The notes beneath the pieces were generated by a model, which saw only the letters and a program-made list of their open reading frames with translations, ran no database searches and was not told the origin of the DNA. Below, in pieces: positions 1-64,000 of a stretch of DNA of 64,000 nt. How positions within the stretch are numbered: position 1 is the stretch's first letter; each line of letters opens with the position of its first letter. The translations under genes and the position numbers were made by a program. The stretch spans positions 124,001 through 188,000 of the forward strand of contig CAITIE010000052.1 of the NCBI GenBank assembly GCA_903892355.1, written 5' to 3'. Source of the DNA: an uncultured Pirellula sp. (lineage in GTDB: Bacteria > Planctomycetota > Planctomycetia > Pirellulales > Pirellulaceae).

Positions 1-1
1 C

Positions 2-1066
2 GAGGACTACCACTTCGCCAATGACTTTCGAAACAGCAATAAGCTCATCGACCGTTATCTGAATTTGGTGCCTCGTACGGAACGAGCAAAAGCTTTGCTG
101 CTGAAGGCAAAGAACCACGCGGCGTCTGGGGAAGTGGATTTAGCTCTTAATACCTTAGACAATCTAATCCTCTCGAATCCCGACAGCCCCCTTGTTTACG
201 ATGCCAAGCTGATCGCAGCAAAAATGAATTGGAACAAGGGGAATTTCGAACAAGCGGAAATGTTGATTACGGAAAACCTTTATTACGGGAGTTTGCGCCC
301 CGAGAGTCCTCTCTGGAAGGAATCTTTGCTGGAACTCGGTACGTTGATGTACCGCCGCGGGGAACAAATGCAAGTTCAAGCTCAGGGCGCCATCGTCGAA
401 AACCCGTCGAAGGCTTCGACATTACTTCCAGAAATTGAACAAAGCTTTGAGCAATTGATGCGCAGTATCTCAAGCATGGAGGAAGGTCTGAGAAGGTTCA
501 AGGACGATCCACGTAGGTACCAGTTGCTTTACATGACAGCCAAGGCGTACCGGATGGCGTCTTACTGGCCAGATGTTCTGCTCAAAGAGAATCGAGTGAT
601 CAGCGAGGAAGCGATCTCGCAATGGAAAAACCAGCGAAAAGAACTCCTCGTTCGATCACGAGATACTTTTGCCCAACTGAGAAAGGAAATCAACTCTGTT
701 GGCGATGAAGGAGTTCGAGATCCAAATGCCAAAGAAATGCTGCGAAATAGCTATTTCGGAGAGGCCGACCTCCATTTTCACGAAGGCAACTTCAATGCCG
801 CTTTAGAAGCATACCGGGACGTAGCGAATCGCTTCATCAACGAACCGGAGTCTCTCGAAGCGTTTCTCCAAATCGCCCGCTGCCAGGAAGCCATGGGGCA
901 ATTCAGTGAGATGCGACGAACGCTCGAGATGGCCCGCGATGTACTGAGCCGAATCCCTAGCGAGAATGACGAGCGTTTCTTGGCCAACACTCGTCAGAGC
1001 AGAAAAAGTTGGGAAGACCAGATCCAATGGATGCTAGATGCGATCGATCGGAATGGTATTAACTAG
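2..1066 (+). CDS. TPR-repeat protein, 5' end outside the window
   Basis: The reading frame is open from base 2 and there is no stop before 1064-1066, so this is the last 354 residues of a longer protein; the TTG at 65 is internal and not a real start. The visible part is helical with TPR-like pairs (for example the stretch around AKNHAASGEVDLALNTLDN near the left edge, and EADLHFHEGNFNAALEAYRD around base 760-820). The pattern resembles BamD/YbgF-type periplasmic TPR proteins, but no catalytic motif is visible. It runs towards gpx on the other strand with only 18 bases between the stops. Function unknown; TPR scaffold is an inference from helix periodicity. Confidence 0.8.
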   Translation, partial: EDYHFANDFRNSNKLIDRYLNLVPRTERAKALLLKAKNHAASGEVDLALNTLDNLILSNPDSPLVYDAKLIAAKMNWNKGNFEQAEMLITENLYYGSLRPESPLWKESLLELGTLMYRRGEQMQVQAQGAIVENPSKASTLLPEIEQSFEQLMRSISSMEEGLRRFKDDPRRYQLLYMTAKAYRMASYWPDVLLKENRVISEEAISQWKNQRKELLVRSRDTFAQLRKEINSVGDEGVRDPNAKEMLRNSYFGEADLHFHEGNFNAALEAYRDVANRFINEPESLEAFLQIARCQEAMGQFSEMRRTLEMARDVLSRIPSENDERFLANTRQSRKSWEDQIQWMLDAIDRNGIN

Positions 1067-1084
1067 TTGGTCGAGGACCTACGA

Positions 1085-1657
1085 CTAGTTTGCCAATGCC
1101 TTTTCAATGGCTTGGACCATTTCCGGCGAACTTGGGTCGACTCCCGAACCAAATCGACCAATTACATTTCCCTTGCGGTCTACCAAGAACTTTTCGAAGT
1201 TCCATTTGATGGCTCCCTTACCTGCAGGCTTGGTATCAACCCCGGTGAGGTACTTGTACAACCCACATGCATCTCCGCCATTGACGTTTACCTTATCGAG
1301 CATATCAAAGGTGACGTTGTACTTGCTCGAGCAGAACTGCTTAATCTCTTTGTTCGTTCCAGGTTCTTGACCACCAAATTGGTTGCACGGAACACCGATC
1401 ACTGCCAAACCCTTCTCAGCATATGTCTGATGCAGCTTTTGCAACCCCGTGTACTGCTTGGTGTATCCGCAGTTGCTTGCAACATTCACAAATAGAACGA
1501 CCTTGCCTTCGTACTTGCTCAGGTCCACATTCTCGCCTTCAATCGATTTCATCGAGAACGCAAGGGACGGAGGAGCATCTTTGAGAGCCTCCTCTGCCAT
1601 TCCGACGGAGAACAGTGCCATTGCTACAATTCCAGCCAACAAAGTTTTGGATCTCAT
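1085..1657 (-). CDS. exported glutathione peroxidase family protein
   Basis: Thiol peroxidase of the GPx family, expected to reduce hydrogen peroxide or lipid peroxides with thioredoxin or another thiol donor. Residues 1-21 form a signal peptide (hydrophobic LLAGIVAMALFSVGMA), so it should act outside the cytoplasm. The peroxidatic Cys63 lies in NVASNCGYT, and the other family signatures follow: a second Cys91 in VPCNQFGGQEPG with Gln97, and the Trp152-Asn153 pair in KWNFEKFLV. It is a Cys, not a selenocysteine, enzyme. At 190 residues it has the normal monomeric length plus leader. It stands alone between a convergent TPR gene and the lysA gene. The family is certain; the electron donor is not visible. 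Confidence 0.95.
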   Translation of the reverse strand: MRSKTLLAGIVAMALFSVGMAEEALKDAPPSLAFSMKSIEGENVDLSKYEGKVVLFVNVASNCGYTKQYTGLQKLHQTYAEKGLAVIGVPCNQFGGQEPGTNKEIKQFCSSKYNVTFDMLDKVNVNGGDACGLYKYLTGVDTKPAGKGAIKWNFEKFLVDRKGNVIGRFGSGVDPSSPEMVQAIEKALAN

Positions 1658-1746
1658 AAACAGTTCCTAAAGGGGGGACAGAGGGCTTCAAACCGCGCCG
1701 AGTCTCGAACAACTCGATCGAATCGTTAGAAGATTATGGAGGCGTG

Positions 1747-3084
1747 TCAAGCGGAGACAGGGGGGATACTCTCTCCTTGGATCAGACAATCGTACGTTTC
1801 ACGCTTGCGAATGCAATGGACTTTCCCGTCTTCCACAAGGAGTTCCGGGGCTCGATAACGGCCGTTGTAATTGCTGGACATCACAAAGCCGTAGGCCCCG
1901 GCAACCTCCATGATCAAAAAATCTCCAACGCTGGCAGGAGGAAGCTTGCGTTTGGCGACAAACCCCCCTTCTTCCTGCGTAAAGATATCACCGCTTTCGC
2001 ACAGCGGCCCTCCGACCACGACATCCACCAATTCCGTGGGGGTCCTTCCATTACGATGGGCGATCGAAATGGGGTGGTATGCGCCGTACAGAATTGGCCG
2101 GGCCAAATCATTGAATCCGGCATCGAGCAAATAAAAGAGGTTTTCTCCCATCTTTTTGACCGCTCGAATCTCCGCGATCAGAAAACCACTTTCGGCAACC
2201 AGGTAACGCCCGGGTTCCAGTTCCAATGTAATCGCATGTCCAAAGTCCGCTTCAAGCCTCTTTCGGCTCGTATCCCAAAGCCGAAAGTACTGATCTAAAT
2301 CCACATAAGATTGGCCATCTCGGTAGGGCACAGGCAATCCACCGCCGGCGCTGATCGTGGTAAGCGTACGACCAATTTGATGCGCCACCCGCTCGAGCGC
2401 ACTGCACACCTGAGATAGATGCTCCAAATCCGTTCCGGACCCAATGTGCATGTGCAAACCTGTCACTGCGACATTGTGCAAATCCGCCAGCCGAAGGCAT
2501 CGGTCGACATCTTCATGCCAAATACCATGCTTGGATTGCGGGCCCCCTGTATTGGTCTTTTGACTATGCCCATGCCCGAAACCTGGATTGATTCGAAGCG
2601 TCACACTCGCGCCGGGGACGGCACTCCCCAACTGCTCGATCATGTCTGGTGATCCACAGTTCACATGCAACCCCAACTCCTTGACCAAGTCGATCGCTTC
2701 ACGATCGAAAACATCTGCGGTGTAAACAATTCCATGAGGTTTGCTGTGAGGATCGAATCCGGCCGACAACGCTCGACGGACTTCTCCAGCACTAACCGCA
2801 TCTACAACCACGCCGAGCCGACGCAATCGGTCGAGAATCGCGATGTTGGAGCATGCTTTTTGCGCATAACGCACGACATCGAAAGCCTTGAGATCTGCGA
2901 CTCTCCGTCGTATTACGCCCATGTCATAGACATAGCATGGCGTACCGTACTGAGCTACTAGATCGACAATCGGCTGCCCCGCGATGTCTTGTCTCGTTGT
3001 GCTAAAGCGATTGGTGGCTGCCGACATTTGCTGCGTATCTTTCCGTTCGAAAGTAGATGATGCGTTGAGTTGGGAGAGACGCAT
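1747..3084 (-). CDS. lysA: diaminopimelate decarboxylase
   Basis: PLP enzyme that decarboxylates meso-diaminopimelate to L-lysine, the last step of lysine synthesis. It has the fold III alanine-racemase-type barrel: the PLP lysine is Lys76 in VRYAQKACSN, followed by HIGSG, the glycine-rich GGGLP, the phosphate-binding EPGRYLVAESG, and the C-terminal domain motif GPLCESGD carrying the substrate-contacting Cys. Length 445 is slightly above the usual 410-430 because of the N-terminus. An internal ATG at 3027 (Met20, MSAATNRF) has a GGAAAG about 11 bases upstream and may be the true start; the ATG at 3084 has no clear ribosome site. Ornithine/arginine decarboxylases share the fold, but the cysteine motif and overall pattern favour LysA. 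Confidence 0.93.
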   Translation of the reverse strand: MRLSQLNASSTFERKDTQQMSAATNRFSTTRQDIAGQPIVDLVAQYGTPCYVYDMGVIRRRVADLKAFDVVRYAQKACSNIAILDRLRRLGVVVDAVSAGEVRRALSAGFDPHSKPHGIVYTADVFDREAIDLVKELGLHVNCGSPDMIEQLGSAVPGASVTLRINPGFGHGHSQKTNTGGPQSKHGIWHEDVDRCLRLADLHNVAVTGLHMHIGSGTDLEHLSQVCSALERVAHQIGRTLTTISAGGGLPVPYRDGQSYVDLDQYFRLWDTSRKRLEADFGHAITLELEPGRYLVAESGFLIAEIRAVKKMGENLFYLLDAGFNDLARPILYGAYHPISIAHRNGRTPTELVDVVVGGPLCESGDIFTQEEGGFVAKRKLPPASVGDFLIMEVAGAYGFVMSSNYNGRYRAPELLVEDGKVHCIRKRETYDCLIQGESIPPVSA

Positions 3085-3250
3085 TCCGTTACGTTGAAAA
3101 CGACCGCCCTACGACTGAATCGCTTTCCACTCCGTCTCCCATGCCTTTATTCCCGTGCGTGTATTCCAGTTCCTATCCCGCAATCCATAACCATCCTGCC
3201 ACGGGCGTGTTGTGCAATGAGACTATTCTGCAACCCGTGAGCGAACTATG

Positions 3251-4147
3251 CTAGGAGTCCGACCATTTTTTATTCTGAGCCGATCGGTTTCGGACGGATT
3301 GTGAATACCGTTCTAGAAACTTCTTTTCGCGAGAACTGAGCGAATCCTTGCCGGAGATGTGAATTTTCTCGAGCAAGCGATCTGCTTCCGCCGCATCCTT
3401 TTCTTCTCGTTCAAAATCGCGTTCCGAGTGGACCTTCAATCGAGGTCCGGTCAGTCTGCGAAGGACCTTTCGACATGCATCTGCGGGGGATTCCAGAAAC
3501 GAGAAATTCCACCTCAGAAAGAAATAGAGGGCAGCGAACAAAATACCGAAAATATGCACGTCGTACGCGACACCTTGAGCCGACTGCAAAAAGAAATTAC
3601 TCAAGACAAAAATCACACCGAGCACCCAAGCGGGCATCGGGAAAACGATGAACACGACCGTCGCACGCGGATAGTTGAACACAAAAAGCATCGAGATGCA
3701 CAGAACAGCCCCGGAGGCACCGAGAACCGGGATGGAACCACCGGTAAAAAACCGGGTCAGCAACCAGCACACACCACAAAACAAGGCGCTGATCAGATAA
3801 ATCCGTAGGAACTCATTTCGTCCATAGGTTTGCTCAACAGCGCGCCCCATGAAGTACAGGCTGAGCATGTTGAAGAAGATGTGCGATGGGCTACTCGCAT
3901 CGTGCGCAAATGCATACGTAAACGTCCGTATCCATTTCAGCGGTTCCGCCCAATCCTGCGGCCACAGCATCAACGCTTCGTTGACCTTGCCTTGGTTCCC
4001 TACCGTGGGGGATCCAAAAAGCATGTTCGCAATGAACACCGCAACGTTGACGATGATGAGGATAGAAACAGCAGACCGCTGGTTCCAATCTGGCCTCAGG
4101 TCGAGTCCAGATTCCTCTCTGTAGTATCCGCGATCGTAGAGTCCCAT
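3251..4147 (-). CDS. rhomboid family intramembrane serine protease
   Basis: Membrane protease expected to cleave single-pass membrane proteins inside the lipid bilayer. Six or so hydrophobic segments run from residue 27 to about 215. The catalytic serine is Ser145 in GASGA, the general base His198 in YDVHIFG, and Asn93 in HIFFNMLSL corresponds to the oxyanion-side HxxxN of the family. The last 85 residues are a charged cytosolic tail (RDFEREEKDAAEADRLLEK) ending in an arginine-rich helix, which resembles the C-terminal domain found on some bacterial rhomboids. Substrate unknown. A 17-base direct repeat lies just upstream of its start. Confidence 0.93.
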   Translation of the reverse strand: MGLYDRGYYREESGLDLRPDWNQRSAVSILIIVNVAVFIANMLFGSPTVGNQGKVNEALMLWPQDWAEPLKWIRTFTYAFAHDASSPSHIFFNMLSLYFMGRAVEQTYGRNEFLRIYLISALFCGVCWLLTRFFTGGSIPVLGASGAVLCISMLFVFNYPRATVVFIVFPMPAWVLGVIFVLSNFFLQSAQGVAYDVHIFGILFAALYFFLRWNFSFLESPADACRKVLRRLTGPRLKVHSERDFEREEKDAAEADRLLEKIHISGKDSLSSREKKFLERYSQSVRNRSAQNKKWSDS

Positions 4148-4180
4148 GCTGGCGTAGTTTAGCAGACCTTCTCGATATTG

Positions 4181-4214
4181 ATCAGTGGGCTTCTTGCATC
4201 AGTGGACTTCTTGC
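4181..4214. repeat. 17-bp direct repeat, two copies, upstream of the rhomboid gene
   Basis: Two adjacent copies of ATCAGTGGGCTTCTTGC (4181-4197) and ATCAGTGGACTTCTTGC (4198-4214) differ at one base. They lie 34 bases upstream of the rhomboid start on the minus strand and just past the stop of the next gene upstream. They could be a duplicated operator or a simple slippage duplication. Confidence 0.85.
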
Positions 4215-4239
4215 AAACGCTCACAAGCTTTCGGATGAA

Positions 4240-6012
4240 TTAGCTCTGATCGCTGGGATTGTCGAGCTTGGGAGGACGATTACCACCCTCGGGGGAACCT
4301 TCCGACGCAGGAGTCGCGGCCGGAGTCTCAGACGTTGGCGACTCGGGCGTGGGGGTCTCCTCTGCAGGCTTTGCCACTGGCTCGGAGAAACCGTATGCCT
4401 TCGCGAGCGGGGTACTGAAGAAATCCTCAGGGCTTCCCAATTCCGAGGATTTGGCTCTCCAATCCGCCAGCGTTTTCTCCACGTTGAAATCGAGGTAGTC
4501 GGCGTCATAGGCCCGTCGGAACATCATGAACTCGTAAAGAACAAACCGTTCGTCGATCTCTTCATCGATCAGCTTTTTGTAACGATTGATCGACTTGAGA
4601 ACATCCTCACCCACATCTTCGGTCATCACGACGGGATAAAATCGAAAGACTTTGTCCCAACGCACCCAGGCAGCTTCGTACTTCTCAACAGCCCCCTTGA
4701 TGTCGGCAACATCGATCAGTTGGTTGGCCTCGAACATCAACCGTCGGGCATCAACCATCATCTGCTGTTGCTCAGCGAGCGCCCGTACTTCCCAATACGC
4801 GTAGTTGACTTGATCGCGAAGCGAATTGGTGTTGCGGGCATAGTCTTCTGCTGCGGATAGATCGTTAGCCAATTCCAAAGCCTCGATCTGATTCGCTCGA
4901 GGCAATTGCCCAGCGAGTTCTTGGTAGGTAGGCTCGATCATCGTCTCAACTTCCGCCGCAGCGATGCGATCTTGGGTGTTTCGCTCGTTGGCAGGCTTGC
5001 TGTACGCTTCCAACTTTGCAGCGGGAACTTTACTCTTCTTCGACTCGCGAACCACTTCTCTGACGCTCTGCGTTAAATCGAAGAACTTTTTCTTGAGATC
5101 AAGAACGTTTTGCTTTGCAATATCGAGGCTTCTCAGGGTCACCGCCGTGGACGATGTCCCACCTAGTTCCCTGTTCCCGAAATCCTTCCACTCCCGACTC
5201 GCTCGCTCCCAAACGAACCTAGCCCGATCATCGAGGACCCCTTCATCTTCGATAGCTTCACCATGATACATCTGCCACAAAGGGGCGTAGCTAAACAGCA
5301 AGTGAGGAGATTTTTTGATCGGTGCGCCTTCGGTAACCAACCGATAAGCCGCTTCAAACCAAAGCTTGCCAACAAGCCAGTTATCAGGTTTACGATCAGG
5401 ACCCATGGCATCATCCGACGTTGCATTCAGCCCTTTTTCGACGAAGTACTGATGGAACTCATTGTCGCTTCGGAAGAGATCCCGGTACTGCCTTTTTTCA
5501 TCGGCCTTCCCGAGTTTGTTGCCGACATAATGCCCCAGCTCATACTGCAAAATCGGCTTGCGAGTATTGAACTTGGTCCCTTTGACCAGATAGTCGATTC
5601 CTTTCTTTACCCACTCATACCGCTGACGGAAGTCCTCGAACTCCGGCGATACGTTGTAGCTCAAGTTGTGAGCTTGATGCTGCCATACACTGATGAAGTG
5701 GGGTTGCAGCAACGCGATCTGGTTCAGCGTAGCGGAGAAACGATCAAAGTATTTCTCTTCTTTGTAGTAATCCGCGCGAATCCAGAGGATGGTGGACGCG
5801 ATTCCGCGCATACCCAAGGTCGCCAAACGCATGCTCTCGCTGGTCGGATCCAACTTGCCAAGATCCGCTTGCCCGATCCTGTATCGGCTCCGCATCTCGG
5901 TGATCTTGCCTTCCCCCTTGCTCGCGGGACGCCCTAAGTAATAGAGGGGTAGCAACAACGCGACAATCGCGAGAATGTAAACAATTTTTCGGCCCAAACT
6001 TCGATTGTTCAC
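4240..6012 (-). CDS. membrane-anchored helical protein coupled to an ABC-2 exporter
   Basis: Not recognised as a named family. An N-terminal anchor (residues 9-27, IVYILAIVALLLPLYYLG) is followed by about 520 residues of mainly helical, charged sequence that should face outside, and a low-complexity tail rich in Pro, Thr, Glu and Ser from about residue 545 to the end. Several stretches (for example DYYKEEKYFDRFSATLNQ and KGAVEKYEAAWVRWDKV) look like TPR-type helices. Its ATG overlaps the stop of the upstream permease gene by four bases (ATGA at 6009-6012), so the two are translationally coupled. I infer that it is the extracytoplasmic partner of the ABC exporter encoded by the two genes upstream. 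No catalytic motif seen. Confidence 0.85.
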   Translation of the reverse strand: MNNRSLGRKIVYILAIVALLLPLYYLGRPASKGEGKITEMRSRYRIGQADLGKLDPTSESMRLATLGMRGIASTILWIRADYYKEEKYFDRFSATLNQIALLQPHFISVWQHQAHNLSYNVSPEFEDFRQRYEWVKKGIDYLVKGTKFNTRKPILQYELGHYVGNKLGKADEKRQYRDLFRSDNEFHQYFVEKGLNATSDDAMGPDRKPDNWLVGKLWFEAAYRLVTEGAPIKKSPHLLFSYAPLWQMYHGEAIEDEGVLDDRARFVWERASREWKDFGNRELGGTSSTAVTLRSLDIAKQNVLDLKKKFFDLTQSVREVVRESKKSKVPAAKLEAYSKPANERNTQDRIAAAEVETMIEPTYQELAGQLPRANQIEALELANDLSAAEDYARNTNSLRDQVNYAYWEVRALAEQQQMMVDARRLMFEANQLIDVADIKGAVEKYEAAWVRWDKVFRFYPVVMTEDVGEDVLKSINRYKKLIDEEIDERFVLYEFMMFRRAYDADYLDFNVEKTLADWRAKSSELGSPEDFFSTPLAKAYGFSEPVAKPAEETPTPESPTSETPAATPASEGSPEGGNRPPKLDNPSDQS

Positions 6013-7787
6013 GCTGCCATCTCCCGTGTTTTCAGGAAGAAATAACTCACCAAACTAGTCAATATAAAATACCCGAATGCGATGGTTAAATGGCGACCCA
6101 GCAACCCCCCGAACAAGTTGAATCCGTAGGCCACGAAATCCGCTGTTCCGAGTTGGTCAAAGTTTGGAACCGCATTCTTTAGCTGGACGACAGCTCTCAA
6201 CAACTGCTCATCAATCTTCGTGATCGCTGTTTGCAACGCTTCATTGCCCAGATCGAGTTCGATTTGCGAACCTGTTTGCAAAGGAATTCGAATCAACGAC
6301 TCCAGTGGCCCACCACCCTTGGTGTTGGTGCTCTGAATCTGATCGATGAAGAACCCGAAGAATCCCAACACGATTGCAGAGATCGTTGCGATGATTGCAA
6401 CCGGCCCCGATAAGAACGTTGAAAACATCACCCCGAAACAAATGACGATGAACATCTGCAACCAAATGCTAATGTAACCCTTTACAAAGTTCCACCAGAA
6501 CTGCAGATCATTCGGCCGAAGATAAACGTCCGCAGCGGCCATCCCCAAGTACTGCCCACGGTCTTGGCATCGAATGACAACCTCAAAGCTGCCGTTGGGG
6601 GCTATGTCCTTGAAGAAATCCAGTTCGGCTGGCTGACCATCTTTGAATCCCTTCACGTTCGTCTTGATCGTTCGGCGGTCGACCTGAAACTCCTTGACCT
6701 TGAAGGCTTCGCGTTCCGTTTCGGCGTTGCCATCGATACTTCGAAAATAAATGATGCCACCCACCGGGGTAACAATATCCCCTTTGTAGGTCCGAAACGC
6801 CGAGATCGTCATGTCATAACTGATGACGTCCTTGAACAACGAGGGGGAGACCCCTTCGAACCGCCAAACAGCGCTCGAGAGTGTATCTCCTTCGATGTAC
6901 TTCTGGTACTCCGACATGTAACCGACGTTGTAACCGGTGTTATTTTCCCCATCGCGTCCAGTGAACGCCAACGATTTTGCGTAGACAGGGACCCTCGCCG
7001 TCAAATCGTCGATCGGTTCCTTGACGACAATCTTATCCCCCACCTTCTCGACGATGTGGCGGTGTCCTTTTACCTCATTGGTCGTTCCGCGTCCCGATTC
7101 ATTGAGCGTGTAGGTGTGTTTGTGCCGACTGACGAACGAGGTTTCGCCAATGGTCCCGTCCGCTGAGGTCGTCACGGTCTCATGCGTGTGCTTCAACCCC
7201 CGCACGACGAACACATAACTCAATAATCCCATGGCTACCAAAACCATAGTTCCGATAGCGGTGAACCCCAGCACACGCCCGAGAAACAACTCCAGCGGAC
7301 GAACAGGCTTGGTAACAATCGTATAAATCGTTCGGCTTTTGATATCCGCTGGGATGCTGAAGCAACTCACGAACAGCCCGAGGACGATGACCATGTAATT
7401 CGTCATCGTCAACACGAAGGAAATATAGAGCCGTGCAGGATAGTCCGCATTTTCATCGAGGTACCATCCAGCAAACATCATTCCGACGATAAAGATACCG
7501 ACAACAACCAAGACCTTTTTCCGAATCGACTCTTTGATGGCGAGTTTCGCCATAGCAAAGATCCGCCGAAAGGACATCTTAGGAATGTCGACGGTGAATA
7601 ACTGGCCAATGATGCGAGCGACTTGAAGGAACCCTTCACTCGGCCCATGCTTGATCACGGCTACGATGTAACCGATAACAAACCCAAGGATGGCGAGGAC
7701 TAGGGCCAAAAAGAATCCATCGCGGAGGCCGTTCTTTTGAAACAACCACTCGCTGTAGGTCCAAAACTGTTCAGGTGAAAGTCGCAT
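6009..7787 (-). CDS. ABC-2 type transporter permease with a large His-rich external loop
   Basis: Membrane subunit of an ABC exporter. Hydrophobic helices lie at about residues 22-44, 92-108, 119-143 and 170-195, then a roughly 240-residue hydrophilic insertion, then further helices from about 455 to the end. The segment IPADIKSRTIYTIVTKPVRP is typical of ABC-2 permeases of the NosY/gliding type. The insertion carries three HxH pairs: His200/His202, His222/His224 and His242/His244, spaced 22 and 20 residues apart, suggesting metal binding. The downstream gene overlaps its stop by four bases; the ATPase gene lies 95 bases upstream on the same strand. Substrate unknown. Confidence 0.9.
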   Translation of the reverse strand: MRLSPEQFWTYSEWLFQKNGLRDGFFLALVLAILGFVIGYIVAVIKHGPSEGFLQVARIIGQLFTVDIPKMSFRRIFAMAKLAIKESIRKKVLVVVGIFIVGMMFAGWYLDENADYPARLYISFVLTMTNYMVIVLGLFVSCFSIPADIKSRTIYTIVTKPVRPLELFLGRVLGFTAIGTMVLVAMGLLSYVFVVRGLKHTHETVTTSADGTIGETSFVSRHKHTYTLNESGRGTTNEVKGHRHIVEKVGDKIVVKEPIDDLTARVPVYAKSLAFTGRDGENNTGYNVGYMSEYQKYIEGDTLSSAVWRFEGVSPSLFKDVISYDMTISAFRTYKGDIVTPVGGIIYFRSIDGNAETEREAFKVKEFQVDRRTIKTNVKGFKDGQPAELDFFKDIAPNGSFEVVIRCQDRGQYLGMAAADVYLRPNDLQFWWNFVKGYISIWLQMFIVICFGVMFSTFLSGPVAIIATISAIVLGFFGFFIDQIQSTNTKGGGPLESLIRIPLQTGSQIELDLGNEALQTAITKIDEQLLRAVVQLKNAVPNFDQLGTADFVAYGFNLFGGLLGRHLTIAFGYFILTSLVSYFFLKTREMAA

Positions 7788-7882
7788 AATCGATTTGCTT
7801 CAACAGCACCGAAATCACGGAATCAAAATTCGAAAGGAGGTCAAACGCCAGAATATCCCGACGCTTTTCGTTGGCTTGACGG

Positions 7883-8812
7883 CTAGGAATTGCTGCCCCG
7901 ACGACCGGGTCGCTGCTCGCTTTCGCGAACGATATCCAAGAACAACTCTTCCATCGTTGTCGTCGGGTTATCCATCCGCTTGAGCGCACCCCCCGATCGT
8001 TCGATGATTCCTTGGATCTCCTTCTTGGCTTCTTCCGAGAGCCCTGACGCATGTATCTCGGTCACATCCTGCACCTTGAGCAGACTATCGACCCGCCCTA
8101 GCTCCTTGAGTTCTCCCTGGTGAAGTATAGCAACCCGATCACAAACATCCTGAACGTCCGCCAACTGGTGCGAGCACAGCAGGATCGTCTTGCCCTCTTC
8201 ACGCAAGCGGAGAATCAAATCCTTCATCTCGCGAGTACCGATTGGATCCAAACCGGTTGTCGGTTCATCGAGGACCAGAAACTCTGGTTCATTGATTAGG
8301 GCTTGTGCGAGGCCTATCCGGCGGGTCATACCTTTGGAGTACTCTCGCAATTGCCGACGTCGAGCGCGTTGCAGTCCGACCATTTGAATCAGCTTCTCGG
8401 TCCGCTCCCTTCGGACTTCGGCCGACATATCGAAAAGGCGACCGTAAAAATCGAGCGTTTCCTCGGCATTCAAGAACTTGTACAGATAGGACTCTTCCGG
8501 AAGGTAACCGATCCGCTCGTTTTTGGAGACGTCGGTAGCCTCTTTGCCGAAAACGAATACTCGGCCCGCCGTCGGGAACAAAAGCCCCAGCATCAGCTTA
8601 ATCGTCGTCGACTTCCCAGACCCGTTTGGCCCCAAAAGCCCAAAGATCTCCCCCTTCCGGACTTCCAAATCCAACGACTTGAGAGCGTTCACCTTCTTGC
8701 GTCCCCAGAAATCGCGGTAGATCTTTCCTAGGTTGCGGGTCTCCACGATAACGTTCGTGGGATCGTTGACGGAATTGGGTGCCGCCGGATTTTGGGCCAG
8801 AGTCGTCGCCAT
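7883..8812 (-). CDS. ABC transporter ATP-binding protein
   Basis: Cytoplasmic ATPase driving the exporter encoded downstream. Visible motifs are Walker A (GPNGSGKST, residues 61-69 from this start), Q-loop region (IGYLPEES), a signature variant YSKGMTRR in place of LSGGQ, Walker B with D-loop ([13 protein letters not shown]) and the switch histidine (LLCSHQLAD). This is the CcmA/NatA/NosF-like class that pairs with ABC-2 permeases. The frame is open back to an ATG at 8920, but the extra 36 residues are proline-rich and unlike the family, whereas Met at 8812 (MATTLAQNP) fits the usual N-terminus; no strong ribosome site decides it. Forms an operon with the permease and the 590-residue membrane protein. 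Confidence 0.93.
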
Positions 8813-9222
8813 TTGAATCGCGTGGGTAAGTAAGGGAGAAGTGGTCGGACTGGATCGAAGGGGGCCGCCGCTCGTGATTTTCGGACGGGGGGCAACATAC
8901 ACAAAAACTGGAACTATCAAGCGCCGAAATCGCGCACTTTTCGTTTACGCTTTCCTAGCGCAGGTGGTTCATCGAGACACAGGAAAGGTCTCAAAGAACA
9001 GGAAAAACACTACCGGGACGTCTTTTCGGAAAGGAATACAGGCTTTACAAAGGCTCAAATTCCCCGTTCCGGCAGTCCCCATTTTGGCGAGGCTCCCTAT
9101 AATTTACGGGATTCCTGGTGCCCGAACGTTTGCCTTGCTTCTCGAAACGCATTGCCACGGTCACATCTCGCCACGGTCACATCGCGGCGTTGTTCGAACC
9201 GAATTTGATCGAAAAGAGTTTG
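8813..9222. other. divergent intergenic region between the ABC ATPase and folC
   Basis: About 410 bases with no gene I can support. It must hold the promoters of the ABC operon (minus) and folC (plus). A perfect TATAAT lies at 9098-9103 but without a convincing -35 hexamer at the right distance. Open frames that cross this stretch on both strands continue far into folC in the wrong frame and have no family features. Confidence 0.5.
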
Positions 9223-10626
9223 ATGGAACGATCCGACCCGAAGTACGCCGCAGCTGCAAGATTTCTGCTGGATCGCATCAATTACGAAAAGACCGTCGAC
9301 CGGCCTTACGACCAGCAAACTTTTCGACTTGGCAGAATGGTTTTCCTGCTTCAGTGCCTCGAAAACCCACACCTCAGCGCACCCGTGATCCACATCGCGG
9401 GAACCAAGGGAAAAGGCTCGGTCGCCTGGTTGCTGGCGGAAGGACTTCGACGCTCCGGGTTGTCTACCGGTCTCTACACATCCCCCCACCTGGAGTTCCT
9501 CGAGGAGAGGTTCGTAATCAATGGTCAACCAATTTCGCCCGAGAGTTGGGTGAACATGTTGCCGCGTCTCCAGCGGGCAGCCGAGCGCTGCGAAAAGTCC
9601 GAACATGGTACTCCAACCTTTTTTGAACTCACCACAGCCCTCGCTTGGATCCTCTTTCAACACGCCAAAACAGACGTCAACGTGATCGAGGTCGGGTTAG
9701 GAGGTCGCTTGGACAGCACCAATGTATGCACCCCCGCCCTGTCCATGATCACCAGCATTAGCTTTGATCACCAGCAGCAACTGGGAGATACATTGGCAAA
9801 AATCGCATCGGAAAAGGCGGGGATTATTAAGGATGAAGTTCCTGTGATTCACGGCGTCCGCGCTGAGGAAGCTCGCGATGTTATCCGGTGTGTGTCGAAA
9901 AGCCATGGCTCGGATTTGTGGGAGATCGGTGTCGACTTCGATGCCCAAATCACTCCGAATCCACCTCCTAGCAAAAGCCAACTTGAGTTCCTTCGACTCA
10001 CAAACCGGGTGCTCTCGCCCTCGGTCACAAACTACCAGCTAGGCATGCTCGGCCGTCACCAAGGAGACAACGCTGCACTGGTTATCGCAGCATGGCAACG
10101 ACTAATCGCAGATGGTTGGGCTCTTGCTCCCACGGCCGTCCAACAATCCCTCGCCGAAACGCAAGTTCCAGCGCGCGTCGAAATTATTCAGACGTCACCG
10201 ACAATCATCATCGATAGCGCTCACAACGAAGCCTCCATCGACGCTCTTTTAGATACATTGCATTCGTACTTTGATGTCGACCGTCGCACGATCATTTTTG
10301 CGTGCTCCAAAGACAAAAAGTACCGAGAGATGCTTCGAAAGATCCTGCCAAAATGCGACCGATTGATTTTGACCCAGTACCACTCCAATCCTCGTTTTGT
10401 CCCCGTCGAACGCCTTGAGGCACTGGCATCGGAATTGAAATCAGTCCCACCACGGTCCAACGCGCCTGGTTCGAGCACCGGCAGCGAAACCGAACTGTTT
10501 TCAGCGCCAAACATCGACGAAGCGATTCGCTTTGCGACGCAACACACGAGCAAAAACGAACTGCTTTGTATCACCGGTTCTTTTTTCATCGCATCCGAAG
10601 CAAGGCTTCGGTTACTCAAGTCCTAG
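9223..10626 (+). CDS. folC: folylpolyglutamate synthase / dihydrofolate synthase
   Basis: Mur-ligase family enzyme that joins glutamate to dihydropteroate and then extends the polyglutamate tail of folates, in the cytoplasm. It shows RINYEKT near the N-terminus, the P-loop GTKGKGSVA, the Mg/ATP-site segment TSPHLEFLEERFVING, the VIEVGLGGRLDSTN motif, the SEKAGIIK lysine motif (the carbamylated-Lys region), and the C-terminal domain start IIDSAHNEASIDALL. From this ATG it is 467 residues, slightly longer than usual. The frame is open upstream to a GTG at 9118, but those 35 residues resemble nothing; the ATG at 9223 follows GAAAAGAG at a sensible distance. It converges with the sugar operon with 45 bases between stops. 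Confidence 0.94.
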   Translation: MERSDPKYAAAARFLLDRINYEKTVDRPYDQQTFRLGRMVFLLQCLENPHLSAPVIHIAGTKGKGSVAWLLAEGLRRSGLSTGLYTSPHLEFLEERFVINGQPISPESWVNMLPRLQRAAERCEKSEHGTPTFFELTTALAWILFQHAKTDVNVIEVGLGGRLDSTNVCTPALSMITSISFDHQQQLGDTLAKIASEKAGIIKDEVPVIHGVRAEEARDVIRCVSKSHGSDLWEIGVDFDAQITPNPPPSKSQLEFLRLTNRVLSPSVTNYQLGMLGRHQGDNAALVIAAWQRLIADGWALAPTAVQQSLAETQVPARVEIIQTSPTIIIDSAHNEASIDALLDTLHSYFDVDRRTIIFACSKDKKYREMLRKILPKCDRLILTQYHSNPRFVPVERLEALASELKSVPPRSNAPGSSTGSETELFSAPNIDEAIRFATQHTSKNELLCITGSFFIASEARLRLLKS

Positions 10627-10671
10627 GTCGCGCGAGCATCTTAGTCGCGTGATAGCTTCAGATTGTCTATC

Positions 10672-11595
10672 CTAGACTGTTACCTGCAATCGCTGAGCAT
10701 GTTCGAGCATCGTACCGCACCGAAACGAAGATGCCATGGAACTAAGAAAACGCTCTGCCAGTTCCATTTTTTCAGAACCACGAAGGGACATACCTGGGAA
10801 AAAAGCGAGCGACGAGACGTCATCGCAACCAAGGAAATCGAGAGGATGTAGTAAATACGAAGGCTCAACTCGATTCAGTTTGCACCACAACATCGACGTT
10901 CGGAAATAACTGGCCGCCATAAACTTTGAAAAGGTCGCCAAATACATCACGTAGCTGAGATGGATCGGCACCTTGAACCAGGGAAGTGTTGTCACTGGAA
11001 TTTCCTGAAGCGGCCCAAATCGTTCCCAGCAGAATGGACGGATGGAGCCAAATCCTGCCGTCCAATGACCGAACAGCACCTTGCGCTGATCCCGCTCGGT
11101 TCGACTAAGGCGGCTGTGCATAAAGTAATAAGCTCTCGCGAGCGGCCCAAGAAACGTTGGGAATGTGGACGCGTCGTAGATGTAGCCGCGTTCTTTCAAT
11201 GCTTGAAGCACATCATCGGAGTAACTGAATCCTGGTCCGCGAAACCCTTTTGGCTTGACACCCGTTGCCGTTTGGATCGCAGCCTCCGCTCGTTCCAACT
11301 CTTCATCGATTTGGGTACGCGTATAAAGATGTAGCCATGGTTCATGATGGAAGGAATGATTTCCTATCTCATGCCCAGCATCCGCAATCGATCGCAATGC
11401 CTCCTGATTTTCGGGTCGCTCGCAATCTGAGCCGACGATGAAGAATGTGATTTTTAGCTTAAGTCGCTTGAGCAACTCCAGGACTCTCGGTACCACAACA
11501 GGAAAGTAAGTCGGATACGACTCCCAGCCGGGATCACCGTGGGTCTTCATATACGACCATTGATTATCGAGATCCAGCGATAGGCTTGCAAACAT
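10672..11595 (-). CDS. polysaccharide deacetylase family protein
   Basis: Carbohydrate esterase 4 (NodB-homology) domain, 307 residues, expected to remove an N-acetyl or formyl group from a glycan or lipid-linked sugar. It starts with motif 1 (MFASLSLDLDN, the aspartate pair), then motif 2 with the metal histidines (GHEIGNHSFHHEP), then motif 3 (GFRGPGFSYSDDV). The start is set by the family: the frame is open upstream to 11823 but that part overlaps the acetyltransferase gene in another frame, whereas Met at 11595 is 11 bases after that gene's stop. Last gene of the sugar operon. By position an ArnD-like role on an amino-sugar intermediate is possible; the sequence does not prove it. Confidence 0.92.
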   Translation of the reverse strand: MFASLSLDLDNQWSYMKTHGDPGWESYPTYFPVVVPRVLELLKRLKLKITFFIVGSDCERPENQEALRSIADAGHEIGNHSFHHEPWLHLYTRTQIDEELERAEAAIQTATGVKPKGFRGPGFSYSDDVLQALKERGYIYDASTFPTFLGPLARAYYFMHSRLSRTERDQRKVLFGHWTAGFGSIRPFCWERFGPLQEIPVTTLPWFKVPIHLSYVMYLATFSKFMAASYFRTSMLWCKLNRVEPSYLLHPLDFLGCDDVSSLAFFPGMSLRGSEKMELAERFLSSMASSFRCGTMLEHAQRLQVTV

Positions 11596-11606
11596 ACGAC
11601 TTATTC

Positions 11607-12221
11607 TTATTCCAACTCGCGAATCGTTTGCCCCAAACGCTGGTAGCACCTCTGGCAGACATCGCAAACATGCGTCTGCTCCGGTTCGATGGATTCTGAA
11701 AATCGAACAAAAGGAGCCCCGCAGCGGCACACTGCACCAATACTCTTTGCCGGCGAACCTAAAGCCAAATGGAAATCCGGAATATCCGAGGTAACGATCG
11801 CCCCCATTCCGATCATGGCCCATCTTCCGATCGAAAGATTACTGCCGACGACGCATCCAGCTCCGATGGTCGCTCCGGAGCGCACCCGTGTCTGTTCGGT
11901 CGATTCGTCAGGGCCGCTCGGCCGGAGGGCGCTTAAGTCCGAGGTTGCCGCTCGGGGAAAACGATCGTTGGTAAAAATAGTGCCTGCAGCAATCATCACC
12001 CCATCTTCGATTGTGACACCGTTGCAGATATAGACGTTCGAGTTGATCTTGCAGCGATTTCCTATCTTCACGTCATATGCGATGTACGTCTTTCCTCCCA
12101 CGATGCATTCGTCACCTAAGACGGAACCGTGGCGTATATGAACATGATCCCAAACGGAAGTTCCCTTCCCTAGAATGACGCCTTCTTCAACCCGTGCGGT
12201 AGCATGGATCCGATTTGTCAT
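11607..12221 (-). CDS. WlbB/WbpD-like sugar N-acetyltransferase with C-terminal zinc ribbon
   Basis: Left-handed beta-helix acyltransferase. Hexapeptide repeats run from residue 8 to about 160 (ARVEEGVILGKGTSVWDHVHI, then IGNRCKINSNVYICNGVTIEDGV). The fold, the TNDRFPRA segment and the late IPDFHLALGSPAKSIG match the family that N-acetylates the 3-amino group of UDP-sugar acids (WlbB/WbpD). After the helix comes a zinc ribbon with Cys165/Cys167 and Cys186/Cys189 (VCRCG, HVCDVCQRCY). The ATG at 12221 overlaps the stop of the upstream dehydrogenase (ATGA), which fixes the start; an ATG 48 bases further upstream is in the neighbour's coding region. Works with the DegT and Gfo/Idh genes upstream. 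Confidence 0.92.
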   Translation of the reverse strand: MTNRIHATARVEEGVILGKGTSVWDHVHIRHGSVLGDECIVGGKTYIAYDVKIGNRCKINSNVYICNGVTIEDGVMIAAGTIFTNDRFPRAATSDLSALRPSGPDESTEQTRVRSGATIGAGCVVGSNLSIGRWAMIGMGAIVTSDIPDFHLALGSPAKSIGAVCRCGAPFVRFSESIEPEQTHVCDVCQRCYQRLGQTIRELE

Positions 12222-13249
12222 GAAACCACCCGAAGAGTTCGCGACGGATACGCATTCACTTGAACCCAATTATGATGCGTCATCGACTCATAGGCTCCGT
12301 GAATAGCCTCTACCGATGCCAAAGCATCCTCGGATGTGATCAGCAATGGCTCCTCACCGCGAATAGCGAGACAGAAATTATCCAATTGAGATTTGAAGGC
12401 TTGCAACTTGTCATAGCCTGTTCCAATGGTCGTCCACTCACGATCCACATCCCTCTTGTATTTCGACTCCTTCCAGCCGATCAAAATCGTACCGCAGGTG
12501 CCATAGATACTAACCCACCAAGGGGACTGTTTGTTGATGCTCCACGACAGATCCATTGCGGCCAATGCACCTGTATCCGTTTTCGCATGAATGCGGACCG
12601 TGTCCTCAACCGGTATACGTTGGTGCCGGATACCCTCAATCGCTTGAATAGACACCAATGGTCCTAGCAAATATCGCAGGATATCGACCGAGTGTGTTCC
12701 ATTGTCAATCAACACTCCTCCGCCGCTAATCTCGGGATTGCTATTCCATCGCCGAGTCATATCAACATGTCCGGCGAAAGTATTTTCGAAGAGAAGAACA
12801 TCTCCAATCAATCCCGATGTAATCAATTGCTTGGCAAAAACCATGTCGGCTACGTACCGGAACTTGGAAGCCATCGCCAAAATGGTCTTCGATGCGCGGG
12901 CCGTCTCAAACATGGATATCGCTGATTTCAAATCGATCGCGATGGGTTTTTCACACAAAACATGAATACCATTACTAGCCAATTGCTCGCAAATGGCCGG
13001 ATGCGTAGATGGTGGAGTGCATACCAACGCTGCATCGCAATGGCATGTCTGCAGCATAGAATCGATCGAACCAAAAGCGCTGCAACCGTATGCATCGGAA
13101 ACGGCTCGACAAGCGTCCAGTCTGGTATCTACGACGGCAACTAGTTCCGCCATGTCGCTTTTCGAAATGGCTTGTAAATGCGTCTGCGCGATTCCCCCAG
13201 CACCGATCAGTGCGAATCGCAATGGTTGTATGGAAATCGAACTCATCAT
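12218..13249 (-). CDS. Gfo/Idh/MocA family sugar dehydrogenase
   Basis: NAD(P)-dependent oxidoreductase, probably acting on a nucleotide sugar. The Rossmann glycine motif is FALIGAGGIAQTH (residues 12-24), followed by VDTRLDA for cofactor ribose contacts and the family EKP motif (LCEKPIA, Lys101) next to the active site. The C-terminal half has the usual beta-sheet domain with GGGVLIDNGTHSVDILRYL. At 343 residues it is a normal WlbA/WbpB-type length. Lying between the aminotransferase and the N-acetyltransferase, it most likely oxidises C3 of a UDP-sugar acid before transamination. Its stop overlaps the next start by four bases. Met2 at 13246 could also be the start. Confidence 0.93.
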   Translation of the reverse strand: MMSSISIQPLRFALIGAGGIAQTHLQAISKSDMAELVAVVDTRLDACRAVSDAYGCSAFGSIDSMLQTCHCDAALVCTPPSTHPAICEQLASNGIHVLCEKPIAIDLKSAISMFETARASKTILAMASKFRYVADMVFAKQLITSGLIGDVLLFENTFAGHVDMTRRWNSNPEISGGGVLIDNGTHSVDILRYLLGPLVSIQAIEGIRHQRIPVEDTVRIHAKTDTGALAAMDLSWSINKQSPWWVSIYGTCGTILIGWKESKYKRDVDREWTTIGTGYDKLQAFKSQLDNFCLAIRGEEPLLITSEDALASVEAIHGAYESMTHHNWVQVNAYPSRTLRVVS

Positions 13250-13300
13250 ATGGGCAGCTTTTCAAAAAACTCACATGTTGGACTTTGCGTCACGAAACCC

Positions 13301-14542
13301 CTAGGCACCCGATTGCAACAACGCACGCACGCTGTCGCGGATTGCTTTCCCGATGTAGTCAATGTGTCGCGCCTCGTAGCGCTCTGACCATGGTAGAACA
13401 AGAACTCGCGAGAGAGCCTCAAACGTTCCAGGAAATAGTTCAGGGGAGTAATCCAACGCCTCGGGTGCAGCCAAATTGAACGGAAAGCCGCTTGACCCTA
13501 ACGTGCATTGATCTCGAAACACTTGGCATTGAAAAGCAGGTTTTTGAATATATCTCGGCGCGCAAAAAACCCCTTGGTCTCGAAGTAGTTTCCCCAACGC
13601 TACCGTCCCTCCAGGAATCACGGTTGGATCGACATCCAAGCAGTACTTCCAATAGGTGTGTCGGTTCCCCCCTCGGATCGTTGGGGTCGCGATACCCGGA
13701 ACGGACTGGATGTGCTGGGTTAGCTCCTCCGCTGTCGCGATCCGCTGACGAACGCTGAAGTCAAGTTTGTCGAGCTGGGCGAGAGCCACGGCTCCCGTGA
13801 GCTCGTTCATTCGATAATTTGGAGCCAGAAAATAATGGTCTGGATTGGGATCGCCATAACCCCATGCCTTATTGATGAACAGAAACATTCGGCGAGCGAA
13901 ATCATCCCGATCGGATACGACAACCCCTCCCTCACCCGTAGTGATATGCTTCCCTTGCTGAAGCGAAAAACATCCGATATCTCCCAGCGAACCAACCATG
14001 CATCCCTGATATTCCGCAAGGAAAGCCTGAGCGCAGTCCTCGATGACAGGCAACGAATGACGACGTGCCAACTCAAGGATCGCATTCATTTCGCATGGGT
14101 TCCCAAACAGATGGGTAACCATGATCGCCCGGGTTCTTTTCGATATACAACGCTCAATCGATTCGGCGGTTACGTTGTAGGTTCTCGGATCCACATCCGC
14201 AAAACGGGGGACGGCCCCCTGAAAAAGGATTGCGGAAAGCGCTCCCATATCGGTGATGGATGTTGTGATGATCTCCTCACCGGGCTCGGGATTAATCGCA
14301 GCAACCGCAGTGTGCAATGCGGCGGAACCCGACGAACAAGCATGGGCGTGCCCCACATGCATGATCTTTGCGAATTGAATTTCGAACTGCTTGGTAAACT
14401 CACCCTTGGTGCTGGTTAGAGTACCACTCTTCAAAGCCGCGGTAACGGCTGCGATCTCTTCCGTTCCAAAAGTCCTACCGCTCGCATCCTGATCCGACGG
14501 AAGAGGCAGAATTGATAGGTCGTTGGTGGTTGCTATGCTCAT
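13301..14542 (-). CDS. DegT/DnrJ/EryC1/StrS aminotransferase
   Basis: PLP-dependent sugar aminotransferase that converts a keto-sugar nucleotide to the amino sugar. The PLP lysine is Lys198 in CFSLQQGKHITTGEGG, with Asp169 (VIEDCAQA) for the pyridine nitrogen and SSGSAALHTA for phosphate binding. Length 413 is normal. The order aminotransferase, Gfo/Idh dehydrogenase, hexapeptide acetyltransferase matches the core of pathways to 3-acetamido sugars such as the WbpB/WbpE/WbpD set, although the UDP-sugar 6-dehydrogenase is not in this window. Gap to the next gene is 51 bases; same strand and probably one transcript. Confidence 0.95.
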   Translation of the reverse strand: MSIATTNDLSILPLPSDQDASGRTFGTEEIAAVTAALKSGTLTSTKGEFTKQFEIQFAKIMHVGHAHACSSGSAALHTAVAAINPEPGEEIITTSITDMGALSAILFQGAVPRFADVDPRTYNVTAESIERCISKRTRAIMVTHLFGNPCEMNAILELARRHSLPVIEDCAQAFLAEYQGCMVGSLGDIGCFSLQQGKHITTGEGGVVVSDRDDFARRMFLFINKAWGYGDPNPDHYFLAPNYRMNELTGAVALAQLDKLDFSVRQRIATAEELTQHIQSVPGIATPTIRGGNRHTYWKYCLDVDPTVIPGGTVALGKLLRDQGVFCAPRYIQKPAFQCQVFRDQCTLGSSGFPFNLAAPEALDYSPELFPGTFEALSRVLVLPWSERYEARHIDYIGKAIRDSVRALLQSGA

Positions 14543-14679
14543 GGATGTAAATTCTTTGAACAGGCCGAATACGTTTAGTTGAATGTGCGTTTCTCGTTTT
14601 GGCGTCTTGCTTTTTTGGCGGGCTTATCGTTAAGGTTAGGATTCGAAAAGGTCGTACTATGGGGATGCGTTACGATTTA

Positions 14680-15516
14680 TTAGTCGCATTTGTTAGTCGC
14701 GTCGAAAAATCGCTCCCATGCAATCCGTTGGATCAATTGCAGATGCGCCAAAATCACAGGTACGGTTCTCATTTTCGAAAAGCCCGTTTTCCGCGTCGTC
14801 AACGTTGCTGGTGCTTCGCGGATCGATCCACCCTGTTTCTGAATCCACCAAAACATTTCTGCGATCCCAACAAACCCTTGGTTCTTCAGTTGCAGGCCGT
14901 CGAAATCGCAACGTCGATAGATTCGAAAGCAACTGGTAAACGTATGGATCGAGCTCCCAGTCACCGTCCGATAAACACGCGACGCACTCTTGGAAAGAGC
15001 CAGGCGCCATGCCGGCACCCCTTCGACGCGGCCCTCGGGGTGATAAGGAGAAGCCGTGACCATCGACGTCTCGCTATCCATGCATTCCCAAAGCTGAAGC
15101 AATTGGATGGGTGCATAAGTGCAGTCCGCGTCCATCGAAGCGACATACTCTTGGCGAGAAGCCTTGATCCCTGTCAAAATCGCTGCCGCCATCCCACAAT
15201 TACGTTCGTGGAGAACAACCTTCACCCACGGCAATGATGCGAATACCCTGGATAATTCGTCCGCGGTACCATCATTACTCCCATCGTCCACCAAAATGAC
15301 TTCGAGATCGAGATGACCGAAGCATCGCCTGCGGAGGTCCTCGAGTTGAGCCCCTAACGTTTCGAGCCCCTCGATTTCGTTGAAACACGGAACAACCAAG
15401 GTCAATCCTGGAATCGAACGATCGGGCTCGGTCACGGTATCCTGGGTGCATCGAGGTTCAATTTGGACGGCCTGCAAAGAGCGCATAAATCGAGAATAAT
15501 TACCACCTCGGAACAT
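14680..15516 (-). CDS. glycosyltransferase family 2 protein
   Basis: GT-A fold transferase, first gene of the sugar operon. It shows the nucleotide-sugar start LTLVVPCFNEIEGLETL, the VILVDDGSNDGTAD motif, and the metal-binding D-x-D as SMDADCTYAPIQL (Asp129, Asp131). The pattern is close to polyprenyl-phosphate mannosyl/glucosyl transferases (DPM1-like), but there are no C-terminal membrane helices, so it should be a soluble or peripheral enzyme. Substrate and acceptor cannot be read. An internal Met11 at 15486 may be the true start, since the first ten residues are not family-like. Confidence 0.9.
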   Translation of the reverse strand: MFRGGNYSRFMRSLQAVQIEPRCTQDTVTEPDRSIPGLTLVVPCFNEIEGLETLGAQLEDLRRRCFGHLDLEVILVDDGSNDGTADELSRVFASLPWVKVVLHERNCGMAAAILTGIKASRQEYVASMDADCTYAPIQLLQLWECMDSETSMVTASPYHPEGRVEGVPAWRLALSKSASRVYRTVTGSSIHTFTSCFRIYRRCDFDGLQLKNQGFVGIAEMFWWIQKQGGSIREAPATLTTRKTGFSKMRTVPVILAHLQLIQRIAWERFFDATNKCD

Positions 15517-15580
15517 GTAAATCCTTTAAGGAGTCCCTCTTTGGGATGTGGAAATCTCCCACAAAAAGACTCCGCTTAAA

Positions 15581-15607
15581 CCGATTTTTCCGGTTTTTCC
15601 GGTTTTT
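15581..15607. repeat. 9-bp tandem repeat, three copies
   Basis: Three adjacent copies of a CCGRTTTTT unit (one CCGATTTTT, two CCGGTTTTT) in the divergent region between the GT2 gene (minus) and the large membrane protein gene (plus). T-rich on the plus strand. Possibly a slippage tract; no known function. Confidence 0.8.
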
Positions 15608-15700
15608 CCGAATATTGATGGGATCCTGTCCCCCGATCGGCGTCAAAATAAATGGATAACGCCAGATTCTCCCAGGCACCTCGGACAAGGCATAAATTCA

Positions 15701-18181
15701 ATGAGACTAACCTTGAGAACGCTCCTGGCGTATCGAGACGGGGTGCTCGATGCCGTTCACGTTTCGGAGCTGAAACGGAAATTCGAAGAAAGCACGACCG
15801 CGCGATCCATTTCACAAAGGATTGAATCGGGGATTCGCAATCGCAAGTTGCTTACCCTCCCGATCGATGCCAAGGGTTTTGGCGTTGACCCGAATGATGT
15901 TGCAACCTTTCTCGATGGCACCATGCCGTTGGATCGGCTTCCAGACATGGAACGGCAATGCCTTGAAAGCAACTCCCTCTTGGCTGAGGTTGCCGCGTCG
16001 CATCAGATCCTGAGCCGAGCGTTACGGGCAAATACCTCCGTCAGCCAGGAACTGCTTGACCGATTGTTACGAGTAGGAAATACAACCTCAGTGTCGCCTC
16101 TCGCTCAAACTCCCCACGGATCCAAAACGGGGTACGGATCCGAAGCTTTGCGAATAGAAAAAGAATCGGCTCGAACGGCAGAGCCATTCATAGAAGCACC
16201 CGATAGTCGAGTCTCCATCATTCGTCGAGCCGACTCAAATCACACACCTTTAAATGCTCCTAATTTGCACCGACTCAATGTCCCGAACGACCATGTAGCA
16301 CACGAAGCAAGTGCGGCTCCAGCGAGGATTTCAGATTCCGATGCCGAGTTTGGGAGTCCCGCTGACCACGCGCTGTCCGGATCCTTGAGAAGGAACTCAG
16401 GGGTTATCGACGACTTCGTCAACACTGGCATCGAACTTGATAATCAATTGGGTTCGCAAATCCCCGAGTACCTACTCGGCGGCGATAAAAAGGGATTCTC
16501 CGACCTACTGACGATTGCCATCCTGCTCACGCTCTTTATCTTTTCCGTTTGGATGGCGATGGGGCCGCTCGATCAAATTCGAGGACTACTAGTCGCGCAG
16601 ACTCGAACGCTTCCTCCGCAAACCCACGAGCCTTTCCACACACCCGCTTCAGGAACACCCTCGGATTCCCCCCAAGTCAAAGAACGAGAATTGGATGCAG
16701 CAAAAATAGTCGAGCCGACGGCACCTCTCGACAGCCCCGAAACAGTACTGGATTCACCAGAAGACCCCGCGGAGGGAAGCACCGATCGGTTACCTGTAGA
16801 CCGCGCTCCCCAATCCGATCGGCCCAACGACCAGGTCATCAGTCCAACGCGCACGAGCGACTCGAATCTAAGCAGTGCTTTGGGGACTACGGAACCTGTG
16901 GGCACTGCCGGCAGCTTTGCCACTACCACTTGGACTTGGCCAGCTGCATCGAACCCAGAAACTATTCGGTTCCTTTTCGTGAAGGGTAAAAACCAGCCAG
17001 ATTGGTCAATGAAAGCCAACTCCGAAAAAGTCGTTATCCCATCGAGTGACCAAATCACAATCGTTGCTCCTTCATATTGCGAGTTGACGACGAGTTCCAC
17101 GGACCAACGATCAGATTTCCGATGGATCATTTCCGGGGATACCAAAGTGGAATACGTCGACACATCCGAGCAATCACCTCGATTTCGTTTAGCGACTCGA
17201 TTCGCGAAAATCCTTCCATCGGAAAAAAGCCGATCGCTAGAGCTCGAACTCGATTCCGGGATTTTAGTCCTCCATTTTTTATCGAGCCAGAGCGAAGCCT
17301 GCATTCAAACTCGCAGCCAACTTCCCCACACTGCCATCGCAGTACCAGACGCACTCATTGGCCTCGGCGAAGCACGAATCGCTGCAGTGGGTGGAGAATT
17401 GGTAGTGGATTGGAAGCCGAGAAACCTCCTGCCACCCTCGTCGATGGATCCAACATTCACCGAAAAAGCAAATGTCGGTTTAAGCGATGTCGTGTTGAGC
17501 CCGTTCCACGAAGCCGTGATCGCATCGCCCAAGGAAGGTGAAGCCACCTTTTTTACCCTCCAGACCCAGCGTTCCGAATTCCCTTGGTGGTTGGGGGATG
17601 AGCTGGATTTTGGGAATTATCCGAGACTAACACCGATGCAGCAAGCAATGCTGGCCTCGCCAAGCGATTGGATGGACACACTGGACCGATTTGCAAAAAG
17701 CGACGACATCGAGGCTGCTCTAGAAGGATTGTATACGCAGATCCAACTCGGAAAGTACGAGCTATTATTCGGTTCCGACGGAATCTTTCGACGCGCAGAA
17801 CTACAGTCGGAATTGGGTAACCTCCTCGATCATCTACTGACGCAATTTAGAAGCGCGGAGGAGGTAGCAGAGTTCCAAACTCAGTTGAAGGCACACGTCG
17901 GTGAACGCGACGTCGCGGTCATGGAGCTTTTGATTCCTAAAACGAATCGTGAACTCGAATCAGGTTCCGATAAACAACTCGTCGACTATTTGTCGGATTC
18001 CATGATCGACATTCGAGCATTAGCGATCATGCAACTGGAAATGCTCACGGGCGTTACTCATGGTTACCAAGCCACCAATCCTTCGGCAGAGTCGCTACAA
18101 GCATGGAAACGGAGTTTGGCGAAGAAGCAAATACGATCGCGGGGATCAAGCGGCCCCGAGCAGCCCGAACTCAACCAATAA
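15701..18181 (+). CDS. large single-span membrane protein with planctomycete-type N-terminal domain
   Basis: The first ~110 residues (MRLTLRTLLAYRDGVLDAV, then a helical domain ending near LRANTSVSQELLDRLLRVG) match, from memory, a leader domain that recurs in planctomycete proteins and resembles anti-sigma-factor zinc-finger regions without cysteines. A single membrane helix follows at about residues 267-288 (LLTIAILLTLFIFSVWMAMG), so the N-terminus is probably cytoplasmic and the remaining 540 residues external. The external part starts with a Pro/Ser/Thr-rich linker and has no domain I recognise. The frame is open upstream to 15548, but the start is placed at 15701 because the leader begins there. 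Role unknown. Confidence 0.85.
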   Translation: MRLTLRTLLAYRDGVLDAVHVSELKRKFEESTTARSISQRIESGIRNRKLLTLPIDAKGFGVDPNDVATFLDGTMPLDRLPDMERQCLESNSLLAEVAASHQILSRALRANTSVSQELLDRLLRVGNTTSVSPLAQTPHGSKTGYGSEALRIEKESARTAEPFIEAPDSRVSIIRRADSNHTPLNAPNLHRLNVPNDHVAHEASAAPARISDSDAEFGSPADHALSGSLRRNSGVIDDFVNTGIELDNQLGSQIPEYLLGGDKKGFSDLLTIAILLTLFIFSVWMAMGPLDQIRGLLVAQTRTLPPQTHEPFHTPASGTPSDSPQVKERELDAAKIVEPTAPLDSPETVLDSPEDPAEGSTDRLPVDRAPQSDRPNDQVISPTRTSDSNLSSALGTTEPVGTAGSFATTTWTWPAASNPETIRFLFVKGKNQPDWSMKANSEKVVIPSSDQITIVAPSYCELTTSSTDQRSDFRWIISGDTKVEYVDTSEQSPRFRLATRFAKILPSEKSRSLELELDSGILVLHFLSSQSEACIQTRSQLPHTAIAVPDALIGLGEARIAAVGGELVVDWKPRNLLPPSSMDPTFTEKANVGLSDVVLSPFHEAVIASPKEGEATFFTLQTQRSEFPWWLGDELDFGNYPRLTPMQQAMLASPSDWMDTLDRFAKSDDIEAALEGLYTQIQLGKYELLFGSDGIFRRAELQSELGNLLDHLLTQFRSAEEVAEFQTQLKAHVGERDVAVMELLIPKTNRELESGSDKQLVDYLSDSMIDIRALAIMQLEMLTGVTHGYQATNPSAESLQAWKRSLAKKQIRSRGSSGPEQPELNQ

Positions 18182-18478
18182 ACGCAGCAGCTCAAAACTT
18201 TGCTTATTGCAGGCGAGTCTTCCGGTTGGTCCCAATATGTTTCCTGGCAACCATCTAGCCGTGAGCTGTCGATCGCTCTTTTTTGAAGCAATCGCCCTCG
18301 CAAGCCTCCCTCGATCACGAAACGTTTTGTAACGGAAATCCTCAAGTGTTCCGCGAGTCGATATGCGATTTTGATTCTGTGTTTTCCCCGGGGATGGACA
18401 AGTTCGCCGATTTGATTATCGTCTTTTGCAACTTCGATGCGGCCTTCATCACTTCGGAACAAAAAGACTCGAATCAAC
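18182..18478. other. intergenic region upstream of the SDR gene
   Basis: About 300 bases with no gene, tRNA-like fold or clear promoter that I can support. It contains a short T-run (TCTTTTTTG near 18280) without a convincing hairpin before it. Confidence 0.4.
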
Positions 18479-19273
18479 ATGACGGAATCAACCAAACTCT
18501 TGGCGGGCCAAACGGCTCTCGTGTCGGGTGGTGGACGTGGAATTGGAGCCGCTGTCGCGATTGCGCTCGCGCAGGCTGGTGCCAATGTAGCAGTCAACGA
18601 TCTTCGAGAGCCGAACGAAACCTTGGCAGCTTGTCGGTCCGCCGGGGTGAATGCGTTAGGGTTGGTCGGTGACGTTTCTGATCAAACAACCGTCGAATCT
18701 ATGGTGATGGCTTGCGAGGAGCAACTCGGACCGATTTCGATCTTGGTCTCCAATGCGGCTTACAGCGACCGCGAACTGTTTTACGCAGCAAGCATGGAGG
18801 GGTTCCACAAGACGATCAATGTTTGCATGTGGGGCCCGTTTTATCTAGCCCGAGCTGTCGCCAATCGGATGATACCTCGCGGCACAGGTGGCAACATGGT
18901 CTTTGTCAGTTCCCCGCATGCCTACAAGGCCATCCCGGGCGCGATGGCTTACAACATGGGGAAAGCCGCTCTGGACCAAATGGCTAGAACCGCCGCAGTA
19001 GAGCTTGCCGAGCATCGCATTCGAGTCAACATCGTCCATCCGGGCTGGACCGACACTCCTGGCGAACGGAAATTCTTTTTTGAAGACGAGCTAAAACAGC
19101 ATGGTGAGAACTTGCCCTGGGGCAGGCTCGCCAAACCAGAGGACATCGCGCACGGCGTCGTCTTTTTGTGCGACCCGAGAAGCGACTACATCACGGGAGC
19201 GACCCTATCGATCGACGGCGGGATTGTACTTCCCTATCAAGAGATGTTCAGAATTCGAAATCGGCCTAAGTAA
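18479..19273 (+). CDS. short-chain dehydrogenase/reductase
   Basis: Classical SDR using NAD(P)H in the cytoplasm. The cofactor motif is SGGGRGIGAAVAIAL, followed by NDLREP (acidic residue that tends to favour NADH), the NAAYSD structural motif in place of NNAG, the catalytic Ser in FVSSPHAY and the catalytic pair YNMGK. The C-terminal VHPGWTDTPGER and YITGATLSIDGG are standard. Length 264 from the ATG at 18479; 14 more residues are open upstream but look non-coding. Similar to FabG and glucose 1-dehydrogenase-type enzymes; substrate not determinable. Confidence 0.94.
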   Translation: MTESTKLLAGQTALVSGGGRGIGAAVAIALAQAGANVAVNDLREPNETLAACRSAGVNALGLVGDVSDQTTVESMVMACEEQLGPISILVSNAAYSDRELFYAASMEGFHKTINVCMWGPFYLARAVANRMIPRGTGGNMVFVSSPHAYKAIPGAMAYNMGKAALDQMARTAAVELAEHRIRVNIVHPGWTDTPGERKFFFEDELKQHGENLPWGRLAKPEDIAHGVVFLCDPRSDYITGATLSIDGGIVLPYQEMFRIRNRPK

Positions 19274-19339
19274 TCGGCACTCGGTCCGTCGAGAATGAGT
19301 CACCCGTTTCTTAGCGACTTTTAGGGCCTCGCATTTGAA

Positions 19340-21481
19340 CTAGCTGTTGCTGTCGTCAATTGTCGTAGGGAGTTTGCGTTCGAGCAAGGCCGCGCCATTG
19401 CGATAGAGCATTTTCCAAATCGATTCGTAGCCATCGGAAAAACGAATCGTGCACACGCTTCCTATTTGTGGCAATCGATCTTGTGGATTGCTCAATTCGA
19501 CATGCGCTGCTAATCGCGGTTGATCGGTTTTCAGTTCTTCCGAGCCATCTGGCTTTCGATCGACGGATACCACGAGCGGACCTCCGTAGATCGCGGCCAA
19601 CGATGGGTAATCGATATATTGCTCGGCGTGTGGCATCGAGCGGAGCAGTTGTCCGAGGATCGAGCCGTTCGATGAACGATAGACCATAACCGGTTTGCCC
19701 AGATTTCTTGATACCCTTTCCCATTCCGATTGAGGGATGGATGCTCGGACCTCCAATTGGCTCGGATTCGCAATCAATCCCAACATCGCTCCTTCTTGCA
19801 GGAAACTTCCAGTCCAATGCTTGGAGTCTCGGGCGATGAGAACACCATCCCGCTGTGCTCGCACTTGAAGCGACTCCACTTTTTTCTCCAGGCTTTGAAG
19901 CTTCACCCGAAGGGACTCGAGCAACGATTCCTCATTTTGCAGTTCGGTTAGTTTTTGCTGAGTGCGAAGGCTGTTGCATCTTTCGCTGCAGAGCAAGAAC
20001 TCAGTCCTAGCCCGTTCGCACTCCAACTCCACATCGGGATTCGAAAGCTCCAAGATACAAGTACCAGCGGTTACATAATGGCCATCGTATGCATGGACGC
20101 TTCGAATGAAACCCGACACATCGGTCCTCAGTTCCTGTGGCTCAACGAAGTCCACCACACCAGGCCACACTACCTGAAGAGGACTTGGAGCAAACCCCAG
20201 CAGTGCAACGCTCAGGCCTACGATGGATGCCCGAAATGCTTTCCTTGGGCAGATCGATGCGAAAAGCGAAGCAGCCTGTGGAGATTGACTCGTTTTTCGT
20301 TTCGCGAGAAATGGGAATACGAACCAAATCCCGACGAAAAATGAAACAATAGCTAATCCAACACCATCCCATGCGATGAAGACACCCCATCCCATAGTGA
20401 TGATGAGTACCATCCTGGAGATCCACGAAGCGATCCCGTAAAGGATTACCATCGGCGTACCGTAACTAACTTCGCTATCCTTGGTGATTAACGAGCGAAC
20501 GAAGCCTCTCATCGCCCGATTTGCATCCTGCCACAAATTCGGTCGCCCCAGCCAATCGATCAATATGTAGTAACCGTCATAACGCATGAGTGGGTTTGCG
20601 TTGAAGGCGAACGTCGTCACCGTTCCCAGCGACGCAATCGAAGCGCAAAGATATCGTAAATTGCTGTTCTCGGTGGAACAGGCGACGATGGCACACACGG
20701 CTGCCAATGTCAATTCAAAAATCATCCCGGCGCTGCTAACCAACATCCGGTACCATTTGTTTTCAAGCGTCCATAATCGGGACACGTCGACATAAGGAGA
20801 CGGTGCGAAAAAAATAAAGCCGAGGCCAGCACCGGATGTCCTAACATGAACACGCTCACACGCGATCGCGTGCCCCGCTTCGTGAACAGCTTTCAAGATT
20901 AGCCAAGCGATCAACCACCACCATTGGCTTCCGGGAATGAACAATTCACTGGTAACGGAATTGAGTTCCTGCCAGTTGCTAAACGCGTAGACGGCCCCCG
21001 TCATCCAGATCAAGATCGCACAGATCAGACTCGGCCATGAAACGAGGAATTTCCATGGCTGGCAAAAGTGATGGATCCATTTACTCGACAATAGGGGGAA
21101 CCGAACGAAACTCGGGTCAAACGGTCGAACCGGAGCATTGGGCTTCGGTGCAGGCGGGCTTGATTTGGTACCTTCAAAGGGAGATTCCGTAAACTCCGGC
21201 GCGGTTGCGGGTTCGAGAAGTCCCGATTGCATTAGCCACGAAACTAACTTCTGAAGCTTTCCAGGATCGACGCCCTCGCTTTCCCCATAGGCTTGCAGGA
21301 TCTCGATTGCGTCGTTGAGAAGCATCGGCTTTGCGAACAACGAGCAAAGGGTGTATTCCATTTTCCCAAGCCGAATAATCCTTCCAGAAGACTTGTCATC
21401 AACGATGTATTTCAAGTCGTTGCCGGATCGGACGGGCGAGATTTGGAGGTCAGAGCGAAGCCGAAATGCAATGGGATTCAT
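19340..21481 (-). CDS. PqqD/RRE-like – M50 (S2P) metalloprotease – HlyD fusion protein
   Basis: Three parts in one 713-residue chain. Residues about 20-95 look like a PqqD/RRE winged helix (RLGKMEYTLCSLF through LVSWLMQSGLLEP). Residues 144-437 are a polytopic site-2-protease core: the zinc motif HEAGH at 200-204 lies in a membrane helix, and the third ligand motif is NPLMRYDGYY (Asp302). From about 440 a HlyD/biotinyl-lipoyl adaptor domain follows (GVVDFVEPQELRTDVSGFI, a coiled-coil hairpin, then IARDSKHWTGSFLQEGAML). Expected to sit in the inner membrane with the adaptor outside. It is the third gene of a tight operon with two more HlyD-type genes (gap 16 bases). I infer peptide processing plus export; no substrate gene is seen. 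Confidence 0.88.
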   Translation of the reverse strand: MNPIAFRLRSDLQISPVRSGNDLKYIVDDKSSGRIIRLGKMEYTLCSLFAKPMLLNDAIEILQAYGESEGVDPGKLQKLVSWLMQSGLLEPATAPEFTESPFEGTKSSPPAPKPNAPVRPFDPSFVRFPLLSSKWIHHFCQPWKFLVSWPSLICAILIWMTGAVYAFSNWQELNSVTSELFIPGSQWWWLIAWLILKAVHEAGHAIACERVHVRTSGAGLGFIFFAPSPYVDVSRLWTLENKWYRMLVSSAGMIFELTLAAVCAIVACSTENSNLRYLCASIASLGTVTTFAFNANPLMRYDGYYILIDWLGRPNLWQDANRAMRGFVRSLITKDSEVSYGTPMVILYGIASWISRMVLIITMGWGVFIAWDGVGLAIVSFFVGIWFVFPFLAKRKTSQSPQAASLFASICPRKAFRASIVGLSVALLGFAPSPLQVVWPGVVDFVEPQELRTDVSGFIRSVHAYDGHYVTAGTCILELSNPDVELECERARTEFLLCSERCNSLRTQQKLTELQNEESLLESLRVKLQSLEKKVESLQVRAQRDGVLIARDSKHWTGSFLQEGAMLGLIANPSQLEVRASIPQSEWERVSRNLGKPVMVYRSSNGSILGQLLRSMPHAEQYIDYPSLAAIYGGPLVVSVDRKPDGSEELKTDQPRLAAHVELSNPQDRLPQIGSVCTIRFSDGYESIWKMLYRNGAALLERKLPTTIDDSNS

Positions 21482-21497
21482 GTTGTCACTTGTTGTG

Positions 21498-23123
21498 TTA
21501 CCAGACCCACTGCTGTGATAGCCACTGAACGGGTCGATGGAAGAGCAACCATCCCAACGTTCGCCATCCCGCTCCGATGCGAGCGGAGGCTTTCATCCCG
21601 GGGCGCAGCCCTGATTCTGAGTCTCGTATAAGTACATCCGCTACGAACACCGCCTCGTTTTCGATGACTGTGGCCCGTGGATCGATACGGAGAATTTTGC
21701 CGTGGAAGGCTCGGAATCCCGTCGCATCGGAGCGAACTGTAACCGTGTCCCCAACAGAGATTTGCTCCAAATCGTATGCAGATAGTCGCACCTCGGCCGT
21801 CATCAATCCGAGCTCGGCAACTTCGAATAGGTTTTGACCTAAATTGACCGGCATCCCAATGCTTTTTTGAAGATCGCCGTAGATGACAACTCCAGTGACC
21901 GGGGTTCGTATTTCAAGCCGGTCCAACTGATTTTGAATGCTGTCGATCTTCAATTGCGCTTGTTCGCACTCGAGCATCGCAAGTGAATAGTTGCTGGACG
22001 CTTTGTTCGCGAGGGCCGCATTTGCCTTTTGCTTCGCCGACTCGAATTCCGCCTTCGCGGTCGCCAAATCACGTTGCATTTGATCATCGTCGATCGTCGC
22101 TAAAAGCTCCCCTTTATTGACAAAATCCCCAGGACGCACTGAGCTTGTCGCAATTCGGCCCTGTATCGGGCTAGCCACAAACTGTTTCGCCTCAGGTTCT
22201 ATGACGCACTCTCGCTTTGGAAAATACGGGATCGGGAGTGTCATCAGCAGGATCATCAATGCCACGGGGATAGCACACCAGCGAGGATTCGATACCATCC
22301 AATCCACGATCCCAATCCATCTCGAAAACTTTCGGTTTCGACGAATGGCATACCATGCATCAACCTGCGTCATGACATGCTCAAACTTGTTTTCGCAAAG
22401 CTTCGCGAATCGTTCACGGGCAGTTGAGGATTCCACACTGCAAATCATCAAACAACTGCCCCTGGATTCCTGGAGCGGAAAGGTCTTGACCGCAATCGCA
22501 CGATCACCGAGCTTTTGCGTCCACTGACTCAAAAGTAAACTCGGCTGAAACACGAGCTTTTGGAAGGATTCAACGTCATTGATCCAATCAGGTTCCGCGA
22601 TCGCGTAGTGCCCGGACTTGCTCCAAAGTGACTCACGTGCAACAGTGGTCAGATCCGGCAAGTAGCTTCGGAATTCGCTGGATCGCCAACCGCATTGGCC
22701 ACTCTCTACGACACTCCCGGAAGGTGATAGAACCAGGATCGCAGTTCGCTCCGTGGTGAACCTTGCGACCGACTCGGCTATTTGCTGCAAGCAGAGCGGG
22801 GAAAACAGATTTGCACTATTGCTCTGCGGAAAGGCCGGTGTGTCGACGTCGCCCGTCGAAGGATTCGGAGTGGACTTGAACTCAACTTGGCAAGAGCGAC
22901 GAGCGCTCGCACCTGCTGTTTGGGTTCCGTCGGAGGTCAAACCTGACAGGAGCGATGTTATCTTGTCAATCAAGCCTTCGTTTGCTGGAGCAGCGGAAGG
23001 ACTACAAATCCGCCTGATATCCTCAGCCAAATCGAATGACTTCCCCGCACCCACCGAAGTTACTTCGGCGGTTCGATCGAGATCGTCTCCGTTAGTCGTT
23101 GGTGTCGTTGAGCCAGAGCTCAT
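21498..23123 (-). CDS. HlyD-type adaptor with cytosolic GAF-like domain
   Basis: 541 residues. The first ~100 are polar and variable; residues about 105-250 form a mixed alpha/beta domain that resembles GAF (TERTAILVLSPSGSVVE, then AIAVKTFPLQESRGSCLMI), an inference from pattern only. One membrane helix follows at 281-300 (RWCAIPVALMILLMTLPIPY). The rest is a membrane fusion protein: ASPIQGRIATSSVRPGDFVN... with lipoyl half-motif, a coiled-coil hairpin, and beta-barrel region LRPGMKASARIGAG. So the sensor-like part is inside and the adaptor part outside. Neighbours on both sides are also HlyD-type proteins, with gaps of 21 and 16 bases. Confidence 0.88.
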   Translation of the reverse strand: MSSGSTTPTTNGDDLDRTAEVTSVGAGKSFDLAEDIRRICSPSAAPANEGLIDKITSLLSGLTSDGTQTAGASARRSCQVEFKSTPNPSTGDVDTPAFPQSNSANLFSPLCLQQIAESVARFTTERTAILVLSPSGSVVESGQCGWRSSEFRSYLPDLTTVARESLWSKSGHYAIAEPDWINDVESFQKLVFQPSLLLSQWTQKLGDRAIAVKTFPLQESRGSCLMICSVESSTARERFAKLCENKFEHVMTQVDAWYAIRRNRKFSRWIGIVDWMVSNPRWCAIPVALMILLMTLPIPYFPKRECVIEPEAKQFVASPIQGRIATSSVRPGDFVNKGELLATIDDDQMQRDLATAKAEFESAKQKANAALANKASSNYSLAMLECEQAQLKIDSIQNQLDRLEIRTPVTGVVIYGDLQKSIGMPVNLGQNLFEVAELGLMTAEVRLSAYDLEQISVGDTVTVRSDATGFRAFHGKILRIDPRATVIENEAVFVADVLIRDSESGLRPGMKASARIGAGWRTLGWLLFHRPVQWLSQQWVW

Positions 23124-23144
23124 GGTTGTCCAAGTTTCAGAGGG

Positions 23145-23981
23145 TTAGGGACGGATCAAATCGCAGGCAGAAGATCGAATATCATCGTTCGAATTATCGA
23201 TGAGAATCGTCATTTGAGTGATATTTTCGGTCGCGATGGGTGCAATGAACTCGATCTCTGCACTCACCACAACCCCATTGAGCAATCGGACATTAGCCGT
23301 TTTCCGCTCGCGGAATTTCTGTGCCATTTCATCGCTCAGCAAGAATCTGGCCCGCAGCTTTGAAGTATCCATAATCCGAACGATCGCGGGCTGAGTGGCG
23401 GCAACGTATTCTCCAACATCATGCAGCAACTCAACGATGATGCCTTCGTGGGGGGCTGAAATCGTACGTTCGTCTAGAGCATTCATGGCCTTGATCAATC
23501 TCGCATAAGCGATTTCTTTCGCTTCCTGTTGCGCAATCCATTTCGCGTGGGAGATATTCATTTCCAGCTCTTCGCGTTTCAGTTCCAATGGACTGACGCG
23601 AGTTCGCTTCGAAAGATCTTGGATTGCGACGAATTTTCGTCGATTGAACTCGTATTCATGGTGCGCGGTGTCAATGGTTCCCTGAGACTGCCACTCGATC
23701 TCCGCCTCTTCGACTTGAATGCGTTGCAGATTATCTTGTAGCTGGGCGATCTTTTGCCCCGGCTTCACCTTGTCTCCGGGCTTAACCGCGATCTCCTTGA
23801 TCACCCCAACTTCTGCAGTTGCGACTTCGGTATTGAGATGAGCTTCGAGGACTCCCCGAAGCGCATCTTCCTTGACATCAGTTGCTCGCCTCGGCAGTGC
23901 GGATTGAGCAAACGTGTGCTCCGCTGCAAATACCACACACAGAACGGACGTAATTCCGAGGATGGTTCGATTGGGATGCAT
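23145..23981 (-). CDS. periplasmic HlyD-family adaptor with signal peptide
   Basis: 278 residues with a signal peptide (residues 1-25, cleavage near TFAQS) and a compact membrane-fusion-protein fold: the lipoyl half-motif EVGVIKEIAVKPGDKVKPGQ, a short coiled coil (IQVEEAEIEWQSQGTIDTAH), the second half ISAPHEGIIVELLHDVGEYV and a beta-barrel. It is shorter than the usual 350-400 residues and lacks the membrane-proximal extension. First gene of the operon with the two larger HlyD-type genes. Probably the mobile periplasmic part of the same exporter. Confidence 0.9.
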   Translation of the reverse strand: MHPNRTILGITSVLCVVFAAEHTFAQSALPRRATDVKEDALRGVLEAHLNTEVATAEVGVIKEIAVKPGDKVKPGQKIAQLQDNLQRIQVEEAEIEWQSQGTIDTAHHEYEFNRRKFVAIQDLSKRTRVSPLELKREELEMNISHAKWIAQQEAKEIAYARLIKAMNALDERTISAPHEGIIVELLHDVGEYVAATQPAIVRIMDTSKLRARFLLSDEMAQKFRERKTANVRLLNGVVVSAEIEFIAPIATENITQMTILIDNSNDDIRSSACDLIRP

Positions 23982-24307
23982 GATTTTCGGCTGCAGAAAA
24001 ATCTGTTAACCAGAACGCAGCGTAGTAGCCCGTTGCTACCATCGTCGGTCGCGCTCTTAGGATTTGCCCACTAAGGGGCCTTGAATCCTTAGTCCAAACA
24101 TGGCTCGTAGACCTGGCGCATCGCCCCCAGTTAGAAAACTTTCCCTTAATAGCAAGGCCGTCTGTGACGATTGTGGCGATTGGCATCGCCTGTCGCGAAC
24201 AAATGACAACCGGAAAGGGCGGAAGAGCTAAAGTCGTGTCGCCCAGCGTAGCAAGTGATTGAGCAGAGGCCCAATTGGATTTTGGCTTTGGTCCGAGCCT
24301 CTTCTAT
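23982..24307. other. intergenic region upstream of the M50/HlyD operon
   Basis: About 326 bases between the operon start (minus) and the symporter stop (minus). It must contain the operon promoter, but I see no consensus site, no hairpin with T-run and no small precursor-peptide gene with a good ribosome site. Short frames here look like noise. Confidence 0.4.
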
Positions 24308-26044
24308 TTAGGCTTCCTGTGGTTCCCTGCTAACCCATGAAACCAAGGTTATCACTAGAAAACTCAACGGAATGGTAACCAATCCAGGTTGGCTGAACGG
24401 AACCCACGCACCCTTAGGATCCCATCCGTACAGATTCTTGAACATCTCGGGACAAACCGCGATCCATAAAACCGACGTAATCGTTCCCACCAGCACTCCC
24501 GCAATAATCCCCTGCTTGGTGGTCCTCTTCCAAAACAACAGCATCAACAGCGCTGGTAGGTTTGCGGATGCGGCAATTGCAAACGCCCAGCCAACGAGAT
24601 AACTGACGTTCATCCCCTCGAAGGCGAGCCCGGAAAGGATGGCGATAGCCCCAATCGCGATCGAGGAAATTTTGGCAACACGAATTAACTGCTGGTCGCT
24701 AAGTTTCAGTCCCAGCATCCCACCCACAAAATCGTGTGCAACGCATCCACCGGCGGCAACAATCAATCCACTGACGGTCCCGAGTACGGTTGTGAACGCA
24801 ATCGCGGAGACAGCCGCGAAGAGAAGCTCCGAAAAGCTTTTTGCAAGGAGTGGCGCTGCCATATTCGAATCACTGGGATCCAGAGCCCCACTGACCATGG
24901 CTCCAAATCCAATGTATAGCGTAAGCATGTAGAAAAAGCCGATCGCGCCGATTCCCACAATCGTACTCTTTCTTGCCGATGCTTGATCCTTAACCGTGTA
25001 ATACCGAATCAAAATGTGGGGCAGCGATGCGGTCCCACCAAAGAGCGCCAGCATCAAAGAAATAAAATCCAACTTGGGGAACCACTGATCTTCCCGGATC
25101 CCTTTGAAGGTCGGAAGATTCCCCGGCGCCATCATCGAGTCACCCTTCACCACACGTGGGGCATACTCGACAACGGGACTACCATCGCTCGAACTTTTGG
25201 TGGTCTGAGACAATTCGATGGTGCTTCCTGACAGCTGAGTCAAGAAGCTGACAGGCCCAAGAGGACCCGTGGATTCCCGGCCCTCCGGAAGCTCTAGAAC
25301 CCGGCCGACGGGTTGCACATTCCGCTGATCTTTGCCTAAGCCTAGCGGTACTCCATCCACCAACTTCTTTTGGTTGGCGTCGAGGGTGATACGTTGTGGG
25401 GCTGAGCGAGGTAAATCCTGCGAAACTTTCATCCCCCGATTGAGGACGAGAATGGTCAAGACCAATGAAAAAATGACCAGCAATCCTCCTTTAAGGAACT
25501 GGACGTACGTCGTACTCACCATTCCCGCAGTCACAACAATGATCACGACGATCGATCCTACCAACACAACTCCTTGCCAATACTGCAATCCCAGCAATGG
25601 CTTGACCAATGCTCCGGCGCCAACCATCTGTGGAACGAGATAAACCAGACTCACTACCAATGTGCTGAAACCCGCTGCGGTTCGAATTCCCTCGGACTTA
25701 AATTTGCTCGCCAACGCATCCGCAAACGTGTACTTGCCAAGTCGCTTCAAAGGCTCTGCGATTACCAACAACGCGACCAACCAACCCGCGAGGTAACCGA
25801 TGGAATAGAGGAATCCATCAAAGCCATAAAATGCAATCATGCCGCAAATACCTAGGAACGACGCAGCCGAAAGATAGTCTCCCGCAAATGCGATCCCATT
25901 CACGAACCAATGGATGGAGCCACCCGCCGCAAAGTAGCCAGCACTTGAACGCGCCCGAGCACCGAGATAAAAACTGAGGCCGATCGTGCCTGCAACCATC
26001 AAAGCAAACACGACAATCGCTACCGGGCTGGATTCGTAAACCAT
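24308..26044 (-). CDS. actP: sodium:solute symporter, acetate permease (ActP) type
   Basis: 578 residues with about 13 membrane helices. The start PVAIVVFALMVAGTIGLSF, the GDYLSAASFLGICG helix, the YSIGYLAGWLVALLVIAEPL helix and FADALASKF are diagnostic of the ActP branch of the SSS family, which takes up acetate or other short monocarboxylates with sodium. It is followed in the transcript by nothing obvious and preceded, 93 bases upstream, by a DUF485 gene, the usual small partner of ActP. A hydrophilic loop of about 110 residues in the middle (region GVPLGLGKDQRNVQPVG to VKGDSMMAPGN) is longer than in E. coli ActP and seems external. Confidence 0.92.
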   Translation of the reverse strand: MVYESSPVAIVVFALMVAGTIGLSFYLGARARSSAGYFAAGGSIHWFVNGIAFAGDYLSAASFLGICGMIAFYGFDGFLYSIGYLAGWLVALLVIAEPLKRLGKYTFADALASKFKSEGIRTAAGFSTLVVSLVYLVPQMVGAGALVKPLLGLQYWQGVVLVGSIVVIIVVTAGMVSTTYVQFLKGGLLVIFSLVLTILVLNRGMKVSQDLPRSAPQRITLDANQKKLVDGVPLGLGKDQRNVQPVGRVLELPEGRESTGPLGPVSFLTQLSGSTIELSQTTKSSSDGSPVVEYAPRVVKGDSMMAPGNLPTFKGIREDQWFPKLDFISLMLALFGGTASLPHILIRYYTVKDQASARKSTIVGIGAIGFFYMLTLYIGFGAMVSGALDPSDSNMAAPLLAKSFSELLFAAVSAIAFTTVLGTVSGLIVAAGGCVAHDFVGGMLGLKLSDQQLIRVAKISSIAIGAIAILSGLAFEGMNVSYLVGWAFAIAASANLPALLMLLFWKRTTKQGIIAGVLVGTITSVLWIAVCPEMFKNLYGWDPKGAWVPFSQPGLVTIPLSFLVITLVSWVSREPQEA

Positions 26045-26137
26045 AATACTACTCGCACACTACACTTTTTTGCGTTGGATCGACGCCGGACTGTCGTCGA
26101 TGCCAAACCATCTCTGTGAAACTAAAAAGAGACCTAG

Positions 26138-26392
26138 CTACTTATCTCGGCATAGTAGCCCGTAGATCATGGCAATGACCAATGAGAAAAAAACAAGTCC
26201 CACTCCATAGGCTACGGTTAGAGGAATCCCTGAAACCTGCGTTTGTGAAATCCATTGGTACGCAAAGGCACACAAACCGATAAAGCCCCCGTAGGCAATG
26301 CTGAAGAGGGAGAGCAAGATCAATCCGATGCGCTGGCGCCGCCGGATTACAGAAACCGATTCATGCTCGACGCTATTTGCTGAATGATGCAT
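26138..26392 (-). CDS. DUF485 small membrane protein, symporter partner
   Basis: 84 residues with two membrane helices (IGLILLSLFSIAYGGFIGLC and VAYGVGLVFFSLVIAMIYGL) and a conserved arginine-rich start (RRRQRIGL). This is the DUF485/YjcH family normally co-transcribed with ActP. It precedes the symporter gene on the same strand. A perfect 16-base direct repeat lies 20 bases upstream of its start. Confidence 0.9.
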   Translation of the reverse strand: MHHSANSVEHESVSVIRRRQRIGLILLSLFSIAYGGFIGLCAFAYQWISQTQVSGIPLTVAYGVGLVFFSLVIAMIYGLLCRDK

Positions 26393-26411
26393 ATCCCGAT
26401 TGCGATTTGCT

Positions 26412-26443
26412 GATGGAAGGTAACAAAGATGGAAGGTAACAAA
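26412..26443. repeat. perfect 16-bp direct repeat upstream of the DUF485-actP pair
   Basis: Two identical, adjacent copies of GATGGAAGGTAACAAA (26412-26427 and 26428-26443), with a partial third (ATGGAGG) after them. On the coding (minus) strand they read TTTGTTACCTTCCATC twice, 20-51 bases before the DUF485 start. The place suits a leader or operator element. Confidence 0.9.
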
Positions 26444-26496
26444 ATGGAGGGAAAACCGACTAGGTTCGGGCTAACAGCTTAACCCATTGCACGTAA

Positions 26497-27687
26497 CTAT
26501 GGATTACTCAGAGAGCGATATTTTTCAACTCGAGCTGCAACTCCTGGAATTACCCGTACGGCATTTCCAGAATAGACTTTCTCCAAAGTGCTGGGGGAGA
26601 GCCCCAGACCATAGATTCTCCAATCCCCTTGAGGAGGAGGTGACTTTTCCGAGTACAGAAAGTACTCATCTCGCGTCTCGAGAAATCGCCAGTAGATACG
26701 AAGTCGTTCTTCGGGAAATGGCCCATCGGTTCCAAAGAAGACCCGATCCGAATACTTCTCTATAAACTCGTTGGCTCGATAGGGCTGCCTTCCTAACTCA
26801 TTAATACGAGACGAAATCTCGACCATTAAGTTTGGATACTCATCCAACCACCCAGCAAGTTGCTTTAGGTCCTCGCCGTCATTTCCCAAATGTGCAGCGA
26901 TGAAGATCGTCCCAGGAAAACGAGCAATCACCCGGTTCCTGGCTGCGTGCAATTCCGGCCGAGATGGAAATTCCTCACCAAAGAACGACCAATCGGGATG
27001 CGCTCGCAATTCGGTCTCCCGCTCATTGTGGGAATCGATGGGACGAAAGAAGGCACTGGGATCCGCCGTGTGCATCAGCACAGGCAAATGCAATCGTCCA
27101 CAAACCTCCCAAATTGGATCCCAACGAGGATCATCAATGCGAATCTTCGACCCATCACGGTTCTTCCATCTCAGTCCGAAATCCTTGAAAAACTTTAGCC
27201 CGCTGATGCGTCCTCGTTGGTGCTCCACGCGCAATCTCGCAACGACTTCTGGAACAAAGCCATCCTGGTTGCAGGCCCAAGTACTCGGTTCGTCCGGTTT
27301 ACCACTCCCTTGGAAATCGATATTTGCAAACAACACAAATCGGTCGCGATACTTCCGCCAGAGATACTCCTCGTGCGAGTCCAATCGCGGGGAGAGTTGT
27401 GCATCGAGAGATACGCTGACAGCAATGTTATTGCGATTCATCCATTCGACGTAACGGTCGAGCAACTCGGGATCGTGCTTGGCCTTGACGTAAAAATGAG
27501 TATGAACGTCGACGACCGGAAAACGCGCCGACAACACGTCGGTAACTTGCAATTTGGCGCTAGGTGTTCGTTCCGATGCAGAAGCCACATCGGGGGCTAC
27601 GTCTATAGATTGCCCCAAACTAGGATCGGGAATGAAAAGGACCGCTGCCAACAAGGCTACCGCGAAAAATGGTTTCAGTGGAATCAT
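26497..27687 (-). CDS. exported amidohydrolase family protein
   Basis: 396 residues. A signal peptide covers residues 1-25 (FFAVALLAAVLFIPDPSLGQ). The mature part is a TIM-barrel metal hydrolase of the amidohydrolase-2 (ACMSD-like) group: metal motif VDVHTHF (His62, His64), LPVLMHTADPSAFF, FIAAHLGND and FFGTDGPFPEERL (the catalytic Asp). Such enzymes are hydrolases or decarboxylases of aromatic or other carboxylates; the substrate is not readable. Its ATG overlaps the stop of the epimerase gene upstream (ATGA, 27684-27687). Confidence 0.92.
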   Translation of the reverse strand: MIPLKPFFAVALLAAVLFIPDPSLGQSIDVAPDVASASERTPSAKLQVTDVLSARFPVVDVHTHFYVKAKHDPELLDRYVEWMNRNNIAVSVSLDAQLSPRLDSHEEYLWRKYRDRFVLFANIDFQGSGKPDEPSTWACNQDGFVPEVVARLRVEHQRGRISGLKFFKDFGLRWKNRDGSKIRIDDPRWDPIWEVCGRLHLPVLMHTADPSAFFRPIDSHNERETELRAHPDWSFFGEEFPSRPELHAARNRVIARFPGTIFIAAHLGNDGEDLKQLAGWLDEYPNLMVEISSRINELGRQPYRANEFIEKYSDRVFFGTDGPFPEERLRIYWRFLETRDEYFLYSEKSPPPQGDWRIYGLGLSPSTLEKVYSGNAVRVIPGVAARVEKYRSLSNP

Positions 27688-28706
27688 TGAGGATGTTGCA
27701 TCAAAGAATGAAGCCCTTGGCGAAACGTTGGGTACTGAAATTGGAGGTTCAGTTCCGCTACGAGTTTTCGATTACTGACTCGCTTGTTCGAGTCGCTGCG
27801 TGAAACAGGACGATTGTTTATCGATGCCCCGTCCTGCGTCCTAGTCATCGACTCTCCTGTTGCGAACTCGGTCGGTAATGCTCGACGGAGTGATGCTCGA
27901 TTGGGCAGTTCTCTACCCTGAGAAAAAACCGGGCGTGGTAAACCCATCCACTGCGAAATCCATTCGTAGTATTCCTGGCGAGTTGGACTATTTCCGTCGC
28001 TGACGCAATACAGAGCGCTAGGAGCCGGTTGATCTGCAACAGCAAGAATCGCTGTTACTAAATCGTCGACATGGATCAAGTTTAAGTAACTTGCGGGGTC
28101 TACCTCGAGAGGTTTCTGATCGCGGATCGCTTGCCAGCGTGGAACGCGACCCGGACCGTAGATTCCGGCAGGCCTTAGAATCACGCGATCCTCCTCACAA
28201 AGCGAGTTGTTGATCCAATCTTCCCCTCCCAAAGCTGCGATCGAACCAGGCCGCACAGGGCCAACCGCCGACGATTCATCCACCCATTCCGCTTCTTGAG
28301 CAGTACTTTCCGTAGGGGCAAAAACCCCTGTGGTCGAGAGATAAACCCAGCGAGGCTTGGCCCGCGCGCTGCCGCTCGGGCTCACTGCGACTTCCTGCGA
28401 TCGCATCCAGCACCAAAGATTCTCCAATCCCACCGCATGTGCGGTCTCAGGCAAATGTCCAGGGGGAGGAGAATGAGAAACGGCGATAAGTATCGTCGCG
28501 AGCGGAACCGGTGGAAGTTCCGCTGGCAACTCCCGCGAAAGCCAATTCCAAACGATCGGCTCGATTCCAGCCATCCGCAGCTCAGCAGCTCGTTCCTCCG
28601 TCCTGGTTATGGCCAGCACTCGATCTCCGTTTGCTAGCCAGCGAGAGGCCACACGGATTCCCACATAGCCGCACCCTACAATCAAACGGACTGATTTCAT
28701 CTTCAA
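27684..28706 (-). CDS. NAD(P)-dependent epimerase/dehydratase family protein (YeeZ-like)
   Basis: 340 residues with an extended-SDR Rossmann start, LIVGCGYVGIRVASRWLANG, and an arginine-containing second strand (ITRTEERAAELR) suggesting NADP. WVYLSTTGVFAP holds the Ser-Thr region; the usual YxxxK pair is not clear, as in other YeeZ-type members. VILRPAGIYGPGRVPRW is the usual C-terminal motif. It is translationally coupled to the exported amidohydrolase downstream, a pairing I cannot explain since one is cytosolic. Substrate unknown. Confidence 0.88.
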   Translation of the reverse strand: MKMKSVRLIVGCGYVGIRVASRWLANGDRVLAITRTEERAAELRMAGIEPIVWNWLSRELPAELPPVPLATILIAVSHSPPPGHLPETAHAVGLENLWCWMRSQEVAVSPSGSARAKPRWVYLSTTGVFAPTESTAQEAEWVDESSAVGPVRPGSIAALGGEDWINNSLCEEDRVILRPAGIYGPGRVPRWQAIRDQKPLEVDPASYLNLIHVDDLVTAILAVADQPAPSALYCVSDGNSPTRQEYYEWISQWMGLPRPVFSQGRELPNRASLRRALPTEFATGESMTRTQDGASINNRPVSRSDSNKRVSNRKLVAELNLQFQYPTFRQGLHSLMQHPQ

Positions 28707-29028
28707 TAACTGCCTGCCGAATCGTTACGAACGGAACAAAGATTCAAGATCCTTGGATTGTTTCCGAATCTTTCTAAAGTTCCATTGTACAGGAGGGTTT
28801 CATTTTGGCTGGGCTTAGCGAATAATCGATTCCATCCTTGGTGACATTGCTGGCTCCTCGAAAATTCTGGGTTCAGCGGCATGCGTGTGGATTTTGGAGG
28901 GTCGAATGGTGGACGGAAGCGGAAATACCTTTGAGAATTTTGCTTGCAAATCGACCCGCAGCCCTAGCATCGTCGAGGCGATTCACACACGGCCCAGTCT
29001 CGTTCATCATGTGCGAAGAGGCGAGAGG
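28707..29028. other. divergent intergenic region between the epimerase and protease genes
   Basis: About 320 bases without a supported gene. A frame is open from 28885 into the protease, but the leader before 29029 is not signal-like. No clear promoter hexamers; the ribosome site of the protease (AGAGGCGAGAGG) ends directly before 29029. Confidence 0.5.
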
Positions 29029-30123
29029 ATGCTCCCAGGAGTCATCTTGGCAATTTTTTGCTTCGCTGGCGTTGCGGCATCCCAAGAAGTCCCGGGAACT
29101 CAGGAGCGATCTTCCCTCAAAATACCTGTCTTCGAACCAACCTCTCCTGATTCTGCCGTCGTTGCGGCGACTTACGTATCGATCGAACCCGGAATTGATC
29201 GACTCTTACGAGGCGATGATCCTCGCGACCTCAAAGAATTAAAGGCCCTACAAAGGCAGCAATCCAAGGTTGCCGAAAAGGTCCATCGGGTGACCGTTAA
29301 TCTCCAACATGGCAGCACTCAAGGAAGCGGTGTCATTATCAATGAGGACGGCTACATCCTTACCGCCGCTCACGTCGCTGGCAAGCCGAAGCAACGAATT
29401 ACCGTCGTCCTTCATGACGGCCGTCGCGTCGAAGGCATCAGCATGGGTGTGAATAGGGACAATGATGCTGGACTCGTTCGCATTATGAAGAATCGCGATG
29501 ACAACAACCAACCGTGGGCGCACGCAGCCCTGCCCGCCATGGATGAACGACTCAAAGTCGGTCAGTGGTGCATCGCTGGTGGCCATCCTGGTGGATGGAT
29601 GCCTGACCGCCCTTCCGTTATCCGAGTCGGTCGAATCCTTCGTGTTACCGATACGACCATCGTCACCGATTGCTCGCTGATCGGAGGAGACAGCGGCGGT
29701 CCCTTGTTCGATCTTCAGGGCAAACTGATCGGGATCCACAGCCGTATCGGTGTGGATGTGGACGATAACATGCATGTTCCCATGAAGGTCTTTATGACAT
29801 CGTGGGACCGATTGGCGAACAGTGAAGCATGGGGCACGCTCCCAGGATTTAAGCCTGTCATCGGAGTGACCGCTTCTCGCGCATCCGATGCCAAAAAAGA
29901 ATGCGTGATCGGCAGCGTTTCTGCGAATGGCCCCGCTGCCCAAGCAGGTGTCAAGGCAGGAGATCAAATCGTTCGCTTTAACGGTTTCGAGATCACAAGC
30001 TTTGATCGACTGAAGGAAGAAGTGGATGCCACCGTCCCCGGAGAGCGAGTTACCTTGGAAGTTTTGCGCGAAGGCAAACGAATAACGCTCCGCTTGATTG
30101 TCGGTGTTTCCGACGAGTCGTAA
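29029..30123 (+). CDS. exported trypsin-like serine protease with PDZ domain
   Basis: HtrA/DegP-like protease, 364 residues. The signal peptide spans about residues 1-18 (GVILAIFCFAGVAAS). The catalytic triad is complete: His115 in ILTAAHVAG, Asp146 in NRDNDAGLV and Ser222 in GGDSGGPLF. The last ~90 residues are one PDZ domain (GSVSANGPAAQAGVKAGDQIV and onwards). The start at 29029 is preferred over 28885 because of the purine-rich ribosome site and the leader peptide. Expected to degrade or process proteins outside the cytoplasm. A degenerate relative follows 255 bases downstream on the same strand. Confidence 0.93.
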   Translation: MLPGVILAIFCFAGVAASQEVPGTQERSSLKIPVFEPTSPDSAVVAATYVSIEPGIDRLLRGDDPRDLKELKALQRQQSKVAEKVHRVTVNLQHGSTQGSGVIINEDGYILTAAHVAGKPKQRITVVLHDGRRVEGISMGVNRDNDAGLVRIMKNRDDNNQPWAHAALPAMDERLKVGQWCIAGGHPGGWMPDRPSVIRVGRILRVTDTTIVTDCSLIGGDSGGPLFDLQGKLIGIHSRIGVDVDDNMHVPMKVFMTSWDRLANSEAWGTLPGFKPVIGVTASRASDAKKECVIGSVSANGPAAQAGVKAGDQIVRFNGFEITSFDRLKEEVDATVPGERVTLEVLREGKRITLRLIVGVSDES

Positions 30124-30290
30124 TCAGCATTTTCAAAGACTCATGATCCGCGCACGTCGCGGTGCTCAGCCATTGCTTTTTGCCTCTGTCCACCGAATGA
30201 TTCGTTCAGGTAACACCCAGCAGCACTGACGATTGTGCGGTTCATCGAATCACAAATTCGGTGTCAATTCTCGAAGATTGCGCTTGAAAA

Positions 30291-30320
30291 ATGGCAATCG
30301 CGTAGCGGCTTGTTTATAAT
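30291..30320 (+). promoter_or_regulatory. candidate sigma-70-type promoter of the pseudo-protease gene
   Basis: A perfect TATAAT at 30315-30320 inside CTTGTTTATAATCAG, with ATGGCA (4 of 6 matches to TTGACA) at 30291-30296, spacing 18. The start codon is 58 bases further on. A similar TTTGTTTATACT occurs before the DUF1549 gene. Confidence 0.4.
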
Positions 30321-30378
30321 CAGTTTCCGCTCGCACACGAGCTTCAAGAGATTCAACCTTGGTCGAAAGGTGCGATTC

Positions 30379-31713
30379 ATGAAAAACGGACTTGGAAAGA
30401 TTGCGATCGTTGCTTCGTTGGGATTATGGGGCGGCGTCTCGATGGTTAGCGATCAGGATTCCAAGTGTTGCGTTCTTCTTAACGGTGCTCGGACCGCTTG
30501 CGACCTCGAGAATAATCCGTTGATCCAGTCTGCGCCGTTTCTCGCGAACTGGATTCGTTCCGACAGCGAACCCGACGAGGATGATTCCTCAAGATTTGTC
30601 CAACAAGGTGCTGGGTTGTTGGGAAAAGAGACTCGATTCCTCGGCAGCCGTTCCAACCAACGAAGCCACCATGGAACACTCCGCATTTATCGCGAAGCCA
30701 TTGGCGACCAGTGGAAGTCGACTGTCCAAATCCTAGCTGACAGCAAGCAATTGGCGCTGGGTTCCATCGTGCGTGAAAATGGCTGGATCACCACCAAATC
30801 GACCGAGGTCCCCGACACACCGATCGAAGTTCGACTGTTCGATGGAACAAGAGCTCAAGGGGCGGTGAAAATTCGCCGACCGGACCTGGACCTCGCCTTG
30901 ATCAAGATCGAACGCGACCAACTACCCGCAATCCATTGGAGCAAAGACATCGAAGTCCCACTTGGAGGATGGCTTGCCAGCGCCGATTATCGAGCATTGC
31001 CTCTCGCATTAGGTGTTGTGAGCGTGCTCAACCGAAACGTTCGACAAGAACGTGCCGTGCTTGGGGTTCAGCTTTCCGCCCAACGCGATATCGCCTTCGT
31101 GGAGAATGTCGTCGTAGGTAGCGGAGCCGAAAAAGCCGGAATCAAAGATGGCGATATCATTCGTGAAATCGATGGCAAGGAACTAGCCACCCGCCGCGAA
31201 GTCCTAGACCACTTGATCAGTATGCCTGCAGGACAAAGGTTGACTGTTGGGGTCGAACGATCAGGCGAACGTGTCAAGCTGGTCGCCCAGATGATGGACT
31301 TGTCCAACTCCCTTCTCGATCCTACCGAGATGGAAGTCAATGGAAGCATCAGCGCACGGGCTACTGGGTTTCGCAATATCATTCAACACGACACCGTCCT
31401 CACTCCGCAAAACTGCGGAGGTCCATTGATCGACGTGGATGGAAACGTCGTAGGCATGAACATTGCACGCGCCGGCCGTGTATGCTCCTACGCGATCCCC
31501 GCGAAACTCGTCGCGTCCACCATCGACGAGATGCTAGAATCCATCTCAAAGCAGAACCTAAACGACTTGACTTCAAATCCAAGCAAAGATGCTATGGAAG
31601 TCTTCACCGCCGCGAACGGATCTTCACTACCTCTTCCAGCCTCTGTTCCTGGATCCATCCAAGTCGAGTCACTGAAACCCGAAGTGACTATGCCTAATTC
31701 GCCACAACCCTAG
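30379..31713 (+). CDS. degenerate trypsin-like protein with PDZ domain nested inside the protease fold
   Basis: 444 residues from the ATG at 30379, which follows GAAAGGTG and starts a leader peptide. The chain reads as an HtrA protease split by a PDZ domain: N-lobe about 105-180, start of C-lobe at LGVVSVLNRNVRQ (211-223), PDZ at about 226-306 (LGVQLSAQRDIAF, SGAEKAGIKDGDII), then the C-lobe resumes with NIIQHDTVLTPQNCGGPLID and VVGMNIAR. The triad is broken: the histidine position is Thr142 in ITTKSTEV, Asp171 is kept, and the serine is Cys346 (NCGGPL instead of NSGGPL). So it is probably inactive, perhaps a binding or regulatory partner of the intact protease just upstream. Confidence 0.9.
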   Translation: MKNGLGKIAIVASLGLWGGVSMVSDQDSKCCVLLNGARTACDLENNPLIQSAPFLANWIRSDSEPDEDDSSRFVQQGAGLLGKETRFLGSRSNQRSHHGTLRIYREAIGDQWKSTVQILADSKQLALGSIVRENGWITTKSTEVPDTPIEVRLFDGTRAQGAVKIRRPDLDLALIKIERDQLPAIHWSKDIEVPLGGWLASADYRALPLALGVVSVLNRNVRQERAVLGVQLSAQRDIAFVENVVVGSGAEKAGIKDGDIIREIDGKELATRREVLDHLISMPAGQRLTVGVERSGERVKLVAQMMDLSNSLLDPTEMEVNGSISARATGFRNIIQHDTVLTPQNCGGPLIDVDGNVVGMNIARAGRVCSYAIPAKLVASTIDEMLESISKQNLNDLTSNPSKDAMEVFTAANGSSLPLPASVPGSIQVESLKPEVTMPNSPQP

Positions 31714-31729
31714 TGCAACGCTCGAATCT

Positions 31730-32878
31730 TTAGCAAATTCTTGGAAGCGAATCTCCTGAAGGCATGACCACAACGCGTTGAGTCCCATACGGTGTTTTGC
31801 CCACAACAATTCCTGGATGATCCTGGACCACTCTACCGACGATGGACGCCGACCGCCCGAGTGGATGGTTTTGCAAGACTTTCAGCGCGTGCTCAGCCTC
31901 ATCCATTGGAACAAACAAAAGGAATTTCCCCTCATTGGCAACCGTCCATGGATCGATCCCTAGCATCTCACACGCGGAGCGAACCAGCGGGGCGATCGGA
32001 ACACAACTTTCTTCGATCTCAAATCCGAGCCGAACAGCGTTCGCCAACTCATTGAGGGCGCTCGAGAATCCACCTCGAGTTGGATCCCGCATCGCGTGAA
32101 TACGGATTCCTGCACGGACCAACAAGGCAATCAACTCGTGGAGTGGTGCACAATCGCTAAAAATCTCGGTCGAGATCGGCAGCCCGCCACGAGCGGCCAT
32201 GATCGCCATGCCATGATCGCCAATCGTTCCACTTATTAAAATCGCATCATCTGCGCAAATGCGATTTAGACCGATGTTCCTACCATGGGGGACGATTCCG
32301 ATACCCGTTGTTGTGATGTAACATCCATCCCCGCGCCCTCGATCGACCACTTTCGTATCACCAGTGACCACTGGTACGCCGACTTCGCGTGCGGCCGCCC
32401 CCATTTCTTCTGCCATTTGCTTGAGCTCGCTGAGCAGGAGCCCTTCCTCTAGGATCCAGGCTGCACTAATAGCGACTGGGGTTGCTCCACTTACGGCGAG
32501 ATCATTGATGGTTCCGTAGATGGAGAGCTTTGCAATGTTACCTCCTGGAAAAAATCTTGGAGTTACCACATAGGAATCCGTCGTCATCGCGATTGTGCCG
32601 TTTGGACAATCAAGCAATGCCGCATCGAGCTTGCGATGGAGAATAGAGTTCTCCATGGCTGGAAAGAAGATTTCATCCACCAATCGCTGCGACAACTTGC
32701 CCCCACCCCCATGCGTCATACTGACCCGCTCGTTTTCCGAAAACGGGATGGCGCATTGCGGCGATTTTAATGCGGCAGTTCTCGTCGTATCTAAAGTGCT
32801 CTTGGTCTCGGGGTTGCTCTTGGTCTCGGGGTCGCTCGTTGTCTCGGGGTCGCTCGTTGTCTCAGGGTTTTCATTCAT
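31730..32878 (-). CDS. hypE: hydrogenase expression/formation protein HypE
   Basis: PurM-like ATP-dependent enzyme that dehydrates the carbamoyl group on its own C-terminal Cys to the thiocyanate that supplies the CN ligands of [NiFe] hydrogenases. The chain ends in the diagnostic PRIC, with the reactive cysteine as last residue. MTHGGGGKLSQRLVDE, GTINDLAVSGATP and RDPTRGGFSSALNELA are family motifs. The start at 32878 overlaps the stop of hypD (ATGA, 32875-32878). Between the start and the first family motif are about 45 residues made of a six-residue repeat (PETTSD, PETTSD, PETKSN, PETKST), unusual for HypE. Confidence 0.97.
   Translation of the reverse strand: MNENPETTSDPETTSDPETKSNPETKSTLDTTRTAALKSPQCAIPFSENERVSMTHGGGGKLSQRLVDEIFFPAMENSILHRKLDAALLDCPNGTIAMTTDSYVVTPRFFPGGNIAKLSIYGTINDLAVSGATPVAISAAWILEEGLLLSELKQMAEEMGAAAREVGVPVVTGDTKVVDRGRGDGCYITTTGIGIVPHGRNIGLNRICADDAILISGTIGDHGMAIMAARGGLPISTEIFSDCAPLHELIALLVRAGIRIHAMRDPTRGGFSSALNELANAVRLGFEIEESCVPIAPLVRSACEMLGIDPWTVANEGKFLLFVPMDEAEHALKVLQNHPLGRSASIVGRVVQDHPGIVVGKTPYGTQRVVVMPSGDSLPRIC
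32801..32872. repeat. 18-bp tandem repeat in the 5' end of hypE
   Basis: Three nearly identical 18-base units at 32801-32818, 32819-32836 and 32837-32854, with a diverged fourth to 32872. On the coding strand they encode repeats of Pro-Glu-Thr-Lys/Thr-Ser-Asp/Asn. Unit length is a multiple of three, so copy number changes would stay in frame. Confidence 0.92.
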
Positions 32879-33981
32879 GGTGAGGCGTTCATCTTGGGAC
32901 TCAGTTGCGAAAACTGATAATAGGCTGCGCATGCGCCTTCATGGGAAACCATGGGTGCACCAAGGGGTGAATCAGGAGTACACCCCTTACCAAATTCCGC
33001 ACATTGATACGGCTTGAGGAGCCCGCGCAAAACATCACCAGCCCTGCAATTCGTACACTCCACCGGTTTCCACGCCAGGGGAAATCGAACTTCCGCATCG
33101 AAATCTCGAAACGCCTCCGAGAGAGCGTATCCGCTGCTCGGAATCGTTCCGATCCCTCTCCATTCACGGTCGGTTATCTGAAAAACCTCCTTAAGTACAC
33201 CTTGGGCCGTTGGATTTCCCTCGGCCGCGACCGTGCGCTGATAAGCATTCTCGACGAATGCTTGGCCTCTTTCGAGCTGCAAAACAGCTAGCCTGATCCC
33301 CTCGAGGAGATCCACCGGCTCGAAGCCCGTTACAACGATCGGAATGCGGTACATTTCGGCAAGCCGATGGTAGGCTTCGTAGCCGGTAACGGCGCACACA
33401 TGCCCCGCTGCGAGAAACGCGTCCACTCGGCAAGCAGGATCCGAAGCGATCATTTCGATCGCTGGGGGAACCAAGACATGCGAGACCAAGACGCTGAAGT
33501 TCTTAAGCTTCTCCGTTTTGGCGATTTTTATCGCCATCGCATTCGCTGGCGCGGTGGTCTCAAACCCTATCGCAAACAGAACTACGGATCGATTCGGATT
33601 GTCTCGCGCAATCTGGCATGCTTGGAGCGGAGAATAGATTGTCCGAACGTCGCAACCCCGGGTCTTTAAACCACTCAAGCTCCCTCGAGACCCGGGAACT
33701 CGCAGCATATCTCCGTAGGTACAAAGAATCACCTTGGGCTGCTCCGCAATCGCGTGTGCTCGATCGATGGTTTCGATCGGGGTGACGCAAACAGGACATC
33801 CTGGCCCATGGATCAGCTGAATCGATTTCGGGATCAATTGGTCAATCCCATACCTCATGATCGAATGTGTCTGCCCACCGCAGACCTCCATTATCGACCA
33901 AGACCGCGTTGTACTTTCATGGATCGATCGAGCGATGGAATCGGCGATATCGCCATCGCGGTATTCTCGAAGGTGCTTCAT
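32875..33981 (-). CDS. hypD: hydrogenase maturation protein HypD
   Basis: Iron-sulphur scaffold that, with HypC, holds the Fe(CN)2CO unit before insertion into the hydrogenase large subunit. Conserved cysteines are visible: Cys34 in EVCGGQTHS, Cys62/Cys65 in HGPGCPVCVTP, GFETTAPA, and the C-terminal cluster cysteines ECTNCRAGDVLRG, YQCAEFGKGC and HEGACAAYY. Length 368 is standard. Lies between hypC (45 bases upstream) and hypE (four-base overlap) in one transcript on the minus strand. Confidence 0.97.
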   Translation of the reverse strand: MKHLREYRDGDIADSIARSIHESTTRSWSIMEVCGGQTHSIMRYGIDQLIPKSIQLIHGPGCPVCVTPIETIDRAHAIAEQPKVILCTYGDMLRVPGSRGSLSGLKTRGCDVRTIYSPLQACQIARDNPNRSVVLFAIGFETTAPANAMAIKIAKTEKLKNFSVLVSHVLVPPAIEMIASDPACRVDAFLAAGHVCAVTGYEAYHRLAEMYRIPIVVTGFEPVDLLEGIRLAVLQLERGQAFVENAYQRTVAAEGNPTAQGVLKEVFQITDREWRGIGTIPSSGYALSEAFRDFDAEVRFPLAWKPVECTNCRAGDVLRGLLKPYQCAEFGKGCTPDSPLGAPMVSHEGACAAYYQFSQLSPKMNASP

Positions 33982-34026
33982 CGGTTATGGCTCTACAATT
34001 CAATGGATATGGCTCTTGTGGAACGA

Positions 34027-34296
34027 CTAGTAGCCTTCCACGGACGGGATCTGCTCGGCAACGTCCGCTTTCAAAATCCCCAATTCGCGAAAATGAGCGA
34101 GTGTCCTCAATGCGATGCCCTCATCGATCCGGCTAATAGCGAATCCTACATGCACAATTGCATATTCGCCCAACTGAATATCAGGAAGATACTCAAGGCA
34201 CACTTCGGCAACGACCCCCCCGAAATCCGCCAATCCCATCAGGAACCCCCGCGAAGGATCGATGCTGACTATTTTTCCAGGAACTGCGAGACACAT
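34027..34296 (-). CDS. hypC: hydrogenase assembly chaperone HypC
   Basis: 89-residue chaperone that binds HypD and the hydrogenase large-subunit precursor. The essential cysteine directly after the start methionine is present (MCLAVPGKIVSID), followed by the OB-fold VCLEYLPDIQLGEYAIVHVGFAI split over its strands. First gene of the hypC-hypD-hypE unit; hypA starts in the opposite direction 195 bases away. Confidence 0.97.
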   Translation of the reverse strand: MCLAVPGKIVSIDPSRGFLMGLADFGGVVAEVCLEYLPDIQLGEYAIVHVGFAISRIDEGIALRTLAHFRELGILKADVAEQIPSVEGY

Positions 34297-34353
34297 TGCG
34301 GTGGGAGTTAGGCTATCTCGGGAGAATCATCGGGACATCATTTCGAAGGATTA

Positions 34354-34398
34354 CGAGTATCGTGAACACGTGGTAGGATAACACTCAGCGATACTTCG
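34354..34398. promoter_or_regulatory. inverted repeat in the divergent hypC/hypA promoter region
   Basis: Arms CGAGTATCG (34354-34362) and CGATACTTCG (34389-34398) pair with one bulged base around a 26-base centre that contains a CACGTG hexamer. It lies between the two divergent hyp start sites and could be a shared operator. Weak evidence, from symmetry only. Confidence 0.3.
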
Positions 34399-34490
34399 CA
34401 CAGACCAGCTTAGCATAGACCAATTTCGTGTTTCGTACTTCGCTCGGCGACACTTTCTGCTGCTTTGACTGATAAGTAATGGATTCCGCC

Positions 34491-34916
34491 ATGCATGAGC
34501 TTTCAATAGCACAGCAATTGATCGCAATCACCAACGAGCATCTCCCCAACGAGCCCGCACCACGCGTGCTCAGGATCAAGATCCGGTTGGGTGAGTTCTC
34601 ATGCGTCCATCAGGATTCCCTCAGCAATGCATTTACGATGCTTGCCCAAGGCACAGCGATGGAAAAAACCGAATTGGTTATCGAAAGAATCCCGATAGCG
34701 TTGTACTGCCCTACCTGCGACCTCGTAAGTGATTCCGCGCACGGCGTTCAGTCCCTTAGGTGCCCGCAATGCAACAGCCCCACTGGCGATATCCGTCGAG
34801 GGCAGGAATTGGACTTGGAATGGGTGGAACTCGCACCCGAGGACGATTTAGAAACACAGGCGACGTATGAATCCCAGAAAAGTGAATTTGCGCAGGATTC
34901 GTGCCAGCAGGATTAG
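34491..34916 (+). CDS. hypA: hydrogenase maturation nickel metallochaperone HypA
   Basis: Delivers nickel to the hydrogenase large subunit with HypB. The start is set at 34491 because HypA must begin MHE, where His2 is the nickel ligand; an in-frame ATG four codons earlier (34479) would bury it. The zinc site is Cys73/Cys76 (YCPTCD) and Cys91/Cys94 (RCPQCN). The domain ends near residue 115; a further ~25 acidic residues (PEDDLETQATYESQ) form a tail not usual in the family. hypB starts three bases after the stop. Confidence 0.96.
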   Translation: MHELSIAQQLIAITNEHLPNEPAPRVLRIKIRLGEFSCVHQDSLSNAFTMLAQGTAMEKTELVIERIPIALYCPTCDLVSDSAHGVQSLRCPQCNSPTGDIRRGQELDLEWVELAPEDDLETQATYESQKSEFAQDSCQQD

Positions 34917-34919
34917 TAC

Positions 34920-35681
34920 ATGCAGGATACAAAACACGGGATAGATGGCGGTTTCCCTCTGCGAGAAACAATCAAGGACACAAATAGGAAACCACGAAGT
35001 ATGGAACCTCGGATCCTCGAAGTTCGAACCAAGATCCTGAAGAAGAATGACGAGCTGGCCCGGTCCATGAGAGCTCGTTTTCAAGAATGGGGGGTTTTTG
35101 TATCGAACTGGGTATCGAGCCCCGGATCTGGAAAAACCGCCTTGTTGGAAGCCACCTTGCGGGAATTGCTTCATCGTGGTTTTTCTGTCGGCGCAATCGT
35201 TGGAGATTTGGAAACAGATAGAGACGCAATGAGGCTAGCCAGGAGCGGAGCTCCGGTCAGGCAAATCATGACGCATGGTTGCTGCCATTTAGAGGCGGAC
35301 ATGATCGAGCGGGAGATTGTCCATCTAACAGTTGCAGCCATGGATTTTCTTTTCATCGAAAACGTCGGCAACTTGGTATGCCCAACAAGTTGGGATCTGG
35401 GCGAGTCCCTTCGAATCGCACTCCTTTCTGTTACTGAGGGAGAAGACAAGCCGCTCAAATATCCCGGCCTATTCAACACCTCCGATGTTGTGCTCATCAC
35501 CAAATCCGACCTTGCCGCTGTTTGTGATTTCGATCGACAGGCGGCTCTCAAAAACATCGAATTGATCCAACCCAAAGCGAAAATCTTTGAGGTGTCGACC
35601 AAAACCGGCACAGGTTTAGAAAACTGGTTTGACTACTTAGAGGAACGTCGACGGAGCGATTCCGCCCTCACCCATGCTTGA
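34920..35681 (+). CDS. hypB: hydrogenase nickel incorporation GTPase HypB
   Basis: SIMIBI-class GTPase that drives nickel transfer from HypA. It has the P-loop VSSPGSGKT, switch region GDLETDRDAMRL, the metal/dimer motif THGCCHLEADMIE, ENVGNLVCP and TKSDLA for guanine recognition. No N-terminal His-rich nickel store is present. The ATG at 34920 has AGGA about nine bases upstream, but the family-like part begins at Met28 (35001, MEPRILEVRTKIL), also preceded by AGGA; the first 27 residues may be untranslated. The 3' end overlaps the convergent hypF stop by 49 bases. Confidence 0.96.
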   Translation: MQDTKHGIDGGFPLRETIKDTNRKPRSMEPRILEVRTKILKKNDELARSMRARFQEWGVFVSNWVSSPGSGKTALLEATLRELLHRGFSVGAIVGDLETDRDAMRLARSGAPVRQIMTHGCCHLEADMIEREIVHLTVAAMDFLFIENVGNLVCPTSWDLGESLRIALLSVTEGEDKPLKYPGLFNTSDVVLITKSDLAAVCDFDRQAALKNIELIQPKAKIFEVSTKTGTGLENWFDYLEERRRSDSALTHA

Positions 35682-38107
35682 CCAACCCCCAAACTTCCAT
35701 CGTTTGGAGTCAATCGTTGATGCGTCCAAGGAATGATGCTGCGACGATTCAGCATTTGCCGTGTCAGATGGACGAGAAGCGAGTTCTGGAAAACGCCTCC
35801 CGTGATTCCAATTTCGCGGTTTCCCCCTTCCCGTCTTCCCCCTTCCCGTCGCACCCACTCCGAAATGTCTGCGATCACTGTCGCTACGGACATGTGGTAC
35901 TCGAAGGCTATACGCTCGAAGTTCACCCCATCGAGCACGTCCTGCACGATGTTCTTGAGCACGGGTGTAGGATCGATCAGGAATGGATCACGATCTTTTT
36001 GAACCGAAAACTCGTACATTCTAGGCCCGCTGCCCGCGTCCCAGCGTTTGGGGCCCCCCCTCTCCATCCATCGAGTCCCCAAGCCTTCTAACGAAAGTGC
36101 AGCATGCGATTCGAAATCATTATGGTGGCATAAATCGAGGATCGACGAGATCGCATCGAACAACCTTCCCATACTACTGGATAAAACGCAATTCAAGCCT
36201 CGCTCCAATTGAGCGGCCAGAACAGTTCTTTCCTCATGATCAACCGCTCGCACACTGGCAAGGCGGCTATCCCATGCCAAACCGCATGAAACAAGCATCG
36301 CTAGGGCGGTCTTTGCTGGATGCTTGGCACAAAGATCGCCTGCGGGAAGTAGCGTATGTTTGAGGTGTCCGATCCTACGGCATTCACCATCTCGTATTAA
36401 TAGGACCTCTCCGCCCATGCTCGTTCCATCTTCACCGTATCCTGTTCCATCAAACACAAAGCCGCATATCTCCCGGCCAGAGTGATACCCATGTTCAGCG
36501 GCTAACGCTGCAAGATGGGCATGGTGATGTTGCACTGCGTGAACTTTGCAAGCGTTTGTCTTTGCATACTTCTGAGCCCAGTGGTGCGTTACGTAATCCG
36601 GATGCGAATCGCACAACACAACATCGCATTCCGCCTTGGTGATGGATTGAATGTGCTGTGAGAAACTCTCCAATGTTCGAAGGGTCTCAAGATGAACCGC
36701 ATCCCCGATAGGTTGGTACAAGGTCGCACACCCTGCCTGAGAAATGCACAATGCTGTTTTCAGATCTGAGCCTAACGCCAAGCCGACTTCGGAGTTTGGA
36801 CGTTCCGTGAATCGCTCCGGTTCCGCCAAGTCCGAAGTGAGCGTCAATGCCTCAGGCAGCGGGAATGCTTTCGGCACCATTCCTCGCGCCATCCGCACGA
36901 TAATTGACTCATCGTGCATCGCACGAATGATGGAGTCGTCGCACGGTTGGACAATGTCCAAATCATGGAACAGGAAATCATCCGCGATCGAACCCAGGCG
37001 AGTCCATGCTTCATCGTTCTTGATAACCATAGGCTCTTCGGAGAGATTCCCCGATGTCACGACCAATGGTCGTCCGCACGCATCGATCAATAGGTGATAC
37101 AGAGGGGAACTAGGTAGCATGACACCTAGGGTCGAGTCCCCGAAGGAGACCTGGCTACAAATCGAACGAGTCTCTCCTAGCTCCGTGGGATCGCTGCGAT
37201 CGCTGCGATCGCTGCCAATAACGATGGGAGCAACTGGCGAACGCAACCACTTCTTCGCGATCTCGTTCAACTGAATCCGTGATTCCGCAGAGGCTACGTC
37301 TGCTACTAGAATCGCAAAAGGTTTGCGATTCCTTCTTTTGCGATTGCGGAGTCGCTCAACCGCATCGCTAGATGTCGCGTCGCAAACCAATTGAAATCCG
37401 CCACTACCTTTGACAGCGACAATCTTTCCATGCGCAATCGATTCGCCGAACTGATGCAGCACGGACAAAACATTTTGTTGCCGCGCTCGGATAACAAACT
37501 CAGCCACAAGATTTGAATGCTCGGAACCAAACCTATTCCAACTTAAATGCGGTCCGCATAGGTGGCAACTGAGCGATTGCGCGTGAAATCGTCGATCTCC
37601 GGGTGCATTGTACTCATCGCAACAGGCCTCGCACATCGCGAAAGGAGCCATCGTTGTGTTCGCCCGATCGTAAGGTAGCCTCGTCGCAATAGTAAATCGG
37701 GGGCCACAGGCAATGCAGCTGATAAAAGGATAGAGATAGCGACGATTTTCCGGATCAAACAATTCCCGGAGACACGCATCGCACGGCGCGTGGTCGGGAG
37801 AGATACAGGGCCCAGACAGATCCCCCGTGGCACTCGTCTCAATCCGAAAAAGCGGATCGTTTTGGGGAGGTATTTGAAGAGAACGGAAAATGCGAATTTC
37901 AGCTCCAGCCGGTGGCGTCGTACGGATCGATCTGACAAACTCGCCCAATCTCTCCGAGTCTCCTTCGGCTTCGATTTCAACAGCCCCACCTCTGTTTCTA
38001 ACCCACCCTCTTATCTCCCAACGCGTTGCCATTCTCCAAACAAACGGGCGAAAACCGACCCCTTGGACCGAGCCAACTATTTCGATCTTCAATCGCACGA
38101 TGGGCAT
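35633..38107 (-). CDS. hypF: carbamoyltransferase HypF
   Basis: Makes the carbamoyl-adenylate from carbamoyl phosphate and ATP and passes it to HypE. All four modules are present in 824 residues: acylphosphatase (GSVQGVGFRP, then VRNRGG), two zinc fingers (CDACLREL with CIACGP, and CEACCDEY with CHLCGP), a YrdC-like nucleotide domain (KGSGGFQLVCDA), and the Kae1-like domain with the metal motif HHHAHLAALAAEHG. It is about 50-70 residues longer than many HypF proteins, partly through two in-frame tandem repeats (SDRSDRSD and REGGRREGG). Transcribed opposite to hypAB, with overlapping ends. Confidence 0.97.
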   Translation of the reverse strand: MPIVRLKIEIVGSVQGVGFRPFVWRMATRWEIRGWVRNRGGAVEIEAEGDSERLGEFVRSIRTTPPAGAEIRIFRSLQIPPQNDPLFRIETSATGDLSGPCISPDHAPCDACLRELFDPENRRYLYPFISCIACGPRFTIATRLPYDRANTTMAPFAMCEACCDEYNAPGDRRFHAQSLSCHLCGPHLSWNRFGSEHSNLVAEFVIRARQQNVLSVLHQFGESIAHGKIVAVKGSGGFQLVCDATSSDAVERLRNRKRRNRKPFAILVADVASAESRIQLNEIAKKWLRSPVAPIVIGSDRSDRSDPTELGETRSICSQVSFGDSTLGVMLPSSPLYHLLIDACGRPLVVTSGNLSEEPMVIKNDEAWTRLGSIADDFLFHDLDIVQPCDDSIIRAMHDESIIVRMARGMVPKAFPLPEALTLTSDLAEPERFTERPNSEVGLALGSDLKTALCISQAGCATLYQPIGDAVHLETLRTLESFSQHIQSITKAECDVVLCDSHPDYVTHHWAQKYAKTNACKVHAVQHHHAHLAALAAEHGYHSGREICGFVFDGTGYGEDGTSMGGEVLLIRDGECRRIGHLKHTLLPAGDLCAKHPAKTALAMLVSCGLAWDSRLASVRAVDHEERTVLAAQLERGLNCVLSSSMGRLFDAISSILDLCHHNDFESHAALSLEGLGTRWMERGGPKRWDAGSGPRMYEFSVQKDRDPFLIDPTPVLKNIVQDVLDGVNFERIAFEYHMSVATVIADISEWVRREGGRREGGNREIGITGGVFQNSLLVHLTRQMLNRRSIIPWTHQRLTPNDGSLGVGQAWVRAESLRRRSSK
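35821..35850. repeat. 15-bp perfect tandem repeat in hypF
   Basis: TTCCCCCTTCCCGTC occurs twice in a row (35821-35835, 35836-35850), encoding the REGGR/REGGN stretch near the HypF C-terminus. In frame. Confidence 0.9.
37189..37215. repeat. 9-bp perfect tandem repeat in hypF
   Basis: GATCGCTGC is repeated three times without mismatch and encodes the SDRSDRSD stretch between the YrdC-like and Kae1-like parts of HypF. In frame. Confidence 0.9.
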
Positions 38108-38160
38108 ATCAGTTGCGCTCGTCGGCTTCAGATTCGTTTTTCATACCTTCAACTTTGTTT

Positions 38161-38166
38161 ATACTG
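38161..38166 (+). promoter_or_regulatory. candidate -10 box of the DUF1549/DUF1553 gene
   Basis: TATACT, one base from consensus, inside TTTGTTTATACTGTGG, 47 bases before the start codon at 38213. No clear -35 hexamer at 16-18 bases. It lies in the 105-base divergent gap to hypF. Confidence 0.3.
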
Positions 38167-38212
38167 TGGAACAGAGCTTGGGTACACTTTCCTCTCTCGA
38201 TTTTACTGCGCC

Positions 38213-40822
38213 ATGCAAAGCCCATCGTTGATTCGTTCTGTTTTCCATTCGATTTCGTCCGTATTGCTCGTTGCAGTTGCGGCAGTGGAACTCGCAACAA
38301 CCGTTGCAGCCCAAGACCCAGGATACGAGTCGCTGGCTGTCTTGCCGTCAACGATTTCTCTATCGCAATTCCAACCGGAACAATCGGTGAGTGTACGGGG
38401 CATACGCGCTGATGGGACCATGTCTCGCGACTTGATTCTAGGGACGAAAGACGCGTTGCCGCTCGAATGGAGCGTGGCGGATCCGGAGATCGCGGAATTT
38501 GTTGAGGATCCGAAGTTAGGATGGAGAGTTCGCGGGAAACGCGATGGAAAAACCTTACTCCATGTTCGGTATCAGAAACCCGATGGAGGCCATCTTCAAA
38601 TCGCATCGACGATTGAATGTCTTGGGATCCAAGAGATCCCGATATGGGAATTCGTGAATCACGTCGAGTCGGTCCTTGCCAGGAATGGTTGCAATATGGG
38701 TGCGTGCCATGGTGCCTTGGCAGGGAAGGGAGGCTTCCGACTCTCCCTTCGCGGGTACGATCCACAAACGGACCACTTCAACTTGACAAAACAAGACCGC
38801 GGCCGGAGAGTCGAGTTGAGCGATCCCGAGTCTTCCTTGGTACTGGCAAAGCCCAGCGGTTTGCTGGAACACAAAGGTGGGATTCGATTTTCCGCCGATT
38901 CACGCGACTATAAAATTCTTCAAGACTGGATCGCGGGAGGGGCCCCGGGCTCACGTCCGTCGGATCCAGTACTCGTTCGCATTGAGATGCTGCCAACATC
39001 GGTGAAATTGCAAAACGGTGATCGGGACCGAGTTGCCGTGTTAGCCCACTATTCCAACGGGCGCACTGAGGACGTGACCGCATGGTCCAAATTTAGCTCC
39101 AGCGACGAATCGGTGGCACTCATCGACGAATTTGGACGTATTCAATCCGTTGGGCCTGGCGAAGGGACGATGGTGGCATGGTTTGCTAGTCGGATCGTCA
39201 CATCCCGTATCCAGATCCCTTTTGCGAATCCGGCAACTTCCGGTTCCGATTCCGCTGTACATTCATTGGAAAGTATCCAACGGCGACTCGGGCGGGCGAA
39301 TGAAATTGACGAGCATGTCGCCGATCAACTTTTCGCATTGGGAATCCCGCCTTCTCCAAAGTCTTCGGACGTCGAGTTTCTAAGGCGAAGCAGTTTGGAC
39401 GCAACGGGCGTCTTACCCACTGAAGAACAAGTCGAGCAATTCCTTACGGATACATCCCCGGATAAACGAGCTAAATGGATCGATGCGTTGCTAGAAAGCC
39501 CGCAATTCGTCGACTACTGGGCCTACCGTTGGTCAGATGTGCTTATGCTCAACAGCAACCTGTTGAGAACCGAAGGTGTCAAAGCGTACTACCAATGGAT
39601 ACGCGGCCAAGTGGAACAGAATCGTCCTTGGGATGAAATGGTTCGCGACATCGTGACAGCGCGTGGTGACGCTATGGAAAACGGTGCGACCAATTTCTTT
39701 GCGATCAATCAAGACCCCGAAAGCATGACCGAAAACGCATGCTTGGCCTTTCTAGGGCTTTCTATCGGTTGTGCGAAATGCCACAACCACCCGCTTGAAA
39801 AGTGGACCAATGATCAATATTACGCGATGGCAAATATGTTTGCCCGCGTCCGGGCCAAAGGCTGGGGCGGCGAAGTTCGCGATGGAGATGCGGGACGCTC
39901 GGTATACATCGTGGACCGAGGAGATCTGATCCAACCCTTGCGAGGTAAGCCACAGCCTCCGGCTGCACTCGATGCACCACCTATCGAAATGGACTCACCC
40001 GAGGATAGGCGATTGGTTCTTGCGCAGTGGATGACATCCCCCGAGAACCCCTATTTCACACGGGCAGTGGTCAATCGCGTCTGGGCTGCCTATTTTGGAG
40101 TAGGAATCGTCAACCCCGTCGATGACCTTCGAGCGAGTAATCCACCGAGCAACCCGGCGTTGATGGATGCGCTTTGCCGATCGGTAGTCACCGAAAAGTA
40201 CAACCTCAAAGGTTTAATGCGACGGATCATGAACTCGGAAACCTACCAGCGAACCAGTTCTAGCGTCGAAGGAAACCAAGCGGATCGCAAGTACTTTTCC
40301 CATTATTACCCGCGTCGATTGATGGCAGAGGTTATCCACGATGCAATCGTGAGCGTGACCAACGTTCCGACCGAATTCAATAAGGTCTCATTTCTAGGTG
40401 GTGACAAACGCGATACCAAGCTCTATCCAAAGGGTACCCGAGCCATCCAACTGTATGATTCCAGCGTGGATAGCAATTTCCTAAAAACATTCGGAAGGAA
40501 TCAGCGACGAATTACTTGCGAGTGCGAACGAAGCGACGAACCGAGTATCATCCAAGTATTGAACTTGAGCAATGGCGATACGCTCAACAACAAGCTTACG
40601 GAATCAGGGAGCGTGATCGACGCTTGGATAACTCGTTTTGGTGATGATCTACCAGCCCTGGTTCGGACCGCGTTTCTTCGAGCCTTGTCTCGCTACCCCA
40701 CCGATGACGAACTGAAAAAGTTTGTCGACGAACTCCAATCCAACGAGGTTGAGAGACGGATCGGACTCGAGGATATGCTCTGGAGCTTGATGGCCTCGAA
40801 GGAATTTCTATTCAACCACTGA
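38213..40822 (+). CDS. exported DUF1549/DUF1553 (planctomycete PSD1-type) protein
   Basis: 869 residues from the ATG at 38213; the frame is open back to 37790 but that part runs antisense to hypF and lacks a leader. A signal peptide covers about residues 1-30 (SVLLVAVAAVELATTVAAQ). Then a haem-like GCNMGACHG motif (CxxxxCH), an Ig-like BIG_2 region (VKLQNGDRDRVAVLAHYSNG), DUF1549 (LDATGVLPTEEQVEQFL and GCAKCHNHPLEKW, a CxxCH), and DUF1553 (VNRVWAAYFGVGIVNPVDD, RALSRYPTDDE). Such proteins are typical of planctomycetes and usually precede a DUF1501 gene; none follows here. Biochemical role is not established; haem binding is possible through the CxxCH. Confidence 0.93.
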   Translation: MQSPSLIRSVFHSISSVLLVAVAAVELATTVAAQDPGYESLAVLPSTISLSQFQPEQSVSVRGIRADGTMSRDLILGTKDALPLEWSVADPEIAEFVEDPKLGWRVRGKRDGKTLLHVRYQKPDGGHLQIASTIECLGIQEIPIWEFVNHVESVLARNGCNMGACHGALAGKGGFRLSLRGYDPQTDHFNLTKQDRGRRVELSDPESSLVLAKPSGLLEHKGGIRFSADSRDYKILQDWIAGGAPGSRPSDPVLVRIEMLPTSVKLQNGDRDRVAVLAHYSNGRTEDVTAWSKFSSSDESVALIDEFGRIQSVGPGEGTMVAWFASRIVTSRIQIPFANPATSGSDSAVHSLESIQRRLGRANEIDEHVADQLFALGIPPSPKSSDVEFLRRSSLDATGVLPTEEQVEQFLTDTSPDKRAKWIDALLESPQFVDYWAYRWSDVLMLNSNLLRTEGVKAYYQWIRGQVEQNRPWDEMVRDIVTARGDAMENGATNFFAINQDPESMTENACLAFLGLSIGCAKCHNHPLEKWTNDQYYAMANMFARVRAKGWGGEVRDGDAGRSVYIVDRGDLIQPLRGKPQPPAALDAPPIEMDSPEDRRLVLAQWMTSPENPYFTRAVVNRVWAAYFGVGIVNPVDDLRASNPPSNPALMDALCRSVVTEKYNLKGLMRRIMNSETYQRTSSSVEGNQADRKYFSHYYPRRLMAEVIHDAIVSVTNVPTEFNKVSFLGGDKRDTKLYPKGTRAIQLYDSSVDSNFLKTFGRNQRRITCECERSDEPSIIQVLNLSNGDTLNNKLTESGSVIDAWITRFGDDLPALVRTAFLRALSRYPTDDELKKFVDELQSNEVERRIGLEDMLWSLMASKEFLFNH

Positions 40823-41216
40823 CTCCTTGCATCGGTGTCCGCAACCTATGCAAAGGCTAGCGAACCTAGCGACAGGCATCTTCTTGCCGCCTAATTGCCA
40901 AGCCACGTTGATTTCCAAGTGTCCAGTGAGAACCCGATTTCTCTCCAATTAGTCAGAGGACTGCTTGGAAAAACTGGGCGATTCTGTTTCCCAAAGCCCC
41001 TATGGAAGCAGGAATCCATTTGAGGAACATTCAGCGTCACGGATTCCGGGCGATGGGTGTGTGTTCGTGAAGATTTAAAGTCTCCCCTATTGTCCTTCGC
41101 CATCGCGCCCGGAAAATCGTTTAAACTGGACATCTACTTGCGATGAATTTGGGATTGGCCAGTGCGTTGAAAATGCCCTGGTGATTTAATCGACCAATCA
41201 ATTGGAGGGGAAGCGG
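40823..41216. other. intergenic region between the DUF1549 and HNH genes
   Basis: About 394 bases. Just after the stop, TTGCAT (40827-40832) and ATGCAA (40848-40853) could form a weak hairpin without a T-run. A frame on the minus strand (40891-41133, 80 codons) has no ribosome site or recognisable features, so I do not call it. No RNA gene seen. Confidence 0.4.
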
Positions 41217-41834
41217 ATGAGCGAAAGCTCCTCATTGGATTGCAGCGTCCTAGTACTAAATCGGTTCTTCATGGCAATTCGAGTGATCGACGTTCGTCGG
41301 GCGATGACGTTGCTGTATCGAGGTTGCGCCGAGGTTATCACCATCGAAGACGACCAGTACACCAATTATGACTTCGAGAATTGGTGTGAGCTTTCCGAAC
41401 TGAAAGCCCTCGAAAAGCAACCTGGTGAAGACTACATCAAAACACCGACTCGCGAACTGCAAGTCCCTCGTATTGTGCGGCTCGTGATGTACGATCGAAT
41501 CCCTAAATCCACAGTGCGATTCAATCGCAAAACATTGTTTGCGAGAGATGGCTATCGATGCCAATACTGCGCTCAAACGCGCCCCATGAGCCAACTGAGC
41601 TTGGACCACGTCATTCCTCGATCCCAAGGCGGACGGACAACATGGGAAAATGTTGTCTGCTCCTGCACGACATGCAACAGCCGAAAAGGTGGACGCACAC
41701 CGGTACAAGCAGGCATGAAACTATTGACCGAACCTGTTCGTCCCAATGCCAATCCCGGTATCACCGTAACCATGAAAGATCCTCGTTACCGATCTTGGAA
41801 AACATTCTTGCCTTCCGTCGGCGCGGCAAGTTAG
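41217..41834 (+). CDS. HNH endonuclease family protein
   Basis: 205 residues. The N-terminal half (VLVLNRFFMAIRVIDVRRAM, LLYRGCAEVI) is the usual lead-in of a widespread HNH family in cyanobacteria and planctomycetes. The C-terminal HNH fold has structural zinc cysteines Cys115/Cys118 (RCQYCAQ) and Cys150/Cys153 (CSCTTCNSRKGG), the metal-binding LDHVIPRSQGG with His131, and WENVV for the asparagine. The strong ribosome site GGAGGGG six bases before the ATG at 41217 fixes the start. No methylase or other restriction gene is adjacent, so it is probably a housekeeping nuclease, function undetermined. Confidence 0.93.
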   Translation: MSESSSLDCSVLVLNRFFMAIRVIDVRRAMTLLYRGCAEVITIEDDQYTNYDFENWCELSELKALEKQPGEDYIKTPTRELQVPRIVRLVMYDRIPKSTVRFNRKTLFARDGYRCQYCAQTRPMSQLSLDHVIPRSQGGRTTWENVVCSCTTCNSRKGGRTPVQAGMKLLTEPVRPNANPGITVTMKDPRYRSWKTFLPSVGAAS

Positions 41835-41862
41835 CCAAGACGGACCTGACGACCGTCCTTGG
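41835..41862 (+). terminator. possible hairpin after the HNH gene
   Basis: CCAAGACGG (41835-41843) pairs with CCGTCCTTGG (41853-41862) with one bulged base, directly after the stop codon. There is no T-run after it, so termination activity is uncertain. Confidence 0.35.
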
Positions 41863-42116
41863 ATTCGCAGCAAGGCGGATTCGTAGCAAAGTGGAAATCG
41901 GGGATGGGGAAATCCTGCGCCCGAGAAATCCAACGCAGGAGTGTATCGCTAGCATTTTATCGGCTTCATCGCGTTTTTCTGTAAAATGCGACTTATGGTG
42001 TGAATTGCTGTCTTAGAACGAGGCCAACCTCAAGTCGCTATAGCGTTTCCTGATACGGTTTCCTAACCTACCTCGTTGATTAGGCAAAACTAAGTAATTT
42101 TCGGGCTTATAGGCAA

Positions 42117-45100
42117 ATGGATTTGCTCGGCACAAAGTACTTTACGACGACATCCAAAGTTGGATCGCGACCGTACAGCTCGCGAACTTGTGGACAACCA
42201 ACCGACATCGCGAGAAGCAATCCGATCTCTCCTGCATGTCTTTGCGCCATAGTATGCCTGCTCTCGTGCTTGAACCTCGATGTCGATTTCGCTTCGGCAC
42301 AAATGACATTGCGAGACAAGTCTATTCCCGAAGCTAGTGCGATCAAGACACGCACGCCCAACAGCTCGATTGCTGACGGGACGTTCCATGGCTGTACCAT
42401 GGTTTCGATTGACCGGGGCTACGCGGTGGGCGACCGGGGACTAATCCTCGCTACGGAGGACGGGGGGACCACGTGGCGTATTGCATCGTCCACTCCGGAA
42501 ACAGTCCTGCACGCCATAGGATTTGAACCTGAGGGTCAGGCCCAAGGAATCTCGATAGGAGGTGTCCTCCCGGATTCATTGACAGATGGTCTTGCGGTTG
42601 GCGGTTCGATCGATGCGTATTCGGGGCATAGCGAAGGAGTTGTTCTTCGCACGAGCGATGAAGGAAAAACCTGGAACAAAGTTACACTCGTTGGCATACC
42701 TCGATTAACCGGACTGCAACGGATTGGGGCGAAGCACTGGTTGGCATGGGGAGATTGGTCGAGCCATTGGCAAACCGCGTTATTCGAAACGATCGATGGC
42801 GGAATCAGTTGGAGTCCTCGTCCGATTCCGTCTGGACATCTCCAAAGTGCTGCCGTTGATGACTCTGGTAGAGCCATGATCGTCGATCGCTCTGGAAAAG
42901 TGCGATTTTCAGAGGATGGAATCGAATTTCTGGACGTGTTGGTTCCCAGCGACCCGTTTCGTCCATGGCGATTTTGCCGATGGTCGGGCGGTTTTTGGTG
43001 GCTAGGCGGGGATGCTGGCAAACTTTATCGATCCAACGATGGCATCCGTTGGGAACCGATTCGATTACCGGGGACACCCAGCGATCAAGAGCTGATTTCG
43101 CTCAATGACCTATCAACGGCCGGATCCCACGTGTGGGTTCTCGGAAGCCCAGGCACCGTTGTTTGGCACTCTGCAGACTACGGGGTTCATTGGGAGGTCC
43201 AAGAAACTAAACAAACAATCCCACTTCAATGCATATCCGCGTTGAGCGAGCAAGTCGTGATGATCTGCGGAGAACTCGGTAAGGTCCTGATCACCAGGAA
43301 CAACGGTCAAGCTTGGCTAGCATCACACCGATCTGGAGTACGAGATGGTTGTCTTTCCATCTCCTCAACGGAACGAACGATCCCATGGGACTTAATGACC
43401 TACATCGCATTCGAGGGAAAGAGACATGTATCCGGTGTTGTGGTGCACGACCAGCACTTCGAACAAAAGCTTACCCATCAGCCTGAACGATCCGAGCGCA
43501 TCGAATCGATGTCGAACCCTCTTCACCTCAATCGGGTCCGTGTCTATCCGGATTTTCCTACTGGCGATTTGCGTTCAGGCCTGCGAGCCACGGACCTCGC
43601 TTATTACCAGAAACCTAACGACCCTCGTGCCGCGGCAATATCCAATTCCAACTTGTCCTACGCCACTTCCGAATTGGTTCGCAAGCTGATACTCGAGATC
43701 CGTCAGCGTCGACCTGATGTCATTGTCACCGAGGATGTACACTCGGCCAATCCGCTCGAATCCGCGAATGCTGCTGCGGCTGCAGAAGCCATTCAATTGG
43801 CCTCGCTTCCTCATTTCAAGCTATTCAGTGATTCAAGTGGTATCCCTTTACCAGAGTGGAACCCACAACGAATCCTCCTCAGGTCATTACATGGTGGTGG
43901 CATCCATCTTGCCCCAACCATGACTATGAACGGTTGCGGCTTACTTTTAGCGGAAGCGATGTTGCCTGTTCGCAGATTGACCAACAGCGATCCGTACATG
44001 GATAGCGCTCGTATCAGCGGTACCAAACAAAAAATAACGTATCGAATGGCGACTCAGCGAAGCGTCAATATCGTGCATCCGCTCGATGGACTGATACTCG
44101 ATGATGAGACCCTACTTCGGGAACCAAAACGAATCTCCGTAAAGCTTCCTAATCTACTCGCATCAGCTAGCGTTAACGCCAAGATTCCTGAACTATTAAA
44201 ATCTCGCGGAAACGGACTTCATGTTGAATTCGGTTGGGATGAATCGCTTCGCGAGTTTATAAGGCCGCTAACACCAGAGTTGACTGCGGATTCCCTTTGG
44301 ACGATCGCTGTCGAGTCTCGTAGAAACGGAAACTGGAATCGATGGTCTACAGCTACTCAGTTGTTGCTGGAGCTGTTTCCGGAGAAGTCAATTGCCGAAG
44401 TTGCATACAACGAATGGTTGACCCATCAAGGAAGTGCTGAAGTTCACTTTCTCGTCCACCAGCAACTTTCTGCGATAGAGTCAAAGGCATCGTCACCCGC
44501 GACCAACCCCGGTGAATCCGCATCTACCCAACTCTCCCCATTTGCAACATCGGAATCATCGATTGCCAAGGTAGGATTTGAAAAATCGAGCCGCCTGACG
44601 CAGATCGCTAAAGGCGAAAGCACCCTCGAGTTCAGTCAGAAGCTCGCCAATTGGAATGACGCTTGGCAATCGCGAAAAAGCCAACCGAAATGGGCTTGGC
44701 TCATCACCTCCCGCTATCGAACTTCTCGCTTGCTCAAAGGTGATCTTAAAAACGGGAGGGAATCCACTGAGTCGAAAGAAGCCTTTTTCTGGCCTCCAGC
44801 ATCCCCTCAATTGCGGGATTGGAATCATTTGCTCGAACAGGAAAAGCGAATCATTGAAGATGGTCGAGATTACTTGAATACCGTCCGGATCCCATCGGCA
44901 AACGAACGTCCTTATCTGGATGGTAAAGCCGACGAAGCAGTATGGAAGTTAGCATCACCACGACGCTTAACCACAGTATGGGAGTCTAATGCTGCCAGCA
45001 CAGAAGTGAGATGGTTGAGAGATTCTGAGTTTCTTTTCCTCCATTGCAATTGCCCTAGAAATGTCTCCAACGAGTTGTCCGTGTCACCATCCGGGACGGG

Positions 45101-45644
45101 TAAAACCGCAAAGAAACCGCGCACACGGGATGGGCTCAACGAAACGATGGACCACGTTCGACTACGGATCGATTTGGATCGCGACTATGCCACTTGGTTT
45201 GAACTAGCGTGGGATCGCGAAGGCGGAACGCTCGACCAGTGCAACGACATGCGTTGGTGGAATCCCAATTGGTTTATAGCCTTGGATGTCCAAGACGATT
45301 CATGGAGCGCCGAGATTGCGATTCCCCTCGACCAAATCATGGAACGTTCGTTTCCACCAAACGGCACAGGTACTCCGAAAAATTCGCCCGAGGTCCAGAC
45401 AGTGGGAAACACGGTTTCCCAAAAATCGTCGCTGGCTATCGATTGGTCAGAACAGGCTTGGGCTATCTCCATGTCTCGAGAACGCCCCTCCGAAAGCACA
45501 GAGTTTCTCGTTGCTGGAGACTCGGATGCATGGTCACCAGATCAATGGTTGTTAGTCTACCCAGGCACAGAAACAACAGTCGCGATCGAGGACTCTCTCC
45601 AGGAGCAACATGCGCCCCCGTCCCGTGAGATCCTTCGGCGATGA
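42117..45644 (+). CDS. giant exported protein: BNR/Ycf48-like repeats, PIG-L-like middle, CBM9-like end
   Basis: 1175 residues. A leader with hydrophobic core at about 38-60 (ISPACLCAIVCLLSC) suggests export. Residues about 85-410 are a beta-propeller of the sortilin/BNR or Ycf48 type: repeated blades such as ILATEDGGTTWRIAS, VLRTSDEGKTWNKV, LFETIDGGISWSP and LYRSNDGIRWEP. The middle has RPDVIVTEDVHSANPLESANA, which resembles the HPDH region of PIG-L/LmbE deacetylases but without the clear metal residues, so at best a degenerate copy. The end, about 920-1165, looks like CBM9 (RPYLDGKADEAVWKLAS, WSAEIAIPLDQI), an extracellular carbohydrate-binding fold. Its stop overlaps the next ATG by four bases. 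Confidence 0.87.
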   Translation: MDLLGTKYFTTTSKVGSRPYSSRTCGQPTDIARSNPISPACLCAIVCLLSCLNLDVDFASAQMTLRDKSIPEASAIKTRTPNSSIADGTFHGCTMVSIDRGYAVGDRGLILATEDGGTTWRIASSTPETVLHAIGFEPEGQAQGISIGGVLPDSLTDGLAVGGSIDAYSGHSEGVVLRTSDEGKTWNKVTLVGIPRLTGLQRIGAKHWLAWGDWSSHWQTALFETIDGGISWSPRPIPSGHLQSAAVDDSGRAMIVDRSGKVRFSEDGIEFLDVLVPSDPFRPWRFCRWSGGFWWLGGDAGKLYRSNDGIRWEPIRLPGTPSDQELISLNDLSTAGSHVWVLGSPGTVVWHSADYGVHWEVQETKQTIPLQCISALSEQVVMICGELGKVLITRNNGQAWLASHRSGVRDGCLSISSTERTIPWDLMTYIAFEGKRHVSGVVVHDQHFEQKLTHQPERSERIESMSNPLHLNRVRVYPDFPTGDLRSGLRATDLAYYQKPNDPRAAAISNSNLSYATSELVRKLILEIRQRRPDVIVTEDVHSANPLESANAAAAAEAIQLASLPHFKLFSDSSGIPLPEWNPQRILLRSLHGGGIHLAPTMTMNGCGLLLAEAMLPVRRLTNSDPYMDSARISGTKQKITYRMATQRSVNIVHPLDGLILDDETLLREPKRISVKLPNLLASASVNAKIPELLKSRGNGLHVEFGWDESLREFIRPLTPELTADSLWTIAVESRRNGNWNRWSTATQLLLELFPEKSIAEVAYNEWLTHQGSAEVHFLVHQQLSAIESKASSPATNPGESASTQLSPFATSESSIAKVGFEKSSRLTQIAKGESTLEFSQKLANWNDAWQSRKSQPKWAWLITSRYRTSRLLKGDLKNGRESTESKEAFFWPPASPQLRDWNHLLEQEKRIIEDGRDYLNTVRIPSANERPYLDGKADEAVWKLASPRRLTTVWESNAASTEVRWLRDSEFLFLHCNCPRNVSNELSVSPSGTGKTAKKPRTRDGLNETMDHVRLRIDLDRDYATWFELAWDREGGTLDQCNDMRWWNPNWFIALDVQDDSWSAEIAIPLDQIMERSFPPNGTGTPKNSPEVQTVGNTVSQKSSLAIDWSEQAWAISMSRERPSESTEFLVAGDSDAWSPDQWLLVYPGTETTVAIEDSLQEQHAPPSREILRR

Positions 45645-46381
45645 ATGCAACGAGCCGTTTGCTCTACGGGACGTTGATGGTGCTCGCTGTTGCTGTGGCT
45701 TGGATGTTGCTACGAAACAGGCAGTCCAAGATGCAATTGGACTTTTACCAACGCAGCGGGCTTGCGTACGCGGGTTTCATCGGTGCAATGCTCGGTGCGA
45801 AGGTCCCTTTTCTGCTCGAGGCCGATTGGGATTCGATCCGAAATGGCACTCTTTGGCTATCCGACGGAAAAACGATTCTCGGCGGCATCTTCGGTGGCTA
45901 CCTGTCGATCGAAGTCGCCAAATGGTGGATGGGGATCCAACAAAAAACAGGCGATTCCTATGCGATTCCTCTCGCAGCAGCCATCGCAATTGGTCGCCTG
46001 GCCTGCTTCGTCGCAGGATGTTGCTATGGCACCGCGACAACGTTCCCCTGGGGTTGCCAATTCCCCTTGGCCCTGGATCCCCCGGGCACGTTACGTCATC
46101 CAACACAACTCTATGAAGTCGCCTTCCATCTCTCGGCAGTTTTTCTCTTGTGGATAGCCGAACAGCGCAACTGGTTGGTTCATCAGCGTCTCAAGGCCTA
46201 TCTGATGGCCTACCTTATCTTTCGGTTCACGACCGAATGGATTCGGCCGGAACCGATTCTCGCAGCGGGTTTGACCGGTTATCAAATCGCCTGCATCATT
46301 CTATGGATTCTCCTCGCAGCGCTTTGGGTTCGAGACCGAGAAATCCCCCCTATCGGTTCTTCAGTCGATCCCCGAATTTGA
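45641..46381 (+). CDS. lgt: prolipoprotein diacylglyceryl transferase-like protein
   Basis: 246-residue polytopic protein of the Lgt family, which attaches diacylglycerol to the lipobox Cys of prolipoproteins. Visible signatures are GKTILGGIFGGYLSIE, IGRLACFVAGCCYGT (the Arg-containing motif, here with the CCYG variant) and RHPTQLYEVAFHL. It is shorter at the N-terminus than E. coli Lgt and lacks the usual first helices. Since it is translationally coupled to the large exported protein (ATGA, 45641-45644), it may be a specialised paralogue and not the housekeeping enzyme. Confidence 0.85.
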   Translation: MNATSRLLYGTLMVLAVAVAWMLLRNRQSKMQLDFYQRSGLAYAGFIGAMLGAKVPFLLEADWDSIRNGTLWLSDGKTILGGIFGGYLSIEVAKWWMGIQQKTGDSYAIPLAAAIAIGRLACFVAGCCYGTATTFPWGCQFPLALDPPGTLRHPTQLYEVAFHLSAVFLLWIAEQRNWLVHQRLKAYLMAYLIFRFTTEWIRPEPILAAGLTGYQIACIILWILLAALWVRDREIPPIGSSVDPRI

Positions 46382-46548
46382 GTATGCATCCCTCAGGTTT
46401 GCCACTCACAACCCCTACAAATCGCACTTCCGGAACGATTCCACCTTTCTTCGCGACTGAACCAAATTGCCAAGGGCTGTAATTGCCTCACCACTCCAAG
46501 TGGCGAGCTATATAGCTGAACGGAATTTCCCGTTGGGATGAGGTAATT

Positions 46549-47415
46549 ATGATTGTTATCGTCGGATTCATTGTGGTCTGCGGAAGTGTGTTGGGTGGAT
46601 TCATGTGGGCAGGTGGCCATGTGGAATCGCTTATTCACCCATCTGAAATCCTCACCATCGGTGGATCCTGCCTCGGAGCCCTAATCATCATGTCGCCAAG
46701 CAGCGTTCTGAAGAACTTGGTAAAGGGCATGATTCAGGCGATCAAAGGGTCGCCATACAATGCGAAGAGTTACGAGGATACATTCTGTGCACTGTATGAA
46801 TTATTTCGAATCGCAAGACGCGATGGCTTGCTGGCCCTTGAATCGCACATCTCAGACCCACATAAGAGTACCGTATTTTCAAAGTATCCAAAACTTGCAG
46901 CAGACCATCACGCGACTGAATTCGTCAAAGGTGCCTTTAGCCCTGTGATCGACGGTTCCATTCGTCCCGAGGATATCGGTTCGTTAATGGATATTGAAAT
47001 CAAGGCGATGGAGGATGAACACCATCACCCAATCAACGCGCTCAGCAAAACAGCAGATGCGCTGCCAGGGTTTGGTATCGTCGCCGCCGTTTTGGGTATC
47101 GTGATCACCATGGGACACATCGATGGTCCTCCCGAAGAGATCGGCCACAAAGTTGGTGCGGCACTTGTCGGTACGTTCCTTGGCATCCTAGCATCCTACG
47201 GATTCATCGCTCCACTCGTCGCAAAGATGGAACTCATCGGCCACGCTGAATCTGCATACTTCAAGACAATCGGTGTGATCCTTCAAGGCTTCTTCAACGG
47301 CATGCAGCCAAAAATGGCGATTGAGTCTGGTCGCCGAGGTTTAGAAAATGACGTGAGACCGTCCGGCGAGCAGCTCGAAAAGCTGTTCAAGTCCGTTGAA
47401 TCGGGAGGAGCATAA
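46549..47415 (+). CDS. motA: flagellar motor stator protein MotA
   Basis: 288 residues, four membrane helices: about 1-20, 33-52, and two after residue 165. The cytoplasmic loop holds ALYELFRIARRDGLLALE, with the charged residues that face the rotor protein FliG. The two conserved stator prolines are seen in GFGIVAAVLGIVITM (preceded by Pro) and SYGFIAPLV. A ribosome site GATGAGGT precedes the ATG. It is followed after three bases by motB. No other flagellar gene is in the window. Confidence 0.94.
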   Translation: MIVIVGFIVVCGSVLGGFMWAGGHVESLIHPSEILTIGGSCLGALIIMSPSSVLKNLVKGMIQAIKGSPYNAKSYEDTFCALYELFRIARRDGLLALESHISDPHKSTVFSKYPKLAADHHATEFVKGAFSPVIDGSIRPEDIGSLMDIEIKAMEDEHHHPINALSKTADALPGFGIVAAVLGIVITMGHIDGPPEEIGHKVGAALVGTFLGILASYGFIAPLVAKMELIGHAESAYFKTIGVILQGFFNGMQPKMAIESGRRGLENDVRPSGEQLEKLFKSVESGGA

Positions 47416-47418
47416 TCC

Positions 47419-48186
47419 ATGGCTGGTAAAGGAGGTGGCGCATGGAAGGTTGCCTACGCGGACTTCGTTACCGCAATGATGGCCTTCTTCATGGTCATGT
47501 GGCTCACAGCCCAAAGCTCCGACGTGAAGACCGCGGTCGCCGAACACTTTCGCAACCCCGGTGGACGTCGTTTTGCAGGGAGCGAAGCAAAATCGCTCGT
47601 GACATCGAACAATGTTGGGCAAGGTAGCCGGCGTGTCGTGAAATCCAAGGGTTCGAAGAAAACCGAAAACGAAGCCCGGGTCCGGAAAATGACCGATGAA
47701 GGGGAACGTTCGAACATTGGAAAGATCGTCCCCTTCGAACTCAACTCCGTGCAGTTGGTCGATTCAGGGCGAAAGGAATTGCTCGAGTTCATGCCTGAAT
47801 TAGAGGGCAAACAGCATAAGATCGAAGTCCGTGGGCACTCCGCCTCTGGCGGTGGGAAATCCGATCAAGCAATTCTCGATTCACTGATGATATCCTACAA
47901 GCGTTGCCTCGCGGTTCGACAGTTCCTGATCGATCAAGGGATCGATCATCGGCGAATTCGAATCAGCCAAGCTGGAAGCACGGAACCCCGGGATGCCACC
48001 GAACCTCTCGACGAATCAGGTGACTGCCGTGTTGAAGTCTTCATGCTCAAAGAAATCTACGAGGAAGCCGAATCCAGGGCGAGCCGATTGGTCAATACCC
48101 AGGCACTCGACGACAAGGCCAAAGTTCTCGCTGACAAGGACGCTGCAGAAGCGGCATCCGCTGAAAAGAAGTCTGGCGGGCACTAA
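47419..48186 (+). CDS. motB: flagellar motor stator protein MotB
   Basis: 255 residues. One membrane helix near the start carries the proton-binding aspartate, Asp15 in [19 protein letters not shown] linker follows, then an OmpA-like peptidoglycan-binding domain ([54 protein letters not shown]). The last 40 residues are a charged helix. Forms the stator with MotA. Planctomycetes are now accepted to have peptidoglycan, which fits an anchor role. Confidence 0.94.
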
Positions 48187-48200
48187 CACCCAAAAGCCTC

Positions 48201-48234
48201 GGGGTGCTCTCGATTGCACCCCTGCCAATCGAGA
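48201..48234. terminator. two overlapping, mutually exclusive hairpins between convergent motB and RND genes
   Basis: GGGGTGC (48201-48207) pairs with GCACCCC (48216-48222), a perfect 7-base stem. TCTCGATTG (48208-48216) pairs with CAATCGAGA (48226-48234), a perfect 9-base stem. The two share bases, so only one can form at a time. Lying between convergent stops, they probably work as a bidirectional terminator, though no long T-run follows. Confidence 0.5.
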
Positions 48235-48245
48235 CCAGACGCAAT

Positions 48246-51200
48246 TTAAGTACTGGTCGCCAGTCCTTCCGCATCCACCCGCACCGCGTTCTCCATCGCA
48301 CTGACACCCGAGGATTCGCTTCCCTCTGCACGTACACCGAACCTCTCTTCTTCGGTGAAAGTCACGAGCACGTAGAAGTGGTAGAGAAGCGGAACCATCA
48401 AGAGCACCAACAAGGTCGAACCCAGCAACCCAAAAGCGAGGCTCGTTGCCATCGGTATCAACGCTTGGGCTTGAAACGATTTCTCCAGCAACATCGGTGC
48501 TAGACCTGCAATGGTCGTTACGCTGGTCAAAAACACCGCTCTTAATCGTCTCGAACCGGCCGTAGTAATCGCTTCGCGAGGCAACATCCCTCGATGAATG
48601 CACTGATTGATAAAGTCGACCATGACGATCGAATCATTCACCACAACCCCGGCCAAGGTTACCATGCCGAACATGCTGAACAAAGTCAGCGGTAGACCTT
48701 GGAGTGCGTGCCCAAATATCGCCCCAACCATACCAAAGGGCACAATCGCGAGAACGATGAAGGGCTGAAGATACGATTTAAACTCAAAAACCAAGAGCAA
48801 GTACATCGCCAACATGGCAATAACAAAGCCGATGGCCAAGCTGTTAAACGACTCTGCTGTTTCTTGCTGCTGCCCTTCCCAACGAAATCGAAGCGAAGGG
48901 TACCTAGCCAATAACTTAGGGACCACGTCGGACTTCAAATCACTCGCTATCCGGGACGCATTCGCCTTGGACGTATCGAGTTCGGCGGAAACCGTGATGG
49001 AGCGGAGTTGGTCAAGGCGATTGATCTCGGAGTATCCTTGGGTGACTTTGATATCAGCAAGTTCCGCCAGCGGTCGATCTACATTGTCGGGGCCGCGCAC
49101 TCGCAAGTCCTGGAAGTCCGCGAGGGACTTGCGCTCGTTCGATGGATGCCGCACCATCAGCTTGACCTCGTGCCGCCCACGTTGCAAGCGCATGACCTCG
49201 GAGCCGTAATACGCACTTCGGATCGCCTCACTCAAATCTTCCTGCCGAATCCCTAACGATTTCGCTCTTTCTCGAATAGTGAATTGAAACTCCGTTTTGC
49301 CCGGATTCGAGTCATCGCGAATATCGTAAACGCCATCGTATTTAGCCAACGCCTCCTTGGCTGCTTCGACGGCTTCATCCAATTCTGCGATGTTTTCGCG
49401 TGGAGCCAGAATCTTGAACTCCAGCGGTTTTCCACCGGGACCTATATCGGCAGACTGAAACGTCACCCGTTCCGCCCCTGGGAACACGCCGGCCTCTTCT
49501 CGCCATAACTGAATCAACTGATCGCTGGTGATGTTCCGCTCGGTCGCGTCATGAATTTCGGCTTGCACCTGAGCGACGTGGGAACCGGATATCCGATCTC
49601 CCGCTCCTTGGTTACCAGCGTCTGCGGAGCCCACTCGAAGGAATGTTAGTTTTACGGGTCCTCGAGGAGCCGTCCGGTCGATAGGTTCTGGGGTTTTGTT
49701 CTTCCCCTCTTTGGTCTCGCGCTCGGCGACTTCTTCACTGATTCGACGGATTGCTTGTTCCATGCGTCTCGCTGCATCTGCGGTGATGGAGGCAGGGGTG
49801 CCATCGGGGTAGATCACCTGGCCAATGATCGTTTTCCCATCCAAACTCGGAAAGAACTCGAACGGCACAACACCCGATCGCACCATACCAACGGCCAAAC
49901 TGACCACGGTAAAACCCAACGCAAAGGGTATCAAAGGATGGCGCAGGAACAATTTCAGGACCGGCCCGTAAAAACTCTCACCGAACCAATCGAGCGCTGC
50001 ATTGCAACGAAGCGAAATGCGCTCGAAAAAGCGCTCGATCGGAATCAGAGGACGATTCAACAAATGTTGTATTCTCTGCAGTGCGGTCTTGGGTGGTTTT
50101 TCCTCGTGCGACAAGTGACCTGGTAACGCGAGCGATGCTTCCACGAGCGAAATCACCAACATCAGAATGATCGCTGCAGGCATGACCGCGATGAACTTAC
50201 CCATCACCCCCGACACATATAGCAGCGGCAAAAACGCGATGATCGTTGTCGCGACACTCGAGAAAACGCTCGGTAGAACTTCAATCGCTCCATCGATCGA
50301 AGCCTGCAAATTCGACTTGCCCATCGCACGGTGGGCAAAGATGTTTTCGCCGATCACGATGCCGTCGTCGACCACAATTCCAACCGCCATCAAAAATGCG
50401 AACATGGTCAACATATTCAGCGTCTCACCCATCACGTACAACCCGATCCCAGCGCCCATTAGGCTGATCGGGATTCCCATCGCCACCCAAAAGGCGAGTC
50501 TCAGGTTCAAGAACATCGCGAGCAACAAAAATACGATGATCCCACCTTGGAGCCCACTCTCTCGAAGCATGCGAATCCGATCCCGCACGTCGATGCTCTC
50601 ATCTCCCCAAGCGAGCAACGAGTAGCCGTCAGGCATCTCCATTCTCTTCACAAACGCAGTCACCTCTTCGGAGATATTCAATAGATCTTCGTTGCTCGTT
50701 CTCTCAATGCTGATCACCAACGCGGGTCGTCCGTTGATCTCATTGATCGCAGCAACATCGTCGAACTCATCACGAACACGACCGATGTCTCCGACTGTCA
50801 ACACCACCCCATTTGATTGAGCTATCAGCGGGAGCTTTGCGATGTCGTCCCCAAAATCCCGTTTGTTCTTCCCTCGCAACAGGATTTCCTGACCATCGCT
50901 TTTGAGTTGCCCGCTTGGCGTTTCCAAGTTCTCCTTGCGGATCATCATAGCGACCTGCGAAAGGGTTAACCCGTACTTTCGCAATGTATCCTCGCCCACC
51001 TCGACGTCGATTTGGTAGGGCTTGACGTTGAGCAGTTGTGCTTGCGAGACGTTCGGCAATTCAATCAATCGCTCTCGCACATTTTCAGCGAGTGTGCGCA
51101 AACGCTGTTCCGTGCCCGAGTCACCTTGTTTGGGACCCAGAATCGCAACTCGAATCGCAGGCAATCGAAATGTCACTTGTTCAACGGTCGCCTTTTCACT

Positions 51201-51572
51201 CCGCTCGGGGAAAAAGACCGAAATGCGGTCGACAGCCGAACGAACCTCGGAAAGTACCTTCTGTGCATCTTTGATATTCGGTTCGAGTTGCAGCAAGGTA
51301 AAGCCGCTTCCTTCGCGGCAGATGCTGGTCAGTTTTTTGATACCGGATAACGACTGAACGGCTTCTTCAATCTTTTGGCAAATGCCACTCTCAACCTCAT
51401 CCGGTGTGGCTCCAGGATAGGGAACACTCACGAGGATCACTTCCAACTGGAACTCAGGAAACGTTTCACGACGCATCCCAAAAAAGCTGAAGAGCCCCCC
51501 TAGAATCACAGCGAATACCAGGAAATTGACCCCCGCCATGTTTTTCACAGCCCATCGAATGACACTGCTCAT
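48246..51572 (-). CDS. RND efflux pump permease (AcrB/HAE1-like)
   Basis: 1108 residues with the two-fold RND layout: a helix near the start (AGVNFLVFAVILGGLFSFF), a large external loop, six helices, second loop, six helices. The N-terminal PYPGATPDEVESGICQKIE and the proton-relay aspartates in AVGIVVDDGIVIGENIF are diagnostic. In the partner helix, LAGVVVNDSIVMVDF has Asn-Asp where AcrB has the relay Lys (LSAKNAILIVEF), as in several non-AcrB subgroups, so coupling may differ. The substrate (drug, metal or lipid) cannot be read. It overlaps the adaptor gene by four bases (ATGA). Confidence 0.94.
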   Translation of the reverse strand: MSSVIRWAVKNMAGVNFLVFAVILGGLFSFFGMRRETFPEFQLEVILVSVPYPGATPDEVESGICQKIEEAVQSLSGIKKLTSICREGSGFTLLQLEPNIKDAQKVLSEVRSAVDRISVFFPERSEKATVEQVTFRLPAIRVAILGPKQGDSGTEQRLRTLAENVRERLIELPNVSQAQLLNVKPYQIDVEVGEDTLRKYGLTLSQVAMMIRKENLETPSGQLKSDGQEILLRGKNKRDFGDDIAKLPLIAQSNGVVLTVGDIGRVRDEFDDVAAINEINGRPALVISIERTSNEDLLNISEEVTAFVKRMEMPDGYSLLAWGDESIDVRDRIRMLRESGLQGGIIVFLLLAMFLNLRLAFWVAMGIPISLMGAGIGLYVMGETLNMLTMFAFLMAVGIVVDDGIVIGENIFAHRAMGKSNLQASIDGAIEVLPSVFSSVATTIIAFLPLLYVSGVMGKFIAVMPAAIILMLVISLVEASLALPGHLSHEEKPPKTALQRIQHLLNRPLIPIERFFERISLRCNAALDWFGESFYGPVLKLFLRHPLIPFALGFTVVSLAVGMVRSGVVPFEFFPSLDGKTIIGQVIYPDGTPASITADAARRMEQAIRRISEEVAERETKEGKNKTPEPIDRTAPRGPVKLTFLRVGSADAGNQGAGDRISGSHVAQVQAEIHDATERNITSDQLIQLWREEAGVFPGAERVTFQSADIGPGGKPLEFKILAPRENIAELDEAVEAAKEALAKYDGVYDIRDDSNPGKTEFQFTIRERAKSLGIRQEDLSEAIRSAYYGSEVMRLQRGRHEVKLMVRHPSNERKSLADFQDLRVRGPDNVDRPLAELADIKVTQGYSEINRLDQLRSITVSAELDTSKANASRIASDLKSDVVPKLLARYPSLRFRWEGQQQETAESFNSLAIGFVIAMLAMYLLLVFEFKSYLQPFIVLAIVPFGMVGAIFGHALQGLPLTLFSMFGMVTLAGVVVNDSIVMVDFINQCIHRGMLPREAITTAGSRRLRAVFLTSVTTIAGLAPMLLEKSFQAQALIPMATSLAFGLLGSTLLVLLMVPLLYHFYVLVTFTEEERFGVRAEGSESSGVSAMENAVRVDAEGLATST

Positions 51573-53143
51573 TTCGACGATTCTCCGTTGGAATGCTTTT
51601 TCAAGGCCATCCGGACTTTGTCGTTACCATCTCCGATGATGTTGGACAACGGTGACACAATCAGTTTCTCATCGATTTTCAGGCCGTTCTTCGCCTCGGT
51701 AACCCAATACTCCTCATTACCGAGTGATGGCACGCGTATCAAACTAATCGTCCGGATCCCTCCGAGAATCTTTACTCGGCCGGCCTCCCACTCCTCAAGC
51801 TTAGGGAGGTTTAGTGCGACATCTAAGACCTTGCCCTCTCCATTTGTGACCTGCGCATTCGAATCCGAGCTAGGGGAAAGAATAGACGGGTCATCTTCGA
51901 ACTTCCAGATTTGCCCACCCGGCTTGAGGGCCAGTTTAGGCAGCAGGATCAACGCCTGCTTTGGGATGGTCTTGATAGCAACGTCGACGAACATCCCTCG
52001 CACCAAAGCCGGTAGTCCTCCATTGCCATCCTCAGTAATAAGTTCACCATTGCGGCGAACCTCTCTCGGATTATCGACCGTGATACGAACAGGTACTGTT
52101 CGACTCTGCGGATCCAAACCAATCCCTTCATATCGGCTTAGATGACCGCGCCATTGATAGACGATGTCATCTCTCCCGGAAACATGGTAGGAAACCTCCA
52201 CCGGGGTATTGGGGAGTTCATAGCTCGAGGACCGCATGACGCGCGACGACGACGAGCCGTCGTTGCCGTCGATTTGGTCGAGCACCAAAAGGAGTTGGTC
52301 GGTTCGAAGGTTGCAAGTCACCTCGACACGCTCGGTATCCTCGATCACACAGAGCGCAGATGCTTTCTGAACATAAGAGTCTTTTTGCACCGTCTCGTTC
52401 ACAATCACACCAGAGACGGGGGCTTTGATTTCCGAGCGTTCCAAGTTGATTTTTGCTTGACTCAACTGCGTTTCCGCCAAACGTTCTGCGAGCTCAAGTC
52501 GTGCGCGTCGCGTTTCCAAAAGCCGCAATTGATTCTGGATCGTAACCACCTGATTTTCGCTCATTAAGCGTTGTCGCTTCGCCTGGTCTTTCTCCGTGCC
52601 ACTGGCGAATCCCTCGGGCAACGTATCGATCCTGGCCACTTCTTTATCGAAGAGAGCCAATTCCTCCTCAGCGAGGGCTAGCGAGCGTTTTGCATTCGAA
52701 AGTTCCTGATCCAATTCATGTTGCTGCGCGTACTCGCTTTCTCGGAGAGCCGTCAACCTTTCGACATCCAAGTTGTAGTCGGTCGGATCGATGCGGAATA
52801 AAACATCCCCTTCATGAACGTAGCGGCCGATCCTGCACTCTTCGCTTTTATAGACGACTCTTCCGGCAACCTCGGCCGCGAGATTGATCTGACGGAAGGG
52901 AACCACCGTACCCGAAAGATTGATATCGAGGGTCGGGATCCCCTCAAAAGCCCTGACGGAGTCGACCCCAATGATTGGCAACCTGGAAAGGACGACTCGA
53001 GGGTTGGCAGCATCCTGGTTGACTTGTTTAGGTTTCTGAGTCCCTAAGGCTAGATAGATCCCTATGCCGAGGCCGACTATGGCAATGGGTAATCCGAGCC
53101 CAACGAACCAGCTTTTCAAGCTGTTTTGATCGGGTTGCGTCAT
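51569..53143 (-). CDS. RND efflux adaptor (membrane fusion protein)
   Basis: 524 residues with an N-terminal membrane helix (LPIAVGLGIGIYLALG region) and the MFP order: lipoyl half-motif NLAAEVAGRVVYKSEECR, a long alpha-hairpin (about 130-245), second half EIKAPVSGVIVNETVQKD, beta-barrel and membrane-proximal part. It is longer than the usual 380-400, with insertions in the C-terminal half. It links the RND pump downstream to an outer-membrane channel, which is not in the window. First gene of the pair. Confidence 0.93.
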   Translation of the reverse strand: MTQPDQNSLKSWFVGLGLPIAIVGLGIGIYLALGTQKPKQVNQDAANPRVVLSRLPIIGVDSVRAFEGIPTLDINLSGTVVPFRQINLAAEVAGRVVYKSEECRIGRYVHEGDVLFRIDPTDYNLDVERLTALRESEYAQQHELDQELSNAKRSLALAEEELALFDKEVARIDTLPEGFASGTEKDQAKRQRLMSENQVVTIQNQLRLLETRRARLELAERLAETQLSQAKINLERSEIKAPVSGVIVNETVQKDSYVQKASALCVIEDTERVEVTCNLRTDQLLLVLDQIDGNDGSSSSRVMRSSSYELPNTPVEVSYHVSGRDDIVYQWRGHLSRYEGIGLDPQSRTVPVRITVDNPREVRRNGELITEDGNGGLPALVRGMFVDVAIKTIPKQALILLPKLALKPGGQIWKFEDDPSILSPSSDSNAQVTNGEGKVLDVALNLPKLEEWEAGRVKILGGIRTISLIRVPSLGNEEYWVTEAKNGLKIDEKLIVSPLSNIIGDGNDKVRMALKKHSNGESSK

Positions 53144-53224
53144 AAGGTGGTCACTTGGTTCAGGTTTTCATTTCGCAAGCACTCCATAGTAGTGACCAGA
53201 CCACGATTTCACAGGGCCACTCGC

Positions 53225-53269
53225 AAAAAAGAAGAAGCGTGCATAAGTTGAATTCTCATGCACGCTTCT
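53225..53269 (-). terminator. intrinsic terminator of the Tat-exported oxidoreductase gene
   Basis: A 12-base perfect stem (53233-53244 with 53258-53269, AGAAGCGTGCAT and its complement) around a 13-base loop. On the minus strand it is followed directly by TCTTTTTT. It lies 67 bases after the stop of the oxidoreductase gene. This is the clearest terminator in the window. Confidence 0.8.
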
Positions 53270-53335
53270 GGTTTATTGGCCAAGTTCCGGTCGCGGGCCA
53301 GCCATTGGCGATCGCCACGCGCCCGTTGGATTCGC

Positions 53336-54670
53336 CTACAGGTCGTAACCTGCTCGGTATTGTGGACGGATCATGCTATCGAATTTGTCATTACCTTTAA
53401 CCTTCAAGTTCTCAGCATCCCACAACAGTTTCTCGCTGCTAACTTGCTGTCCTGGTTCTTTCGCTTCTCCGGCAGCCCATACAGCGAGGTTTCCAAGAAG
53501 GATAACTTCGGTCATCTTGCCAGCGTAGTTGGCAAAGTTCGACCAAGTCGGCTTGCCCGTCTTGATAGCGATCGCAAACTCTTTGAAGTGACCAGGGCTT
53601 CGCTCGAAATCGACTTCTTTGTCTTCGACACCGGTAAAGAAGCACTCGGCACCGTAATCGTTTGGCGAGTACATCTTGCCTTTCTCACCGATGATGAGAA
53701 GTCCGCTGTCGCTTCGTTGACGACCTTCGAGCATAGCTGGATCCACTTTATTACCACCGTCGTACCAAATCATATTGAGGGCAGGACGGTTCTTAGTCGC
53801 CGCAAACTCAAAGTTAATTTTCGAGGATGCGGGGAATGTCTCGCGATTATGCCCAGTCGTGGTCGCTTGAACGCTCACAGGGTTGTTCAATTCACAACCT
53901 GCGAAGGCGACGTTGAGTGTATGGCATGCCATATCTCCGAGGGCACCGGTTCCGAAAGCCCAAAAACCACGCCATTTGAATGGGTGATAAGCGCCGTTGT
54001 AGGGACGCATTTCGACAGGCCCGATGAACTCATCCCAGTGAAGATGCGCTGGGACCGGTTGTTCTTCTGGACGCGGAATGCCTTGTGGCCAAACTGGTCG
54101 GTTGGTCCAAATGTGGATTTCCTTAACATTGCCGAGAATACCCGACTTGAGCTTGGCTGCAGCAGACCGCAAACCTGGCTCTTGGGAACCTTGGTTCCCC
54201 ATCTGGGTTGCAGACTTTGATGCTGCCGCGAGTTCCGCCAATTTACGAGCTTCCCAAATCGTCCGTGTCAAAGGCTTTTGCGTGTAGCACGCTTTGCCCA
54301 ATCGAAGAGCCATCGCGGTTGCAACTGCGTGCGTGTGGTCCGGCGTACTAACCGTGACCGCATCGATTTCCTTACCAACTTTATCGAAGAGCTTGCGGTA
54401 ATCGTTGAAGACCTGTGCATCTTCGAAATCTTCGTCATTCTTGCGCTGAGCGATGGTGTTGTCATCAACATCGCAAATTGCGACGATCTTTCCATTGTTA
54501 GCTGCGTCTTTCGAATCGCTGGAGCCTTTACCTCCAACACCGATACACGCGAAACGGATTTCTTCGAGAGCCGATCGACTCTCTTTCGGAGCTACACCAC
54601 CTGCAACCCAGTACCCGGCGCTAACTGCTGCGGTGGATTGGAGGAAACGACGACGATTTGATTTGGCCAT
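53336..54670 (-). CDS. Tat-exported Gfo/Idh/MocA oxidoreductase
   Basis: 444 residues. The twin-arginine signal (NRRRFLQSTAAVSAGYWVAGG) shows export in the folded state with bound cofactor. The Rossmann motif is ACIGVGGKGSSD, followed by AICDVDD for ribose contact and the QKPLT variant (CYTQKPLTR) of the EKP motif. The C-terminal half has the WGFWAFGTGALGDMACHTL family region in part. Many planctomycetes have dozens of these exported oxidoreductases, presumably for polysaccharide-derived sugars; the substrate is unknown. A strong terminator follows. Confidence 0.93.
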   Translation of the reverse strand: MAKSNRRRFLQSTAAVSAGYWVAGGVAPKESRSALEEIRFACIGVGGKGSSDSKDAANNGKIVAICDVDDNTIAQRKNDEDFEDAQVFNDYRKLFDKVGKEIDAVTVSTPDHTHAVATAMALRLGKACYTQKPLTRTIWEARKLAELAAASKSATQMGNQGSQEPGLRSAAAKLKSGILGNVKEIHIWTNRPVWPQGIPRPEEQPVPAHLHWDEFIGPVEMRPYNGAYHPFKWRGFWAFGTGALGDMACHTLNVAFAGCELNNPVSVQATTTGHNRETFPASSKINFEFAATKNRPALNMIWYDGGNKVDPAMLEGRQRSDSGLLIIGEKGKMYSPNDYGAECFFTGVEDKEVDFERSPGHFKEFAIAIKTGKPTWSNFANYAGKMTEVILLGNLAVWAAGEAKEPGQQVSSEKLLWDAENLKVKGNDKFDSMIRPQYRAGYDL

Positions 54671-55015
54671 GTCAACTCAATGCAAAAATGGAAGGAAGGA
54701 TAGACCCACCGCTCTGGGAACGGCGTGTCGGTTGGATTCACGGACACCAGACGACTGGTTAACGTACACCAGACCGTCTTGAAATTCAATTTGTGGGGAA
54801 AAAACCGTCTGTAACGTTTTTTCGAAGTTTTCGAGCAAGCACACTTCACGGTCGGTTGAAAACAGGGTGAAAAAAAGGGTTAGCCAGCAAAAAAATCAAG
54901 GTATTCCTAGGTTTTTGACGATGGAGGTCCTAGCCAGGAGCGGCTGGGAAAAGAGCACGGATGCGAAACAAGCCAGCGTTGAGACTCTCTTTCCATTGTT
55001 TACGAGCGACAGAAC
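54671..55015. other. divergent intergenic region with A-tracts
   Basis: About 345 bases between the oxidoreductase (minus) and the small membrane protein (plus). It contains several A-tracts (GTGAAAAAAAGGG, GCAAAAAAATC, GGGGAAAAAACC) which bend DNA and may mark the promoters, but I see no clear hexamer pair. No gene or RNA seen. Confidence 0.4.
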
Positions 55016-55297
55016 ATGATTCGACCTTCAACCATGTGGCGCGCTTTCTTCTGCGCAATCGGGATCGTTTTGATTATCTTCGGCATTGAATGCCTTGCGA
55101 TCGACAACGCAGTCTTCGTGGCAGGGGTGATCGACGACCCCGCCGCTGCACAAGGTGGCGGAGGCTGGTTTCAGTCGGCCCAGCAATCCGGTTCGGAACG
55201 GGTATTTAAACCTACCGAATGGTTTCCTTGGTCACTCCTCGCCATGGGTTCTATCGTGCTGCTGTACTCGGTCTCTCTACAGCAAAATCCTAGCTGA
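55016..55297 (+). CDS. small two-helix membrane protein, conserved-looking hypothetical
   Basis: 93 residues with an N-terminal helix (AFFCAIGIVLIIFGIECLAI), a glycine- and alanine-containing external loop (DDPAAAQGGGGWF), and a second helix (WSLLAMGSIVLLYSVSLQQ). Family not recognised by name. The sequence is well formed, lies alone on the plus strand, and has a Met-rich start (MIRPSTMW; the second Met at 55034 is also possible). Its last codons fall in a 19-base direct repeat, so the C-terminus may be of recent origin. Confidence 0.72.
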   Translation: MIRPSTMWRAFFCAIGIVLIIFGIECLAIDNAVFVAGVIDDPAAAQGGGGWFQSAQQSGSERVFKPTEWFPWSLLAMGSIVLLYSVSLQQNPS

Positions 55298-55322
55298 TCT
55301 GGAAAAATCCTAGCTTATTTGG
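55284..55322. repeat. 19-bp direct repeat across the stop codon of the small membrane protein
   Basis: AAAATCCTAGCTGATCTGG (55284-55302) and AAAATCCTAGCTTATTTGG (55304-55322) match at 17 of 19 positions. The first copy includes the stop codon TGA at 55295-55297; the second copy would read on in another frame. Confidence 0.8.
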
Positions 55323-55413
55323 CTAGGTACCAAAAGGTTCTTGGCGCATGGAACGCAAGGATCCTTTTCGAACCCAAGTTGCAGCACGATTGCAGAAATG
55401 CAATACCTAATCG

Positions 55414-57312
55414 CTAGGGGGTTTGTTCAACAACAACTGTCGTGTTGATAGCTTCGATGGGTACGGTTTGCTCGCTTCCATCCGGCCATCGCACTCGCAT
55501 CTCAGTCGGCTTGCGTGCCCCTAATCCAAAGGTAGCCGTCAGTTCTGATTGCGACAGATAGCTTCGGGTGGCCGCGATACAACGGACGAGTTTCTCAACC
55601 TCCTTTCCTTCCTCCAGGATTGGAATCGTCACCAAAGCGCCGATAGCCCCCGTATTCGCCTTGTCCTTGAGTTTCACGCGAAGCCAACCATTGTTGGTCG
55701 CCTGATCGTTACGCAGCAAACGCGCTGGACCTCCGTTGGCGATCAAAAGCAAATCGAGATCACCATCCCCGTCGATATCGGCGTATGTCGCGCCGCGTCC
55801 TACCATGGGACGCTGAAAATCGGCACCCGTCTTTTCCGCATTCAGAGCAACCAACTGGGTCGCTTGACGTTTGCCAGCGTTCCAAAACAGTTGCGATGGT
55901 TGTTCATACTGCTGTGTGGGATAAACCTTCTGGATCTCCGGTTCCAAATGGCCATTGGAACAAATGATATCCATCCTGCCATCGAGGTCCATGTCGGCGA
56001 AGAAGACTCCAAATGTGAGTCGGATTCGCGTTTGAGGTCCAAACCCTGTGGTGGGTGCAACATCGGTGAAGTTCGGTTTTAGGCCATCGCTCAAATACAG
56101 GCTGGACTGTTCGTTCGCGAAGTTCCCGATCACAATCCCCAAGCAATCATCGTTTCGATAGTTGCCGCAATCGATACCCATCGCACCCGTCGCCTGACCA
56201 TCACGAGTCAGAGCGACTCCCATCGAAACAGCTTCGTCTTCAAACGTCCCGTCTTTCTTGTTGATGAACAGAAAGTTCTTTACTGTGTCATTGGCAACAC
56301 ACACATCAGGCCAGCCATCATGGTTGGCATCGACGAGCGCGATTCCCAAGCACTTCGCTTCTGGCACTTTGGTGGCTGCGTTAACCACATGCAATCCCGC
56401 TTGGGCGCCTACCTCGGTGAATTTATTTCCATCGTTGTGGTACAAGTACATATGAACACCATCGAAGTTCGTGGGTTGGCCATAGGATCGTTCCATACCC
56501 ACCAACGTCGAGGCCAGTGACAAGTCCGTTTCACGACTCCATGAGCAATAGTTACCAACGATCAGATCCAGTTTTCCATCACGGTCATAATCGAGCCACA
56601 TCGCTGGACAACTCCACTGGCCAGGATTACCAGCAACCCCCATCGCCTCGGTGACATCAACGAACTTGCCGTGATCATTTCGAAAGAGATGATTGGTCCC
56701 TACCGCAGTGATGAATACGTCAACCCATCCATCGTTGTCATAGTCTCCAAAGGCTGGCCCCATCCCGAAGAATGTCACGTCTAGTCCCACCTCTTTGGTT
56801 ACATCCTTGAATTTGCCAGCCCCATCGTTCTGGTACAAATGCATGGTCGGTGGACTTTTCACCACTTCCCGTTTCGTCCAAGGCCAATCGCACGAGTTGA
56901 CCAATAGGATATCCTCATCTCCATCGTTGTCGTAATCGAAAAAGCCTCCACCGCCACCCATGGTTTCCGGCAAGAGTCTCTCTCCATGCTTCCCATCGTA
57001 ATGCACGAAATCGAGCCCCGACTCGGCAGTGATTTCTTTGAAGGGGATATTTGGGATCTGGACCGTGTCGGTTTTTCGCTGCTGAGGGAGTGTCGTTTGT
57101 GTTTTGGTTTCAGGTCCTTTCTTTTCTGCGGGGCGAGTCAACGAATAGAGTACTGCCCCGCCAACCGCTACCAAGGCAATCACTCCTAGCGATCTCCAGA
57201 ACATGGTCCCAATGATGGAATCGTCCTCAACTTCCGACGTCGAGGGTTCCGACGCAGGAGCAGAAGACTTCTTATTAGGAATCACTCGTTTTGGGTTCTT
57301 AGATGGTGCCAT
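55414..57312 (-). CDS. CRTAC1 family protein: FG-GAP/VCBS repeats with ASPIC/UnbV end
   Basis: 632 residues. A membrane helix near residue 40 (SLGVIALVAVGGAVLYSL) anchors it. The outer part is a seven-bladed beta-propeller with calcium-binding DxDxDG loops: DYDNDGDEDILLVN, DYDNDGWVDVFITA, DYDRDGKLDLIVGN, DANHDGWPDVCVAN, DMDLDGRMDIICSN and DIDGDGDLDLLLIA. The C-terminal ASPIC/UnbV domain follows (NNGWLRVKLKDKANTGAIG, then LGLGARKPTEMRVRWPDGS region). It lies 135 bases after the multihaem cytochrome gene on the same strand. Function of the family in bacteria is not established; adhesion or scaffold is a guess. Confidence 0.93.
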   Translation of the reverse strand: MAPSKNPKRVIPNKKSSAPASEPSTSEVEDDSIIGTMFWRSLGVIALVAVGGAVLYSLTRPAEKKGPETKTQTTLPQQRKTDTVQIPNIPFKEITAESGLDFVHYDGKHGERLLPETMGGGGGFFDYDNDGDEDILLVNSCDWPWTKREVVKSPPTMHLYQNDGAGKFKDVTKEVGLDVTFFGMGPAFGDYDNDGWVDVFITAVGTNHLFRNDHGKFVDVTEAMGVAGNPGQWSCPAMWLDYDRDGKLDLIVGNYCSWSRETDLSLASTLVGMERSYGQPTNFDGVHMYLYHNDGNKFTEVGAQAGLHVVNAATKVPEAKCLGIALVDANHDGWPDVCVANDTVKNFLFINKKDGTFEDEAVSMGVALTRDGQATGAMGIDCGNYRNDDCLGIVIGNFANEQSSLYLSDGLKPNFTDVAPTTGFGPQTRIRLTFGVFFADMDLDGRMDIICSNGHLEPEIQKVYPTQQYEQPSQLFWNAGKRQATQLVALNAEKTGADFQRPMVGRGATYADIDGDGDLDLLLIANGGPARLLRNDQATNNGWLRVKLKDKANTGAIGALVTIPILEEGKEVEKLVRCIAATRSYLSQSELTATFGLGARKPTEMRVRWPDGSEQTVPIEAINTTVVVEQTP

Positions 57313-57447
57313 CGGTTCAGAGGATAATGGTTAAAGATTGTTTCGTGGTGTGGTTGGGCGGGATCTTCGCTTCGCGCGAAGCGAACTCGGAATTGCCTAG
57401 TTTCGTTTTCGCAATAACACTCGTTCTTCCATCGAGCTCAGCAACGT

Positions 57448-60429
57448 TCACTGGCTACCCGAGGCATCCGTCCGCTGTGAATCATCTCCCGTTCGACCGA
57501 TCGTAGCCATGGAGTCCTTTGCAGCATTATCTGGGAGCTCGGGAGCTCCTCTTCGTTGCATTGAATAAATGACCAAGGCCTCAGCGGCCTTGTTCGCGGC
57601 CGGGTATTTCTGACGCGCAGGTCGTCGCGCAAGGTTGCTCGCATTGTCGTCGGGCTTGAACTTCAGGTTCGCTTTTCGGTGGATCTCTGCATTCTCTTCG
57701 TCCCCCATGCGTTCGTACAAGGTGACGAGATTCGCGTGCGCCATCAGGTTTTCACTATCGATCTCAAGCACTTTGAGAAATTCGGCTCGGGCCAAGCTCA
57801 AATACTCCAGGGCTTGATCGTTATCCTCCTGGCTTTCGGCAGCGAGTGCTAAATCGAGATAAGTCGCACCTAATTGGTTGCGAACAACGTAATCGAGCGC
57901 GAAGTCAAACTTCCGTTTCCGTCGTTCCTCATTGTCATCGTAGAGGACACCATGAAGGTTTTTTGCGGCAACGTCGAATTGCCCTTGTTGCCTCGCGACC
58001 TCGCCGCTCAGCCAACCCATCGTCCAGGCTGGAGGGGGTGGATCCATGGCAGCAGCGCGGGCCAAAGCAACCGTCGCTCCATCAAGATTCCCTTCGGCGA
58101 AAAGCACCCGGGCAATGTTGAGAGGCCCATCAAAACGATTCAGTTTCTCGACTTCAGCAAATGCCTCAGCAGCTTGTTTGAGCTGGGCAGTTCCTGTCAA
58201 TAACAATCCAATGCCGTAGTCATTCCATCGTTGCCAAGTAGGCTCAATCGGTTTCTTGCTCGCCTCAATCGCCTCGATCCGACTTCCTGACTTGGTAAGG
58301 ACAGGGAAAACGATTTTATCTTCGGCGATGACGGTGATCGGTAATTCGTTCACTCCCGAGCCTCGATTGTGGAAATCACGGTCACCTTCTAGGAACTCTT
58401 TATCCATGAATTCAATGTAGCCGCTGTCGAATTTACGGTAGTTCAACCGGACAGATACCTCCACAGGAGCATCGATATCCTCGGGAATCTCAAGTCGATA
58501 ATGAGCGGTCTGGCCCGCCCCTGGAGGCAATTGGTGGTCGTAGAGCGCAATGAAGATGTCTTGCGCGTTGCGTCTCGCAATTCGGTTGCCATTCTTATCG
58601 ATGACAAAGTTGTTCACAAAGTGAGACCACTCATCGACGGCACCATCCGCGGTTCGTCCTCCGCTGATACCGATCACGCGGCCCCCGGATTCAGCTCGCA
58701 CCTCCAACCAAAGTTCATTGGAGTCAACCGTTCCTTGCGTCAGATGATGCCCAACCTTGAGGGTACGGATAACTGCTTCGAGCAAATATGCCTTGCCCGC
58801 TTCCAACTCCGGCACCATTGGACGCAACGGTGCAACGAGTTCCCCTTCGAGAGTCCCTTCTTTTCGGATCCCGAAAATGTCCACTCGTGCGCAGTCCTTC
58901 AGGATCGACTTGGCGAGTTCCACGTACTCCGGTTCGTTTCGCCAGTAGGGCAAAGCCGTATTCGCCCCTGGAAAGAAGTGATTATGAACGACCGATTTCC
59001 CCGATTCCGGATGCGGCTTGGCAGCAAAATCACTGGATTCCTTGTAGGGCATGTGGCAACCGTTGCAGTCGGTTTGAGCTTTCTCAGGATAGTAGAAGCT
59101 CCTTGCGCCGTGCCCAGCCACTCCACTTAGCAGGTATGAATCGTAATGGTTCTGTCCCCGGACCCATTCTTTGTACTTGGTCAAATTGTAGGGCAAGTGA
59201 ACTTTGTGGCATGTACTACAGAACTCAGCCGACTTGTGAACAGGCTTGAGCATTTCACTCTTATGAAACGCCGGCTTAGCCTTGACCATCAGCATGTTGA
59301 TCTGTTGCAAAACCGGATTGCTACTGTAGGCAAACGGATAATGCTGCGGTTCCTCGATGATGTAGTCTGCATTGCCTCGAGTGGATTCGATCTCCGTGAT
59401 AGCATGGCAAACCGTGCATGTGATCCCAGCCTGGCTCGTCGGATCACTCACATCGTCATAGTGTGGGTTGTCAAAAGCACCGCTGAAAAATGGAACCGGA
59501 TCATGGCACCCAGCACAGAACCTAGCTGCGTGAACGTTGCCGTCGCGTTCCATCGAAACTTTGCGTGTTTCGCGGACGGCGTATAAGTAGGCGGGATTGT
59601 TGAATGAACTGAAATGGTGAGCGCTGTGAAACCAATCGTTGTAGACATCTTGATGGCATTTCTTGCAGTAGTCATCGTTCATCAACACACGCTGGGGAAT
59701 GAATCCTCCGTCGCGGGTACTCGCGAGTGAGTTCTCAAAGTACTTTTGGCCATCCGCGGGTTCCTTGCGATTCCATTTGCGGGGATCTTGGGTCTGAGCG
59801 ATCAGCATCAGGCCAACGGCGATCGCAGTGGCTATCCCCACCCGCCTCGCAATTGCCCAACGGATCTTCGGTCCGACAAGACGATGAAGCCAATAGAGCC
59901 ACATGGCGGCTAAGGGTGCAATGATGTGGGACCAGTAAACGATGCGTTTCGAGACGGGGCCTCGCATGAACTCAAACGAACCGAACTTGATCAGTAGAAC
60001 ACCGCTCACCAAGACGATCAGGCCCATTACCAAAAGGGCGTATCCGATCCGGACGGCTCGCCGATTGCGTCGCTTGTAGGAAGCTCGCCAATGGTAAAAA
60101 CCAAACGCCAGGAACGGCACAATAAAGATCAGGCCCAAGACAAGGTGGGCCAAAAACATGTAGTGGTAGAAAAGATCCTGAAAGGTCCTGCGGAAATACC
60201 ATTCCGAGAAGGTGATTCCAGACAAGTAGAGCCCGTTGGCAAGCAGGAGAGAAAACATCGCCAAGACGATCGTCAAAATCACCCGTGTGCGAGGAGTCAC
60301 CGTAAGCTTGGGCTTGGCACTCCCACCTGCCATCAAATGCGCGTACTTGTCCGGCACACCCGGTGAACCACCTGACGAAACCGGTGCTGGCGCTGGCGAT
60401 TCATCGGAATTGGATGGGTTGGAACTCAT
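57448..60429 (-). CDS. membrane cytochrome: b-type helices, five CxxCH haem c sites, TPR tail
   Basis: 993 residues from the ATG at 60429; the 63 residues open before it are not signal- or family-like. Residues about 47-215 hold five helices; four histidines in two of them (His95 and His113, His168 and His182) suit bis-His b-haem. Then the external part has five CxxCH motifs: CKKCH (255), CAGCH (305), CTVCH (338), CSTCH (404) and CNGCH (455), in a cytochrome c554-like pattern. Residues about 490-720 form a beta-rich region, and the end is TPR-like (GIGLLLTGTAQLKQAAEAF and on). It looks like a quinol-to-periplasm electron carrier. The CRTAC1 gene follows. Partners and reaction are unknown. Confidence 0.9.
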   Translation of the reverse strand: MSSNPSNSDESPAPAPVSSGGSPGVPDKYAHLMAGGSAKPKLTVTPRTRVILTIVLAMFSLLLANGLYLSGITFSEWYFRRTFQDLFYHYMFLAHLVLGLIFIVPFLAFGFYHWRASYKRRNRRAVRIGYALLVMGLIVLVSGVLLIKFGSFEFMRGPVSKRIVYWSHIIAPLAAMWLYWLHRLVGPKIRWAIARRVGIATAIAVGLMLIAQTQDPRKWNRKEPADGQKYFENSLASTRDGGFIPQRVLMNDDYCKKCHQDVYNDWFHSAHHFSSFNNPAYLYAVRETRKVSMERDGNVHAARFCAGCHDPVPFFSGAFDNPHYDDVSDPTSQAGITCTVCHAITEIESTRGNADYIIEEPQHYPFAYSSNPVLQQINMLMVKAKPAFHKSEMLKPVHKSAEFCSTCHKVHLPYNLTKYKEWVRGQNHYDSYLLSGVAGHGARSFYYPEKAQTDCNGCHMPYKESSDFAAKPHPESGKSVVHNHFFPGANTALPYWRNEPEYVELAKSILKDCARVDIFGIRKEGTLEGELVAPLRPMVPELEAGKAYLLEAVIRTLKVGHHLTQGTVDSNELWLEVRAESGGRVIGISGGRTADGAVDEWSHFVNNFVIDKNGNRIARRNAQDIFIALYDHQLPPGAGQTAHYRLEIPEDIDAPVEVSVRLNYRKFDSGYIEFMDKEFLEGDRDFHNRGSGVNELPITVIAEDKIVFPVLTKSGSRIEAIEASKKPIEPTWQRWNDYGIGLLLTGTAQLKQAAEAFAEVEKLNRFDGPLNIARVLFAEGNLDGATVALARAAAMDPPPPAWTMGWLSGEVARQQGQFDVAAKNLHGVLYDDNEERRKRKFDFALDYVVRNQLGATYLDLALAAESQEDNDQALEYLSLARAEFLKVLEIDSENLMAHANLVTLYERMGDEENAEIHRKANLKFKPDDNASNLARRPARQKYPAANKAAEALVIYSMQRRGAPELPDNAAKDSMATIGRTGDDSQRTDASGSQ

Positions 60430-60654
60430 GGCTTTAGACTGGTAATTTGGATTCTTCAATTCTGGAGGTTGACCGGCTTGCTTACGGTAGCCTACAGAAC
60501 TAGGCGACCAGTAACGCTGGTATGTCCGAGAAATCAGCCCTTTGAAAAGCCGATTCGAGTCTGATTGCGATTCCGACCTAAAGAGACTCGGGACTTGTGT
60601 TCCAAGTGCGGAGAACAAGCCCGAAAAGGGGAGACGAAACGCTTTCGAAGAATG

Positions 60655-61131
60655 TCAGACCTTGGGCGGCGGCTCTGGCGGGGCGAGTCGTCCGCGGAAC
60701 GCGAACTCCGAGGCTGGGATGTTACCCCAACCGTGGTCCCGCACCTTCAAAAACCAATCTCCACCAATCTCCGAGAAACATATCACTACTAATGTCTCAG
60801 TGGGGACAACGGCGATACCAACCGGACGGCAGATCGGCTTCGCACGACAACCGGGGCCATCGCATGGCAATTGGGGAGCAACGTGGGAATAATTCCACCT
60901 GCCTCCGACGTACTCCCGATACATGGGCAACCCCAATTCACTACCGCTAGGCAGCCCAGCACCCAATCGAATAGCCGATCGACTGGCCGAAGAATCGCTG
61001 TGGGACCCACAACCCGCATACGCGTCGAGGGTGCCCCAAGGTCCAAAAGCCAGGAAACAACCGACGAAAACCCAGCCCAAAATGGGGAGAGACGGATTCG
61101 AGATTGTTCGGAGACCGGTGGGAACCATGGT
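60655..61131 (-). CDS. small secreted cysteine-containing hypothetical protein
   Basis: 158 residues from the ATG at 61131. A leader peptide (LPILGWVFVGCFLAFGPWG) with likely cleavage after DAYA is followed by a short mature domain with GCGSHSD, a YVGGRWNY segment and CDGPGCR, then a proline-rich end (LAPPEPPPKV). Family not recognised by name; the CDGPxC pattern is one I associate with small planctomycete secreted proteins. The frame is open up to 61164 (11 more residues). It lies upstream of the cytochrome gene on the same strand. Confidence 0.6.
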   Translation of the reverse strand, partial: TMVPTGLRTISNPSLPILGWVFVGCFLAFGPWGTLDAYAGCGSHSDSSASRSAIRLGAGLPSGSELGLPMYREYVGGRWNYSHVAPQLPCDGPGCRAKPICRPVGIAVVPTETLVVICFSEIGGDWFLKVRDHGWGNIPASEFAFRGRLAPPEPPPKV

Positions 61132-61208
61132 GTCCACTGAGGAAAACCCAGGAAATATCAACACACCTTATTTATACCGGTGCAATACGCACGATTCAAC
61201 AGAATTGT

Positions 61209-62453
61209 TCACTGGCCGTCCGGGGAGGCCGGTGCTTCAGGGGGCGGAGCCAACTGCGGCAGCGGTTTGGCGGGAACCGGTGCATCCATGTCGATCATGT
61301 CGAAAAGCGTATGGTCGACATCGCGGCGAAGGAGCAGGTAAATCGCGGACGACGCGGTCCAAAAGAAACTAAAACCGAAGGCGGTTACTACCAAGGGCAC
61401 GAAGCAGGCAATCCATGCGTCGAAGAAGGTCCCCAAGTTCAATACCGTATGGAACGAGCCCACGGAAAAAGCTCTCGCCAAGATGGAAAAGCCAGTGTTG
61501 ACGACGATCGATACGATACCACCTGCAAAATGCCCGATCCACTCAGCGGCGATGACCGCAAGGATCAACGTCACCGGACGCTGGAAGGTATACGCTGCAG
61601 CTCGAGAAATTCCGTCAAAAGCGTCCGCTTGTTTTTCACACACAATGGCGGAGGTCGAGAGCGGAAAGCCGATGATCGAGACACATGCACACCAGCCCAA
61701 TGCTACCGAAAGCACGACCAACGGCAAAAGAAGCAACCCGGCAATCCACGGACCGACCGCCGGAATGTTGGACAACCAGCCTACTAGCATGAACAGCAGG
61801 GAGCAGACCAAGATCAGCGCGATCGGCATCGCAATCGCCCACATGATCGATAGCCAACGCTTGCTCACCAAGCGGACGGTGTCGGTCCATGGTGAGGTGA
61901 TTTGGGTGCCGAGCTCTTGGATCGAACGCCGCGAAAGGCATCCCCCAACAAAGGCCCAAATGGCGAGAACCGCGAGAAAGTTGAACAACAAGTATGCGCC
62001 GCGTCGCAACGTCAAAGCCTCGACGGCTTGGTACGGATAACTCACTAGCCGCCGCCAAACTTGCACGTAAGAATCGGGCGCGAATGGATACCACGGTGCC
62101 GAATCGACCACCTCGTCTTTGCTGGCCGTTTCTTTTTCGGTGGCCATGACTCTTTTGCGGCCCATCTCCGACACCCATCGGTAGGCATCCTGCGGAAATG
62201 GGGCAATGGCAGGGAGTGGTCGCGATGGCTGTACCCACGAAGCGGGCGTATCCGCCAACTCCGGTTTGAATGCCAAAAACGAAATGGACGTAATCCAATG
62301 GGTCGCGATCAGGGCCAAAGCACACAGCAGTAGATGCGAAGCTCTCCAAGAGATACCGACGCTTTGCGAAGCGAGTCGCCACCAGGGTGCAGAGCGGTAC
62401 CAATCGATCGCTACACGAGGAACTTCGACGCTGTTGGGAGGGTTGTCGTTCAT
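61209..62453 (-). CDS. polytopic membrane protein of unknown function
   Basis: 414 residues with about seven membrane helices (for example LLLCALALIATHWITSISF near 40-60, LLFNFLAVLAIWAFVGGC, WAIAMPIALILVCSLLFMLV, AGLLLLPLVVLSVALGWC and LILAVIAAEWIGHFAGG). A long external loop between the first and second helices holds KKRVMATEKETASKDE-type charged sequence. The C-terminus is cytosolic and proline-rich (PAKPLPQLAPPPEAPASP). No family recognised with certainty. On the same strand as yacG (90 bases upstream) and the secreted protein (44 bases downstream). Confidence 0.87.
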   Translation of the reverse strand: MNDNPPNSVEVPRVAIDWYRSAPWWRLASQSVGISWRASHLLLCALALIATHWITSISFLAFKPELADTPASWVQPSRPLPAIAPFPQDAYRWVSEMGRKRVMATEKETASKDEVVDSAPWYPFAPDSYVQVWRRLVSYPYQAVEALTLRRGAYLLFNFLAVLAIWAFVGGCLSRRSIQELGTQITSPWTDTVRLVSKRWLSIMWAIAMPIALILVCSLLFMLVGWLSNIPAVGPWIAGLLLLPLVVLSVALGWCACVSIIGFPLSTSAIVCEKQADAFDGISRAAAYTFQRPVTLILAVIAAEWIGHFAGGIVSIVVNTGFSILARAFSVGSFHTVLNLGTFFDAWIACFVPLVVTAFGFSFFWTASSAIYLLLRRDVDHTLFDMIDMDAPVPAKPLPQLAPPPEAPASPDGQ

Positions 62454-62543
62454 GAAGTGAATCGCAAAGTTGTCCGGAGGAGAGTCAGTAGTTGATTTCG
62501 TCGATGGAGGTTGGATGTCGCTGCCGGGCGATCGAAAAATTCC

Positions 62544-62762
62544 CTACTCGAATTTCCATTCGCGAGGTGCCGACGGTGGAGGAGCCTCGTCCTCATCTTC
62601 GGGGTCCGAGCAATTGATAGGCAATCCGACGTCTTCTTGGAACCAGCGATTGAGATCCGCCATTTTGCATCTTAACGAACAAAACGGCATTTCCGGGGAA
62701 CGCATATCGGGCACAAACAAACGACGGCAGGACGGGCATTGAATCGTTGCAGAATGGCTCAT
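62544..62762 (-). CDS. yacG: DNA gyrase inhibitor YacG-like zinc protein
   Basis: 72 residues. The zinc site is IQCPSCRRLF and MPFCSLRCKMADLNRWF, matching the YacG signature CPxC...FCSxRC followed by DLxxW; YacG of E. coli binds GyrB and inhibits supercoiling. The C-terminus is acidic and proline-rich (DPEDEDEAPPPSAP), also typical. The start at 62762 fits the family; the frame continues eight codons upstream to 62786, probably untranslated. Confidence 0.92.
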   Translation of the reverse strand: MSHSATIQCPSCRRLFVPDMRSPEMPFCSLRCKMADLNRWFQEDVGLPINCSDPEDEDEAPPPSAPREWKFE

Positions 62763-62884
62763 GATCTTTCCTGGGTGGGTCAGCACTCGTAAAGAATAAC
62801 GAATTTGAACGGATAGAACAGGAACCCAGCTCCTGGTTTTCCTCGGTTATCCGTCGTTTAATCCTTCCCCTCCTGAAGCAATCT

Positions 62885-62932
62885 CGCTTTGCGACGATCC
62901 CGATTTGCGACGATCTCGATTTGTGACGATCT
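62885..62932. repeat. 16-bp tandem repeat, three copies, upstream of yacG
   Basis: Units at 62885-62900, 62901-62916 and 62917-62932 follow CGATTTGCGACGATCT with one to three mismatches. They lie between the stop of the 191-residue hypothetical gene and the yacG start, about 120 bases before yacG. Possible operator array or slippage tract. Confidence 0.88.
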
Positions 62933-62965
62933 CGAAGAGTTCCAAAGCGAGTATTACGCTGCAAA

Positions 62966-63541
62966 CTACACCAAGTCAAACTCCACCTGGGCTAACATCC
63001 CCTCCCACTCGGCCAACGCCAACCATTGCAGCGTTTCAAAGATCTGCCTACCGCCATCAGCAGACACAACGGAACTCGTGGAATCGGCAATTTTGGGCAC
63101 TGTCGATTGGCACGCATCGACGAAGGCGTTCGGATCAAAAACAGCGGTCCGCCATGGGTACAAATACCCTTTGGGTGCCCCTCTGAGAATATGCCGATTC
63201 AAGCTCTCCACCAACTGCGGCGATTGGACTTGGCGAAACCAGTATTTGGCGTTCCAGTAATCCCCCTCCATGCGGTGAATCACCCCATGAATGTAGGCCT
63301 CGATCCCACGCGTCGCAGACTCCACAATCCCGTGGGCTGGATCGATTTGTCCGATCCGAATCCACATCAACGCCTCGAATAGCGTCCCCTGGGAACCACC
63401 ATCGTCGTGGATCGCTTGCTGCAACCCGCGAATGCATCCCTCGCGATTCTCCGGATTCATTGGATAAGGGCTCGCTAAACGTTGGAGCCATCCTTTTTTT
63501 GCTTCGTTTTTCATGATTAAAAATCGTGTTTCCAACGCCAT
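62966..63541 (-). CDS. conserved-looking hypothetical protein
   Basis: 191 residues, soluble, no leader or membrane helix. The segment IHGVIHRMEGDYWNAKYWFRQV is a well-formed motif that I have seen in proteins annotated only as hypothetical, and QGTLFEALMWIRIGQIDPAHGI looks helical. Met10 (63514, MKNEAKKGWLQRL) may be the true start. Divergent from the partial zinc-ribbon gene at the window end; upstream of yacG on the same strand. Function not known. Confidence 0.75.
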   Translation of the reverse strand: MALETRFLIMKNEAKKGWLQRLASPYPMNPENREGCIRGLQQAIHDDGGSQGTLFEALMWIRIGQIDPAHGIVESATRGIEAYIHGVIHRMEGDYWNAKYWFRQVQSPQLVESLNRHILRGAPKGYLYPWRTAVFDPNAFVDACQSTVPKIADSTSSVVSADGGRQIFETLQWLALAEWEGMLAQVEFDLV

Positions 63542-63678
63542 GAAACTTGTGCCGGACGATAATCTAACAGTTATGCTTTAGTGACGAGATCACCCCGTGC
63601 GGACCACCCCGTGCAACTCACCGGGTATCCTGCCTATGCCCGACGTTCCCCTCCACATCAACACTCACTAGGTTTTCA

Positions 63679-64000
63679 ATGAACTTTCAAGTGCATTGCT
63701 CCGTTTGCTCGGGAGAGTTTGATGTTGAGGATCGACTCGATGATGATAATCCCCGAACACCCGTGCCCCAATGCCCTTGGTGCGGCGCTGAAGTTGGCCG
63801 CGAAGACGCAAGCGATCATGATCTTGAGTTGCCCGTCAGTGGATTCCATGTGCAGGAACCCAACGACTCCGATCTCCTCGAAGCCGATCTGCTGGAACTC
63901 GAAGAACCATCACCAGATGCTAACTTCGCTCGGACTGATTCGGAAACATCCCCGTCCGATCCACGAACCTACTCATCATCCAACTACAATTCATCATCCA
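63679..64000 (+). CDS. zinc-ribbon protein, 3' end outside the window
   Basis: An open frame from the ATG at 63679 runs 107 codons to the window edge without a stop. It starts MNFQVHCSVCSGEFDVED with a CxxC, then VPQCPWCGAEVG with a second CxxC: a typical N-terminal zinc ribbon of the MJ0042/FmdB kind. After this the chain is acidic and low in complexity (LLEADLLELEEPSP, then Ser/Asn-rich). Such starts are common in planctomycete proteins with a later membrane segment; the rest is not visible. TAGG about eight bases before the ATG could serve as ribosome site. Confidence 0.75.
   Translation, partial: MNFQVHCSVCSGEFDVEDRLDDDNPRTPVPQCPWCGAEVGREDASDHDLELPVSGFHVQEPNDSDLLEADLLELEEPSPDANFARTDSETSPSDPRTYSSSNYNSSS

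What the first reader, a model, noticed from the sequence alone, without database searches (positions are those of the whole stretch)
19340..23981. Three-gene HlyD operon with an RRE-like/M50-protease/HlyD fusion: possible peptide maturation and export machine
Seen: three tightly packed genes (gaps of 21 and 16 bases) all contain membrane-fusion-protein domains, one with a signal peptide, one with a single helix and a cytosolic domain, one fused to a site-2-protease core with HEAGH and NPLMRYDGYY. The protease starts with a winged-helix-like domain resembling PqqD. Known: PqqD-like domains (RREs) bind leader peptides of RiPPs, M50 proteases cut in or near the membrane, HlyD proteins link exporters. 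Inference: the operon could recognise, trim and export a peptide or membrane-bound precursor without a classical ABC or RND pump. No precursor gene was found.
Basis: partly seen in the sequence, partly recalled or inferred. Interest (0 to 1): 0.78.

Follow-up and report, generated by a model that had tools for sequence, protein, structure and literature searches.

The report
Leader-guided exporter for giant surface proteins
Three neighbouring genes in a planctomycete appear to build the inner half of a little-studied protein-export machine that recognises a short leader on giant cell-surface proteins, probably trims it, and passes the chain outward, which would give a long-unexplained group of bacterial genes a testable job.

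Summary
The three genes are real and as described. The M50 protein begins with a PqqD/RRE domain by profile and predicted fold; the second protein carries a GAF-like domain; HExxH is kept in 69 of 70 relatives. The set is the core of a locus type printed in 2015 (PMC4452313: secondary SecA, HlyD, GAF-HlyD, M50-HlyD, sometimes TolC), substrate unknown. It does not look like a RiPP cluster. The recurrent partner is a giant protein (DUF4347, cadherin, RTX) with an N-terminal LExRxL leader (LEPR-XLL) and mostly no signal peptide. In 273 genomes of the class of Methylomonas the M50 fusion co-occurs with DUF4347 (20 of 28 carriers, p=5.5e-14) and LEPR-XLL (16 of 18, p=1e-13). One genome encodes TolC, HlyD, leader giant, GAF-HlyD, M50 and SecA in one run. 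The window's genome holds such a giant and a secondary SecA, but on other contigs. Leader subtype tracks machine clade (1 of 15 against 12 of 14, p=2e-5; taxonomy confounds). Best reading: RRE- and protease-guided export of giant surface proteins. Binding, cleavage and transport are inferred; 12 of 38 machine carriers show neither mark.

The parts
23145..23981 (-). Gene 1, 278 aa: signal-peptide-bearing periplasmic HlyD/membrane-fusion protein
   Evidence: TIGR01730 103.4 bits over cut-off 94.9
21498..23123 (-). Gene 2, 541 aa: cytosolic GAF-like domain + one TM + periplasmic HlyD domain
22254..22826 (-). Residues 100-290 of gene 2: GAF-like fold (LasR-type ligand-binding domain, DosS GAF) and the start of the TM stretch
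   Evidence: AF2 pLDDT 80.4, pTM 0.68; Foldseek best E 1.1e-4, TMq about 0.3-0.5
19340..21481 (-). Gene 3, 713 aa: RRE (PqqD-like) + M50 site-2 protease + HlyD fusion
   Evidence: NF041824 daptide_HExxH 9.2e-36 over residues 25-385, 123.8 bits against a cut-off of 300
21197..21481 (-). Residues 1-95 of gene 3: PqqD-like RRE domain
20870..20884 (-). HEAGH, zinc-binding/catalytic motif of the site-2 protease (residues 200-204)
   Evidence: H200 and E201 in 70 of 70 rows, H204 in 69 of 70
20570..20602 (-). NANPLMRYDGY, second S2P motif (residues 294-304)
   Evidence: D302 in 18 of 18 rows of A1. The 70 of 70 is circular, because fetched loci by this motif
19343..20164 (-). Residues 440-713 of gene 3: HlyD-type periplasmic region after the last TM

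Best explanation
The operon encodes the inner-membrane/periplasmic core of a secretion machine for giant cell-surface proteins. Shown: RRE + S2P + HlyD fusion, GAF-like-HlyD and periplasmic HlyD encoded together; SecA-like ATPase, TolC-like protein and giant LEPR-XLL proteins in many related loci, and (dispersed) in this genome. Inferred: the cytosolic RRE binds the LE[DEP]R-x-L leader of a giant protein that lacks a signal peptide; the S2P core cuts the leader at or near the membrane; the SecA-like ATPase drives the chain into a conduit made by the three HlyD parts and a TolC-like protein; the GAF-like domain may gate it. In this genome the most likely cargo is the DUF4347/RTX/cadherin protein (at least 3646 aa) on contig C11, leader ...VDAIVLEERVLYSGTPMPV.
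For: RRE: 30 of 70 N-termini match PF05402 singly; profile best hits PqqD 3g2b 2.3e-5 and lasso RRE 6jx3 3.6e-5; Foldseek ranks 1-13 are RREs, PqqD or RiPP enzymes that carry RREs (RRE content of the larger ones recalled). Daptide protease model over RRE+M50; PMC10036551 passages state that MpaP, an RRE-dependent intramembrane peptidase, removes the daptide leader. HExxH conservation. Class of Methylomonas, 273 genomes: M50 fusion 38, DUF4347 28, both 20, expected 3.9, p=5.5e-14 (20 of 36 after dropping two doubtful carriers, p=1.3e-14); LEPR-XLL E<=1e-3 18, both 16, p=1e-13; E<=0.03 28, both 19, p=1.5e-12. Leader in 20 of 32 non-component ORFs >=1000 aa with visible N-terminus in the 80 loci, 3 of 84 of 600-999 aa, 3 of 342 of 200-599 aa; 0 of 247 component ORFs, 0 in 77,787 internal residues, 0.00015 of shuffles. 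Signal-like stretch in the first 60 residues: 1 of 24 leader ORFs against 42 of 51 small HlyD ORFs. One-run operon OEP-HlyD-giant-GAF/HlyD-M50-SecA in G121. Own genome: second SecA-type gene on C49, DUF4347 giant on C11 found at 1.0e-6 by a leader profile that holds no genus member. In same-genus G007 a leader ORF lies divergent to a window-type trio. Leader subtype follows M50 clade.
Against: The window operon has no SecA, TolC or giant gene beside it. 5 of 19 trio-bearing relatives show no DUF4347. 12 of 38 M50-fusion genomes in the class show neither DUF4347 nor LEPR-XLL. 2 of 8 machine-less DUF4347 genomes still have a leader-like motif (G191, G313), and two LEPR-XLL genomes (G144, G281) lack the fusion. 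LEPR-XLL rings at E<=1 in 58 of 60 relatives, so it does not discriminate there, and NF012209 does not match the C11 giant at E<=0.01. The window's RRE matches no Pfam family alone; Foldseek E-values stop at 1.8e-3. S2Ps are known for cutting in or near membranes (recalled), whereas the leader is mostly not hydrophobic. Genus-level tests are weak (p=0.015 and 0.07). Nothing here shows binding, cleavage or transport.
Confidence: 0.65

Rival explanations
1. RiPP maturation and export: the RRE-protease trims a small ribosomal peptide that the HlyD parts help export.
For: RRE-S2P fusions occur in daptide clusters (PMC10036551 passages); gene 3 matches NF041824.
Against: Radical-SAM-like ORFs are rare near the machine; NF041824 score far below its cut-off; giant leader proteins are the recurrent partner. 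ORFs under 80 aa were not examined.
Confidence: 0.08
2. The M50 protein serves as the protein-conducting pore (proposed in Kamneva et al. 2015), with the SecA-like protein as motor; protease activity is irrelevant.
For: Multiple TM stretches; that paper found no ABC homologue in the loci.
Against: HExxH is kept in 69 of 70 proteins, which a pure pore does not need. The two ideas are not exclusive.
Confidence: 0.12
3. Regulated-proteolysis sensor: GAF and M50 parts sense surface or export state and release a signal; the link to giant proteins is regulatory.
For: GAF-like domain. A recurrent neighbour cluster (7 of 80 loci) holds PAS sensors: a GGDEF/EAL protein between machine and giant in L171 and a PAS histidine kinase in L123; a further 4-locus cluster holds a HAMP histidine kinase (one or two members typed in each).
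Against: All three proteins carry HlyD domains, which fits a conduit; the sensors occur in few loci and need not be M50 targets.
Confidence: 0.1
4. Ordinary tripartite small-molecule efflux adaptor set with a decorative M50 domain.
For: HlyD family matches.
Against: No RND, ABC or MFS pump in the unit; conserved HExxH and RRE; co-occurrence with giants.
Confidence: 0.04

Closest known systems
Secondary SecA_DEAD / T1SS-related locus (Kamneva, Poudel & Ward 2015, PMC4452313)
   Same: HlyD, GAF-HlyD and M50-HlyD genes together; spread over PVC bacteria and Proteobacteria
   Different: The window operon stands apart from SecA and OEP. The words PqqD, giant, hemolysin and cadherin do not occur in that paper's main text; it calls the biological role unknown
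Daptide protease MpaP (NCBIfam NF041824; PMC10036551, passages seen)
   Same: N-terminal RRE fused to an intramembrane site-2 protease; leader removal assigned to it there
   Different: Here fused to a HlyD domain, apparently giant cargo, score below the family cut-off
Type I secretion system (HlyB-HlyD-TolC)
   Same: HlyD adaptors, TolC-like partner in related loci, RTX/cadherin cargo
   Different: No ABC transporter in the unit; N-terminal leader rather than a C-terminal signal (the latter recalled); SecA-like ATPase
Accessory Sec / SecA2 systems
   Same: A second SecA-like ATPase linked to large surface proteins (link recalled)
   Different: Here with HlyD, M50 and TolC parts; the two SecA-like proteins tested match SecA and SecA2 models below their cut-offs

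Membership tests
Kamneva 2015 locus | HlyD + GAF-HlyD + M50-HlyD proteins encoded together | tested here: met
   (GAF by fold only in the window protein; Pfam GAF in the paralogue L044)
Kamneva 2015 locus | Secondary SecA_DEAD gene in the neighbourhood | tested here: not met
   None beside the operon; one elsewhere in the genome, C49:23521. The paper notes such separation in some genomes
Kamneva 2015 locus | OEP/TolC protein nearby (some loci only) | tested here: not met
   None beside the operon; an OEP near the paralogue on C19
RRE / PqqD-like domain | PqqD fold and profile similarity | tested here: met
RRE / PqqD-like domain | Binds a leader peptide | not testable with these tools
   No complex prediction or assay run
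M50 site-2 protease | HExxH and NxxP...D motifs in a multi-TM protein | tested here: met
Daptide MpaP equivalog (NF041824) | Score over curated cut-off of 300 bits | tested here: not met
   123.8 bits
RiPP gene cluster | Small precursor gene and modifying enzymes nearby | tested here: inconclusive
   No recurrent candidate among ORFs >=80 aa apart from a DUF3467 protein of about 100-130 aa in 7 of 80 loci; shorter ORFs not tested
Type I secretion system | ABC transporter with HlyD and TolC | tested here: not met
   No ABC gene in the window operon; ABC-signature ORFs in 6 of 80 related loci
LEPR-XLL protein (NF012209), for the presumed cargo on C11 | Score over the curated cut-off of 17 bits | tested here: not met
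   No match at E<=0.01; found at 1.0e-6 by profile A5 built from leaders of other genera

The most novel reading that the evidence does not exclude
A secretion system of its own type: an RRE reads a LEPR-XLL leader that replaces the Sec signal peptide on giant proteins, a fused intramembrane protease cuts it, and a SecA-like motor pushes the chain through HlyD/TolC parts; separate machine clades in one cell serve separate leader subtypes.
Probability: 0.45. Interest if true: 0.88.

Novelty: new variant of a known kind. Interest (0 to 1): 0.72.

Why it matters
Secondary SecA/HlyD/M50 loci in Gram-negative bacteria were reported in 2015 without a substrate (PMC4452313). A leader-bearing class of giant proteins as cargo, and an RRE as reader of that leader, would explain how proteins of thousands of residues without an evident signal peptide leave the cell, extend RREs beyond small peptide products, and give direct tests: leader binding, leader cleavage, loss of surface giants.

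Tried and rejected
RiPP reading: few radical-SAM-like neighbours and no recurrent small gene except DUF3467. Substrate inside the window: a script scanning called window ORFs >=80 aa for a slightly widened leader motif printed no hit. Neighbour-based function: genes beside the trio differ between genomes of the genus except in close sisters. NF012209 as a discriminator inside the order: it rings in 58 of 60 at E<=1. Promoter and terminator scan: no more sites than in shuffles. Genus-only tests are weak: DUF4347 in 9 of 13 trio-positive against 2 of 13 trio-negative, p=0.015; subtype leader in 6 of 13 against 1 of 13, p=0.07. Paper PMC13274458 proved unrelated.

Limits and choices made after seeing data: trio-positive means a gene-2 match at E<=1e-40 (G039 at 1.9e-33 and G050 at 3.5e-23 counted as negative); the leader motif, the LEPR-XLL threshold 1e-3 and the A5 threshold 1e-4 were set afterwards (at 0.01 A5 rings in 14 of 19 trio-positive and 8 of 41 trio-negative relatives, counted by eye). 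Centre genome G060 was left out of the class counts because it was chosen for carrying the machine. In one search at most 4 candidates per genome were scored. My gene calls are longest-ORF calls; some recurrent neighbour clusters look like antisense ORFs. My DUF4347 HMM rests on four sequences. One search left out two loci of the window's clade (L093, L119); one search adds them, 0 of 13 becoming 1 of 15.
Full report
OBSERVATION. Searches confirm three minus-strand ORFs at the stated coordinates: 278 aa (23145-23981), 541 aa (21498-23123) and 713 aa (19340-21481), with gaps of 21 and 16 bases. Pfam gives HlyD families over cut-off in all three and Peptidase_M50 in the third. A simple Kyte-Doolittle script gives a signal-like stretch in the first, one TM stretch (280-302) in the second, and several up to about residue 438 in the third. 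The layout is therefore: periplasmic HlyD; cytosolic domain-TM-HlyD; cytosolic domain-S2P-HlyD.

DOMAINS. The N-terminal 100 residues of the M50 protein, aligned with 69 related N-termini from named genome contigs (A2), match solved PqqD (3g2b, 2.3e-5), a lasso-peptide RRE (6jx3, 3.6e-5) and PqqCD (5sxy, 2.4e-4) by profile. 30 of 70 members match PF05402 PqqD singly at E<=0.1; the window member matches no family. The AlphaFold2 model (pLDDT 83.7, pTM 0.70) has as its first 13 PDB matches TbiB1 with leader (1.8e-3, TM 0.60), TigE, PqqD, a lasso B1 protein, TbtB, MibB and MadB, all RREs or (recalled) RRE-bearing RiPP enzymes; rank 14 is human NO66, and no match is at E<=0.001. Residues 100-290 of the second protein model as a GAF-like domain: best matches LasR-type ligand-binding domains, further down DosS GAF (moderate TM). 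Of the S2P residues, H200 and E201 are kept in 70 of 70 proteins and H204 in 69 of 70; D302 is in 18 of 18 of an alignment not fetched by that motif, whereas its 70 of 70 is circular. Protease activity is therefore probably needed. NCBIfam's daptide protease model matches residues 25-385 at 9.2e-36 but far below its cut-off.

PRIOR ART. Kamneva, Poudel and Ward 2015 (PMC4452313; [quoted passage not shown] They proposed a secretion-related function, suggested the M50 protein as a possible pore, and called the biological role unknown. [quoted passage not shown] Paper searches for DUF4347 (4 papers), LEPR-XLL (2 papers) and combinations of HlyD, M50, SecA, PqqD, RRE and planctomycete terms listed no paper that by title, abstract start or the passages I opened links this machine to LEPR-XLL or DUF4347 proteins; subscription papers and preprints are mostly not held. 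[quoted passage not shown] Passages of PMC12710340, PMC7470986 and PMC11573180 added nothing on this link.

THE PARTNERS. In the same genus the trio sits among different neighbours; in several loci of other genera it sits with a TolC-like OEP, a SecA-like ATPase and giant proteins. The search for related loci returned 80 named loci (best 80 of 587). My classification finds M50 in 71 (the rest lost in ORF calling), GAF-HlyD in 67, small HlyD in 50, all three in 45, SecA-like in 38, OEP in 18, DUF4347 in 15, and a leader protein of >=600 aa in 23. All 15 DUF4347 loci hold a leader ORF. The largest recurrent non-component cluster, whose longest member is the DUF4347 giant of L108, covers 19 of 80 loci. 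Leader ORFs lie 0-2 genes from a component.

THE LEADER. The N-termini share a motif, L-E-x-R-x-[LMFVI]-[LFYMV]-[SDA]-[AG], which corresponds to NCBIfam's LEPR-XLL (NF012209). It occurs in 20 of 32 non-component ORFs >=1000 aa whose N-terminus is visible (17 strict, 3 loose), 3 of 84 of 600-999 aa, 3 of 342 of 200-599 aa (two of these last three are DUF4347 pieces), 0 of 247 component ORFs, 0 in 77,787 internal residues of giants, and 0.015% of shuffles. Positions outside the search pattern are also conserved in the 38 leaders listed: P at +10 in 28, E at -2 in 24. A signal-like stretch in the first 60 residues is seen in 1 of 24 leader ORFs (3 of 24 in 120), against 42 of 51 small HlyD ORFs by the same measure.

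CO-OCCURRENCE. In the class of Methylomonas (GTDB Gammaproteobacteria, recalled; 274 genomes searched, centre left out, so 273), 38 carry an M50-fusion match (E<=1e-25; two doubtful, G093 and G284), 28 DUF4347, 20 both (expected 3.9, p=5.5e-14); 18 carry LEPR-XLL at E<=1e-3, 16 of them with the fusion (p=1e-13); at E<=0.03, 19 of 28. LEPR-XLL is detected in 13 of 20 DUF4347 genomes with the machine and 0 of 8 without (p=0.0025). Reading those 8 directly softens this: two have leader-like motifs missed by the model (G191, G313); three begin with what look like classical signal peptides (G196, G233, G254; G196 and G254 confirmed by hydropathy, G233 by eye); two begin near the DUF4347 domain with neither (G286, G317); one is a short ORF (G102). 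12 of 38 machine carriers show neither mark. In G121 the order OEP, HlyD, 3177-aa giant with LEPRFLLSA (NF012209 4e-9; no Pfam family at 0.001), GAF-HlyD, M50, SecA runs on one strand with gaps of 2 to 49 bases.

THE WINDOW'S GENOME. It has three other M50-fusion genes, a second SecA-type gene (C49:23521, frame 696 aa), an OEP near the paralogue on C19, and a giant on C11 (at least 3646 aa, cut by the contig end) with two DUF4347 domains, RTX repeats and cadherin domains and the leader VDAIVLEERVLYSGTPMPV. It is the best leader hit in the genome by a profile that includes it (4.7e-7) and is found at 1.0e-6 by a profile without genus members, but not by NF012209 at E<=0.01. Five further ORFs with readable leader-like N-termini have the subtype LExRx[LM][LM]A[AG][DN]. 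Among 60 relatives the trio (19) and DUF4347 (19) co-occur in 14 (p=4.5e-6); within the genus without the own genome 9 of 13 against 2 of 13 (p=0.015). The non-genus leader profile rings at E<=1e-4 in 7 of 15 trio-positive and 1 of 41 trio-negative genomes outside its training genomes (p=2e-4); in the genus alone p=0.07. In G007 a leader ORF (cut by the contig end) lies divergent to a window-type trio.

SUBTYPES. The M50 tree (quick method) places the window in a 13-row genus clade inside a 49-row clade with DUF4347-linked planctomycete loci (SH-aLRT 99); a mostly proteobacterial 35-row group is separate (86). Leaders in loci of the first clade have D, E or N at +9 in 1 of 15 (the exception is L093, a long branch), those of the second in 12 of 14 (p=2.2e-5). 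Taxonomy confounds this, but Verrucomicrobia fall on both sides accordingly (L129, L179 against L168), and the window's genome holds both leader subtypes. Long branches such as L117 are uncertain.

MECHANISM. Most likely the RRE reads the leader, the S2P trims it, and a SecA-like motor with HlyD/TolC parts exports the chain. Domain identities, conservation and associations are shown; binding, cleavage, motor role and pairing with the C11 giant are inferred. Main weakness: the window operon itself is unlinked to the other parts. A regulatory role is not excluded, since PAS, GGDEF/EAL and kinase genes recur beside some machines.

Noticed in passing
L139:561-947, L092:14209-14649 and others: A small DUF3467 protein sits one or two genes from the machine in 7 of 80 loci; Pfam confirmed for one of these and for L092 outside the 80. 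Possible uncharacterised accessory part.
   Followed up: partly
L168:1309-2223 and similar (5 of 80 loci): A SapC-family (PF07277) protein recurs beside the machine (Pfam run on one member).
   Followed up: partly
L171:13108-16233: A PAS-GGDEF-EAL (cyclic-di-GMP) protein lies between the HlyD gene and the DUF4347 giant, hinting at biofilm-type control of the giant.
   Followed up: partly
L061:11531-13672: In sister genome G005 the M50-HlyD gene is in two ORFs (364 and 291 aa), so broken or mis-assembled there.
   Followed up: no
window 15548-18181 (+): 877-aa protein with no NCBIfam match at 0.1 and no Pfam match over cut-off, conserved in synteny in two sister genomes.
   Followed up: no
window 48246-53143 (-): AcrB-type RND pump (48246-51572) with an adjoining HlyD-family adaptor (51569-53143): an ordinary-looking RND unit separate from this operon.
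   Followed up: partly
G000:C52:323247, G000:C51:26948, G000:C19:5524 (L044-L046): Three further M50-HlyD fusions in the same genome with different partners.
   Followed up: partly
G002:C13:43527, G308:C84:83224, G121:C1:429854: Open frames of 14639, 14112 and 13848 residues hold LEPR-XLL matches.
   Followed up: no
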